Positions 1 to 64,000 of a DNA stretch of 64,000 nt are shown one piece after another. Every line of letters begins with the position of its first letter. Position 1 is the stretch's first letter. The position numbers and the translations under genes were made by a program. This DNA comes from Hexactinellida sp. DTS-2022 (lineage: Eukaryota > Porifera > Hexactinellida), in assembly GCA_028753945.1 (NCBI GenBank), contig JAPNXP010000011.1, positions 3,100,001-3,164,000 on the forward strand. Direction: 5' to 3'. The notes under the pieces are model-generated. The model saw only the letters and a program-made list of their open reading frames with translations. It was not told where the DNA came from and did not search any database.

Positions 1-154
1 GCAAAATATGTTATGCATTACTATTTAATAGTCATGTCAACCCACTCATTTATATATATTTACTAATTATCCGTGAACTGACTGCATATCGATAAGTTAA
101 ATAATTTATAGTTTAGTCGATAGACCCAGTGACCTACCCTATTCGGAGTTTTTT

Positions 155-272
155 ACTGTGCCGACTATACTATAGTATAGTGGCCCAGTTCTAATCTTAC
201 TGCCTTTAATATTATTACTGTGCCGACTATACTATAGTATAGTGGCCCAGTATTGGAATCACTGCCTTTATT
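155..272. repeat. Direct repeats carrying a perfect 18-bp palindrome
   Basis: Two adjacent copies of a roughly 58-bp unit contain the perfect palindrome ACTATACTATAGTATAGT, flanked by CTGTGCCG and GGCCCAG. A third copy lies at 1722-1782, at the start of the next 1.5 kb unit. Function is unknown. It may be a tiny foldback element or a structural motif of the larger repeat. Confidence 0.7.
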
Positions 273-1586
273 ATTATTTATATTATTATTTTTTCTCCGT
301 AGACGGTGCCCTGGCCAGAGCTTTATGGTTGATGGGCTGAAACTTGGCATGTAGGTTCGGAGTCGACGTCTAATTTGCACCTGGGGTTACGATTTTTTAT
401 TAACAAATTTTTGACACATCTTTAACACCTTTCAAATTTTGTCTGGTCCATAACTCAAAAGTTGTTTTACTAAACCCCCAAATTTTATTTCACATTTGGA
501 CTCGCCATAAAATTCTGCGTCTGATGGGACAAGAAAGTTTCGCATAAAGGGTTTAATTTCTGCCATAAATGGGGCTTTAAACTTCTTTGTTTACTCACAC
601 TTCAATTTCAGTAAAACTGTGAAATCTAATTCCATTGTTTCAACTTGTAATAATTATATTGATTTAACTTGTTAAATCTTACTCTATTGATTCAACTTGA
701 GATAATTAAATTGATTCAACTTATAAATTCCAGCTGGCTTCTATTTAATTGTAGCATTACTATACAATGGATTAAATTAAATTAATTTATATAAGGAATT
801 TGTTGACTTTACTCAACTCACCGTGGATAACATTGCTAAAATAAATAACTAATAATTTTATTTATTATCAATAAGTAATGAATGAATGGCATTTAACTAA
901 AGATGGTTTATGATAGAACCGTTAAGATTTTACATTCCACAACAACGACAGATTAAGTGATTATATTTATTTCGGCGAGAATATTCTTTTTGCACAATTA
1001 ATGTACTGACGTAATTTATTATAATTAATTCCTTTTGTATTTAACTTATAAAATTTTCCAATTGGATTATTGGGGTTAGCGAGTGCGCTGAATTCAAATA
1101 TGATAGTGAAATTCGATTTAAATTAATAATAAGTGCAAATAATTGAACTTTATTTATTTTGCTGTACATAATAATGGTGTTAAATTATTAATTTATTAAT
1201 TAAATATTTATACTAATTAGGTAAATTTCATTAATCTCAGAGATGATACAAGATAGAGACAAACTTTCAATTTATCAATTGGTCCTTATGCCAGGTACCA
1301 CCTATACAAGTGGATCTTGACACCTTGAGGTGATGATGACATCGTCAAAAAAATGTATTTTACAATTTTGTTAATTCGATATTTAAAATGGATTAGTTGA
1401 TGTTGGGTGATGACCCAACACTCACATAAAAAATGCTGAGTCATCAGCTATTATATTCTACTCAAACTTGAATATCTCTAAAATTATATGAACTAAATGG
1501 AAACTTCCACCACTCTAAGGGTCGATGCCTTCTGTGACACCTTTTTGAAATAATTTAACACCTTCATAGTGATGATGACATGGCGG

Positions 1587-1717
1587 AAAAAAAATCCAAA
1601 ATTGCAGCCTGCGCCGACAGCATGTTCTTTTGGAGGCACTATCAATAAACAACCAACAAAATATAGTGCCACCAAAGGAACATGCGTCGGCACAGGCTGC
1701 AATTTTGGATTTTTTTA
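1587..1717. mobile_element. Foldback MITE, about 130 bp, copy 1
   Basis: This is an almost complete inverted repeat. The left arm begins AAATCCAAAATTGCAGCC and the right arm is its reverse complement, around a short loop. The same element sits at 3083-3208 and 3930-4060, each time at the end of a 1.5 kb unit. Short runs of A and T flank it, so no clear target duplication can be read. Confidence 0.8.
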
Positions 1718-3082
1718 TTATTACTGTGCCGACTATACTATAGTATAGTGGCCCAGTATTAGAATCACTGCCTTTATTATTTTTATTATTTTTTCTCCGT
1801 AGACGGTGCCCTGGCCAGAGCTTTATAGTTGATGGGCTTAAACTTGGCATGTAGGTGCGATGGTACCGTCTAATTTGCACCTGGGGTTACGATTTTTGAT
1901 TAAGAAATTTTTGACACATCTTTAACACCTTTCAAATATTGTCTGGTCCATAACTCAAAAATTGTTTTACTAAACCCCCAAATTTTATTTCATATTTGGA
2001 TTCACCATAAAGTTCTGCGTCTGATGGGTATAGAAGATTTTCAATAAATGGTTTAATTTCTGCCATAAATGGGGGTTGAAATTTCTTTGTTTACTCACAC
2101 TTCAATTTCAGTAAAAGTGTTAAATCTAATTCCATTGTTTCAACTTGTAATAATTATATTGATTTAACTTGTTAAATCCTACTCTAGTGATTCAACTTGC
2201 GATAATTAAATTGATTCAACTTATAAATTCCAGCTGGCTTCTATTTAATTGTAGTATTACTATACAATGGATTAAATAAAATATAATGATATAAGGAATT
2301 TGTTGACTAAACTCAAATCACCGTGGATAACATTGCTAAAATAAATAACAAATAATATAACTTATTATCAATACATAATGAATGAATGGCATTAAACTCA
2401 AGATGGTTTATGATAGAACTGTTAAGATTTTACATTCCACAACTACGACAGATTAAGTGATTATATTTATTTCGGCGAGAATATTCTTGCACAATTAATG
2501 TACTGACTCAATTAATTATAATTAATTCCTTTTGTATTTAACTTATAGACGGTTCCAATTGGATTATTGGGGTTATCGAGTGCGCTGAATTCAAATATGA
2601 TAGTGAAATTCGATTTAAATTAATAATAAGTGCAAATAATTGAACTTTATTTATTTTGCTGTACATAATAATGATGTTAAATTATTAATTTATTAATTAA
2701 ATATTTATACTAATTAGCTAAATTTCATTAATCTCAGAGATGATACAAGATAGAAACAAACTTTCAATTTATCAATTGGTCCTTATGCCACGTACCACCT
2801 ATACAAGTGAGTCTTGACACCTTGAGGTGATGATGACATCGTCAAAAAAATGTGTTTTTACAATTTTGTGAATTCGATATTTAAAATGGGTTATTTGAAG
2901 TTGGGTGAAGACCCAACACTCACATAAAAAATGCTGAGTCATCAGCTATTATATTCTACTAAAACTTGAATATCTCTAAAATGAAGTGAACTAAATGGAA
3001 ACTTCCGCCACTCTAAGGGTCGATGCCTTCTGTAACACCTTTTGATATATTTTAACACCTTCATAGTGATGATGACATGGCG

Positions 3083-3208
3083 AAAAAAAATCCAAAATTG
3101 CAGCTGTGCTGACAGCATGTCCCATTGGAGGCACTATCAATAAACCACCACCAAAATATAGTGCCACCAAAGGAACATGCGTCGGCACAGCTGCAATTTT
3201 GGAATTTT
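3083..3208. mobile_element. Foldback MITE, copy 2
   Basis: Same inverted-repeat element as at 1587-1717, with small differences in both arms. It closes the second repeat unit. Confidence 0.8.
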
Positions 3209-3929
3209 ATTATTATTTTCTCCGTAGACGGTGCCCTGGCCACACCTCGATACATTGAGGGCTGAAACTTGGCATGTAGTTGCGGAGGGACTGTCTAATT
3301 TGCACCTGGGGTTACGAATTTTTATTAAGAAATTTTTGACACATCTTTAACACCTTTCAAAATTTGTCTGGTCCATAACTCAAAATATGTTTTAATAAAC
3401 CCCAAAATTTTATTTCATATTTAGATTCATCTTAAAATTCTGCGTCTGATGGGAGAAGAAAATTTGTTAAAATTGGTTTAATTTCTGCCATAATTGGGAG
3501 TTGAAATTCCTTTGTTTACTCAACATTTCAATTTCAATAAAACTGTGAAATCTAATTTCATTGTTTCAACTTGTAATAATTATATTGATTTAACTTGTTT
3601 AATCTTTCACTATTGTTTCAACTTGCGATAATTAAATTGATTCATCTCATAAATTCCAGCTGGCTTCCATTTAATTGTAGTATTACTATACAATGGATTA
3701 AATAAAATATAATAATATAAGGAATTTGTTGACAAAACTCAAATCACCGTGGATAACATTGCTAAAATAAATAACTAATAATATAATTCATTATCAATCA
3801 TAATGAATGAATGGCATTAAACTCAAGATGGTTTATGATAGAAACAAACTTTCAAATTTATCTACCGTTCCTTGGACTCGGACTAAATAACAAATGCTTC
3901 TTCACACCTTGGGCGTTGATGACTTGTCG

Positions 3930-4060
3930 AAAAAAAATCCAAAATTGCAGCCTGCGCCGACAGCATGTTCCTTTGGAGGCACTATCAATAAACCACCATC
4001 AAGATATAGTGCCACCAAAGGAATATGCGTCGGCACAGGCTGCAATTTTTGATTTTTTTC
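3930..4060. mobile_element. Foldback MITE, copy 3
   Basis: Third copy, closing the shortened third unit. Its right edge is a T-run followed by CTCTCAAG, which could serve as a splice acceptor for the open stretch that follows. Confidence 0.8.
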
Positions 4061-4061
4061 T

Positions 4062-4196
4062 CTCAAGGTAGATGGTACAAATGTAAAGTGATTAGTGATA
4101 ATTTAAAACGACTACAAAATCACAGGAAACGTTGTATTTCTGTAAGCAGTACTACCCAACGAGGATCTGATTTGTTATTTGAACCGTCGCTCTCTA
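4062..4196 (+). CDS. Possible host exon fragment, interrupted by the next element
   Basis: An open frame starts after the pyrimidine-rich CTCTCAAG and runs to 4196, where the foldback element at 4197-7612 is inserted at a TA. The predicted peptide includes WYKCKVISDNLKRLQNHRKR followed by Cys, which resembles the second half of a C2H2/C2HC zinc finger, then a serine-rich stretch. With the element and one TA removed, the frame stays open from 7613 to about 7672, where ACG/GTAAAG could be a donor site. No homologue is recognised, the stretch is short, and chance openness cannot be excluded. Confidence 0.25.
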
Positions 4197-4783
4197 GTCA
4201 GGTCGCTTAACATCGATTTCGGGAAACGCTGGACAAATGCACCAAATTTTCATACGTAATCTTTATGACCCTGGCATCAAACTTTTCCGCGGCCCCACGA
4301 CGAACGGATACATTTTCGATGTTATCTTGGACTTTTAAAATTGCGGCTCTCTACTAAATCGCCGGTATAACCCCGAACGGCAACTTTCCAAAATCAACTC
4401 TGGTCTACTTTTAAAGACCAGATTCGTTGTACACATGAAATTCCCCGTCGATTAAGGGGTTACTTGCCCATAGTTTATCCCTAGCAACGCAATAATATCT
4501 CAGGAATGTGACAACATTCCTTTCTCAAAATTTGTCCTAAACCTATCGAGTGACCCCTTGTTCGTCTCCCAACAGCTATCTGAGTCTAGTTATAAACATA
4601 GTGACACTCTAAATCGTTATTTGATGCTGTTTACGACAATTTCCTTAGTTATTATTACTCTAATAGTCCACCAGTGGGTAAAATGACCCAGGTGGACTAT
4701 TAGAGAACATGGACCATTCAAGAATTTAGCCTTAAGTAACATCAAATATACATAATATACTAACAACGTTATAGTTAAAGTTT

Positions 4784-5512
4784 AGTAGAACTCGGTTAAG
4801 AGGTACCACCCTGGGAAACAAGAAAGGTACGTACTAACTGAGGTCGAAATACTGACTTGTTTGATGGTATAAATACGATGTAGGCAGGGGTTTATCTAGA
4901 TGCCTGGCCGGCACTTTTAGGTGCCGGCCAGGCATCAGATGTAGTGAAAAAGTGCTTGAATTGCGATTCAATTTAGGTGCCGGGTTGGCACTTAATTAGG
5001 TGCTGGGCGTATTGCTAGATTTTCTGGTCCAGAAATGCTTTTTGGATAAACAACTGTTTGTGCACCGTTGCAATTTACCTAATTAAAATGGTGCCGCATC
5101 ATTGAATTTTACTAATTATGTATCATGGCTAATACCTTTTGGGTGCCGGAAATTTATGTATCCATAATAAAGTGCCAACGACGAAAATCCTAGATAAGCC
5201 CCTGGATGTAGGGTATTCAAGTCTTAATTAACATACTTAATACTTAACGATGAGATTAAACTATTTAGTTTTAACCTACTCACTTAAACCAATTACTAAC
5301 TGAGTTTTGCTAATAGTTTTCTAGAGTACGTACTAACCGATTTAAAATACAAGTATATTTATTTACTTGGGAATAGAAATTGGTACGTCTTATCAGAGGT
5401 ACGTCATATCTGAGTACGTATTAACCGAATCATTTATAGTGGATCAGATAGGAGGAAAAATCGGCTAATAGAGTATGTAGTATCCGAATGTACGTCTTAA
5501 GGGTACTCTGTA
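4784..5512. mobile_element. pogo/Tigger-like MITE, copy 1 (interrupted)
   Basis: The left end reads AGTAGAACTCGGTTAAG and the interior has repeated GTACGT...AACCGA motifs, as in the better-preserved copies at 34191-34624 and 52027-52664. The right end near 5512 is degraded. A hAT-like MITE is inserted at 4885-5204. The pogo/Tigger assignment rests on end sequence and TA targets only. Confidence 0.6.
4885..5204. mobile_element. hAT-like MITE, 320 bp, TSD GATGTAGG
   Basis: The ends are CAGGGGTTTATCTAG and, reverse complemented, CAGGGGCTTATCTAGG, flanked by the perfect 8-bp duplication GATGTAGG at 4877-4884 and 5205-5212. Just inside the left end is a strong hairpin, GATGCCTGGCCGGCAC and its complement, around 4898-4938. 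A decayed relative lies at 27320-27890. Confidence 0.9.
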
Positions 5513-6439
5513 CTGATATTTTGACACCCGACGACCTAATGTTTTTATTGCGTTTTTGGATAGTACTAATATATCTAAGATATCCCTGAAAATATTAGAG
5601 TTCTACTATGTATATATCCTTAGTTATGAACTAGACAATGTCAATATAGGCCTAATCCATACTAGCCAAGGAATTACATAAAATTTTTATTTTAGTTTTT
5701 AGCCCGAAACATGTCAATTATAAATTATACCTGAGTCAATACTCAATGTTTTCAATCAGACCTAAATGTGCTTTTTCTTTCATCTACTCTATGTTATTGT
5801 CATTTTTGTGAAATTGGTCAAAAAAACCCCACATTTTTGCATTAAAAGTTTACTAATTCAATTTTTTTGTATTATAATGCCCTTACAACCGCGATTGAAA
5901 ACATGCGCCTACATATACTGAGCATTTTAAAAAAAGGTTTGACTTTCTAGGATAAAAATTGAATTTTTTAGATTTTTCTGCCCAAAGTGTCTTTTTGGAA
6001 AAATTTTCGAATTTAGAAATGACGTAATAGGATCGTTTCTTCTGCAAAATAATTAAAATAAAGACTATTACTGTGAAGAAATAGTCTTCTAATAATATGT
6101 TGAAAATTTCAAAAAGATTCAACAATTTTGAAAATTTTTCATATTTGGGAGATTACGTCATATTTTATTAAAAAACACCATCATTTACTGAAAATTAAGA
6201 AAAAAAAAATCATAGAAGTCAATCTCTACATCATCTAGAGTATTCCTAGTAGTAAATTATGCAATTCTGAGATTCACCATATTTGCCCAAATAGCAATAC
6301 AGGAATACCTTAAGACTCTTAACCCTACTTCATGCAGCTGCAGGAACAGTCAATTTGCTATTGATGATTTCGTGAGTGTGTAATTTGTCGGGACCTAGCA
6401 GCAATATTTCTAAAAAAAGATTTTAGAGCTTAAGTCCAG

Positions 6440-6790
6440 TATATCTATTTTAAACTCGATTGTTATTTGTTTGTTTGTGTGTTTGTCAGGATTGTATTTA
6501 GGGAATCGAAACCGTATTTCTATTTAAGATATAAACTAACTTCCAGATGTTATAATAGGTAAACAAATTAATTAAAATTCAAAATCAACCTACAAGTTAT
6601 CTTCCAACGGGTATTATTGGTAAACAAGTTAAAACTATGGGAAATGGTAGAAAGGCTTGTTATAACATCCACTACCATTTTGCATGGTAGCAAGGATGAT
6701 GAGTAAGGCCGCATAGCGGCCGTTAACTTGAGGTGTGTAGCACCGATCCGTCGGAAAGCTACCGAGACCGAAGGGCTCGTCACCATTATG
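6440..6790. mobile_element. Helitron-like segment
   Basis: It starts with a tract like other 5-prime ends here (TCGATTGTTATTTGTTTG) and ends with two small hairpins (GGCCGCATAGCGGCC and GGTGTGTAGCACC) followed by CGAGACCGAAGGGCTCGT. The same end is found at 36360. Terminal hairpins and the lack of TIRs or TSD suggest a non-autonomous Helitron, although the last bases are not a classic CTRR. Confidence 0.45.
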
Positions 6791-7614
6791 TGTTAAGTGC
6801 CCTGACTGTTTCTAGTACACTCAGTTCTCTCTAAACGTCCACTTCTCTATTTGCCCACCTTAATTAGTTTCGATGTTATTTAAGCTAACGTCCACATGGG
6901 CTCCCTAACTACAGATGGACTATTAAAGAGGAGATTTTATTACGTATTACTCACGTACAGTTCATATTCCCTAATAGTTTATATTGACTCTATATATTCT
7001 CGATTATATTTGCTAGTACTAATATACTTTAACTATAACGTATATCAGTATATTATGTATATTTGATGTTACTTAAGGCTAAATTCTTTAATGGTCCATG
7101 TTCTCTAATAGTCCACCTGGGTCCTTTACCCACTGGTGGACTAATTAGAGTAATGATAACTAAGGAAATTGTCGTAAACAGCATCAAATAACGATTTAGA
7201 GTGTCACTATATTTATAACTAGACTCAGATAGCTGTTGGGAGTCGAACAAGGGGTCACTCGATAGGTTTAGGACACTTTTTGAGAAAGGAATGTTGTCAC
7301 ATTCCTGAGATATTATTGCGTTGCATGGGATAATCTATGGGCAAGTGACCCCTTAAACGACGGTGGAATTTCATGTTACAACGAATCTGGTCTTTAAAAG
7401 TAGACCAGAGTTGATTTAGGAAAGTTGCCGTTCGGGGTAATACCGATGATTTAGCAGAGAGCCGCAATTTTACAAGTCCAAGATAACATCGAAAATGTAT
7501 CCGTTCGTCGTGGGGCCGCGGAAAAATTTGATGCCAGGGTCATATATATTACGTTTTAATAATTTGGTGCTTTTGTCCAGCGTTTCGCGAAATCGATGTT
7601 AAGCGACCTGACTA

Positions 7615-9190
7615 CTATCAAGCTTCCTAAGACAAGTCAACAACAGATGTCATCTTATACGGTAAAGACTGATTCTGCTGCTGCTATTTAGTTGCATCTT
7701 CAAATAGCCAGGTTTTTTTATTCTTGCAACATCCCGGTCAATGTAGCCGAACATAAAGAATTTAAATCTATGATTTAACAAGTAATCTTATTACTTATGG
7801 ATGTTCCTTCCACCTGCTAAATTTTTGGGCCAAGATATCACTCCTCGACAATTTATTAATCCAGTGATTGATGTGAGTAAATATTTTAGAAATCATCATG
7901 CTAATGGCCTTCTTCTTTCCGAATTTTAATCAAGGTGCTGTGAAACCACAAATCCTTGGAGCAATGTACAAGTTTGTTTAGCTTTCGGTTTCTTCATTTA
8001 TACCAAATAATTTTTTGGTAGAGGCTTTACTCTACACAAGCCATTTGGAACTTATAAATCATTGTACTTATTGTTAGATCATAATTTAGGATTAATATAT
8101 TACTCTTATATGATCTCTGATAACTAACGAATACGAATAAGTACAATGATACCCAACTACCTTGCGCGCAGCAGTGCTGTACAAAGAGCGATATCTCTCC
8201 ACTTGCTTAGCACTAGCTCATGCCTTTCATGAATTCTTGCTCACGATTTAAACTTCACGAGTGCTCAGTACTGTTATCTATCCATCAATTTATGTATAAT
8301 ACGTAGTTTATATTCCATTTAGATTATTTTTTGTCTATTTGTATATTGCTATTCCGATTTTTTTTCATTAGATTGTATCTACAGTCAGTTGTATTTATTT
8401 CATGTCTCCAACCTACCTTTCAACATACTTAAGTCACATGCTCCAATTTCCCCCTGTACATTGGTCAATATTCCTGGACCCCCCAAATTTTTCAAGCTCG
8501 TTGCGCTCGCACTACTGGTGAATGCTTGTACACTTAAACTAAAAGGAATTACAATAACAAAGCATTGCTTGTGGTTAATGCAGAATGCATAGCAAGATAT
8601 ACTTTGGTGATATTTTTTGTATTCCGGTTGACATAAACATCAAATTAATCACTTTGGAAATTGGAAAAACATTGAACTGTACAGGGAAACTGTACTTTTG
8701 ATTATAAACTGTTTATTTTCACAATACAAAAAGCTACATTATTTAGATATTATTAGACTCACAATCAATAGTTTTTCCCAATTATAAATCCCTGACGATG
8801 AAATAAATCCTTGTACGGCTGTACATAACTTCCAGAATGGTTCAAATCCCTTTACCGCTTTTATAAAACCCCGTTCGCATTAAGGGAGTAACTCAAAATG
8901 ACTCGTAAGACAGATTGGGGTTTTCATTAACATAGCACTCTCTTTTCAATAAACTTTTCAATTTATACACTTGTTAGGATTGAAATATTGGGGGATTTAA
9001 TGGTACATATTGAAAGAATGATGTAAAATACTTAAAATAAGGCTCTTCAGCCCTACTGAGCAAACTCGTTTTTAACTGTTATTTTATGACTACATCATAT
9101 AATGATTCTATAAATATTCTAAACTCAACTTGCGATTGCATACCTTTCCCATAGCATCAATTACAAAAATAGCACTATATGGGTTCATAT
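7615..9190. other. No recognisable gene; AT-rich with a MITE fragment
   Basis: An open stretch near 7800-7929 reads MFLPPAKFLGQDITPRQFIN and onward for 42 codons and is followed by GTGAGT; I do not recognise it. A fragment at 8435-8700 resembles the reverse strand of the GTACAGGGATT-rich element at 13993-14397. Nothing else could be assigned. Confidence 0.5.
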
Positions 9191-9275
9191 CATAGACTCC
9201 TTAAGTAAAGGACTGGAACGTCGCGATCTCGGGGGTTTTAACTTGAGTCTGAGAGGCTCCAATTATAAAAATTGA
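9191..9275. mobile_element. Solo end of a P-like element
   Basis: CATAGACTCCTTAAGTAAAG and the following bases match the terminus of the P-like element at 36431 (CATAGACTCCTTTAAATAAG), including the downstream CTCGGG and AACTT words. No matching right end was found nearby, so this is a fragment or a very diverged MITE. Confidence 0.55.
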
Positions 9276-9469
9276 TAAAGCATTAAGTTTCCGGTCTCCA
9301 ACTGTGATTTTTGGCATATAGGGGTAACTTTTGGCACCCGTCAACAATTTGAGGTTTTCACTCAAAATTTCTCACACCTCGACAAGTTATGACGTCATTG
9401 TCACATTTCGAGAACCCTGAAAAGTCACTTAATCGCACATAATTCCCGCACTCTAAGAGATAAAAATCT

Positions 9470-9805
9470 GAAAATTTAATAGAACATGCACATTAATGAT
9501 GCGGACACTTTGGTCACACCAGATTGCCAATATGCTTACTCATTATCACATGATGACGTAATCACTAAAATTTCACATTTTTAAATTTGACTATTTAGGC
9601 CTATTTACGCTTTATAATCAATGTTAGAAGTGTATAAACCATGCACCAACCGCGAAGCGGTTGGTTGGGTTCTGCTGCAAAGCGACCTAGCAAGCGAAGC
9701 GCATTAGTATATATAGATATACTGTAGCATCAATCTATATAGATACTAGCGTGCTTCGCGGAAGAACCCAACCACACACCAACCGCTTTGCGGTTGGTGT
9801 ATGGC
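9470..9805. mobile_element. Helitron-like 3-prime ends, arranged head to head
   Basis: 9470-9640 resembles 33300-33490 in a Helitron-like element. It is followed by the hairpin CCAACCGCGAAGCGGTTGG and AAGCGAAGCGCATTAGT. An inverted copy of this end follows within about 100 bases, ending ACCGCTTTGCGGTTGGT. GC-rich terminal hairpins just before an AGT-like end are typical of Helitrons; the inverted pairing is unusual. Confidence 0.5.
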
Positions 9806-10165
9806 TATTAAATATATATCATATGCCTATTTTATTTGTGTTACATAAGTTTATGTTTTATTATTGCTAAAAACTCTCCATTGCTCCCTACCTGATACAT
9901 TTACCTATTGATTTCACTACAATTCATAGCTTTACTATAGACACTGTTCTTAGCAACTTTTATGAATTGGGGTCAGGTTTTGCTGATCCCCGGGATTTTT
10001 CTAATGAGATTTCTTCATTATGTAAACTTTGGCTGCGCATAATTTGTTTTTTATCTAATAGAATTTGCTCAAACTTTGCAGAGCATTTAGCCATATATTA
10101 TATGCAACATTCAGGAAAGACCTCGATTTTTCGAAATATTTGGGGGTTTTTTGGTTCAGTAGGGC

Positions 10166-10170
10166 TGAAG
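10166..10170 (+). repeat. 5-bp target-site duplication TGAAG (left)
   Basis: TGAAG directly precedes the left TIR of the Transib/RAG1-like element and is repeated exactly at 13373-13377 after the right TIR. Five bases is the duplication length made by Transib and RAG transposases. Confidence 0.95.
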
Positions 10171-10195
10171 CACAGTGGGTTATTGACAGGAAGTA
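10171..10195 (+). promoter_or_regulatory. Left TIR with heptamer and subterminal GGAAGT motif
   Basis: CACAGTG is followed by an 11-nt spacer and then GGAAGTA at 10189-10195. The right end has GGAAGT twice, 9 and 20 nt after its heptamer. These may be transposase-binding words; this is inference from repetition only. No canonical RSS nonamer is seen. Confidence 0.5.
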
Positions 10196-10776
10196 TGGTC
10201 AAATTTTCATGTTCTCAAATACCCCTAAAACTTGCTATTGTATTCAGCATAGTCTAAAACCTAGGTAGCTTTAATTTCAGGTAATAATTCCAAATATAAT
10301 GAGAAATAGAGAGCATCAAATCATGGATTTTTAAGTATTGTATTATTGAAATTTTGCAGTTTCATAATATCGCTTCACATCATGCTCTTGTTCTCAGTAG
10401 GCTTCTATCAGAATGAGTTAAGACTTTTAGTACATGTAATTATACCTTGGATCATCCTAAAACAGTTGTATACTAAATATAGATTGGAATAATTATTGGT
10501 CTAATCTGCCATAAAAATAGTTTTCGCTGTAATTGTCCGGATGCATATGTTCGGACAGTTGATGGTGAATAAACTTATGGTGGTGCGAGGTGGTGTCTAT
10601 CCAGACCGATTTTTATTTATACCTTACATAATTATCTTGTGATTTAACCACTATCCAGCCCCGCACAACACCGCGCAAGTGAAAATATTTATATAATTTG
10701 GATGATAACTTTCATTATTTATACAAATTTGTGTAATTTACTTGTTGAATAACATTGTAGCATTTATTCTTCTTAA

Positions 10777-13106
10777 ATGAATAATTTTGAAGCTTGGAAG
10801 TACCTTTCAACTCAGGAATCAATACGTGCTGCTGCTTTGAAATATGTTGAAGAATTTGAATTAGATGATAGCGAATTCGATGGTTTACGGTACAAATTCA
10901 GAAATCTTAAACCTACGAGGGATTCTGCGAAAGGCCAAGAAGATGGAGGAATGGGAGGCTGAAATATTTTACACGTTTCCATCAACACATTCCCCGAAGC
11001 AACAGCTTCTCGAGGAAAAGCTTATCATCGAATCTGATCTATCAATGGAAATAAGAAAGCCCCTATCTCTACTTACCCTGAAAGCCTTGAGGACAAGACT
11101 TGATCCGGTTTTGAAAATAATGCACGCATTTTCGCTTAAGGAGGAAGTTAACTCAAACATAATAGCTGCCTATGCACTAATGTTATTATCTAATGGATCC
11201 CGAGATGTTAACACCGCTAATGTTTGCAAGGAAATAATAGCGACCGGAACATATGCTAATCTGTCCAAAACCCTACCTATTGACAAGTCCACTTTCTTGC
11301 TTGACATCCTTGAAATAGGAAAGCTAAAATATACGAACTTTCGACGTCTTTGCAAATCTGAGAACATCACCTTCCCCTCTTATTCTAGACTAGCTCAATA
11401 TCGTAATGATGTCAATTTAGTTAACGAGTTAACATTTGTCACAAATCCAATGAATGTGACCATCGGAATCGCGATTTCTTACAGAAGTATTTTACGACAG
11501 ACCCTGCTAAGGGTATTCGAAACTAATCCTCCACTCTTTGAATCTCATTTTCCTTTGACAGTAAAGCTATCAGATGGTCTTGATGGGTCTGGTTGTCACC
11601 AAATTTATAATCAGTATGAGCTACATCCAACTCCAAGCACAAAAAACTTCATTTTATTCGCCTTCAAACTACTGTCAATTCATGACTCTGATAATATCCA
11701 AGTTTGGAAAAATAACTCGCCTAATTCTTCGTTTGGAGTAAGGCCTGTTGTACTACTTGCTCAAAAGGAATGTCTTGATAAAGTTAAGTTTATAATGGAA
11801 AATATCATTAATCCTGAAGTGAACTCTATTGAACAAGATGGCTTACAGTTACCTCAAGGAATGGTGCAAGCCAAGATCATTCGTAGTATGCTTGATGGCA
11901 AAATGTCTGGGATTCTTAGCGGAGCTGGAGGCGCACACTGTCAATTGTGTACTGCAAATCTTAAAGAACTTAAAGACCTGGAAATGGTTAGGGCTGGTTT
12001 CCCCATTAATCGACATATTTTGGACGCAATAGATTTGTTTACTTTCGTAGTTAAAGACGAATATCTATCCCTCCCCTCCAGTCAAAGGTTAGGCATTACT
12101 CATGAACCAGTTTCTGACAGAAATATTTTATCGGCTTCACCTCTACACAGTTATACATGTGTATTCAGATCAAGGTTTCATCCAGGCGTATGCAGCGCGC
12201 CTGGAGGCGCGTGAATTTGGAAGGAAAAATTTCTAGGCGCGCGAAAATCGATAGATGCTTCCATAGACGTAATACAAAATGTGTAATTTAGGCGCGTGTG
12301 AGCGAGCTCAAACTAAATCTAGGCGCGCGGGAAATTATGTCTGAATGAAAGCCTGATTCAGATGGTTCATGCTCTTGGTGTACCATTTACATTCTGGAAA
12401 ATTTGTCTGGTCACCGACTTCGAAAGCGGTCGAAGCTTCAAAGAAATTTTGCAGTGATTTCTTATTTGAGAAAACTGGACTTCGAATTGACCAACCTACA
12501 AGTGATGGTGGTACTACTTCAACAGGAAATATTGCTCGACAATGCTTTGGCAATAAGAATGAGTTTATTTACTACGTTTCGTCGCTAATACCCTCAAAAT
12601 TTAGGGATGATATCTCCATACTCCAGACTAATCTCTCAGCAATTTTACGAATATTCAATAGTAGCCAGGAGGTAAATTCAGAAAATTTGGAGGAATTAAG
12701 TAAAAATACATACGAACTAATACTAACTACCTTTCCATGGGCCAATATAACACCATCTTTACTTAAACTCCTAGCTCATTGTACCGAACTAATTCGAGAT
12801 TGCAACGATGGATATGGACTTAAAGAATATTCAGAGGAAGCAATAGAATCATGCAATAAGTTAATCCGGCGCTATCGAGAACATCTATCCAGAAAAAATT
12901 CTTTTACCCTCAACTTAAAAGATGTGTTCACTCGTCTTCTCAGTCAGAGTGATCCTCTCCTCTCTAGCTATCGTAGAACATTAATTTGCAAGCATTGTGG
13001 TGAAATAGGCCATATTAGGAGTGAAAAATGTAAAGTTAGCAAAGTACCGCTTTTGAATCAAGACAAACTGGTCGATTCTTTACTGTTCAATAAACTTGTG
13101 ATATAG
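10777..13106 (+). pseudogene. RAG1-like/Transib transposase, about 710 aa, disrupted
   Basis: The protein starts with ATG at 10777 and reads in frame to about 10918. It then needs a 1-nt shift at an AGGG run to continue through 12170. A MITE (12171-12355) plus its TSD copy interrupts it, and the frame resumes exactly after the insertion to the stop at 13106. Family motifs in order: DGLDGSG with the first catalytic Asp (codon at 11573), PNSSFGVRP, MLDGKMSGIL with the second Asp (11894), GGAHCQLC giving a CxxC zinc pair, an acidic ESCNKLIRRYREH carrying the catalytic Glu (12846), and a C-terminal CKHCGEIGHIRSEKC, a Cx2Cx3GHx5C motif like the C-terminal tail described for invertebrate RAG1L. The His that usually precedes KLLxH is Leu here (CTT). 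The spacing and ESxNKLxRR match point to RAG1/Transib rather than Chapaev. Confidence 0.88.
12171..12355. mobile_element. hAT-like MITE (185 bp) inside the RAG1-like gene, TSD ATTCAGAT
   Basis: The ends are CAAGGTTTCATCCAGGC and, reverse complemented, CAGGCTTTCATTCAGAC, flanked by ATTCAGAT at 12163-12170 and 12356-12363. Its interior is rich in AGGCGCGC. Related copies lie at 58788-58980 and about 33826-34015. Element plus duplication is 193 bp, which shifts the frame by one. Reading across the precise empty site rejoins the two halves of the transposase. Confidence 0.93.
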
Positions 13107-13358
13107 TTGTCTATTTCTACATAGCTCAAACTGTAATTGTTTATACTGTGTACTGTGCATGATACTGCATAACTTAAAATCAGAAAATAAAATTATTTGA
13201 AAATGATATGTCATGATGACGTCATAACCCAAAAAATTGAAGCCATATAAAAAATCTGAGGGTGTAATTCGATTTTTTGAGTATGATAACCTATACACTT
13301 ATAATACATTTCATTGCTCTATATAGCAAGGAAATGCCTACTTCCCGTGAACTTCCAA

Positions 13359-13377
13359 AATAACCCACTGTGTGAAG
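13359..13377 (-). repeat. Right TIR and TSD of the Transib/RAG1-like element
   Basis: AATAACCCACTGTG (13359-13372) is the exact reverse complement of the left TIR. TGAAG at 13373-13377 repeats the left flank. Confidence 0.95.
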
Positions 13378-13379
13378 AT

Positions 13380-13992
13380 CCTAAAATAGACTAATTATTA
13401 ATTAAACTCTCGAGCTCACATAATTTTTATCTAAGAATTGGCATAAATTTGGAAAAAAAATTTGAATTGGAATATTTCTTATAATTTCAGCGAATTCTAA
13501 GAAAACACTAGAAATTATCTGAGAATTTGTGTAAATGCGAATAATTTGGCAAGTATGACATATTCTAGATTTTTTTAGAATTAGAGCCAATTCTACAAAT
13601 ATTCTTTTAACTAAGAATTGAAATATTTCTGAGAATTTTAGGCAATTCTAGGAAAATTCTAGAATTTCGTTATTAAATTTAGTAAATAGGAACCCAAGGG
13701 GATTATTTTTTGATGTAGATCTCTGAGAATTTTCCTTGGTTTTGACTATTTTCTTAGAATTTGACTGAAATCTCAAAATATTATAACAATTTTTCCACAT
13801 TGAATAACGATTCTTAGAATCATTTAAAGTAGTATTTACGAAACTTCTAAACACAAATTCTATGGATATTTCCTTAGTTTTAGCAATCAGTTAGAATTTA
13901 CTAAACTCAGAGAATTTTCTTTGTTTTAAAGAAATTCTGTAAATGCTGTAATTCTAAGAATTTTTATAATTATTTCCCCAATTCTAGGATCA
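13380..13992. repeat. AT-rich stretch with diffuse AATTCTAGA/GAGAATTT word repetition
   Basis: Words such as GAATTCTAAGAA, TCTGAGAATTT and TTAGAATTT recur many times at irregular spacing without a fixed period. No gene is visible. It may be a decayed satellite or low-complexity DNA. Confidence 0.5.
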
Positions 13993-14397
13993 CATACCTG
14001 CCAACCGTACCCGGATTCCCTGTACAGTACAGGGATTTTAACTGTTCTGTACAGGCGTACAGGGATTTATAATTTACCAATTATGAGTCAAATATTGCCT
14101 AAAAGTGTCTACAGTGATGATAGTATATTCTGCCATGCATTCATTGACCACATAGAAGCACAACTGGTTTATATATTCATTCAAGCGTACAGGGATTCCC
14201 TGTACAGTATATATTTAGATGTTTTATTCCTTTTCCAAAGTAATAATTTTTATATGTAAATGTATAGTAGCTACCTGGACGAGCGATCGCAGTGAGCGAG
14301 AAAAATCTTTTGGGAGGTGTACAGGGATTTTGGCCAATGTACAGGGGGAAATTGGAGCCCTGTACAGAGATATGACTAAAATGAGTTGGCAGGTATG
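13993..14397. mobile_element. MITE with CATACCTGCCAAC ends and repeated GTACAGGGATT
   Basis: The ends are CATACCTGCCAAC and, reverse complemented, CATACCTGCCAAC with one mismatch. The interior repeats the word GTACAGGGATT several times in both orientations. I found no clean target duplication. Fragments of the same family occur at 8435-8700 and within 62520-62700. Confidence 0.6.
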
Positions 14398-14399
14398 GG

Positions 14400-14943
14400 A
14401 TAAGATTATCCTGAAATTTTTGTATACCTACCGAAGTTTCCAAAATTCATGGAATTACATTACAGTGATCAACAAATGTATATAAATTTTATCATACCAA
14501 TGTCATTTTTATTGACCTGGCGCTTATTCAAGTCTCCGGCGCTTATTCGGCCAAATACGATAGTTGAATTTTATATATTTTTTATTGATAAACTTGCTGA
14601 AATTTGGATGGCGTATCATTCGAAATAAAATCCTAATGTATTTCTTTTAAAATGTCACTTGATTTTGTACTGCATCATAGCTCACAATATCTGTTGATTA
14701 GTTATTAATAACAATATAGATATAATTCTATTGGATTAAGAGTGATTCTTTAAAGGATACCTATCATAAAAAGAAATTTACTTTATTATGATAAAACCTA
14801 TCTTGTTGTTTCTCTTGCTACATATAAATACCCATTCTAAATGTAGAATAAAGTTTTTATTTCTTTATATGTATTAAAACATATGTACTAAAAGTTTTCA
14901 GACGATGAAATCATGTCTTTAGTCAATAGTGGAGAAATATACT
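14400..14943. other. No feature seen
   Basis: AT-rich sequence between a MITE and a Harbinger relic. No coding potential, TIR pair or tandem repeat could be supported. Confidence 0.5.
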
Positions 14944-15537
14944 TTACAAGATCTTTGGGGATTTAATCTCAACACTCTGTACTGATGATAAGAACGAAAG
15001 CTGGGAGAAAACTTTCTGATGGATTGCATATTGTATCCACATGAATGCATAATAAGTATTCCCAGGCCAATTCACCACAGCATCTATGAAGCGGTGTTCA
15101 TCATCACATATGGCTTGAACATTTATCGAATTATAGCCCTTTCTGTTGACGTGTGGGAGTTCGTCAGTAGAGTGAGACCCGTGTTGCCCCAGTATAGTGA
15201 GACCCTTGTGAGACCCATCTATGCAGCCCAATACTTTTGGAAATCAAAACTTCTTTTGTAACTCTTCTTGTATTTTTTTGACAAGCAGGATTTTTTAATC
15301 GAATGAAATTACTTGCACATGAGCAGAGTGCATTAAATACATTACCTATGCATCTTGAGAGTGATGGCTGTGAATTCCATGACATGAAGCAACTACCATT
15401 TGAAAAGTGCCAGTGGCTAGAAATTGTAGGGTTGCTGCTAACTGACTTGTTGCAGGGATAGAGTGGGAACGACCAGTGGTTCGGGACATACAATTCTCCA
15501 ACTTATCGATTAAGTGCGAGAACATCATTCTATCCAC
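14944..15537 (-). pseudogene. PIF/Harbinger transposase fragment
   Basis: On the minus strand, 15537 to about 15346 encodes LAATLQFLATGTFQMVV, the helix-turn-helix region of HARBI1-type transposases. A second frame (15231-14944) encodes GCIDGSHKGL, VNRKGYNSINVQAICD and VVNWPGNTYYAF, matching the family catalytic segments ...GxxDGTH... and ...NRKGYxSINVQxVCD...RWPGS. The two Asp residues of the DDE set are visible; the last part is missing. Frames are broken between the pieces and both termini are lost, so this is a relic. Confidence 0.85.
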
Positions 15538-16091
15538 ACACGTTGACGAGAAATAAACTCGGGATTGAATTATGCGTCAAGAGGATTTAATCTATCTCGA
15601 ATTTGAAAAATATCTAGGCCTATGTGGAAAAATTCTTTTCTTAATATTTGAAATGGAAATTATCATTTATATATTAGTAGGGTCAAAATTTAAGATTCCG
15701 TGACCAACCTCGGGCAAGTTAAGTTTTATTCCTGATTCTGATACTTAGGGTATATCTCGCGATTTAAGCTCCCATGCCGGTATCGAAAATTTGGGCAAAC
15801 TTTTTTATAGCGACAAATTCAAAAAGGCCTCCGGCCATCATTTTGAAAAATTAAGGCCCCTTTCTGAACTTTTAATAAATTGAGATTATAGTGTTTTGAA
15901 CAGTATACAATATGTAGTAGCTGCATTTAAATTTCAACTCAATCGGGACCATACTTTTAATGTAATAGCCTTTTGAAGATTCGTACGTAATTTGTCACCA
16001 TGCGAGGTCCATTCTTAAATTTTTAAGGGATTTGAAGCATATCTTATCCTTTATACATGCAATTACCTTTTAAATCGCTATTGGTATGTCT

Positions 16092-16237
16092 CAGTGGCGG
16101 CGCCAGGGGGGCCATGCCCCCCCCCCCTCTTTTGAGCATGGCCCCCCTAGAATAACAATGTTGTACAGTGTGGCCCCCCCCTAAAATCCCCTAGCCCTCC
16201 CAGAGCCTCCTACCTGAAAATCCTGGCGCCGCCTTTG
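16092..16237. mobile_element. hAT-like MITE with GC-rich ends, TSD GTATGTCT
   Basis: It starts CAGTGGCGGCGCCAGG and ends CCTGGCGCCGCCTTTG, flanked by GTATGTCT (16084-16091 and 16238-16245). It has a C/G-run interior, like the copy at 37661-38037. Confidence 0.8.
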
Positions 16238-16513
16238 GTATGTCTCCATGTAAATCTCGGTAATAGACCTAAATTTAGCACTTTGACTTTTCTGAAGATC
16301 TCACATGGGGTGACGAAGCAAAATAATTGACCCATAATCGTTTACGTATACTCCCACTTTTTGTCTATAATTATGATAACACAAGTTTACGTCATTGACT
16401 CGATTTTTGAATTTTTGTATAGTCAAAGTACTAAATTTAGTTCTATACCTAGATTTACATGGAGACATACTACATAGCGAGTTAAAAGGTTATTACATGT
16501 ACATAGGATATGA

Positions 16514-17304
16514 CAGGGATGGATCCACCGGGGGGGTTCAGGGGGGTTGCACCCCCCCCAAAATGGCTCAGGGGGAGTGCGAACCCCCCCCCCCCAGTGG
16601 CGTATCTAGGGGGGATTTGGGTGTTCAAACACCCCCCTCATAACTAGTTTCCAAAAGGGATATGTTGTTATTTATAATGCCTAAACATCTAAACACCTTT
16701 GGTACAACTGCACAATATTACACTCCTCCTACTATGTGACATGAATAGCTGTACATCGATGTTTGAGCGTCTAAGATTCAAAAAAATTCTGGGGGGGTGT
16801 CCCCAAGATCCCCCCCCCCCCTTACCGTTGCTCGCTTCGCCCGCTCCACGATAATCCTGGATACGCCACTGCCCACCCCGCCCAAGAATATGATAATATA
16901 ATCGAAAATTATATCTAGGGACTGGCACAATTTCCGAGATTGGTTAAGAGAAATATATGAGATTTCTCTTCCCTATCTTTTCTGTGAGTACTGTTGGGAA
17001 CGTTGTATATCAAATATCAGGAAAAATCGTTAACTATTGATTCATTGTGATTGTTGGTTAATTGATAGTTTAATTAATTAATTATTAATTTATAGTTATG
17101 TATGAATTTAGAATAGATTTCTTTGACGTATATTAAATATATTTCAACTTTCTTGAAAGCTGCTTTCTCATTGCAGTTCTTAAAAAAAGAACCTCCAAAT
17201 ACTGGCTCATTTGACCCGCGGGCGCTTCCTACGGCGTCTACAATTCAAAGGCCCAACCCTGGGCATTGCACCCCCCCAGATATTTTGTGCTGGATCCATC
17301 CCTG
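16514..17304. mobile_element. hAT-like MITE, 791 bp, TSD GGATATGA
   Basis: The ends are CAGGGATGGATCCACC and, reverse complemented, CAGGGATGGATCCAGC, with perfect duplications GGATATGA at 16506-16513 and 17305-17312. Another element is nested inside at 16595-16871. Confidence 0.88.
16595..16871. mobile_element. Nested MITE with CAGTGGCGTATC ends
   Basis: The left end is CAGTGGCGTATCTAGG and the right end, reverse complemented, is CAGTGGCGTATCCAGG. It lies in a C-run, so its target duplication is not informative. Confidence 0.75.
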
Positions 17305-18196
17305 GGATATGATACTATACTTCAAATCCCTTAGAAAACACTTTTTAAGAATGGACCACCCATGGTAACATATGACGTAGGTATCTTCAAAAGTTTTTTG
17401 CATTAAAAGTATTGTCCTGATTGAGTTGAAATTTCAGTGCAGCTAGTACTTTTTGTATACTGTTAAAAACACTCGAATCTCAATTTAGGAAATGTTCTGA
17501 GAGGGCCTTAATTTTTCAAATGATTGCCGGATGACCTTTAGAATTTGTCGCTATAAAAAAGTTTGCCTGAATTTTCGAGACCGGCAAGGGAGCTTAAATC
17601 GCGAGATATACCTTAAGTATCAGAATCAGGCATAAACTTAACTTGCCAGATTAATCAGGTTTGGGGTCAAATACAAATTTATTTTGTATTTGATGTATTT
17701 TAATTACATTTCCCATGTATTTGAGATGTATTTAAAAACTTTTTATATTTTTGTGAAAGTATTTGTATTGTAATTAAATACTTTTGAAATGTATTTGTAT
17801 TTTGTTCAAATACATTCAAATACTTTATATTGGCAGTTGGCATAGTATTAGAGAATAATATTGAACTTGTATTAGTTACTATTAGTGTCGAATTATTGTC
17901 ATAGTATATTAACTTCCATCTATTCTACCGTGAGGTCACGGGTTTCCAACATACGGCCCGCGTAAAATTTATTCCCGTTAATATTTTGATCATTTTATGT
18001 AGTCTGTCATGATTTTAGATGTGTTTCTTAACCATTTCTGTTCCATTTTCGTTTGGATACCCCAACCGATCTCTCCCTACATATATCTGAAATTTAGCAA
18101 TTGGCCTTTTTGGACCACCTAAATAATTGAGGAATACAATGTGGCCCGAAATTTAAATCGATTTGGGCACGCCTGGTGTAGGTCAATTACATATAG

Positions 18197-21100
18197 CATA
18201 GCCTACTATACATAATGCGCCACAGTAACTTGATAATTTTGGACCATGGATGCGGTCGAAGATGGATTCGTAAATTCTAAATTAAGTCGATTGCGAGCTG
18301 AATTATAGATAAACTAAGTGGCTAATATAGTATTTTGTGTCAATTGTAAATAAAAATACTGTCGTATACCCCTTCCTTGTATTAATTAGCTAATATCATT
18401 AATGATTGGACTGGACAATAATACAAAACTACCATCTATATAATAGTTTATAACATAAACATACATTAATGTATTATACATTTTATTAAACAATATAAAA
18501 TAATACACATTATACTACTAGTAACAGCTATTAGTGTGCACTGGTGTTGCTTGATGCTGTGAGTCATATGTGTATGTGATACCAGGCGATACAGGTGTTC
18601 TTTCATTCTACAAACTACAAATAAAATATGTACTTATGAGAATAAATCTAAATCAATATCAACTAAATTTTTTCAACTTTCGCTTCTCAATACCTTTTGA
18701 AACTACTATGGAGTTGTAATTTTTTACTTTATTTGCAATTAAGCAATTCGATGCAACAAAAATCAGCCTACGCACGATTGACAACCCACATACATCACAA
18801 GACGGACAAGTGTATTTCCAACTGTCACAATCATTACTATCTTCCAAGTAGTTAAGAGTAAGGTCTACAAGAATCTTCCTAGAAGGTCCACCTAAAAATA
18901 GGCTCATCAGTTTACTATTATTTTCGATAAGTATAAAAAGTTTCCAAACAACAATGATTGCGTCCAATACTATTTCAGAAGGATACTTTAAACCTCCACG
19001 ATCAGAAAGTTCTATCAGCTTAACTAAGACTTCGATGTGGTATCATCAATGAGCAAATCTTTCTCAATAGTTAGCATATCCTGGCATATGTGACATAATT
19101 GACTGCTGTGTTTCAGGTATTGGTGTGTGGCGTAACCGGCGATAAAGGTTAATGACTGAAGGAGTTGGGTGTCACACTCAATAATGGATAGATCAGATAT
19201 TTCATTTAAGAAAGGATCAAGATCTACCTCAGTCTGAGACTCTAAGTCTAAGAGATGTGAAGATGAAAAAGACATAATGAAATCTTGCAAGCTAATACTA
19301 GACTCTGGGTGAGTGGAGAAAATTTTTAAGATGTTGGAAACCTTTAGACGACGTTCAGTTTCTAAGATTTGGAGATAGGAAACATGATAATTAGCACCTG
19401 ACATCATACGATATAGACCAAAGTGGTGTTCCAATGGGTCTGTCTGTAGGAAAGAAGTTAGGAGGTAGGAAAACCCACAATTTTGTGTAAGATGATTAGT
19501 TATCTGAGGCAAGGCAACGCAAGCATGTCTAAAGCTCGTGAAGGTCTGACTACTTAATTTTCCTTCCTTTCCAGGGAGTGATTGCCATGCGTCTAACCAA
19601 AAGACAATTCGTTTCAAATAAGAAAAACGTTCATCGTTGAATGTAAAAGGACTAGAAAGTGAATCATTTAAACGGATATGTTTATATGGCATAATTACAT
19701 TAAACATTTTCCATAAAGAGAGAAGAATTCGGATAAAATTAGATGTATCAGTTTTAAATACATTACAACGTTGATCATTCTGAATAGTTAATCCAGCTAT
19801 CGTTGATTCGTGAATTACTTTTAACACAAGTTTAACATTTTTACGCTCAAGAATCGAAGGGTAACAAGATTTAAAAGTCAAACGCGGTGCAAGTTTTGCC
19901 AAACTTTGTTTTTCAGAATTATAAAGAAGCCGGATTTCGCGAAAAGAAGCAGAACATAATTTTAAGGGATAAGAACAAGAATCGGTATCAAAATTTTCTT
20001 AGTCCGGATTCAACCAATTATTTCTAATGGTTTTTAGAATATGTACAAAGTCAAATGTAAGAAAAGAGGCCTATTAATATCACAAGGATGAGATACACGA
20101 GTCTCTAGTTTACCAGAAGGAGAAAATAGTTTGAAAAGTTTTACATTAAGGGGATAGTTATCTGTCGAGATTACGAGAACGAACAATCCACAGAGCTCAA
20201 TATCTTGAATGCAAGATTTTACAACATAATATATATTTTCAGCGGAAAGAGATGCACATGGCAATTAACGTACAATACAAGACCATTTTTTATGTAGACT
20301 GGAGACCATAATGGCAAATACTGTTTTAGTAGGATCATCTGGATTTAAATTAGATCCCAATAATTTGCCACCTTTGTAAGCTACATCCGGTTTTATATGT
20401 ATTTAATCCATTTGAACGATTACATGTTTTTGCTCATCAGAAAAAGATTGGGTGGCTTGCTTAAGGAAGGAGAAAAATTCATTTTCAACCCCAAATTTAG
20501 AGTATAGCTTTTCCAATGTATTGAAATGTGGAAGAGATAAGCAAGGTAAACCCTGAAAATACTTATAGCATGCTGGCGAAATAAGATGGGTTTTAAGTGC
20601 CAAAATTTGCGTGAGTATATTATATCTCCGCCTATTTTTAGGAACGAGACTATTTTCTAATTGACAAAGAATTTATTGAAGTCTAGAGAGCTCTGAACAT
20701 TCAAATAGTGATTCTAATGTAGAATTAGAGGTATGCGAATTTTCAATGGCCTGTTGAATATGTTTTTTTGCAGTGGAGATATGGGATGCATTCGTACATT
20801 CAGAATTGTTAGAAGATGTATATTGACGAGGTTTTTCAGAAATTTCACTTAAAATCAACTCAAGGTGTCGAGCATCACTAATATAGCATATTGAAAGAGG
20901 AATAATCTCCCCATTACGAAATGCTTTTATAGATAAATCGGATTCTACTACCACGTGAATGTCGACCAGAATGGCATTATCAAACAAATGAGGACGCATC
21001 AAGATGAAACTATGTTCATTTGGATACCATAATGACCAGGTAGAAAGTAGAGAAATAAAAGGCAACTTATCTTTCAAGTCCTGAAAATTGTCGATCAAGT

Positions 21101-21877
21101 ACTTTCCTCCTCTTCAGTCTGTTAGTTCAAACTTAGTGCAACAGCTTGCTGGAGTAGTTCGTCATCTTTTGAGTTGTTAGGACAGCCGTCTACGTTTTGA
21201 AGTAGCGTGAGAAGAGTAATAGGTTGGACACCCTGGTAAATAGGCTGGCACTGTACCTTCTTTCAACTTTGGATTTTTTCGTTGGATTTCGTGGTAAGTA
21301 CCATCTCCATTTGGTACCTTATGTGTGTATTCAATATCTTCTACTCTAAAATGCTTTACGCAAACAAAAATCGTCTTTAGATCTTCAACACCTTCCCTGT
21401 GAAGAGCGCGAACCCAAGCATTCCTTAGCTCATCTGGTTTCTGAGGCATCTTGAATACCGGAATGCGATCTTCGACATTATAGTTACTCTTGCAACCAGG
21501 TGCGGAGCATGTATTCGGCATCTGAAAAATACTTGTTAAAGTTGGTGCGAGTTGAGCTGAGATAAGTCTAGTTTGTATGTATGGGAAGAATAGGAAAATA
21601 TACAATTAAAAGATTACGGTTTGAATACTAATATTGATTCTAGTTTAAGTATGGGAGTGGGAATGTTGAATAGTGATTAGAAAAATTAGTACAAGAAAAA
21701 CAAAGAAAATTTCATGTTCTATATCATATAATGCAACTCATATTCAAATATTATGGTTTATTGTAAATAATTAAATCATAGCAGAATATTGTGGTTACTT
21801 AAAATTCCCCATCTTCGACCGCATCCATGGTACCAAATTCGTAGTTTACTGTTAGGCCTTATGTAAAGTAGGCTATG
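18197..21877 (-). mobile_element. P-superfamily transposon 1, 3.7 kb, 7-bp TSD CATATAG
   Basis: The TIRs begin CATAGCCTACT and extend about 65 bp, with an internal CCATGGATGCGGTCGAAG in both. The flush flanks are CATATAG at 18190-18196 and 21878-21884. The paralogous empty site at 31541-31556 carries the target once. The THAP transposase inside, on the minus strand, is a pseudogene. Confidence 0.9.
18659..21521 (-). pseudogene. THAP/P-element transposase, inactivated
   Basis: The start codon at 21521 opens MPNTCSAPGCKSNY, a C2CH THAP zinc finger with CVKHF as its second half. Downstream pieces at 21098-20673, 20603-20403, 20264-20034, 19902-19024 and 18967-18659 follow the order of P transposases: VQMD with an immediate stop where MDEIH is expected (about 20401), VISTDNYPLN (second Asp), FQTDPLEHHFGLYRMMSG-like residues carrying the catalytic Glu near 19430, and a C-terminal zinc-like CPSCDVCG. 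Several in-frame stops and shifts separate them. It is similar to the gene at 23794-26794, which helps place exons. No function is expected unless the THAP exon alone is used. Confidence 0.85.
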
Positions 21878-22129
21878 CATATAGCTATCCTTATTTAATT
21901 GTTTTCCTACATTTAGAACTTGATTGTTTGTAGTATTTGTAAAGTATTTAAATACTTTCGGAAAGTATTTGTAAGTATTTAAATACTTTTGTAATTATTT
22001 CCAAAGTAATTGTATTGTATTTAAATACATTTTGATAAAGTATTTGTATTGTATTTAAATACATTTGAATGTATTTGACCCCAAGCCTGCAGATGTTTGT
22101 CACGGAATCTTAGATTTTGACCCTACTAT

Positions 22130-23469
22130 GTAGTATAGTCCTCATCAAACTTCTTGTATTGTAAAGTCATAAGTTAATGATAAATAAAATGGATATTACT
22201 AATAATAGTGTAGTTTACAAATGCTACTTTCCATTAGTGAATCCTGCAGAGAAGGGATATTACTTTGCTAATAGTACCTCAGTTGACTAATTCATTGTAT
22301 TATCTAAATGATTATTAAACTTGTATCTCTATAGATATATTTTTCCAGCCGTAACTCTTGATAGATAATGGCAGATATTTCTGTAACATAATTTGAATAT
22401 ACGTAACGTACGTAACGAGTAACTTTACTTCAAGATTACTAATTAAATAATTAGGAATAGGTCCCGAATTATTTTTTCTTGGCTATTAATCAATGAATTA
22501 GTCAACTTATAATAGTCCAGTTAATTAACTTATCATTATAATTTTGCTAAATAGAGGAATGTTGCAAGTACTAATTGCATAGTTTACGAGAAGTACTAAC
22601 ATCAAACTCCCTGCTTCCAACAATTTGAATAACGAAGACTTGGAAATTAATATCAAAGTGATAAATATTATAATAAAATTTCTAAGAAAGTATTCGCAAG
22701 ATTCTTCTTAAAATTAAATTCTCAATGTGTTTAGAAACCGTAAAGAGTTTCAAGTTTACGAATTATATTTGAATTATATGTAAGATTTATGGCTAATTAA
22801 TGATTCTAAGAACCTTTCTTTAATTGATCTAAATCCTAGGATACTTTAAAGTTATATAATTCTATAAATACACGTATTCTAAAAAATTTCCCAGTCCTTA
22901 GAAAATTCCAAGGGTAACACTTAAAATTAATTTGATCAAAATTATAAGAATTTAGTGAGTAAGGCCCAGGAATTAAATTCCTGTTGTTCGAATACTATTG
23001 GTCGGTTAGTGTAAAACACACCAAACTGCTTTATTAACGACCGTACTGATATATTTACAGATCGCACTGTTATAATCATTTTGTATATAACTTTAAAGTC
23101 AATAAATTGGTCGTTAAACTCCTTGTAACTGTTGTAAATCTTGTATTTCCCTACGAATTTTTCCTCACACTACAAATTTCTTTAAATGGTAAATCTAATT
23201 CTATTGTTTCAACAAGTAAGTATAGAGGAATTTGTTGACCTAATTAAATTCACTGTTGATATTATTGCCGGGGTACCTGCCCTTGTTATAATTTGTAGTT
23301 AATAATTTTGTCATAATAGTTCCAAAATGATATTTTTCATTAATTTATTAACATTCAGAAGACTAAATATCTTTTTGCTTCGAAAAGTTTCATGATAATG
23401 TTGATTTAGTAGTGATTCTAATACGTCAAATATATTGTAGTAGTATCATAGTATATAATTTAGCAATAC
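22130..23469. other. AT-rich intergenic DNA with one repeat fragment
   Basis: No gene was found. About 23185-23270 is a diverged piece of the 1.5 kb unit from the start of the window (AAATCTAATTCTATTGTTTC and GGAATTTGTTGACC). Confidence 0.5.
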
Positions 23470-23476
23470 CTTCAAC

Positions 23477-26400
23477 CGTGAACTACGTAATATAAGGACT
23501 GGAATCAACAATTAAAAAATGGACCATGGATGAAACAGAAGTGCATTGGATATTTTTGTATAATACATTCAGTTAGGAACTTTACAGGTGAAATATACTA
23601 TATTTAGCTGAATTTAACTAAACTAGAAATATGCATCATGATCATATCATTGAGGTCCATTCATTGTAAATATAACGTATTAATACGTATGTGAGAAACC
23701 GTACAGAATGCAGAATATGTGAAAAACACAATACAGATTATGTGAAAACACAATTGCACAATACAGAATACTATGTGAAACACTACAGAAACATTAAGGT
23801 TTAAATTTCTTTATTTTCCGGATATCTTTCTTTGCAGATGTTATTTCAGAGTTTATATTGCGAACCTTATTGGCTAATATACAATTAGTGCATGTAGTTA
23901 GTATCTTCCTTATGATATTCCATCCAGAATTACTACAACCATCACAGTTATTCCTCCAATGCTCGCTATACCCATCAACCAATACGTATTCAGCTAAATG
24001 AATTAACACTTTTCTTGAAGGTGAGGAGTAGAATTGTTTCTTCAAAGATTCGTTTTCATCAAGTTTGGTAAATATTTCCACAATACAATAATTGACTCAA
24101 TTACAATATCTGAAGGCCATTTCAGAGAACCACGATCGATATATCTTACAAGGTCATATTTTGTAGTTTCTGAAATTTCAATATCTTTGTTCTCAGTTAG
24201 TTTTTGAACACAATGATGGCAGTTTGTGGTTTTAAGGTAGGAATATACAGCGTAACCACCAATAAACACAATAGATTGAAGAATTTGAATGTCGAGGTTA
24301 ATAGAGTCTAGATCATGAATAACATCAATATATTGATCATAGGATATGTGAATGGGTTCATCTGCTGTTGGGGAAAATGTGTTGATAAATTGCTTAAGGG
24401 TAAGTTCACTTTTGCATTGTTGTAATGAAAATAACTTAAGAATATTCGACAGGTTTAAGCGCCGTTGACTCTCTAAAATTTGAGAATATGTGATGTGATA
24501 TTGAGCACCACTCATCATCCGATATAGTCCAAATTGATGCTCAATAGGATCATTCTGGAGTCTAGAGCTAAGAACATACTCAAATCCACAATTCTGAATG
24601 AGATGAGCAATGATTGATGGGAAAGTAATACAAGAATGGCGAAAACTAATGAAAGTTTGTGCACTAAGTTTCCCACCCTTCCCAATAGTAGAACTCCACC
24701 GCTTAAGCCAATTCGAAACTAAATCAAGAAAAACAAAACGCCAATCTTTGTCAGTAAGAGGTCTAGAATACTCGTCATTCAAGCGCACATGCTTAAAAGG
24801 TGTATTTATGTTGAAGATCTTCCAAATTTTACTTAATACATCAACAAAGTTTGAAGTGTCATTTATAGAATCCGGATGTAAATCATTTTGAATTTTAAGA
24901 GCTGCACAAGTTGACTCGTTGAATACACGAAGTGCTAAATTAACGTTCTGACGTTCTAAACTAGTGGGCCAACATACCTTAGAACTTAGCCGGTGAGCTT
25001 GCTTCATAGTAGAATGTTGTTCACTCTTGTACAATTTTCGTATATCATTAAACTTTGCCTCATTCAGTTTAGTAGTAGAATTAGTGATTGAAGGAAAGAG
25101 TTGCATATCTGGATATGAAAACGTAAGATCATAATCCTTCAAGTTTAACCAATTGTTTCTTATCGATTTGATAATGTGAACAAAATCAAACAAGATATAA
25201 AGCTTTCTCTCTGGACAAGTTGGATGTTGAACAGCAGGAAGTAATGTCTTTTGATCAGAAGAAAACAATTTAAATAAACGTACATTCAGGGGATAATTAT
25301 CTGTAACGAGAACTTCAACAAATAAATCACACTTTTCTATATCGTTGATTACAGAACTGACCATTGGGTATAATTCCTCAGCAGTAGAAAAGTTTGATGG
25401 GAGCAACCGTACAACTTGTGACCATTTTTTGGATAGACTAGAAATCATTATGGCAAAAACTTTTTTAGTTGGAGAAGTTGGATCAGTATCACCAATAACC
25501 TTTCCACCTAAAAAATTAAATTTGCTTAAAAGTGCATAAGTATGTACTGCAAGTGAAACAACAGTATTTACCTTGATAAGAAATTGCTGGTGAAACGTGG
25601 ATTTCGTCCATATTGAGAATAACATGTCGGTCCCTCTCACAAAAATCAGCAGTTAACTTTTTAAGCAGATGTAAATATTCGGTATCCAATCCTATACAGG
25701 AGGATAGAACTCGAATTGACTTTGTTGTTGGAAGAATAAGACAATCCAACGATTGAAAAAAACGATAGCAAGCGGGTGATATCAAATGTGCTTTTAAGGC
25801 AATGGCCTAGAAGGAAATAAGAGGTAAACAATAAAGCACTACATGAGGTTAGAAAATTATAATCTCACCTGGGTAACTACGTTATATCTCCGTCTTTTTT
25901 CTGAAACTAGCGAGTTTTCAAGTTGGCATATAACGAACTGGAGGAAGGGTAATAAAGGTGTCCTGTGTTGCAATTGCAGCTCACAGTGCTCAGTTAGTTC
26001 TGTATCTTCTAAAATTGATATAGAGGACTGTAATTTAATGGCTGCTTCTTTGATATTAACCAGAACAAGGCTTGAATCAAATATCTCAGGGTTTGGCTCG
26101 AAATTTGAAATATCATCAATTAGGGATTCGATCTGTCGTAGGTCTGATATTCGCTTAAGATGCAAGGGCACTTGGTGTTGGCAACTAACGGCTGAAACCA
26201 TTAAATCTGAATTGATTGTTAACGTAGATTCGATGTTAACGGATTGGTCAAGGAGTTTCAGCTGTAAGATTTGCAAGGTGTTACTAGATGAGTACCACAC
26301 TATCCAATCTGGGCTTAGACTTAAATCAGGCAACTTAGTTTGAAGTTCCTCAAAAGAATCCAGAGCGAATCGTAATTTATCTTGTTGGTCTTGAACAATG

Positions 26401-27228
26401 CTATCATGAAGACCTTGAGCAAAATATTCTTCTTCCTTAGATTCTCGACTAAAACGCTTTGATGTCTGAGCAGTTGAAGTAAAATGAGATGAAAAACCAT
26501 ATGGAAAATAACTGGTACAGCATTAGGACTGTACGTTGGTCTAATGCGTGGTGTTTCAGTGTAGGTACCATCAGCTTGGAGAACCCTGTCAACTCTTATA
26601 ATGTCTTCCTCTCTAAAGTGGTTTATACAAATAAATGTGTTGTTCTCTGATAGGTCACCAGCTATATCTCTATGGAGAGCTCGAATCCATTGATTCTTCA
26701 ATTCAGGTGGGCCTTTCGGCAATCTGAAAACAGTAGCACTGGGGTGACCTCTGTAATTCGTCTTGCAGCCAAATACAGAACACATGTTAGGCATTACGTA
26801 TAAGGTTTAGACTAACAAATATCAGTGAAAGATATAAAAAGTATTAAAAAAGTCTAAACAAATTAAATAAGGACGAAGATTCGAGTAAGCTTGAACAACA
26901 TATTAATCGGTAATGGCTATTAAATGATAATTGCTAAGAAAATCTCCCGAGAAATCTCAAATTCATACTGTATCGATAATTTGAAAATTAATAAAATATA
27001 TAGTAAAATATAATTTTAAAGTTTATGGGTCATTAATAATATCTTACATTATTACATTTAAAATGCATTCCTAACCAATTTTAAAAGTTAAATTCAGCTA
27101 AATATAGTATATTTCACCTGTAAAGTTCCTAACTGAATGTATTATACAAAAATATCCAATGCACTTCTGTTTCATCCATGGTCCATTTTTTAATTGTTGA
27201 TTCCAGTCCTTATATCACGTAGTTCACG
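23477..27228 (-). mobile_element. P-superfamily transposon 2, 3.75 kb, 7-bp TSD CTTCAAC
   Basis: The TIRs start CGTGAACTACGT and are about 140 bp long, nearly identical. The flush flanks are CTTCAAC at 23470-23476 and 27229-27235. TGGACCATGGATG lies about 43 bp inside each end, as in P transposon 1. It encodes an intron-containing THAP transposase with two frameshifts. Confidence 0.9.
23794..26794 (-). pseudogene. THAP/P-element transposase with short introns, two frameshifts
   Basis: Exon 1 starts at 26794 with MPNMCSVFGCKTNY and CINHF, a THAP domain. A 1-nt shift near 26510 is needed to continue into the coil-like spacer (down to 25869). Intron 25868-25807 (62 nt, GTGAGA...TAG) and intron 25571-25508 (64 nt, GTAAAT...TAG) are clean. 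Catalytic landmarks: VILNMDEIHVSPAISYQG (first Asp), LVTDNYPLNVRLF (second Asp), ILFDFVHIIKSIRNNW, and LQNDPIEHQFGLYRMMSG (catalytic Glu). A second 1-nt shift near 24078 precedes the last 95 codons. Without the two shifts it would be a full-length P transposase; sequencing error is possible but two is suggestive of decay. Confidence 0.88.
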
Positions 27229-27319
27229 CTTCAACCTATTTCTATTTCCGTAAGGCACAGTGAACTGCTGAATTAACTCATAAATCAATTCACTACTTTC
27301 TGAATACAGGTTATCTTTA

Positions 27320-27890
27320 TCTAAGTGTCTGGTCGGCACTTTTAGTACCAGGCCTGTATCGGTTGAGCAGCCATTGTGCTTGCAGTATGATTCCAGTAAG
27401 ATGTCGACTTATAAATTAATTAAATGAGTGCCGCATCATTTAATTATACCGATGAAATTTTATGGCTGATGCCTTTAGATCAGGTGTGTGCAACCTATTT
27501 TAACCCTGGGCCGCATTGTGCTTCTCAGATCTGTTCACGGGCCGCGATTCTAATAGTTTTCGAATCTTCAGATTTAGATTATAAGAAAACTTTGTTTAAG
27601 TTTTGAATAATTTTAATGATTAAGTGTTTTGACTAAGAGAAATAATGTCACAAAATTCTAATAATTGTCACAAGGTCACATATGTGTTCCTTAGTGTGAG
27701 ATCTGTGATTGTTCAGGATTGCTTCGCGGGTCGCAACACAGCGTTACGGGCCGCATATGGCCCGCGTGCCGCAGGTTGAACACCCCTGCTTTAGATCCTT
27801 TTAAATATTCTGCATCATTGAATTTCCTGTACAAATTTACCTCTATTTTGAATTATGTATAGCACTTGATTCCTCTTCGACTATGTATTG
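27320..27890. mobile_element. Decayed MITE related to 4885-5204, with a younger MITE inside
   Basis: GTCTGGTCGGCACTTTTAG and GCCGCATCATT resemble internal parts of the element at 4885-5204. The ends are too degraded to define. A fresh hAT MITE occupies 27481-27788. Confidence 0.5.
27481..27788. mobile_element. hAT-like MITE, 308 bp, TSD CTTTAGAT
   Basis: The ends are CAGGTGTGTGCAACCT and, reverse complemented, CAGGGGTGTTCAACCTG, flanked by perfect CTTTAGAT at 27473-27480 and 27789-27796. The GGGCCGC and GGCCCGCG words are typical of hAT MITEs found in many animals. Confidence 0.9.
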
Positions 27891-28724
27891 CAGGCAGGGT
27901 TTTTTTAAGGCCTTTGGCACAGGCAATTTGCCGGTGCCGATTTCTGCTCTGCAGGTGCGGATATTTGGATGAAATATTGTTTTATACTGTAGGAAATTAT
28001 TTTATTTAGTTTATTTGCTTTGACAAGTATTATACTCGAATATTATATATTATTATAAATGAAAATTTAACTGTTCATTTGACTGATAAGATTAATTAGG
28101 ACTATATTTTACTATGGCTTGTAATCTTATACGTACTGTTTCACCACCCGCGTCCGTCTCTAGTCATAGCAAACAATTAAGGATTTATGACTTTATTGCA
28201 GACACTTCATATGCTCCAACATCCGCCCTAGGTCAAAATTCAATACTTACAGTTGAAAATGATTTGCCAATAGATGTTATCAATGAAGTGGCGGCACTTA
28301 ATACTTCTGAACAGGGCGACCCTATGAGTGTATTCCCCGGCAATTTTCCAAAAGTCTTGATGTTTGGATTTCATATTTTGGCCACAACGCAGAATTTCAA
28401 ATGAACATCTTCACCTTCAGCTCAGACGGCGGCGTATATTGTTTGTTGTGTCGCGATCATGACACGAGAGGTATTGCGGACTACATATGCGAAGGAGTGA
28501 CGTCAGAACTTAAACAAAGCCTAGCTTGGGCAACGAAGGTAGACGAAACGACTGACATCACCAGATTCACCACACTACAACAGTATATTACATTCGTTCG
28601 GTATATAAAACAGGGAAAAGTAATCATCAAATTCCTGGACATCCGTCCTATCGACATGTCTGGAGCAACAGCTGCAAACCTCTTCAAATATTGGAAAACG
28701 GTGATAAACGATTATGGTCTGGAT

Positions 28725-29847
28725 CAGGGTTTTACACGGCTTAATTTTTTTACTCGCCATAAGCCTTGTTTTTTTATTATTTTTATGAAAAAATAGTATG
28801 GCAAGTAAGATAAATTAAAAATGCGAAATTTAAAAATTAAGGCGAGTAAAATTATTCAGGAGTGCAACAAAAAAAATTAAGGCGAGTAAATTATTCAGGA
28901 GTGCAACAAAAAATTAAGGCTAGTAAATAATTTTATTAGATGGAAAAAAATTAAGGCGTGTAAAAATTGAGGCGAGTAAAATTAAGGCGAGTAAAAATTA
29001 AGGCGAGTAAAATTAAGGCGAGTAAAAAATTAAGGCGAGTAAAATTAAGGCGTGTAAAAATTAAGGCGAGTAAATTAAGGCGAGTAAAAATTAAGGCGAG
29101 TAAAATTAAGACGTGTAAAAAATTAAGGCGAGTAAATAATTTTATTAGATGGAAAAAAATTAAGGCGTGTAAAAATTGAGGCGAGTAAAAATTAAGGCGA
29201 GTAAAATTAAGGCGTGTAAAAAATTAAGGCGAGTAAAATTAAGGCGAGTAAAAAATTAAGGCGAGTAAATATTTGGTTCTACTATAGTATATAACGAAAA
29301 AGATAACAATGGAGTAATTATATACACGTATAGTAAACAGTAATTGTGCAAAGTATCATAAAACAAATTGTGGTTAATCAACATATATAACTGAATTAAA
29401 GGTTATTATAAGGCGAGTAAACCAATTGGGGGTAGGACCAAAAAAAAAACTAAGGCGAGTAAACCAATTATGGGTAGGATCGGAAAAATAAATAAGGCGA
29501 GTAAACCAATTGGGGGTAGGATCGGAAAAATAAATAAGGCGAGTAAACCAATTGGGGGTAGAACCAGAAAAAAACTAAGGCGAGTAAACCAATTAGGGTA
29601 GGATCGGAAAAATAAATAAGGCGAGTAAACCAATTGGGGTAGGACCAGAAAAAAACTAAGGCGAGTAAACCGATTGGGGGTAGAACCAGAAAAAAACTAA
29701 GGCGAGTAAACCAATTGGGGGAAGAACCAGAAAAAAACTAAGGCGAGTAAACCAATTGGGGGTAGGACCAAAAAAAACTAAGGCGAGTAGATATGGATGA
29801 CCAAAATTAAGGCGCCTTAATTTTTACACTCATATTTTAGAACCCTG
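28725..29847. mobile_element. hAT MITE inflated by an internal minisatellite, TSD GTCTGGAT
   Basis: The ends are CAGGGTTTTACACGGC and, reverse complemented, CAGGGTTCTAAAATATG, flanked by perfect GTCTGGAT at 28717-28724 and 29848-29855. Nearly the whole interior is a tandem array built on AATTAAGGCGAGTAAA. It splits the hAT transposase between the first and second catalytic Asp. Confidence 0.92.
28830..29810. repeat. AAGGCGAGTAAA minisatellite, two sub-arrays
   Basis: 28830-29275 has units of about 16 bp (AATTAAGGCGAGTAAA, with GTGTAAA variants). 29405-29790 has units of about 52 bp (AAGGCGAGTAAACCAATTGG plus GGGTAGGACC and an A-run). A non-repetitive spacer of about 130 bp lies between. Reading frames in it are repeat artefacts, including an apparent proline- and leucine-rich one on the minus strand. 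Confidence 0.9.
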
Positions 29848-31029
29848 GTCTGGATATCTCAAAACACACAGGTATTGGCTGCGATGGAGCAGCTGCAATG
29901 ATTTGTTGCAAAAATTCACTAGTACAGAAAATAAAAGAAGTTGCGATGGCTACTATACCTATCCACTGCCATGCTCACCGACTTGCTCTTCCCTGTACTG
30001 ATACGATCAGCTCTCTTAAAATGATCAGTAATTTTGAAGTTGCTCTTCTCCAGCTGTGGAAATTTTTCGCTGTTTCCCCACTGAAAACTGCAAAGCTGGC
30101 TGAAGTACAGAAGATTGTCGGAACTCAAGGACTGAAATTGCTAAAGCATGCAAAACACGTTGGTGGTCTCATGATGCTGCCATTACAGCTGCGATGTCTG
30201 AGATATCAGCTTGTTGGATTGTTTTCGACTATTTCGCATTAGAAAAGAATGATGCCACCGCTTACGGCATCTTGCGTATTACACGCGATAAGAGATTTAT
30301 AATATGTTTGCATTTGTTGGAACCGGCTGTGAAGAAGCTAAAAAAGCTTTGCTTAATATTTCAAAGTGGCGACTTGAATTGTTCACAGATTACCTTTGAA
30401 TTGTATGAGTGCGTTGAAGGAATAAAAGAATTACAATATGGAGCCGAAGTTTGCAAGTCACTGCGCTCCTCATGGTATAAATATCAAAGTGATCTTGGAG
30501 AATTTACTGATTCTGATGCACAAATGGCAAAACAATTGCCTTCGAATACTGCTTGAAACTGATTGACAATTTACACGACCGCTTCCCTCAACCTGAACTG
30601 ATAACTGCTTTCAAAATATTTGATCCTAATCAAGTGCCATCCAATTCAATTATTCGCAAAAAGTACGGTGAAGAATATATAAGAAAACTATACACATTTT
30701 TTGGCCATTTACTTCCTAACGATGAAGATGTTGTAGTCACTGACTATCATTCCTTTAAGGAGCGACTTATACGAGATGAATTCGACAGCTGCGAAACAAC
30801 TAGTCATGCATTTTGTCTGCTGTGTCGTGATCCAATCTACACACTTAAATGGCCAGATTTAGTTCAGCTGGCAACCATCGCACTCGCTATCCCAATGTCG
30901 ACTGCCTGGCCGGCAAAGGGGCTTCTCAATGTTACAGAGAATAAAGACGAAGACGCGTAACAAGATGCTGAACACAACACTCAACCCTCTTCTAACTGTT
31001 TCGCTGAATGGTTTTTCGATACTGTCTTA

Positions 31030-31755
31030 CAGGGTTGGGGTCAAATACAAATGTATTTTGTATTTGATGTATTTTAAATACATTTCCCATGTATTTGAGA
31101 TGTATTTAAAAACTTTTTATATTTTTGTGAAAGTATTTGTATTGTAGTTAAATACTTTTGAAATGTATTTGTATTTTGTTCAAATACATTCAAATACTTT
31201 ATATTCAACAACACTAGGCAGTCGGCATAGTATTAGGGAATAATATTGAACTTGTATTAGTTACTAGTAGTGGTCTATTCTACTGTGTAGGTCAGGGGTG
31301 CCCAACATACCGCCCGCGTAAAATTTATTTCGGTTAATATTTTGATCATTTTATGTAGGCTGTCATGATTTTAGATGTGTTTCTTAACCATTTCTGTTCC
31401 ATTTTCGTTTGGATACCCCAACCGATCTCTCCCTAAATATATCTGAAATTTATCAATTGGCCTTTTTGGACCACCTAAATAATTGAGGAATACAATGTGG
31501 CACGAAATTAAAATCGATTTGGGCACGCCTGGTGTAGGTCAACTACATATAGCTAGCCTTATTTAATTGTTTTCCTACATTTAGAACTTGATTGTTTGTA
31601 GTATTTGTAAAGTATTTAAATACTTTCGAAAAGTATTTGTAAGTATTTAATACTTTTGTAATTATTTCCAACGTAATTGTATTGTATTTAAATACATTTT
31701 GAAAAGTATTTGTAATGTATTTAAATACATTTGAATGTATTTGACCCTAAGCATG
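31030..31755. mobile_element. hAT-like MITE (GGGGTCAAATAC family), TSD CTGTCTTA
   Basis: The ends are CAGGGTTGGGGTCAAATAC and, reverse complemented, CATGCTTAGGGTCAAATAC, flanked by perfect CTGTCTTA at 31022-31029 and 31756-31763. It interrupts the C-terminus of the hAT transposase and is the intact relative of the copy at 17656-22089. Confidence 0.92.
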
Positions 31756-32136
31756 CTGTCTTACGAGCAGGCCATGGCAATCGCAGACAAATGGTTAGGA
31801 GTAAAGATACGACGTGATGTGACCAGTCGACACTTAACGGAGTTAGCAGTAGAGAAACCCGCGGATTATAGCGACGAAGAAGATAAATACGGAGCTATTG
31901 ATGAGATCAATATTGAAAAATTAGAAATGGACCGTTTTGGTTATAATTTCCTGTTACATAAGTATTATAGTTTCTGTAGAAAATACATAGGTGCTCCGAT
32001 AATGATATCTATTTTCCTCGATGGGTACTTACAGTGTTTTTATTAATGTAAGTATGCTAGGTTAAACTTAACACTGCCACTCCGGCGTAGGTTGCTGCCA
32101 CTGGGAGCAAAAAAAATTAAAAACACTGGTTGCAGG

Positions 32137-32879
32137 TAACGTGTATCTTTCGACTGATACAAATATGGTCCATAAATTAGTGAATTAGGAGGAACTCTGA
32201 AAAGGTGAATTATCTATTCTTCAATTCAGATTTCAGATAACAGGGTGCTCATCACATTATATAATAAAACTACACCTGTCCTTGATGTTACTGAACATCT
32301 ATGGAATTCAAAAAGCGGTTGGAGACAACATTCCACAAAAGCGTATGCGAATTTTGATGCTATAAATTCTCATTTGCATTCTGTGAACGAAATTTTCCGC
32401 GCACATGGGTCAGTACTCGTTACATTATCGATAACCTTCCATAAATTAGGTTGAGACTTGTCTTGCATTTTTTATCAGTTTGTAAACATAACTTTATAGA
32501 CTGCTAATCAATGATTATTATTGTAGGTAGGGGTGATTAAGTTTGTCTCGTTATTGAGCTTTCTCTTTCCTTTGCAACCATCCTTAAATATTTCCTACTT
32601 AAGTTGCTGTACTTTCATCTAATTTTTGACCTCACATATTTATGTCTTTCTAGAGTAGAAACGCATTTTCACATAAATTGATTGTCTACATCCAAAGTGT
32701 ATTCCATTTTTATATGTATTAAGTACTTGTCAACATGTACTGACTCACTATTTATACAGACTTATTATTATGCTGAAGCGACACTGAATATAGATAATTT
32801 GTTTGAATACACACACATGTGTAATTATTCCTGTTGAATTACATAATTAATTGAGTAAATTATAATTTATATTTATAAA
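32137..32879. other. No confident feature
   Basis: A 70-codon open stretch at 32245-32454 has no recognisable motif and no good splice sites. The remainder is AT-rich. Confidence 0.4.
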
Positions 32880-33586
32880 TCTATACTATTAAAACTCTAT
32901 TGTTTATTTGTGTGTTTGCGTTTTGTCCAACTTGAATTATAGAGATAGCACAGTGGTACGAAATGGTCAAATCCTGGAAGTAGCTATTAAGTATAGGATA
33001 GCGCATTAAACTATATTATTTACCTATGGAAAATCGCATTCATAGAATCCATTGATATAATTAGATTTTTTCTTTGACTTCGGACGTGAAAGTTATGACC
33101 TAATTGTTACTTTCTTGAAAGTGTTATAATTCACCTAATACTCATAACTCACATTTAATGAGATAGAGACGTGAAAAATAATACATTATGTATATTAATA
33201 TTGTCTACATATCTCTCACCAAAAATCACGAATATGCTTATTAATTATCAAATTATTAAGTCATTATGACGATACAAAAATTGTGAAAATTCACTTAAAC
33301 GCATGTAATTCGCACCCTCAAACGAGATAACAATCTGGAAAGTTAATAGAACATATACATTAATAATGTGGACATGGACATACACCATGTTATCAATATT
33401 ATTCCTCATTACCGGATGACGACGCAATCATTAAAACTTCACATTGTTATATTTTACTATTAGAGGCCTTTTAACCTATAATTAATGTTGGAAGTACAGA
33501 CCACACACGAACCACAAAGCGGTTAGTGTGTGTATGTGTTCTGTCTCGAAGCGACTTATTTGGCTACGCGCGCTATTCAACATTAA
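32880..33586. mobile_element. Helitron-like non-autonomous element
   Basis: The 5-prime end TCTATACTATTAAAACTC is characteristic of animal Helitrons. The 3-prime part carries an ACCACAAAGCGGTTAGTGTG hairpin and GCGAAGC-like words, as at 9630-9800. There are no TIRs or TSD. The exact 3-prime end is uncertain. Confidence 0.55.
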
Positions 33587-33604
33587 AATCAAGTTTGTAA
33601 CCGT

Positions 33605-34180
33605 TCAAACCGAATATCAGTATTCATGAATAGTTTCCCTACCGAATACGAATACTGATATTCGGTTGAGTACCTGAATACGAACACTCATAATATTCAG
33701 TTGCTTTAACCGAATATGAAACTAATATTATTTCGGTTCTTTAAACCCAATACGAATACTGATAATTTTCGGTTACGTCGACCGAATTCGAATACTGATA
33801 ATGTTTAGTAAGTCAACCGAATAGCCAGGGATTTATCCATGAGCGCGAAACGCTCCTTTGGAGTACGTGTATTATTTTATTTAAAAAACTAATTAGGAGC
33901 GCCGAAAAATTGGAATCTTCTCCTATACCGTAACCTTAATTTGTGATTTATGCGTTTTAAAATTGGATCAGACCAGGATTAGGAGCGTATTTGCAAACGG
34001 CTGTATAGTACACTTCCGAATACGAATACTTATAATATTCGGATACTTCAACCGAATACGATTACTGATAATATTCGGTTGGGAGACCGAATACCGAATA
34101 GTGATATCATATCATGTTGGCACCCGGATACCGAATAGTGATAATTATCAGGTTGGCAGCCGAATACCGAATAGTGATAC
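33605..34180. repeat. Minisatellite of about 32 bp, ACCGAATACGAATACTGATA
   Basis: Imperfect tandem copies of ACCGAATACGAATACTGATA plus ATATTCGGTT fill this stretch, later degenerating to ACCGAATAGTGATA. A hAT-like MITE interrupts it at about 33826-34015. Confidence 0.8.
33826..34015. mobile_element. hAT-like MITE in the minisatellite
   Basis: CAGGGATTTATCCATGAGCG and internal GGAGCG words match the MITEs at 58788-58980 and 12171-12355. The right end is degraded (CTGTATAGTACACT) and the flanks are minisatellite, so the TSD is unclear. Confidence 0.6.
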
Positions 34181-34190
34181 AGTATATATA

Positions 34191-34624
34191 TAGTAGAACT
34201 CGGTTAAGACGTACCACCTTGGGAGACAAGAAAAAGTACGTACTAACCGAGGTACGTCTTATCCGTATGCATAATCCACAAGTTGAAATAATGACTTGTT
34301 CAATGATGTGAATTGATGTATGGTATACAAGTAAACGTATAACATACTTAACGATATGATTAAAGTATTTTAGTTGTCACCTACTCACTTAAACCAAATA
34401 ATACCTGAGTTCTGCTGATAGTTTTCTAAAGTACGTACTAACCGAATTAAAATTCATACATTTTATTTAATTGGGAATAGAAATTGGTGCGTCTTATCCG
34501 AGTACGTATTAACCGAATCATTTATAATGGATCAGATAAGAGGAAAAATCGGTTATTAGAGAACAGTACGTAATATCCTAGATTACGTCTTAAGCCGAGT
34601 ACGTACTAAGCGAGTTCCACTGTA
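34191..34624. mobile_element. pogo/Tigger-like MITE, copy 2
   Basis: It begins AGTAGAACTCGGTTAAGACG and ends GTACTAAGCGAGTTCCACTG, giving TIRs of about 25 bp. The interior repeats GTACGT and AACCGA. Strongly similar to 52027-52664. Confidence 0.75.
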
Positions 34625-35276
34625 TATCAGGTTGGCAACCTAATATCATATTCGGAAATAATATCAGGTTCAAGAAAATATATCAGTTTCGGTTTCAACT
34701 TTGATTAAAATACACTAATCTACTATATTTTGATTATATTAGTTTAATTTTTAATTTTACCCGCAATTATTTTGTCCATATTTAGAACATAAGTTGGTCT
34801 ATACACTTATGGTTTGTTAGATATATTTAAAATCATTTACTCAAGATTCTTCCAAAAGATATGATTGAAAAACTAATAATTAAAAGTTAAAACTCGACAG
34901 CCAACTTTTAATAATTTAGCTGAACAACCACAATGTTTTCTTAAAATTTCGAATTTATCGAATATTAGAAGTAAGCCAGTAAGTTCGTGGCAACTAAACG
35001 AACTTATCGGGAAATTTCGTGAATTTATAATTAACGTTTTTGAATTATATGTGCCATTATATTATCATTGTGAGAAAACTTGACGAAGCGAGACAGATAC
35101 AGATTTGAGGCTTGGTATGCAACTGACGGACGAAATTTCCGACATATAATTTAGCAAATTATTGAAAGTGATTATTTTATGTATTATTATAACTAGGATT
35201 AAATGACCACTGTATTATGAAACTCATCTATTACAGCAACAAAGAAAAGTCGTTAAAATGCCCATTTTGTGAATAA
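34625..35276. other. No feature seen
   Basis: AT-rich DNA. The first 60 bases still resemble the ATATCAGGTTGG minisatellite words. No coding signal. Confidence 0.5.
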
Positions 35277-36360
35277 TCTATATTATTAAATCTCGATTGT
35301 TGTTTGTTTGTGTGTTTGTCCGGATTGTATTAAAGTGATGGGGGAATAGAAACCGCATTAATATATGAGATATAAACTAACTGTCAAATGTTATAATTGG
35401 TAAACAAATGTTATAATAGGTAAACAAGTATGCTGAACACGAGTTTCGCATTTACATATTTATAATATGAATATTTGTTGTTGTTGTTTACACAAAATAG
35501 GTAAACAATTAATGAAAATTCAAAATCAACCTAGAAGTTAACTTTCAACGGGTATTAAAGGTAAACAAGTATGCTGAACACGATTTTCGCGTTTAAAAAT
35601 TTCTAATATGAATATTTGTTGTTGTTGTTGTTTACACAAAATAGTTAAACAAATTAATGAAAATTCAAAATCAACCTAGAAGTTAGCTTTCAACGAGTAT
35701 TATAGGTAAACAAGTATGCTGAACACGATTTTCGCGTTAAAAATTTATAATATGAATATTTGTTGTTGTTTACACAAAATAGGTAAACATAATTAATGAA
35801 AATTCAAAATCAAACTAGAAGTTAACTTTCAACGGGTATTATAGGTAAACAAGTATGCTGAACACGATTTTCGCGTTTAAAATTTTCTAATATGAATATT
35901 TGTTGTTGTTGTTAACACAAAATAGGTAAACAAATTAATGAAAATTCAAAATCAACCTAGAAGTTAGCTTTCAACGGGTATTATAGGTATACAAGTATGC
36001 TGAACACGATTTTCGCAGTTAAAAAATTTCTAATATGAATATTTATTGTTGTTTACACAAAATAGGTAAACAAATTAATGAAAATTCAAAATCAACCTAG
36101 AAGTTAGCTTTCAACGGGTATTATAAGTAAACAAGAGAGCTGAACACGAATTTCACATTTATAAAATTATAATATGAGTATTTGTTGTTGTTGTTGTTGT
36201 TTACACAAATAGGTAAACAAATTAATGAAAATTCAAAATCATAACGTCCCTTTCTACCATTTTCATGGTAGCAAGTGTGAGGGTAAGGCCGCATAGCGGC
36301 CGTTAACTTAAGGTGCGTAGCACCAATCTGTCGCAAAGCAACCGAGACCGAAGGGCTCGT
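35277..36360. mobile_element. Helitron-like element with amplified internal repeat
   Basis: The 5-prime start is TCTATATTATTAAATCTCG. The 3-prime end has hairpins GGCCGCATAGCGGCC and GGTGCGTAGCACC and then CGAGACCGAAGGGCTCGT, matching 6440-6790. Compared with that copy, about 850 bases of tandem repeat have been added. Confidence 0.55.
35390..36240. repeat. Tandem repeat, unit about 140 bp, six copies
   Basis: Each unit runs through AGGTAAACAAATTAATGAAA, CCTAGAAGTTAGCTTTCAAC, GGGTATTATAGGTAAAC, GCTGAACACGATTTTCGC and AATATTTGTTGTTGTT. The TTG triplet run varies in length between units. Confidence 0.85.
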
Positions 36361-37197
36361 TTAAGAATAAACCGTGATGATATTGTTCATTTATGGTTTT
36401 GAATATTTCTTTCTGAACAATTAGTTTATCCATAGACTCCTTTAAATAAGGACTGTAGGCGCTCATTCTCGGGTCCTGGAACTTGGGTCCATTAGGTATT
36501 TCGTAATCGGTTAAAGTTAGACACATAAAATGTATTATTGTCGTATAGGAAGTCATAGTTAAGGAGTACAACGGTTATATTGGATTATCGAAAATATTTG
36601 TGGAATGTGAGTTATGCGGTTTTCACACCTTTCCATAAATGGTAATATTGTTAAAATATCGAGATCAGTTAGCTTTAGACATATGAAATGTATTATTGTC
36701 GTATAGGAAGTCATATTTGGGAGTCTAACGGACATATTGGATTATCGAAAATATTTGTGGAATGTGAGTTAGGCCGTTTTCACACCTTTCCATATATGGT
36801 AATATTAATAAAACCACGACAAGAGTTAAAGTTAGGCATATTTAAATATATTATTTGCGGATAGGTAGTATAATATGGTGAGCTATTTGTCGTGATAATT
36901 ATTTGCTATACCTCTAATGTTTAAGTTAAGTTACAAGTATGGATTTGATTAGTATGATTGTTAGCAATATAACATGGAGAAAGTATTATCAGTACATTGA
37001 CTGTATCTAAAAAGTGTTCACAATTAATCATTTTTTTCTTGTAACTTTTCCCTCCGTCGAAGACATCCAAGCTGTTGCTCACGATCACTGAAGTGGTTAA
37101 CTTGAGCTTTTAAGAGAGTATTAACTAATGACTCAGTAATGAGTTAGAGCTACATTGTCTTCAGCAAGAGGATGGTCAAAAAATGAAAGGACTTTAA

Positions 37198-38285
37198 TTA
37201 CATATGTTCGACAACTATTTTTGGCCCCGGAAGTAACTCAAGAAGATTAACAGCAGTTTGAACAAAACAAGTCGTGGACAATGTTGGCACTCTCAGCCCT
37301 CCCCTGTCGAGTTCTTGTAGAAATTCAGTAGATACTAGGTTCCCTTCCAATTCACCAAGCTTAAATGTTATATATCCAGCAATGAACACTACTTTGTGCT
37401 TTAAAGTATTCCTTTGAATCAAGGAGGAGTTGAGTGTCCTCAATACTGATCTCTTGCATTAGCTCTATATCTCCCAAACTGACTGGCGTTGTACATTCTG
37501 GGAAGGTAAACTCTGGAATTCTTTGAGGAATTATATTGTATTTCAGCAACTGATGTAATCGCTGTGCTTTGGCTGCTGAGAGTACATCAACAATATCAAT
37601 GTAAAAGTTTCCTCCATTGCGCTGTCTGGCTTGTCCAAAGATTTTTCCAAGGGGCACACCCAGTGGCGGCGCCAGGGCGCCGCCGCTGGGGGGGCACCAG
37701 GTGGGCAAACCTGAACCCAGGGGGGGCACACCTTTTTAGAAAAAAACGCAGGAATTCATAGTTGCCGTCGAGACTCGAGAATCCACAAATTTTCCCAGTT
37801 AAGTAGAAAAAACTAATCCCAATTTGCCCAAAACTCCAAGAATCGCAAGCCGTCCGCATTTCAAATTGGTGGATCTTGTTGTTCATGTTCAATATTGTTC
37901 ATATTTCGCTAAAAATATCTGAGAATATTTGTTTTCCAAAGAATCTTTGAAAAGTGTGCCCCCCCCCTGGCGGGGGGGCACCATTTTCCCATGGGGGGGC
38001 ACGTGCCCCCCCTGGCCCCCCCCTGGCGCCGCCACTGGGCACACCTTTAAAATATGTAGGAGGTCCAATTGGTCGCTTTCCTCCCCGTACAGTTACCCAT
38101 TTGCATTCAAAGTGTGATGAACAGACAAATATCTCTTTTCGATCGTTTAGACTCCCAGGTTCATTAGGCATGGCCTCAATCCATCTTGTCCTTTCAACCC
38201 TATCTGTGGGAAAACTGACAACTTGACTATATGGTTCCCCATCATAGTTACCACGACAGTTGAATGCTGCACAACGTTTTGGCAT
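37198..38285 (-). pseudogene. THAP domain fused to P-transposase C-terminus; catalytic core missing
   Basis: The start at 38285 reads MPKRCAAFNCRGNYDGE with CSSHF, a THAP zinc finger of about 85 aa ending in PPTYFKGVP. Once the MITE is discounted, the next residues are LGKIFGQARQRNGGNF, which in P transposases directly follow the DPLE motif that holds the catalytic Glu. The whole RNase H-like core is therefore absent while the fusion stays in frame. A 1-nt shift near 37430 precedes FIAGYITFKLGELEGN. The layout resembles repressor-type deletion derivatives such as Drosophila KP, although the MITE and shift probably prevent that now. Confidence 0.85.
37661..38037. mobile_element. GC-rich hAT-like MITE, 377 bp, TSD GGCACACC
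   Basis: It starts CAGTGGCGGCGCCAGGG and ends CCTGGCGCCGCCACTG, flanked by GGCACACC at 37653-37660 and 38038-38045. C- and G-runs flank its interior. Confidence 0.92.
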
Positions 38286-39059
38286 GATTATTGTGTTGCT
38301 TGTGAGATTATATGCTAAATTTTGTAATACGAAATAAAATGAAAAAACTAAGCAATATTATTCTTTACGATCAACATTTAGTTCGATAATACTTTCTCCA
38401 TGCTAACAATCATACTAATCAAATCCATACTTGTAACTTAACTTAAACATTAGAGGTATAGCAAATAATTATCACGACAAATAGCTCACCATATTATACT
38501 ACCTATCCGCAAATAATATATTTAAATATGCCTAACTTTAACTCTTGTCGTGGTTTTATTAATATTACCATATATGGAAAGGTGTGAAAACGGCCTAACT
38601 CACATTCCACAAATATTTTCGATAATCCAATATGTCCGTTAGACTCCCAAAATATGACTTCCTATACGACAATAATACATTTCATATGTCTAAAGCTAAC
38701 TGATCTCGATATTTTAACAATATTACCATTTATGGAAAGGTGTGAAAACCGCATAACTCACATTCCACAAATATTTTCGATAATCCAATATAACCGTTGT
38801 ACTCCTTAACTATGACTTCCTATACGACAATAATACATTTTATGTGTCTAACTTTAACCGATTACGAAATACCTAATGGAACCAAGTTCCAGGACCCGAG
38901 AATGAGCGCCTACAGTCCTTATTTAAAGGAGTCTATGAGTTTATCATACTAGACGATTTTAATTGTGGCTAAATAAAGCGATGTATTAAAACTATTTTTA
39001 TATTTTTGAAGTAATAGGATATTGCGCTTTCAGTTTACCATTAAATTGAAACGATTATT

Positions 39060-39960
39060 GACATAACAAAAATGGACTCAAATGTTTACAATTGTTTTAT
39101 TGGTAAAAGAGCATGCTGAACACGAATTTCGCATTTGCAAATTTATTTATTGATATGTATTGTCATTGTTTACAAATATATGTAAATATATAAATCAAAT
39201 TCAAAATAGACTTAGACTCTAGCTATCAATGGGCATGCGCGGCGCCAGGTAATTTCGAACTGTCGTGGGGGGGGGGGGGGGGGCAGCTTATCCATCTGTC
39301 AGAATTTATCTGAAATCAATGGAACTACGATGAACTTATCATACTACAAACTATCCAGGTATATAGGGACTTCATCGAAATCCAGAGATTTTTCTGAAAT
39401 TATATTTGCTTATATACCCGTTACTAAATAAGCTTTGTATTCAAATAATCTCATTCTTGAAGAAAATAATTATCACAAATAGTGTTAATAAATTTTTATT
39501 TGCTACTTTGGCGGTGCGGCGATGCTATTATTCGAGATATACGGTAACAATATGTATGCTTTGCGAGCGAGCTAAAGTTTTTAGACATCGAGGCTCTAGA
39601 TTCTAGTCATTAATCCAGGGTTCACCTTGGGCGAAGTTATAGCATATTATTTTAACTTGAGAATATCCTAAAATCCTACCTCCCCTCCTACGGGGGGGGC
39701 AGAGTTTAATCTACCGGAGGCGGTTGCCCCCCTGCCCCCCCTCTGGCGTCGGCCTGTCAACGGGTATTTAGGTAAAGAAGATGCTGAACATAAATTTCAC
39801 ATATAATTTTTTAATGAATATTTATTGTCATTGTTTACAAAGATAAGTTAATAAATACATTACATTCGAAGTCGACTTAGATTTAGGTAAAGAAGTATGA
39901 TGAACACAAAATTCAAATATAAATTTCTTATGTTAATATTTTTCTTCTTATTTACCATTG
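39060..39960. mobile_element. Diverged Helitron-like repeat copies split by a MITE
   Basis: GCTGAACACGAATTTCGCAT, CATTGTTTACAAA and GTCAACGGGTATTTAGG are the same words as in the 140-bp unit at 35390-36240. A GC-rich MITE interrupts at 39234-39756. Confidence 0.6.
39234..39756. mobile_element. hAT-like MITE with G-run, TSD TCAAYGGG
   Basis: The left end is CATGCGCGGCGCCAGG and the right end, reverse complemented, is CAGGCCGACGCCAGAG. The flanks are TCAATGGG (39226-39233) and TCAACGGG (39757-39764), 7 of 8 identical. Confidence 0.75.
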
Positions 39961-40082
39961 AAATAGCGAGACCGCATTGAGATAGAATTGGCACAGCTTT
40001 TTAGATGAACTGATGAAAGTTTGAAATTGGTTATGAAGTTACAGGTTGACGATCTTTTCTGCAAGTGAGTTTGGTTATTTTC

Positions 40083-40146
40083 GGATACCGACAATTCGTA
40101 CCACGACAATTCGTACCAGCGACAATTCGTACCACGACAATTAGTA
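40083..40146. promoter_or_regulatory. Tandem 15-bp words at the MULE left end
   Basis: CGACAATTCGTACCA occurs four times in a row with small variation; the right end near 43835-43880 has further, more degraded copies. These could be transposase-binding sites; this is inferred from repetition at both termini. Confidence 0.45.
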
Positions 40147-40449
40147 TCTAATTTAATTGGTCTAATTATTTATAAAAGTTAGGTATAAATTATTGTATTT
40201 TTATTTGAGTATTAAATTAAGGATTAAATTGCTGTATCTACAGTAAGATTATAATTATAATATCTTGTGATCAACTAAATCGTTTCTGATGATAAACTAA
40301 ACTAAACAATAGATGTAGCTTCTATTCATCTGAGTAACTTTGATTGTTCTCAGTAACTTCGTCATTAACTGGGTGGAAATCACATGTAAAATTTACCGCT
40401 ATAAATAAAAATATAAGCATAAAATTTATAACATTGTTCGAGCAAAGAA

Positions 40450-41487
40450 ATTTAACATATGGAGCCCCCTCTGGCTCCGCCTTCCAGGCTAATAAAGACT
40501 CAAAGTGGAGGAAACAAGCTGGTGGAGAGAGTATACATATACGGACAACACAGGAGAGTAGGAGAGGATGGCATTGGCCGTGCGAGAAGAGAGCGATATG
40601 TAATGCTAGAAACACACCCAAGGCACGGAGATAGTGAAACGCACGAATGAGCACCTCCACACCCCTGATGAGCAGGAAGTGAGCTGCTGTGAGACCAATA
40701 TAGGCATCAAGAGGCGGGCACGGGAGTCGCAGGACAGCTCACACCACATAGTGTGGGAGAGTATGGTGACGTTATCTGAGGGCACGGCTGTTAAGCTACC
40801 CAAGCTGGACAGCCTGAAGCGGACAATACAGCTCCAGCGCGTGCAGCATCTGGCAGCCCCGGTGCAGCCTGCCGGTCTGTAGGAGCTGGTGCTACCAGCA
40901 GAGTACCAATAGACAGCCAAGGGGGAGCAGTTCTCCTCTACGACTCGGGACCGGATATGCAGAGGATCCTCATCTTCGGGACACAGCGCAACCTGGAGAT
41001 GCTGCGACTATCGGGCTACTGGATGGCTGACGACACCTTCAAGACGGCTCCCTCCCTCTTTGCCCAGGTTTATGTGGTGCATGCACTCCGTGGAGGGCCT
41101 CATGTCATGCGGGATGGTCACCTGCTGCCGAGTCTGTTCGTGCTGCTGCCCAACAAGACGGAGGCTACCTACAGGAGGATGTGGGAGCAGATTCGCCTAC
41201 TCTGTCCCCTTGCCCAGCCGAGGGAGATACTCTTGGACTTCGAGAAGGCTTCGATTAACAGCTTTGAGGCGGTGTGGCCGGACACACTGGTCAAGTGCTG
41301 CTTCTTCCACCTCACGCAGAACGTATGGCGCAAGGTGCAGGCTGCTGGCTTGCAGGCTGCCTACAGCCAGGACGAGGAGCTGGCTATGCGAATCCGACAC
41401 CTCCCAGCTCTCGCGTTCGGCCCGCTCACGGATGTGCCCGACTTGTTTGCAGCTGTAAGCGGCGCTGCTCCCGATGCCAGAGGCTGA
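40450..41487 (+). pseudogene. MULE transposase with FLYWCH-like N-terminus, GC-rich
   Basis: From 40957 the frame encodes the MULE catalytic domain: ILIFGTQRNLEMLRLSGYW, WMADDTFKTAP with the first Asp, LPSLFVLLPNKTEATYRRMW, EILLDFEKASINSF with the second Asp, and CCFFHLTQNVWRKVQ. Upstream frames (40450-40882) hold pieces consistent with a FLYWCH finger, a HLHTPDE word and a helical linker, but stops and shifts near 40640, 40882 and 40910 break them. The C-terminus is lost after 41487. Base composition is clearly GC-rich (judged by eye, over half G+C) with GTG, CTG and GCC codons, unlike the AT-rich surroundings, which hints at a recent foreign source. Confidence 0.85.
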
Positions 41488-41962
41488 GAAAGTAAGTATG
41501 TAGTAAATTAAATAGATACTCTAGAAAATCATGAATATGCGAATTCTTCAAATCTTTTGAGAAGGTGAAAGATGCAAACGAAAATAATCTGAAAATAGTA
41601 ACTGATTTCCATATTTTCGCGCAACAATGTTGCAAGAAAATTGAACATGTTCAATTCCATGCAATAATATTAGTTTCGTAAAGTAACTCATTACTAGTTG
41701 TACAAGTATAGATTCGTTTCAAGTGATCTTTTCGATTTACTATGTGGCTTTCCAGTATAATATTGTAATGGCTTCAGTTGGGAATTGGGATTTAAGCTGT
41801 TCAAATGCTGTTAATATATACTACGGGGGTAAATATGCCAAAGTAGGAAACATTCTACAAATTAGTGCGAAATCTGGATCGTTCAAATACCGAATTTGTA
41901 GACATAATTCTTGTACTTTCCTATACACTGATTGCGATGAGTGGAAAACAGCCCTTGAAATA

Positions 41963-42120
41963 CAGTGGAATTGCTTTATTAGCAACTCGCATTTTGCAAT
42001 GAAATTTGGCTTCTAATTGGGGAACAGAAATAAAATTAAAATCTCGCTTGGGAACTTAAAATATGTTGCAAATCGAGCAATGTTGCTAATAGGGGAGTTG
42101 CTAATAAAGCAATTCCACTG
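41963..42120. mobile_element. Tc1/mariner-type MITE, 158 bp
   Basis: CAGTGGAATTGCTTTATTAG at the left is matched by its reverse complement at the right, and both ends abut TA. Confidence 0.8.
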
Positions 42121-42430
42121 TATGTCATTTGCCAACACTTCTCTGAAAGGTTAATCGAACCCTGCTCAAAATCAATCAAAAGGTAATTTGGGTTGGAGTC
42201 TGGACACAAGCGTTTGATACTATTACACATCCTTCTGTTTTCCCAAGGAATCGACAAATAATCAATATTATTTTAAAAGTCAATTCATTAAATTCATAGA
42301 ATAGACAACAGCTCTCACCCCATTCTAGACAATAACACTACACTCTAACTTTATTTAATATTAGGCTAATTTAAAGTGAGATCTTCCGTGTCAATTTGAA
42401 GTTTATTAATTAATTTCGGATAAACCACTC

Positions 42431-43270
42431 CATGGCCTACTATAGCACGGCTATACATGCTGCCGAATCATAGTAGGAAATAAGAGTCCATTGTTAAATA
42501 GGTTATTTATATTTATCTCCATAACTAGTAATGATAGACGTCATAAATGTATTATAACTATATAGGAACTTGGTATCAAGGTATACATAGCATCCTTCAG
42601 AATTATGCTATGTTATCATATGATGACGTAATCGATATTTTGGGTGCGAAATATCGTGTTTTACAACCTGCTTTTACCATAGTTAAACTCGTTATAAATG
42701 TTCAAAATTGGAACATGATGATGCCCATAACTAGTTGAATAAAATATATCGAAATTATAAATGGAATGTTGACACATTCCTCGGTTGCCAGGGAAATGTA
42801 TATTTCCTAAAATGAGTCATAACTCAAAAACTATCGATTTAATGTAAACTGGGCTAGTTCTGATCTATCCGAAATATGTAACTTCCTATTCATTGATAAT
42901 ACATAAATTAAGCTTAACTTCATTAACTTTTGAGATAATGAGATAATTAGCTTAGAAAGATTATCTGCTTTTTCCAAGCTAATTATCTCATTATCTCAAA
43001 AGTTAATGAAGAGTTTAACTATGGTAAAAGCAGGTTGTAAAACACGATATTTCGCACCCAAAATATCGATTACGTCATCATATGATGACATAGCATAATT
43101 CTGAAGGATGCTATGTATACCTTGATACCAAGTTCCTATATAGTTATAATACATTTATGACGTCTATCATTACTAGTTATGGAGATAAATATAAATAACC
43201 TATTTATCAATGGACTCTTATTTCCTACTATGATTCGGCAGCATGTATAGCCGTGTTATAGTAGGCCATG
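42431..43270. mobile_element. P-like foldback MITE, 840 bp, 7-bp TSD ACCACTC
   Basis: The ends CATGGCCTACTATAGCACGG and their reverse complement start arms of about 260 bp. A second nested inverted repeat in the middle (TTCATTAACTTTTGAGATAA and its complement around 42925-43010) makes most of the element one long hairpin. The flush flanks are ACCACTC at 42424-42430 and 43271-43277. Termini resemble P element 4 (CATGGCCTACTTAATATACG). Confidence 0.88.
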
Positions 43271-44166
43271 ACCACTCTTAATCTTGTTACCAGGAGTAGA
43301 ATCTACACTGATAATATCTAGCAATGACTCATTACATTGTATGTTGAAACTTGAAATTATAAGTTAGGGCATATACAACTAGACGCTTAGAAAGTTGAGT
43401 GTTTTAAAAGATTGAATCCTTACCAAATTGATAGAGTATAGAAAGTGAGACTTTTCGCTACAACTTCGAAGGCATTCGGTACTGGTTCCATAAACGTTTC
43501 TCATAACTAAAATCATTCAATAGAATAAAGCATATATTAATGATATTTTTAAACATCTCATAATTGATGTTAAATTTAGAATGGATCAAATCAAGTAAGA
43601 GTATGTAATTACTCAACACTCGCACAATAAAGTTATTTAATCTAGTTTCAATATATATTCACACAATTGATTAGTTACCAAGTAAAAGGAATTCTTGATC
43701 TTGTAACGTTATTTCGTCAATTATTAAATTTCATCGAAAAAGAATAAAATAAGCATTCAAATTCACCAATTCAATCATATTTTAATTAGAATAACAAAAC
43801 AACTCTTATAAATAATTAGACCAATCAAATTGGATACGAATTGTCATGGTTCCAATTGTTGTGGTACGAATTGTCGGAATTCCAGTTATTTTTGTTAATC
43901 GCACACATGGCACACTTTATTGACACTTAAAAATTTGCCTATTCCATATATGACTCAATAAATTAAATATGTAGCCCCATTTGTATATATAAATTGATTT
44001 GCCTTTAAATTTCTTGCCTGATAGCTTTTACGAATTTTCTAATTAAATTTTGGTGAATTCCTCAACTTTGTTTTCATGTTATCAGCTGTTCTTGTGCAAT
44101 TCATTTGGAATTCTTCTAATTACCATTGCTATTTCGTTGTATTGAACAAATATTGCAGCATCCGAC

Positions 44167-47100
44167 CATGGCCTACTTAATATACGGCCGTGTATGTCAC
44201 CGAGAAAGCCAAAAAAATAGAAGGCCAGTTTATAAATTTCATTCTAGGCTAAACTATGCCTCCTATTGTTATTATTTGCATTGTATATGGGGTAATCAAC
44301 CATTGCGAGTCCAATGGAACCACTTTTGAGAATCTCAGATTTGTGGTTAAGCTGTTTAGGCGCCATTTAAGATGACGCCAGCATATACTATATATATTGT
44401 ATTAATTAATATTATTATTATTACACGCATGAAATTAGTAGAAGTGAAATCATAGTAATAAATTCAAAATCAGAGAATTAGACAATAGACAATAGGAATG
44501 TGAAGCAATAAATCAATCCAGATCAATTGAAGTATGCATAATGTGGTTAGAATGTGGCAGATCAAAATAACATTCGAGCTTCTGTGGAATATAAATAACT
44601 AATCACTTTGACATTCCATAAAACACTTGACAAAACTTTGAAACCACCTCTGTAGCCATAAAAGAAATTATCTGTTATTCCACTAGTATTCTTCAACATA
44701 ATTTTCCTCCAAATATGCCCAATAAATGTTCAGTTCCTGGATGTAACACAAATTACGAGTTATGTCAGACTAAACCAGTTTTCAGATTTCCACAGGATCA
44801 AGTACTCTCAAAAAAGTGGCTAGAATCTTTGAATAGGAAAGATTACGAGTCCAGCAAATCTTCTGTAATGTGTATTGATCATTTTGAAGATAAATATCTT
44901 ATCAAAAATAAAGAAAGAATCAGGCTTGATTATTCTATGAGTCCAATCCCTACTATTCACCCGAAATTCATTCCACTATCCCAAGCTTCAGTGCCATGTG
45001 AACCACGGAAACTCCCAAAAGTTCGAGTATATGCCCCTGATGAATTAGGAAGTTTCATGTCAATATATGATGTCAAATCCTTCGATAATCTAGTTGGGTT
45101 CATCGGACAAGCAAAAGAATATCAACATTTTCAGTTAGAAATATCTGATAGCAGTATTACAGCATTCCGAGTCCAGATTTGTTCAGGAATTGCGAGGGTC
45201 AAAGAATGCATACACGTTGACAATAGCTTTCATGTCAAGCTAAGCTATGACAGTTGTCCCATCCCACTTCCTAGTTACATACAAAAAGGTGAAAGATGCA
45301 AAATTACTTCTCTAGATATGCTTACAAATCTTCCAACATACTGTAGAAATGCTGCAGCAACCTGTGATACAAGCATAATTGATGAGTTAACATACGCCAA
45401 ATACTATAGTCAAAAAGGGAGACCACCTTATTCCTCTAAAGCATTAAGATTTGCTTTAATCTTTCGCTATACTTCCCTTTCTGCATATCGATACCTGCAA
45501 GAATTTCTCCCTCTGCCTAGCTTATCTTTATTATACAAATTAAGTGCCAGAGGAGTAGACACCAGTAAAAGTTTGATCTCTTTAAGGGAGAATTCTATAT
45601 TTGGTAACGACGTGATCATATTGCTCGACGAAATGTATTTACAGCAAGAAGTTCAGTACGACGGGCGAGAATTAACTGGATGCACTAATCTATTACAATT
45701 GTACAAAAGCATACTTTGCTTTATGGTGGTTTCTTTGAAGCAATCAACACCTTTTATACTAAAAGCTATTCCACTCACAAAAATTGATAACCATATCGTA
45801 CAAGATGGTATATTGGATTGCTTGAAAATCCTGAACGAAGCACTCTTCAATACGAGAGCCGTGATCAGCGACAACCATCCAACTAACGTTAGCGCCTTTA
45901 AACACTTAAAAGAAAGATATCCCTGTTCACTACGCGAAAACTCTATGATTAACCCATCCAATCCAGAGAGACATTTATATTTATTATTCGACAGCGTTCA
46001 TTTAATGAAAAACATCAGGAACAACTTGATTTCGAAAAGATTTTTCCAAATTCCGGAACTATCAACAAGTTTAATGGATAGCATTTTTGATGTTGTACCT
46101 GGGTTTATCAAATGGTCAGTTTTTCATCATATCCATGAAAGAGATTTAGAAATGCAATGCCTTTTGAGGAAAGCACCCAAAATTTCAGAACAGGTGCTGC
46201 ATCCTGGAAATAACAAACAACCTGTGCCACATGCACTAGCAATATTCGACTTAACAACTATTGCAGCCATTCGCCAATACTTTCCCGAAGAAATAACTTC
46301 CTCTTCGTTTCTAAATTTGATCTACAATTGGTGGTTAGTTGTAAACGCCAAAGAAAGATTTCATCCTATTATAGTTGGCAATGCTCTAGTGTCAAATGAT
46401 GGAAAAATTAATTTTCTGCAGAAAATGAATAACTGGCTAAGTCAATGGAGAGACTCAAAAAAGTATGGCCTGTCTAAGCAAACATTTGATGCTCTAATCT
46501 GTACTAACCAAGCAATTGCAGACCTTAGCACAGATTTACTAAATGAAGGCTATCTATATGTTCTTACAGGAAGGTTACAAACGGATCCTCTTGAAAGAAG
46601 ATTTTCACAGTATAGGCAAATGTCAGGAGGTAGGTTTTTAATGAGTCTTAAGGATGTATATCGGTCGGAGTCAATCATCAAATTGAAAACTATCCTTAGA
46701 AATAACATTGAACTCACCTCAATTTCAGTTTCTTCATCGGATGAACAAACAGCCATCATAGAACATTTTCTAACAGAAATTGGCAATGAAAACTTCGATT
46801 ATTTAACTATTTCCCAAGATACAATTGATGTCATCATCTATGTAGCAGGATATATATCTCTGTCTCTAGTCAGACACATTGAATGTGAATTGTGTACAAT
46901 TTCCCTCAACAATGATCCTGTTTCTAGTGCCTACCTAGATGAAAGTAATAAAGGAGGCCTCAAGTATCCAACTTCATCATTGAGCAACTATGTACAATCA
47001 GCTTTTTCAGTTCTTAACTTTTTAGAGAAAAGAATTTTAAAATTAGACGTTCCCTCCAAAGTTGTAGCACAGTGTGTCCTGAATCGCTACTCATCTGATT

Positions 47101-47745
47101 GGGAACATTCTTTTGTCTGTGAATATCACTCTGACATTGGTTGTCAAAAGGTAAACTCCATCGTTGCAAATTGCTTCTTGAAGAACATAGCAAGGGATGT
47201 CAGTGAAAAGAGAAGATTGGATCAAGTAAGAGAATTTAAAAGAAGACAAATAAGTCGTGATGACAAGTAAATATTTATCTGGCACAGTAATATAAGAAAA
47301 TCATGTATTAATTAATAAATTATTAAATAATTTAATATTTATGGGTCGCTATCATTTGTTTCATCATTAAACCACATGGAATTGGTTATGTATTGTTCAT
47401 TCTTTAGAAATTAGCTATTGAATAAATGATCATGAAATAAGTAGCATTCAAACTATGTTAAATCAATCATTCTATAATTTTCGTCAAAATACTTACAATA
47501 GTAATATTAATACAATATATATAGTATATGCTGACGTCATCATTAAATGGCGCCTAAACAGCTTAACCACAAATCTGAGATTCTCAAAAGTGGTTCCATT
47601 GGACTCGCAATGGTTGATTACCCCATATACAATGCAAATAATAACAATATGATGCATAGTTTAGCCTAGAATGAAATTTATAAACTGGCAGTCTATTTTT
47701 TGGCCTTCTCGGTGACATACACGGCCGTATATTAAGTAGGCCATG
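44167..47745 (+). mobile_element. P-superfamily transposon 4, structurally complete, 3.6 kb, 7-bp TSD ATCCGAC
   Basis: TIRs of about 250 bp begin CATGGCCTACTTAATATACG and differ at only about 3% of positions by eye. The flush flanks are ATCCGAC at 44160-44166 and 47746-47752. It holds one uninterrupted 851-codon THAP transposase. It could be active or only recently silent. Confidence 0.93.
44715..47270 (+). CDS. THAP domain P-element transposase, 851 aa, intact
   Basis: This is a DNA transposase of the P superfamily (Drosophila P is about 750 aa, human THAP9 about 900). Residues 1-85 form a THAP C2CH finger (C5, C10, C53, H56) that should bind the element ends in the nucleus. The RNase H-like core follows: LLDEMYLQQEV with Asp305, VISDNHPTN with Asp386, the GTP-binding-like insertion containing LLFDSVHLMKNIRNN, and LQTDPLERRFSQYRQMSGG with Glu627. 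This spacing closely parallels THAP9. A C-terminal CELC and a further Cys/His-bearing segment follow. It is a single exon without stops or shifts; ATG at 44715 gives the canonical MPNKCSVPGC start. Other P-like copies here have introns or breaks. Confidence 0.95.
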   Translation: MPNKCSVPGCNTNYELCQTKPVFRFPQDQVLSKKWLESLNRKDYESSKSSVMCIDHFEDKYLIKNKERIRLDYSMSPIPTIHPKFIPLSQASVPCEPRKLPKVRVYAPDELGSFMSIYDVKSFDNLVGFIGQAKEYQHFQLEISDSSITAFRVQICSGIARVKECIHVDNSFHVKLSYDSCPIPLPSYIQKGERCKITSLDMLTNLPTYCRNAAATCDTSIIDELTYAKYYSQKGRPPYSSKALRFALIFRYTSLSAYRYLQEFLPLPSLSLLYKLSARGVDTSKSLISLRENSIFGNDVIILLDEMYLQQEVQYDGRELTGCTNLLQLYKSILCFMVVSLKQSTPFILKAIPLTKIDNHIVQDGILDCLKILNEALFNTRAVISDNHPTNVSAFKHLKERYPCSLRENSMINPSNPERHLYLLFDSVHLMKNIRNNLISKRFFQIPELSTSLMDSIFDVVPGFIKWSVFHHIHERDLEMQCLLRKAPKISEQVLHPGNNKQPVPHALAIFDLTTIAAIRQYFPEEITSSSFLNLIYNWWLVVNAKERFHPIIVGNALVSNDGKINFLQKMNNWLSQWRDSKKYGLSKQTFDALICTNQAIADLSTDLLNEGYLYVLTGRLQTDPLERRFSQYRQMSGGRFLMSLKDVYRSESIIKLKTILRNNIELTSISVSSSDEQTAIIEHFLTEIGNENFDYLTISQDTIDVIIYVAGYISLSLVRHIECELCTISLNNDPVSSAYLDESNKGGLKYPTSSLSNYVQSAFSVLNFLEKRILKLDVPSKVVAQCVLNRYSSDWEHSFVCEYHSDIGCQKVNSIVANCFLKNIARDVSEKRRLDQVREFKRRQISRDDK

Positions 47746-47752
47746 ATCCGAC

Positions 47753-48603
47753 ACTTTCCAATGATTATTACTTGTTTATTTATTTCTTAATGCATAGATT
47801 ATACCAAACTATGGAATGCTTGAAATTATGAATTATGAACCTTAGTGCGAAATCAAATCACTAGATGTAGTATGGATGGTTAATATGAAATTAATTGTTA
47901 ATATTGTAATACATGTTAACTGTTGTTTCAATGGTTTAAATTATTGAATGACAAGTTATCATTATCGTTATCATGAAATAACTTTTCGCCCCCACTCCCA
48001 TTATATAATGCTGGGTACGCCACTGGTATAAATACTAATTTGAAGTGAAGTAAAAATGATAATTACTTAATTCCCGATAAATTAGTGACATAGTCCTCGA
48101 CTTCAAGGCTCCATTATTTCATCAACGTTGCTTCAAAAAGTCATTGTGTTTAGGTTCATCCACTCATATTACAACATTCTATATAAACGAAATTGGAATA
48201 TTCGAATGTCAAAATTGGTCTGCAGGAAGGTAGTAACCCACTCTGTACTGGTCTTCATCTGGGTGTGCGGCGTGCACCCAGGGATGCGTGTCTTTAAGGA
48301 AAATGCTGGAAGGGTGCGTAAAATTGCAATTAATTTGGGTGCGTAGTGCGCTCCCAGAGTATTTTTGATCTAATGTTGGTCGTTCTTTCTTAATGTACTA
48401 TTTTTTGTTAAAATTTGGGCGTCGATTGTAAAATCAACATCACCTGGGTGCGGGGATCTCTTAGGGCTAGTGAATGCCAGACTGTGCATGTCCTAGAAAA
48501 ATGATTATATATTACTTTTTCCAAGTTGTTTTGAACTACTAAGAAATTATTATTCGCGTCAAAGTATCATTGATGAGTTTTTGAAACTGCTTATTTTCAT
48601 ATA
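47753..48603. other. No gene; fragments of MITE ends
   Basis: CGCCCCCACTCC...TACGCCACTGG near 47990-48026 is the right end of a GC-rich hAT-like MITE. 48240-48500 has repeated GGGTGCG words that could be a decayed MITE. No coding signal. Confidence 0.45.
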
Positions 48604-48705
48604 CAGTCAACTCCGCTTAATAGAGCCACCTCAGGACCACGTTGTTTTGACTCAATTAAGTGGAGAAACCGATTGACCGGTGGCTCTATTAAGCGGAGGT
48701 GACTG
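48604..48705. mobile_element. Tc1/mariner-type MITE, 102 bp
   Basis: CAGTCAACTCCGCTTAATAG with a near-perfect reverse complement at the other end, flanked by TA on both sides. Copies lie at 57447-57580 and 60860-60955. Confidence 0.88.
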
Positions 48706-48709
48706 TATC

Positions 48710-49559
48710 AAAGAAATAGTCAACTTGCTTCTCATAGAATATTGAACTCTTGCCAAAATGTAAAATCAAGTTGGATGCGATTGATGGCCTCGTCCACCTC
48801 TACAGCCACGCCGTACGCCCATCACCACGTCTAAGTTTTTTATATCTGAGTATGAGATAGAATACTAATTACTTTGCTAGCTATATTTGCGGAGTAATTT
48901 TAAATTTCCTTTAAAATACAGAATACATTTTATTAAAAGTTGTGGCACTTAATTAATTAATTATGGTTAACTTCCCTGTCAATTTTGACAATCACCTGTC
49001 TTTGGTAGAAGTTGTGATTCCCTTATCACTAAGTAATATTAGTGAAGTGTCAAGTCGTCATTCTCTACTGGGAATGTACCGTTGCATGTCACGTTTCAAT
49101 TTGAATATTAAGTAGAATGCAATGTGTAGAATATAGTATATTAGTTTTCCGATGAATTATATGTTGGAATACAGTTCAATTTATGGCTCTCTCATACCTT
49201 CAAATTTGTAGAAGTTAGCACTATGAATGATAAGTAAATAGAAGTGATTGCCCATCTAAATTGATAATCCGGCCATGTTATAGCGAACACATTGCCTTTA
49301 TGGTTGATGGTGAAGTCCGTATTAATATAACAGAGAATAATGATCCGCTAAGGTCAGTGACGGATTTACCATAGGGCTGCTCGGGCTAAAGCCCTTGGCC
49401 CACTTCATTCTTAGGCCTGGAAATGGGATTGATTTGGGAGTAGAAACTAGTTTCCTCCGAAAAAATTCAGAATATAATGAATAGTTTGCTTCAGCTAAAC
49501 CCGAAGTTTCAAAAGATTTTTAACAACACCGGATACATTAGTACTTCGTGACATTTTAC
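48710..49559. other. No gene; partial hAT-like MITE end
   Basis: CAGTGACGGATTTACCATAG near 49356 looks like a MITE terminus (GGCTAAAGCCC follows), but no partner end was found. The rest is AT-rich. Confidence 0.4.
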
Positions 49560-50105
49560 CAGAGTTGCACGCGGGCCGAATTTTTGTAACCGCAGCCCGC
49601 CCCGCGGACCGCCATTTAGGTTAAACTGACCCGCAGCAACCGGCCCGAAAATAATCAAGTACCTTGTGTATTCCCTTAAATTTACATAACGAAGTACATT
49701 GTACATAAATGCTCGGAAAGCGCAATATACTCCAATGCATTCAATCAAAGGCATGATCCTGGTTTAATATAATAATGATTTCATTCTAAAGTTTAGACGA
49801 ACAAACAACAAACACATAACAAGGATTATGAGCTGAAAATAGTAATTACAGTAAATTGGGGTAAATTGCTAAAGTTTAACAAGATGTTGAGTTAATTGGT
49901 CATTGAACTACTTGACTGTCCTAACTATTGTTCAGTATAACGTATTGTGCGGGCCTATTGCGGGGTGTTGCGGACCAACGGCCCACAACAAAGATTATCG
50001 GCCCGCAAGGCCCGCGGGCTGATAATTAAACTTGGCCCGCATTCGCGGGCAGCCCGTGGGCTAGCCCGCGGGCTTGCGGGCCAGCCCGCCCCGCGTGCAA
50101 CTCTG
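49560..50105. mobile_element. hAT-like MITE, 546 bp, GC-rich ends
   Basis: CAGAGTTGCACGCGGGCCG at the left matches the reverse complement of the right end (CAGAGTTGCACGCGGGGCG). The flanks CATTTTAC and CATTTACT are 6 of 8 identical. The right third is dense in GCCCGCGGGC palindromes. Confidence 0.8.
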
Positions 50106-50113
50106 CATTTACT

Positions 50114-50887
50114 CAATAAAAATTAGCTATCAATATATTAAAAGCACAATTGTTGTCTGCTTTTGTGTGTGTTAGTCTAGTATTATTATGGAAGACAATA
50201 TCCTCTAGAAAAATACAAATTGACATGCAAGGGTAATTTTAGACGTTCACAAGGATGAATTGGTCTTAACGTCTTCTAAACGAATTATCGGCATTCTGAA
50301 GTTATAAAAGCGCATAACCTCAACCTTCCAAACGGGCACCCTTATTGATGTATAGTCAAACTAAATATGTACTCATTTCACTAATAATCACGTTTAATGA
50401 TAAAATATGGACAAGACACTTTCTGAGATGCGGGGAAATTCCCAGTTACGGGCACCCTTCGTTAAAAGTTCCCGGATATGGGAGGTTTGAGTGTATTTGG
50501 GAATAACTCATTAGTTTTTGTCCGAATCGCCCACAATTTTAGATGACAAGGCAGCATAAAATGAAGCACACGTTGCGATTTATTGGATTATATCCTCACG
50601 TATTAACTAATTTGGATTTTACTCCTACTATTTTGATTCAGTCCACACAAATTTGTCACATTATTCTATATTTTGTATTGTATTTCTCTTCAAATTTAAC
50701 AATTTTCACTTTTAATCTGCGCCAGGTATTATCAAATACGTACCTCCAACAGCTTCCTCATTGCTCAAATTGTGTTTCGGAGATTTAATCTTCACCTACA
50801 TTTTTCCGAGATTGCATATTTTGATTAATCAAGTTTGGCTTCCGTAAGTTTACTTCTATTAGTGATTTATTTATGCTTGCTTCAATC
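50114..50887. other. No gene; possible Helitron 5-prime start
   Basis: TATATTAAAAGCACAATTGT at about 50133 followed by TTTGTGTGTGTTAG resembles the 5-prime ends of the Helitron-like elements at 32880 and 35277. An 81-codon open stretch at 50543-50788 has no recognisable motif. Confidence 0.35.
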
Positions 50888-51670
50888 CATGGCCTACTTA
50901 ATATACGCTATATATGTCGCAGAGAAGGCTATAAAATAAGAGGCCAGTTTCTAATTTTCATTCTCAGATAAACTATGCCTCCTATTGTTATTATTTGGGT
51001 TGTAAAAGGGGTAATCAACCATTCCGAGTCCTTTTAAGAATCTCAGAGTTGTGCTTTATAAAAAAAGCTATGTAGGCGCCATTTAATGATGACGGTAACA
51101 ATTTTTTGGTAAAATCAAAATAATTTAAATATCATAAATTTCAGTTACTTCCTACTTTCTAATAATTTTATAATAGAAATACTAAAATAGGGATATATTT
51201 CATACCCCAAAGGCTACTAAATCACAAAATGGCGACATTCTAAAATTTTGAATTATAAAGCAACCACATGCTAAAATACAAGTATTATCCGAATTACAAC
51301 TTACTATTTTCGTCCATAAAACATATATAATTGCTGGTTTATATATATTCATTCTCATTATATAGTATTCGGAAAATGTATTCTAAGTATATTATGAAAT
51401 TATTTTCATTTTCTTGTAGTTCTTTCGACTCGAATTGTATAATTTTGTATATTTGTGGTGTCATCTTTAAATGGCGCCTAAATAGCTTAACCACAATTCT
51501 GAGATTCTCAAAAGCGGTTCTAATGGACTCGCAATGGTTGATTACCCCATATACAATCCAAATAACAACAATAGGAGGCATAGTTTATCCTAGAATTAAA
51601 ATTAGAAACTGGCCTCTTTGTTTTATGGCCTTCTCGTCGACATATATGACCGTATATTAAGTAGGCCATG
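50888..51670. mobile_element. P-like MITE related to P transposon 4
   Basis: Both ends carry CATGGCCTACTTAATATACG, and about 200 bp of each arm matches the TIRs of 44167-47745, but the interior is unrelated and non-coding. The flanks are TTCAATC (50881-50887) and GTCAATC (51671-51677), 6 of 7 identical. It is a likely non-autonomous passenger of the intact transposase. Confidence 0.88.
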
Positions 51671-52026
51671 GTCAATCACATAATTATGCATGATATTACT
51701 ATCAAAGATATTCAACGATTTACCCGCCTATATCTTCTGCATGGTAAAGACATATTGATCCAACAATTTATTGTCAGGAGGAAAATCTTAGTATTAAATA
51801 GCTTTTTTATTAGTAAGTTGAATTACATTGACTCCTAAATTGCGACAAAACTAATTTGAATTAAAATAATTACGTGTAATTTACCATTAACAGGCTTGAC
51901 CTATTTATTATGAATGATTTTTTGAGGTTGGTAAGGTCGGGAAGCCTCCGTTAATTGTGTTTTGTAGTCTTAACACGAACGAAAAAGGACACGATGCGAC
52001 CTAGACCGAAGAACTGTTTTATATTA

Positions 52027-52664
52027 CAGTAGAACTCGGTTAATACGTACCACCTTGGGAGACAAGAAAAAGTACGCACTAACCGAGGTACGTCTTATCC
52101 GTATGCATAATCCACAAGTCTAAATACTGACTTGTTCAATGTTATGAATACGATGTATGGTATACAAGTACATAACCTACTTAACGATACGATTTAAGTA
52201 TTTCAGTTGTCACATGCTCACTTAAACCAAATAATAACTGAGTTCTGCTGATACTTTTCTAGAGTACGTACTAACCGAATTAAAATACATACATTTTGTT
52301 TACTTGGGAATATAAATTGGTACGTCTTATCCGAGTACCAGGCACGTAGCTACGGGGGGGGCGAGGGGGGGCGACCGCCCCCCCAAAAGTACTTCTCGCC
52401 CCCCCTCCCAAGAGAATTAGGAAGTGTTCGTTATAGTAAATAGAGTGATTCGTCCCCCACTTGCCCCCCCGACTCCCTGCACTTGCCCCCCCAACATAAA
52501 ACTTGCCCCCCTGAATTACATACTCTAGCTACGTGCCTGCCGAGTACGTATTAACCGAATCATTTATAATGGATCTGATAGGAGAAAAAATCGGTTATTA
52601 GCGAACAGTACGTAATATCCGAGAGTACGTCTTAAGCCGAGTACGTACTAAACGAGTTCCACTG
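52027..52664. mobile_element. pogo/Tigger-like MITE, copy 3
   Basis: It begins CAGTAGAACTCGGTTAATAC and ends GTACTAAACGAGTTCCACTG, with TA on both sides. The interior repeats GTACGTCTTATCCG and AACCGA. A small hAT-like MITE is inserted at 52339-52539. Confidence 0.85.
52339..52539. mobile_element. hAT-like MITE, 201 bp, TSD CCGAGTAC
   Basis: CAGGCACGTAGCTACGGGGG at the left and CTAGCTACGTGCCTG at the right, flanked by perfect CCGAGTAC (52331-52338 and 52540-52547). The interior is rich in CTTGCCCCCC. Confidence 0.9.
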
Positions 52665-52864
52665 TAATAGTAATTATCTCCCTTGAGAATTTACATAACC
52701 CAGATTGCCCCCCTTGTATGCAAATCTTGTATGAAATCCTGGGTATATCATATTTCTTATTGACAAATGTGTATATATTTTTTACAATTTATTCTAAGTT
52801 AAAATTACATCAATTCTGCTGGTGGTTATTTATGTTTATTTTTAGTAATTTATCTAAGAAATTA

Positions 52865-53030
52865 CTTATATAGAGCTCAGCTCTAGTAGAGTTCAGTTTT
52901 CAGTATGTGTATTCAGGCACTGAGAAAGGTCAGTTTTTTTTCCAAACTTTTAAATTGACCTTTAGAAAGTAAGCCTGGGCTTTTAGTATGGGAAAAAATC
53001 TGAACTCTACAAAGCTCAGCTCTATATAAG
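52865..53030. mobile_element. Short inverted-repeat MITE, about 165 bp
   Basis: CTTATATAGAGCTCAGCTCT at the left pairs with CTCAGCTCTATATAAG at the right; GAGTTCAG and CTGAACTC extend the match. The target duplication is not clear. Confidence 0.65.
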
Positions 53031-53612
53031 GATTCTCTTTATCTAAATATATTAGCTATACGAAAATATGAACAATATTCCTGCGTTATATATTCTATTT
53101 ATCGATATGCAACTAGTACATTGTTTGGCAACCTTATGAGTGTGCGGCGAGATTGAGTCATTTACCGCATTGCACGGGCCTCGCGATCTATCCTCCTTTG
53201 TTCTTACTCGTAATTTATCCCTGTAGATTTGTTAATTATGGCTACGTAATATGTATTAACTTATCTTTAATAATGTTAGCACACATTAATATCTTTTAGA
53301 TATTTTGGATTTCAATCGAATGTCACGATAAGCATGTTTATTGAGTCCCGCGGGCGGGCCGGGGGTAGCTGACCCATGAACTAGTATGACTAGTTCAACT
53401 ATTTCGTTTTCAAAATTTATTAATCTTTGCTATGTCATCACAACTTGAATAATAAAAATCTTATCAATGATTTTTTGTTGTCAATCAACTTGTTAATTTG
53501 TGCTAACCCATAGACAACTAATACATTTAATAAGTTATCCCTAACTTGTACCTAAATTCCTATTACGGCTGATGTACCTGTTTTTGTCTTCTGTGCTGGG
53601 ATACATACGTAT

Positions 53613-54240
53613 GTGGACTCTGTCCGTGCAGGTTACCCAAAATCGTCATTTGTCCGCAATGATTTCGAGATGATTGAGGGAAAACTGGAGGAAGACCAAC
53701 GTGCTACTGTGCTTGAGTTAGAGGAGAGAAGTGGGATTTCAAAGTCAAGCATTCATCGCATTCATCAAGATGAACTGGCTCAGCAGGTAAAAACGGATGG
53801 CCACCCTATTCCGGAAAAAGAAAGGAATTATCCCAATTGAATGGCTCCCTGAGAAAACTACCATCAACAGCGATTATTACATAGAGAACTCGAAGAAGTA
53901 CAGAAGTAATTAAGCGGGAGAGGCGTGGAAAGCAATGGAATTTTAATCAAGCATTAAAATGCGGGCCCATGTCAGCTGTCAACAATTTTAGCTATTCGTC
54001 GCTTGGGATTTGAATGTCTTACCTACCCACCCTTCAGTCCAGACCTAGCTGACAGTGATTACTGGTTGTTTGGAGAAGTGAAAATCCCTACGAGGTAAGA
54101 GATTTATTTAGCCACTTCAATGAGCTCGATCGGGAATAATCACTGGGTTATAGGGACCGTTCCGGAATTATTTGCTATGGCCATATATTAGTTCCCAAGA
54201 AGATGAGAAAGCTCTCAAAAGTTCAAGGTCAATATTTTGA
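53613..54240 (+). pseudogene. mariner-like transposase relic
   Basis: The 5-prime part encodes EEDQRATVLELEERSGISKS and SIHRIHQDEL, the paired helix-turn-helix of mariner transposases. About 53990 onward encodes AIRRLGFECLTYPPFSPDLA then DSDYWLFGEVK, the conserved end of the DD34D catalytic domain with its last Asp. The middle of the domain, including the first two Asp residues, is deleted and frames are broken. No TIRs were found. Confidence 0.85.
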
Positions 54241-54279
54241 ACGTTTTGATTGTCAATTTATTTCATAAATGTAAATATA

Positions 54280-56087
54280 TTTGTTTTTGACAATTCTGTA
54301 TGGAATTTTGGGACAACGTTTGTATATTGCTTTCTCCATTCAATATTAGTGTAGTAGCTACATTCTCCAACAGCATGATTTTATTCAACTTAAATGGATA
54401 TTTATTTCTAAAGATTAAAACTTGTAACGTTGTGTACTCTTATGATGTGTTTTATGTGACTTGTGTCGATGTAAATTATCTCATCAGCTACTCAATTCCG
54501 TCTTAATAGGACCTATCCACCCTCTTAATCACCAAACATCAAAATATCTTGCATTACTATAGATTAATAGCCAAATGCAAATCTTCTACATGAACTTCAT
54601 GCGTATGTTTAATTGAAGGATTAGGGATTATATAATATTATTCTGAGCGAGGCATCTGACAGTTTAGTCTTTCAAATATGGAATCTGCCATATACGTATA
54701 GTGCATGAAATTAACAGGAACTCACCATTCCACGCTCTACTCCTGAGTTTTATCTACAAATACTGCCGACTCAAAACGCAGCCTATTATATACAATAATT
54801 AATTTCAAAATGAGGTAGTCTTCTTCTAAAAGATTTTATGCCGTACCAGCCAGTTTTTTCACATTTGAACCAGGGTTGGGATTGGCTACGTTTACGACTT
54901 ATTTAACCGGCAATCCTACTCAATATGCATATCTTACGAAACATTTGGTAGTATATAGAGAACATTGACTGATGCATCTAACTTCGAAATAGTATGTATT
55001 CTTACAGAAATGGCTGGATTCTGTTTACCTGCTAACCGTTTACGGCTGATTTAATAGATTAACAGTTACATATATTTACTAACGGGTTAACCGGCTGTTA
55101 GATACATATTAGCGGTGCAGCACTACCTAGACGATTAACGAGCACTTGGCTCATTTGAGGATGGTCTAGTAGGGAAAAGGAAGAGTATTTGAGGGAATAA
55201 GTCTTAATAGATGATCTTTCATCCTGCTCAAAGTCATGTGTAATTATTTTAATAATTACGAAATTAAAAAGTAGCAAAAATCTTTATGTGCCTGTAATTG
55301 CATTAACTTGATATACAATCTAGATTTCATTCGAGAGAACAGTGGATTATTAGGACTCGGGGTTATGAACTAACCGGGACTAACCGGGATCGATATATAG
55401 ACAAGCCAAACTAATAATGATGGCGCAGAATTTTCCATACCAATGTGAATTCAGAAATTGTTGTAACATAACTTTGTATCTAGTATTTTCTCCTATACAT
55501 ATATGACGATTCCTTTATCATAGAGTGATGATGAAAGTGAACAACATAATACTCAGCCTGTATGTTGCGTATGTTTAAAGACGAGAGAAGACAATACTAT
55601 TAGTGCATTTAGACACTATGAATAGTGTGAGCGATCGAGGATATTTATGTGCTATATGCCGTTCCACTACATTACGTAGTTGGAATATCATTAAATATAC
55701 ACTTACCTCACAAAGGTATTCCTATCATTCAATAATCTGTGCCACAGATGCCACATGGCGGAAATATGTTTAATTTGTGTCATAACAAACTAATCTGAAA
55801 TATAGTACGTATTTAAAGTTGGTTAATTGCTTGTTGTACTGAATGTTTGGGCCATCTTTAGTCCACATTTCCAACGTGGCATCCATATTCCTCCCATATG
55901 CCACTTGGGAGCACAGGTGGCACAAATATTAAATTGACAGTAATTTGACAACTAATTATATGATGTTTATTCAATTTTCAGCACGAGTACTTCTGATTTG
56001 TAGAATTCAAAACTGCATCCAGGCTTTCTTATTTCGAACCACTTTTTGGTATTAGAAACAAATATTTATTAAGTTCATTATCTAGTC
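54280..56087. other. No recognisable feature
   Basis: AT-rich sequence with an open stretch at 54300-54506 that lacks any motif. 55600-55950 has two CACATGGCGG/GCCACTTGGGA-like stretches with no clear repeat pairing. Confidence 0.45.
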
Positions 56088-56506
56088 CATGGGTTTTCAC
56101 CTGGGGGGCGCGACCCCAAGGGGGTCGCGTAAAGTTCCGGAAAATTTATATAAAATCGTTGAAATCTACCGACATATGTCAAAACTTATTTAAATTATCT
56201 ACATTGAAATGCGTTTAATGTGTGGACATTGTGCATGCACTTAAAAATGCAGTGCTGCATGTGTAATACACATGCAATATTTACGCAATGAGCTTTCAGG
56301 GCATTCGCGATGATGTTTAATTATATGGCCTTGTAGTTATTTCATAATTGTCATAATTTGCTTGAAACATGAGGTGCATCGATTTAATTAAACAATAGGA
56401 ATACTTATTACACATTAATAAAAACTTTCACATAAACATTGTGGGTGTCGCGAGCATTTCAACATCTGTAAAAGGGGTCGCATGGTACAAAGGTTGAAAA
56501 CCCCTG
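56088..56506. mobile_element. hAT-like MITE, 419 bp, TSD ATCTAGTY
   Basis: CATGGGTTTTCACCTGGGG at the left and, reverse complemented, CAGGGGTTTTCAACCTTTG at the right. The flanks are ATCTAGTC (56080-56087) and ATCTAGTT (56507-56514). GGGGTCGC words lie near both ends. Confidence 0.85.
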
Positions 56507-56514
56507 ATCTAGTT

Positions 56515-57446
56515 AATTTGGTTAAATTAAAGTTGTAATCATATTTAAAATGACATATCCATGATATACCAATTGAAGAATCTAATCATATCGAAACCCA
56601 ATTTAGTGTGTATATTGAAATGTTTGTGAATGTACAAAATGAATGTGGAAATTATGAATCGGTACGAATACTTTGGGTACTAAGTGTAAGAACTGATAAC
56701 ATTGTTTTTTCTTTATTTCTTGTCTTCATTATTCATTTAATATTCTTCAGTAGTTATAATTTAATGTTAATACAATAAATTTAACAGTTTAACTCTAGTT
56801 CTAATTAGAGTTTAATTGTAGTTGAAATTAAGCCTAATATCACTTTGCTCAATCAATGAAATTGGGTTTCGATTTAGTTCTCACAGTTGTGTTTGTAAAT
56901 AGGCAATGAATTAATTCATTGTGCCACAACCAGAGAGAAAATAGGATTTCGAGAACTGCTATTAGGAGAAGTGTGAATTCTTATTGTATTTATAGCTTAT
57001 AATTTCCCATCGATTATCTTTCATATTTTATTTATGTGCCTGTCAAGTTTTAAATTGTGTTTACTCTGTGTTAATATGAATAAGTTGTTGATTGCTTATA
57101 ATACGCTAGGCACCTGTCTTTAAGAGAAACTCATCGCTACTAAAATTCAGATATGTAAATTTCGTTTAGCTGATTAATTCTGGACACACAGTTCACAAAC
57201 TAACGAAAAAGAATTGCCTTTAGTGATACATACACTACCCGGCCAAAGATATTTGAATGTAATCATTTGTATTCAAACATTCAATATTCTAGCAGCATAT
57301 TAACATTTATGGATGCTTCAACATGGATGTTTTGCATGAAATTATAAAATAGCAAAATGTTTGAATTTTCATTTTTATGGAATCATTATCTATATACTCA
57401 GCTAATTATATATACATTTTCTGTTAATTATGAGCCAATTAGAATA
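56515..57446. other. No feature seen
   Basis: AT-rich DNA without TIR pairs or supported reading frames. Confidence 0.45.
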
Positions 57447-57580
57447 CAGTCGACTTCGCTTGATAGAGCCACCTCGGGACCAGGATGTTTTGACCCGATT
57501 AACCGAATATATTTTAAGCCAAACTGTAATTCTGTCCTATAATCCTGTCAAATTTTGACCCGATTAAGCGGAGTTGACTG
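57447..57580. mobile_element. Tc1/mariner-type MITE, copy 2
   Basis: CAGTCGACTTCGCTTGATAG and a matching right end (GCGGAGTTGACTG), flanked by TA. Same family as 48604-48705. Confidence 0.8.
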
Positions 57581-58071
57581 TATATAAATTCTGATTTGCA
57601 TTCCCCATGGTTGTATCACTCTATGCGCATAATTTCAAGTTATTACTATCATTTTCTACTGAGATATACCGTCACATTTCCATTTATACCAATTGTGCTA
57701 CAATTGGCAGAAACTAAAATGCCATTACTCACAATATTTTCGAATTTATAACTTTAGTAAGATATTTACAGTCAATTCTGAGTAGTTTAAGCAGTCATCA
57801 ACTTGTTAGCTGACAAAAATTGTTCAAATACTTTTGGCTGGTTATTGTAGTTGATAAAAGTTCTTCAGTAAAGTTGTACCTGATGCTCGTAAAATAAGCG
57901 ATCAATTCCTTATTTAATATAATTCCAAGCCTTAAAAAGAGATTCTTTGAAACCATACTCCTAATGAAATGTTCCGCGCTCCTATAGATCCCGCTTGATA
58001 TTCCTTACATAAAATATATATTTAATACTCTTTATATCCATAGGCTTTCAATCTTACAAGGCTTTCAATAG
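57581..58071. other. No feature seen
   Basis: AT-rich; presumably intron or flank of the exon that follows. Confidence 0.4.
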
Positions 58072-58367
58072 AACTTCGCTATTTGATTCCGATTGTGAGT
58101 CAATCTGTTCATTCTGTGCATTTGCTTCAACGTAGCGAACAACTTGCTCATCTATCAACCCATATTCCTTTTGGATATCGTTTTACTACTAACTCTTTTC
58201 CTCTTAAAGAATCATTAAAAATTGAATTTACAATCCCAACATTATCTTCTCTAGAAATCTCTGGGGTACGTAGCGCCCATATATCTAAACAAATTGTTTC
58301 TGACGACGATAAAAAATGCAATCATACATCAGTATCAAATCTAATCGATTCACGCTCAGTTGCTAAG
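58072..58367 (+). CDS. Probable internal exon of an unrecognised host gene
   Basis: It is bounded by a CAATAG acceptor (an alternative TTACAAG lies ten bases upstream) and an AAG/GTAAAT donor. It is open for 98 codons and ends in phase 0. The peptide includes VSQSVHSVHLLQRSEQLAHL, STHIPFGYRFTTNSFPLKES and ISGVRSAHISKQIVSDDDKK; it is hydrophilic and Ser-rich with no transposase motif. A second exon candidate at 62913-63057 starts in the matching phase on the same strand. I do not recognise the family. It stands out from the surrounding TE-derived DNA by clean splice signals and balanced codons. Confidence 0.5.
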
Positions 58368-58787
58368 GTAAATTATATTATATTAATTTTATGCTATTAT
58401 TATGGTGGCCTAATAATATATAAACAGTTGTAAATATACAATTTTCGTTATAAGATGTTTATAACGACTGTATGTATTAGACTTCAGCCTTCAGCCTTCA
58501 AATATTTTTGGACCTAGAATTTGAACCTATTATATAAAACTCGTATCATTTGAACACAACTTTACTTCCCATAGATTCTTAAATTTACCATACAAGTAGA
58601 TTGAGTGGCTTCCAATACTATAATTTATATTCAATTATTATTATTATTTATTAATATTATGATAATTATGATAATTATTATTATTAATTATCATTAAATT
58701 ATAATGGCCATTTTTTAAGCATTTATGTCTCAGTGAAGATATTCTCACCAGGGAATATTTGTCTCGACTTAGGAAGAAACCAATAAG

Positions 58788-58980
58788 CAGGGGTTTATCC
58801 AGGAGCGCGCCATACGCCTAGAGGCGTCTAAATTGGGCAATGTTTGCGTTTAGGAGCGCGAAAACTGCTGAAACTCCACATAGAGTAATACAAAACTAAC
58901 CTTTTAGGCGTACAAAATTCATACTCTAGTGACCTTAGGGCAATTAGGAGCGTACAATTTGAGTCCTGTATAATACCCTG
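58788..58980. mobile_element. hAT-like MITE, 193 bp, TSD CCAATAAG
   Basis: CAGGGGTTTATCCAGGAG at the left and, reverse complemented, CAGGGTATTATACAGGAC at the right, flanked by perfect CCAATAAG (58780-58787 and 58981-58988). It is the full-length relative of the MITE inside the RAG1-like gene. Confidence 0.92.
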
Positions 58981-58988
58981 CCAATAAG

Positions 58989-60859
58989 GCCAGTTAAAAT
59001 AAATTAATTGATTATCCGGATTTTTTCATAAAATTACGGACGGCGGACGGAATTTTATTTTTATTTTTTATTTCCATTCATATGAAAATAACATTGTCTG
59101 TCCTATGCCAAACAATAAATATTATTATTTTATTTTTTTCGAAAATCACATAACAATGTTTAATTATTAAATAATGTTCTAAAATACAAGGCTTATTAAA
59201 AATTGATACATTAGGAGTACTTTCACAAGTTTATAGCTAATATTTTGTAAGATTATGTTAATAACATAACAATTAAATATTTCCCGACGGGGGATCAAAA
59301 TTGGGACCGACGGAGATGATAAACAAGTTATTTATTTTATGTGGCCTAATATACGTGATTTATTTTTCCTAGTTTTCGAGATAGACGGACATTTAATAAA
59401 TATTTGCTTACTTGGCGTAACTTTCTATTTTTTCTGGATTCAAGGCTCCATGTTTATTTAAAATACATCAAAACTAAATAGACATTCCTTTTTCTGTTAG
59501 TCTTTCCTTCCTATTGTTCGAAGTCCCAAAATTTAATTTCATTCTTCAACTGCTGATTAGTCACCCCAATTGTTTATATTTATCTTACATAATTATTTTT
59601 ATCCTGCATACGTTTAATTTATCATCTTAGTTTAAATTCAAACTATCAAATACTTCTTCAAATGATTAGACATTTTTTCCCCTAAATCTGAAGAGATATT
59701 TTGCTTTCCTTTATAGATACTATTTACTTTTCCAATATAATGAAATGTTGTGCATTTCTGTCTTTTGTCGTTTAATTCAATCAAATTCCATTTATCCTGA
59801 AAACTAGTTAAGTTGGAATTTTACCTGTCAGTATTCATATATATTATTTATTGACATCCGGTTTGAACGCTTTCACACCGGTGAATCGCGCTCCCAATAA
59901 TTTCAACGGCTGGTGTTTGATTATTTTGAGTCACACTTAAATAAATTACTAAATTGTTGTTTCTCTGTAGCTTGTCAGTTTGTTTGTTTGGCAAATATCT
60001 TATTATGATAGGGAAATTATGAATGTATTTTTAACACTAGCTTCAAATGGTTTTAATGTTTAAGCAAATGAGCTAACTATATACCCCGGTAAAATTTGTC
60101 TTCACTAACTGCAGTTAAGTATTAACCATGCTCGTACTAGCAAGACACTCTACTGTACTATATTAATATTTATGTAATAATTAATTTGTAAATATAGGGA
60201 GTGTGTGTTTAAAGATGAAGGAATAAAATTTTAACTGAACCACAAGCCGTTCAAATTAATGGGAGCGTGATTACACCGGATGCACGTTTATACTGCAACG
60301 TGACTTTTAAGAACTGAATAATTGAATTTTAATCTTACGACCTATTTAATTTTATTGAATCAATCACTCGTTTTCTGTTGATATATCACTTCAAGACAAT
60401 TGTCATCAAACATAATATTCTGGAATTATTTTGGAGATTTTTTGAACTGGAAACTGAGAGATATGACCTCAAGCATTGAAATCACGTTTCCATAGCAACA
60501 GAGGAATGTGTCAACATTCCATAATTGATTCTGAGATATTTTATGTAAATGACTCCTAGATGGGTTAGTCACAGCGATTTGTTTTAAAAAGCGAAATTGA
60601 ACATTTTACATGCGTTCAAAGTTTCGGCATATTTGGACTATTAGACAATATAGTGACTTAATTTCGCCCAAGTGGCACCTCAAAAATATGCGTCTTGTAC
60701 ATGACTACCTTTATAAAAAACAATTACATAAGTAGAAGCACCCTTGGATTACTTATTTCGAAGAATAATTGAATTGCATCTATTTAGTTGACTATACTAA
60801 TTAATCCCTGGTCCATAAATTTGAGTGCGTATCATTGCCTTATTGTATAGAATGCTATG
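58989..60859. other. Intron-like AT-rich DNA, no feature seen
   Basis: Lies between the two exon candidates. There are no supported frames and no element ends that could be paired. Confidence 0.4.
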
Positions 60860-60955
60860 GCCAAACTGTAATTCTGTCCTATAAATCCTGTGAAATTTTG
60901 ACCCGATAAGCGGATAAACCGATTATCCTGTGGCTCTATTAAGCGGTGTTGACTG
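60860..60955. mobile_element. Truncated Tc1/mariner-type MITE
   Basis: The right part (GGCTCTATTAAGCGGTGTTG) and internal CCAAACTGTAATTCTGTCC match 57447-57580; the left terminus is missing. Confidence 0.7.
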
Positions 60956-61320
60956 TATACACATATCCATACAGGTTTTGTTTTAGTAGTATAGATTTCT
61001 AAATTGCTAACCAACTTCAATTGACTAGTAAACATCAAATTATTTATTATGTAAAATGGACCTCACTATCAAATTATTATATTCTTATTCAATCTCCTCT
61101 CATAATGTATTATGAATCGAGTAAATGATTTACTTCCTCCAACTATTGATTACAAAATCATTGGTTTGAAGGGATCAGAAACAAAAAATTAAATTGAGAA
61201 TGGTACGATTGTGACGCGTTTGGAAAAAGCTTCAGAGCTAAATTTAGGTCTATTACCGACATTTACAGGGAGACACTACATAGCGAGTTAAAAGGTTATT
61301 ACATGTATATAGGATAAGAT

Positions 61321-61980
61321 ATGCTTCAAATCCTGCTTCACAATAATCTATGCGATCCTTGCAGTACAACCACTGATATTTGGAGTTCAAAGAGTCAGCA
61401 CGCTTTTATTAACTTAACCCTGCATTTCATCAAAGGAGGAGAGCCAAAGGCAGCTATGTTGCGTTGTTCCCATATGATGTGCCACATTCCTCTGAATAAA
61501 TTGCCAAAATGTTACGCATGATCGTTTCTGATTGGATTTTGGTAGGAAACTCCACTTATTGATGCGAGATAATGCCCCAAGTATGACTGACAACAACCTC
61601 TCTAATCCAGTTTGTTTTTACACAAGTGGCATTGAATTCCATTTTTGAACAAAGTGGCGTACAATCAATGATAGACTTTGAACTTGAGTTTGTACCCAAT
61701 GTTGTCTATACTTGCCATTAGATATTTGAGCCCACCCTGTGGTTCACTTCTAAGTGAACGAGCATTCAAAATGCGAGTAAGATTTCGGAAGGGGATATAA
61801 TTCGTTTGCTCCCTCCTAATATAGAGAAGCTCTTGTCCTCAAGTATAACCTCCGAGCTATTGGTTTTGGCTCATTCAAATTTCCACAACCACCTCATGAA
61901 GTAGTTCTTCCGGACCAAAACGTAGAAGTCAAACAAACTGATGGGGACGATGAAGTTTCTCAACAAATAGAGTAACATAT
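61321..61980 (+). pseudogene. hAT transposase relic
   Basis: 61321-61521 encodes TTDIWSSKSQHAFINLTLHF, a good match to the segment around the first catalytic Asp in hAT transposases of the ZBED1/hobo type. Downstream fragments (LSNPVCFYTSGIEF-like and RAFKM words) are broken by stops. It lacks termini. It is unrelated in sequence to the hAT gene at 28114-32046. Confidence 0.7.
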
Positions 61981-62369
61981 TGTTAGTTAATAAGTGATCA
62001 TGTATGGTGGATTCTGGTTATTAGCACATCGTCGGGAACTGCGCTTAATGTGGTTGTAACCGGCATGTTCTTATAACCTACATGATTATATAGGGTATAT
62101 GGCAACCGTTTTCCAACATAGCTTTCTTATATCCGATATGTTCTTAAAACTGGTGGCTATATCCGACATCTACTGTATTAGCTATTCACTTCGAAACATA
62201 TTTAGTTGTCTTTAAGGCAGAACCGGTTTTCTTTGTAATCCTGGTTTAATTGTTTAGTACTCAACGGTTTGATATATGTTTTCGAACCCAAATAAGCCCC
62301 GGCTAGTTCAGATACTTAAGCCGGGGCCGGGCCCCGATGGATGTTCATAGTATTATTATACAATCCGAA

Positions 62370-62843
62370 AAGGGACGTCGCCACGGGGGGGGGGGGGGGG
62401 GGCATTGCCCCCCCCCCCCCTGGTAGAAATCCTCGCCCCGGTGCAATGCCCCCCCTGGTAAAATATATTGAACTATTTTATTTCTCTGATTCATTGATGC
62501 TATTGAATCCAATTTAATGAGTTCACATTTTCCAATCCATTTGAGTCATATCCCTGTACGAGGCTCCAATTTTCCCCTGTACATTGGTCAAGATCCCTAG
62601 ATACCTCAAAGAATTTTCTCGCTCTCTTTGCGAGCTCGTCTAAAATGTAAATCTACACTTATATTGAAACAAATTACACTAACCAAAGCATTTTCATACT
62701 TTGCAGGACATTAAACTAGAAAGCTTCATCTTTATCGCATAGTTTTTGGTAACGTCAACTGCTACATCTAACACCAATATAATGTTTGCCCCCCCTGGCA
62801 ATTTCTGTTCCCCCCCAGGTGAAAATTCCTGGCAACGTCCCTG
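62370..62843. mobile_element. hAT-like MITE, 474 bp, TSD AATCCGAA
   Basis: AAGGGACGTCGCCACGGGG at the left and, reverse complemented, CAGGGACGTTGCCAGGA at the right, flanked by AATCCGAA (62362-62369 and 62844-62851). It carries long G- and C-runs and a fragment of the GTACAGGG family. Confidence 0.88.
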
Positions 62844-62912
62844 AATCCGAACCAAAATATTTCTACTATATGGTATTATTCTCAAGTTATTTAATGATTC
62901 CTCTTTCCTTAG

Positions 62913-63057
62913 TCACACAATTTGGAAAACATTGTTAATCCCGACGCTATTTTCAAATTAGAGTCTTTAACTCTAATGGAATCTCCTAATACAGACAGAA
63001 GAAAGCTCAGACGAAAATTTAAAAAAGTCATTGTTAACGAACAAGAATTTTTATTAG
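62913..63057 (+). CDS. Probable second exon of the unrecognised host gene
   Basis: A strong acceptor CTCTTTCCTTAG and a donor TTAG/GTAAAT bound 145 bases open in the phase left by 58072-58367. The peptide contains NLENIVNPDAIFKLESLTLM, ESPNTDRRKLRRKFKKV and IVNEQEFLL; the basic RRKLRRKFKK could be a nuclear localisation signal. It ends in phase 1, so the gene continues beyond the last visible exon. The family is not recognised. Confidence 0.55.
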
Positions 63058-63401
63058 GTAAATATGTTTTATTTAATATATCTAATCGTTGCCGATGATT
63101 CTTTCTACACTTTATTACGGATAAATTTGCACTGCTAAATAAGACTCACTGAAGCAGGTGGAAACCTAGATAAACAATCCTTTACAAAAACAATTTACTA
63201 TTGCTATAGTTTTTTTGAAACTGGACACATGAAAAATGATGGTAAATGTAATTTGTTTGATGAATCTCTGTTCTTGCATAATTTTAGTCAGGGCCACATT
63301 TATGGTGGGGAATTCTTAGTTAAAGCCCTGGGCGCACCACATATAATGGTCCCCACATCTAAGAGTTGCAGTAATCGGGCTTATCTGCCAATTATTCCAG
63401 G

Positions 63402-63777
63402 CATAGGCGCCAAGTTTGGGGTTTTGGGGGGGGCCGGCCCCCCCATAATTTTTATTGGGGGCCCCCCCATATTGTTGATCGGCCCCCCCATTTTGTTGAT
63501 TACCCCCTCCCCCCCATATTGCTGATTGGGGGGCTGGGTGGTCACTGGGAGCGACCTCCCGGACCTTTCGGTGGTTTAATTTTTGTACGAAAGCGGTCCT
63601 TTTGATCGACCAAGGCATGATAGAGGGTGAGAATCACGTTTGTTTACTCAATATATCCAGATTTTGTTTCTGAAGAAACAAATCTGGAAACATTTAGCAA
63701 ACCTCCCAGTGGCCCCCCCAGACCCCCCAAGTGGGCCCCCCATCTTTGATTATATATTCCAAAACTTGACGCCTATG
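63402..63777. mobile_element. hAT-like MITE, 376 bp, TSD ATTCCAGG
   Basis: CATAGGCGCCAAGTTTGGGG at the left and, reverse complemented, CATAGGCGTCAAGTTTTGG at the right, with perfect ATTCCAGG (63394-63401 and 63778-63785). The interior is dominated by G/C runs. Confidence 0.9.
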
Positions 63778-64000
63778 ATTCCAGGCAATCAGTAGATGCA
63801 TGCCAAAGATTCTGGGTGCAATTCTTATTTCGCTTTACACACTAGAGAATCGAAAAAGTTTGCTTGTTTTACATATATTTCGATACATACGTCTTTAATT
63901 TATTTTCTACAAAATTAGCTTTAATACATTGATATAAAATTGTTCGTATATTTTAATTCCTTGATGACTGGACCAAGAACTAAATTCCTCGACTGCCCAT

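Follow-up and report, generated by a model that had tools for sequence, protein, structure and literature searches.

A glass-sponge Transib transposon with CACAGTG ends and paired short and long spacers

The transposon in the window and its genomic copies

The window analysed here, 64,000 nucleotides of contig JAPNXP010000011.1 from the glass sponge Hexactinellida sp. DTS-2022 (positions 3,100,001 to 3,164,000), carries at 10171-13372 a transposon bounded by identical, inverted 14-bp TIRs and flanked on both sides by a perfect 5-bp duplication, TGAAG (Table 1). The exact TIR pair carries weight, because 14-mers with up to 3 mismatches occur in the window no more often than chance predicts (5 found versus 6.46 expected). 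Inside lies a transposase gene whose protein contains the motifs SDGLDGSG, LDGKM...GGAHCQLC and ESCNKLIRRYR, in the order of the RAG1 core. The window copy is broken: small indels disrupt its coding region near the beginning and 193 bp are inserted further on, damage that went unmentioned in the initial annotation of this DNA.

Table 1. Coordinates of the features of the element, numbered from the first letter of the window.
Feature	Position	Strand	Basis
Left target-site duplication, TGAAG	10166..10170	.	read from sequence
Left TIR, CACAGTGGGTTATT; consensus RSS heptamer at 10171-10177	10171..10184	+	
Short-end spacer, 11 nt, on the upstream side of the transposase gene	10178..10188	+	
Second element of the short end, GGAAGTAT; matches 6/7 scored positions of GGAANTAG	10189..10196	+	
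First frame of the transposase gene, containing its start and cut by a small indel in the window copy	10777..10962	+	
Open frame, central part of the transposase: first three catalytic acids and CxxC within the RNase H part	10865..12214	+	
Insertion of 193 bp within the transposase gene	12163..12355	.	
8-bp repeat flanking the 193-bp insertion, ATTCAGAT	12163-12170 and 12356-12363		
Open frame with the transposase C-terminus: zinc knuckle, zinc-ligand His region and final catalytic Glu	12357..13106	+	
CCHC zinc knuckle, CKHCGEIGHIRSEKC; tail resembling CTT1/CTT*, scoring under the zf-CCHC cut-off	12987..13031	+	
Second element of the long end, GGAAGTAG	13338..13345	-	
Long-end spacer, 20 nt, on the downstream side of the transposase gene	13346..13365	-	
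Right TIR; heptamer at 13366-13372	13359..13372	-	
Right target-site duplication, TGAAG	13373..13377	.	read from sequence

The exact 14-mer has 34 matches in the 112.4-Mb genome, versus 1 for the reversed control. Twenty-two of them pair into 11 two-ended elements, the window copy counted in, and the remaining 12 are single ends (sequences were retrieved for 10; the two left out lie on contig 18). Every two-ended copy is flanked by a perfect 5-bp duplication: TGAAG, TGCCC, TGCCA, TAGTA, CGCTG, TGAGA, AAATG, CACGA, CAATC and, in two copies, CATGG. The 11 copies fall into two subfamilies, A (the window copy, L009 and L010; 98.8-99.5% identity) and B (L011-L018; 98.0-99.8%). Between A and B the synonymous sites are saturated (pS 0.76-0.79 versus pN 0.20-0.21), and the 14-bp ends are still identical. 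An uninterrupted frame of 711-713 codons is present in 5 of the 11 copies (L009, L010, L011, L013 and L014). In the 3,010-bp copy L009 the transposase is the sole frame of at least 150 codons, so that this copy has no room for RAG2. A genome search with PF03089 (RAG2) gave no match; 14 control genomes were equally blank, and the search is therefore uninformative.

These results confirm what the initial annotation had read from the letters or proposed: TIRs of 14 bp opening with the consensus heptamer CACAGTG, a perfect 5-bp target-site duplication, the RAG1-core motif order, the lack of a RAG2 partner and, as a proposal for the rest of the genome, further copies sharing both the ends and the 5-bp duplications.

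Bipartite ends and the pairing of their spacers

Each end of the element consists of CACAGTG, a spacer and a second motif, GGAARTAG, the spacer measuring 11 nt on the upstream side of the gene and 20 nt on its downstream side. Searching the genome with a degenerate form of the upstream-type end returned 82 matches, belonging to many end families, versus 0 for the control. The pattern CACAGTGG-N{4,19}-GGAANTAG has at least 675 exact genome matches, again versus 0 for the reversed control; 22 of these 675 fall at N11-18 and 268 at N19, which leaves 385 at N4-10. Among the first 100 matches listed of the 675, the spacer from heptamer to motif is 11 nt in 50, 10 in 5, 20 in 42, 19 in 2 and 15 in 1; that is, 99 of these 100 have spacers of 10-11 or 19-20 nt. 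Convergent neighbours less than 8 kb apart among the same 100 matches combine one short and one long end in 22 of 23 cases (binomial P for random pairing 1.4e-6, a value made optimistic by related copies). When heptamer positions 4-6 are freed, the search gives 371 matches versus 0 for the control, and CACAGTG is still the heptamer in 94 of the first 100 of them listed.

That the heptamer is identical to the vertebrate one probably reflects convergence among CAC-starting ends cut by nick-and-hairpin chemistry, in which case it is silent on the descent of RSSs. In PMC8289069, PMC7204232 and PMC9435367, the heptamers of RAGL elements differ from the CACAGTG of the sponge: CACTATG in ProtoRAG, CACTWMC in protostome RAGL and CACACCC in algal RAGL. 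PMC8289069 also describes ProtoRAG as about equally active when its 5' heptamer is replaced by that of the RSS. Because the heptamers of related elements vary at positions 4-7 and ProtoRAG accepts that of the RSS, an exact match taken by itself is weak evidence for descent. Convergence is the likelier reading, and it is compatible with the explanation that we favour for the element as a whole. The initial annotation had taken the heptamer to bear on the origin of RSSs. The heptamer is indeed exact, and the strongest evidence on that question is the pairing of the spacers, which the annotation had not seen.

The pairing was followed in 26 elements from 12 end families, each verified by its duplication, and all 26 have one short (10-11) and one long (19-21) end: 11/20 in 20 elements, 11/21 in 3, 10/20 in 2 and 10/19 in 1. 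They come from three sources: (i) the 11 two-ended copies of the 14-mer, which were discovered without the motif; (ii) 11 of the 20 convergent pairs examined, in which the pattern was located at both ends; and (iii) 4 of the 20 single ends that were followed, whose partners were recognised by heptamer and duplication alone. The other 9 convergent pairs, the lone 11/11 pair included, have no matching duplication. Fifteen of the followed single ends had no partner, and one candidate partner was dropped for its poor heptamer; a further pair outside the 20, L019, has a duplication off by one base and is uncounted. The 11 verified pairs found by pattern span 974-2,111 bp and, with longest frames of only 52-183 codons, are probably non-autonomous elements that a transposase encoded elsewhere moves in trans. 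Two features of the sample bear on these counts. The end pattern located 15 of the 26 elements, 11 of which were accepted only with a match at both ends and spacers of 5-20, so that conservation of the motif letters is partly built in for those families. The eight copies of subfamily B are near-identical, and no more than 12 families, some of them related, can be counted as independent.

The relatedness of the families, visible in their similar end sequences, raises another reading of the pairing: a single asymmetric ancestor could have passed it on to all 12 by descent only, the spacing being unselected, as spacing can be shared without any function. We regard this as unlikely. In representatives of the 12 families, positions 2-11 of the short-end spacer hold 0.2-0.7 bits, versus 1.3-2 bits at 7 of the 8 motif positions (in 10 of the 12 families the motif letters had themselves served as search criteria), and where spacer lengths do differ they move by a single base, to 10, 19 or 21, as if held near two values.

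The transposase among Transib and RAG proteins

A search with the 712-aa L009 protein, in which only the 7,995 candidates with most words in common were scored, found 64 relatives, and all 13 whose source is named are from the glass sponge Oopsacas minuta, which points to a hexactinellid host. COX1, sought as a marker of the host, gave no match (its control succeeded in 8 of 14). By sequence and by fold the best match is HzTransib, followed by RAG1 and RAG1L. In the window frames, as in four intact relatives (P0001, P0002, P0019 and P0035), a Pfam scan detected no other transposase family; the RAG1 model lies above its 25-bit cut-off in P0001 (28.8 bits) and P0002 (26.1 bits), under it in the window fragment (22.6 bits) and P0035 (23.8 bits), and has no match in P0019. 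The single transposase, of about 710 aa, keeps the invariant DDE(E) and zinc residues. The N-terminal RING/zinc-finger region of RAG1 is absent, both in the Pfam scan of these four relatives and in the alignment. The N-terminal region gives a weak match to the RAG1 nonamer-binding domain, with 3gna alone (E 0.016), and the RAG1 alignments begin at profile position 68. We discarded this domain as a special trait of the sponge proteins: insect-type Transibs carry the motif RKPF..DL..K.KRR too, and the crystallised HzTransib chain begins past it.

For the tree and alignment, 68 of 306 proteins were used (18 of 66 sponge-type, 22 of 120 Transib, 20 of 49 RAG1L-range and 8 of 71 RAG1-range). The tree is unrooted, with three groups, and speaks of distances only, not of which of Transib and RAG is the sister; RAG1L is not a single clade in it, RAG1 falling within. 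The sponge-type proteins are nearer to Transib than to RAG, in identity (22.5% versus 19.1%) as in tree path (4.18 versus 5.20), and in the nine representatives compared they have in common with Transib a GGTTSTGN-type loop missing from RAG. The Transib/RAG1-like affiliation first proposed for the element is thus borne out, with Transib as the nearest group.

Two other features are shared with RAG proteins. The stretch from the CxxC to the conserved His, which contains alpha11-alpha12, is 65-67 residues long in all 18 sponge-type proteins, 60-68 in RAG1L and 64 in RAG1, and only 28-30 in the insect-type Transibs, which lack alpha11-alpha12 (22/22). A CCHC knuckle is present in 12 of the 18 full-length sponge-type proteins and, since the other 6 do without it, appears non-essential. 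Within the last 130 residues it was found in 19 of 66 sponge-type entries (a number of them partial) and in 43 of 49 RAG1L-range proteins, as against 0 of 71 in the RAG1 range and 0 of 120 Transibs (the best 120 of 1015 matches). The window copy carries it, as do P0001 and P0002 (subfamilies A and B).

These are traits published for Subgroup I Transibs, which possess alpha11-alpha12, a CTT1 tail and asymmetric ends, are closer to RAG1L and have been proposed as intermediates (Tao et al. 2022, PMC9435367); the members described are from ctenophores, Hydra (Transib-9) and others, and the main text of that paper names no sponge. Because alpha11-alpha12, the usual zinc-knuckle tail and the asymmetric ends together form this profile, we file the sponge element in Subgroup I, with the reservations that 6 of the 18 relatives lack the knuckle and that our tree was built without the named Subgroup I proteins of Mnemiopsis, Pleurobrachia and Hydra. 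That it could instead be a RAGL transposon minus its RAG2L, in which alpha11-alpha12, the knuckle and the asymmetric ends are leftovers of a partnership with RAG2, is in accord with the RAG-like CxxC-His length and with a CCHC tail common to RAG1L, but highly improbable given the smaller distance to Transib, the Transib-type loop, the missing RAG1 N-terminal part and the report of the same traits in Subgroup I Transibs with a bacterial root (PMC9435367). Our search for bacterial and viral relatives (profile A1) used two peptide patterns only, which makes it a weak test of that bacterial origin, and of the stretches that matched the patterns, 61 in GTDB contigs and 73 in IMG/VR, none was confirmed.

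The element is therefore very probably an autonomous-type Transib, broken in the window, that belongs to the RAG1L-like Subgroup I and moves by cut-and-paste, with paired short and long ends and free of RAG2.

A proposed mechanism for the paired ends and its possible bearing on the 12/23 rule

By analogy with RAG1 and HzTransib, the transposase would nick immediately outside CACAGTG, leaving hairpins on the flanking DNA and blunt signal ends, and the freed ends would then be joined to the target with a 5-bp stagger. The ends would be read in two parts: the heptamer by the catalytic core, and the spacer and GGAARTAG by the N-terminal nonamer-binding-like domain, together with the zinc-knuckle tail where present. 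The N-terminal region is the likely reader of GGAARTAG because it is the part aligned to the nonamer-binding domain of RAG1. Synapsis would work best between one short and one long end, as under the 12/23 rule, and without RAG2. The short and long spacers are offset by 9-10 nt, near one helical turn, as are the vertebrate 12 and 23 (11 nt); since the offset is close to one turn, a tilted dimeric end-binding domain, as known from RAG, could impose the pairing.

How does this arrangement compare with those already described? (i) With Subgroup I Transibs the sponge element shares the single transposase gene, the retention of alpha11-alpha12, the asymmetric ends, the 5-bp duplications of the superfamily and, in most sponge members, the CTT1 zinc knuckle; the exact CACAGTG and the 10-11/19-21 spacing were measured in the sponge, and Subgroup I ends are likened to them by description, not by letters. 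(ii) HzTransib and the insect Transibs (Subgroup II) are alike in fold, in the DDE and zinc residues, in a length of about 700 aa and in the N-terminal nonamer-binding-like motif, and those compared differ in lacking both alpha11-alpha12 and the CCHC tail. (iii) ProtoRAG and RAGL elements have the CCHC tail, alpha11-alpha12, heptamer-like ends, 5-bp duplications and, in some cases, bipartite asymmetric ends; they also have RAG2L and an N-terminal RING part, neither of which is in the sponge element, and the spacers of ProtoRAG are 27/31. In the algal (Aureococcus) RAGL, a 13-bp and a 10-bp element are separated by 4 or 13 bp (PMC9435367), which, recounted from the heptamer, becomes 10/19, nearly the 11/20 of the sponge, and this is the best hint of an old short/long offset. 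(iv) The vertebrate RSSs share the exact CACAGTG, one short and one long spacer per pair and the offset of about one turn, whereas their spacers are 12/23 and their nonamer is ACAAAAACC, in place of 10-11/19-21 and GGAARTAG.

Much of this was already known: the kinship of Transib and RAG1, the 5-bp duplications, the RSS-like ends and the asymmetric ends of Subgroup I (PMC9435367). PMC9435367 and PMC8355894 describe Transibs that have a single gene, tails like those of RAG1L and RSS-like, asymmetric ends, so that the sponge element is a member of a known group. PMC8289069 states that most Transib families bear symmetric ends, and according to the review PMC8355894 the 12/23 asymmetry is read only together with RAG2, in jawed vertebrates, and few Transibs are asymmetric; it lists 12/23 asymmetric ends for five elements, Transib5 of Drosophila and Transib2 and N1-N3 of Anopheles, as against the at least 675 pattern matches, the many end families and the exact CACAGTG of the sponge. 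In the literature searched, we met no described glass-sponge Transib (among the titles and passages checked), no exact CACAGTG in a Subgroup I element and no genome-wide count of short/long pairing; likewise, the Transib passages of several papers that mention both Transib and Porifera describe no sponge Transib. The main texts of two glass-sponge genome papers contain neither 'RAG1' nor 'transposable', and 'transposon' once each. Since a survey cited in a passage of PMC13327316 finds 'CMC-Transib' widespread in eukaryotes, repeat tables may include sponge Transibs without naming them.

With these results a glass sponge probably joins the hosts of RAG1L-like Transibs. In this element, which has no RAG2, short/long pairing extends to all the verified elements of 12 end families within a set of several hundred such ends, and alpha11-alpha12, the equivalent of the part on which RAG2 docks, is already present in a RAG2-less relative with the exact RSS heptamer. 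The family thereby makes the origin of the 12/23 rule directly testable. We tentatively suggest that these hundreds of ends in a non-bilaterian may obey an '11/20 rule', by which a RAG1-type transposase free of RAG2 would need one short and one long bipartite signal, each with the exact V(D)J heptamer. If so, and taken with the algal 10/19, a one-turn rule of paired signals would predate both RAG2 and V(D)J recombination, and 12/23 would be a modified inheritance rather than an invention of the immune system.

An insertion in the transposase gene and probable insertions around it

The transposase gene of the window copy of the Transib element is interrupted by an insertion of 193 bp accompanied by an 8-bp repeat, whose inverted ends are imperfect (CAAGGTTTCAT.../...GAAAGCCTG) and which we take to resemble a small hAT-type element. 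Two other genomic copies, L013 (6,100 bp) and L010 (3,735 bp), are longer than the copies of ~3.0 kb, and yet their transposase frame is uninterrupted in both cases; therefore, they seem to hold further insertions outside this frame.

Features of the window, with positions
Feature	Positions	Details
Insertion in the transposase gene, with its repeat	12163-12363	8-bp repeat ATTCAGAT
Degenerate AT-rich repeats	13464-13692	immediately right of the Transib element
Long-spacer end	32949-32983	CACAGTGGTACGAAATGGTCAAATCCTGGAAGTAG
Tandem array	35412-36241	140-bp unit, ~5.8 copies

Repeats elsewhere in the window

The AT-rich repeats comprise a 78-nt pair with 73% identity, and the tandem array can alternatively be read as 2.9 copies of a 282-bp unit.

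Long-spacer ends and spacer lengths

The second long-spacer end belongs to a different family of the same group, and no partner with a matching target-site duplication was found for it within 12 kb. Among the end families of this genome, some have a spacer pair of 10/20 (L032 and L043) and some one of 11/21 (L055, L056 and L067), the lengths showing a one-base drift about two values.
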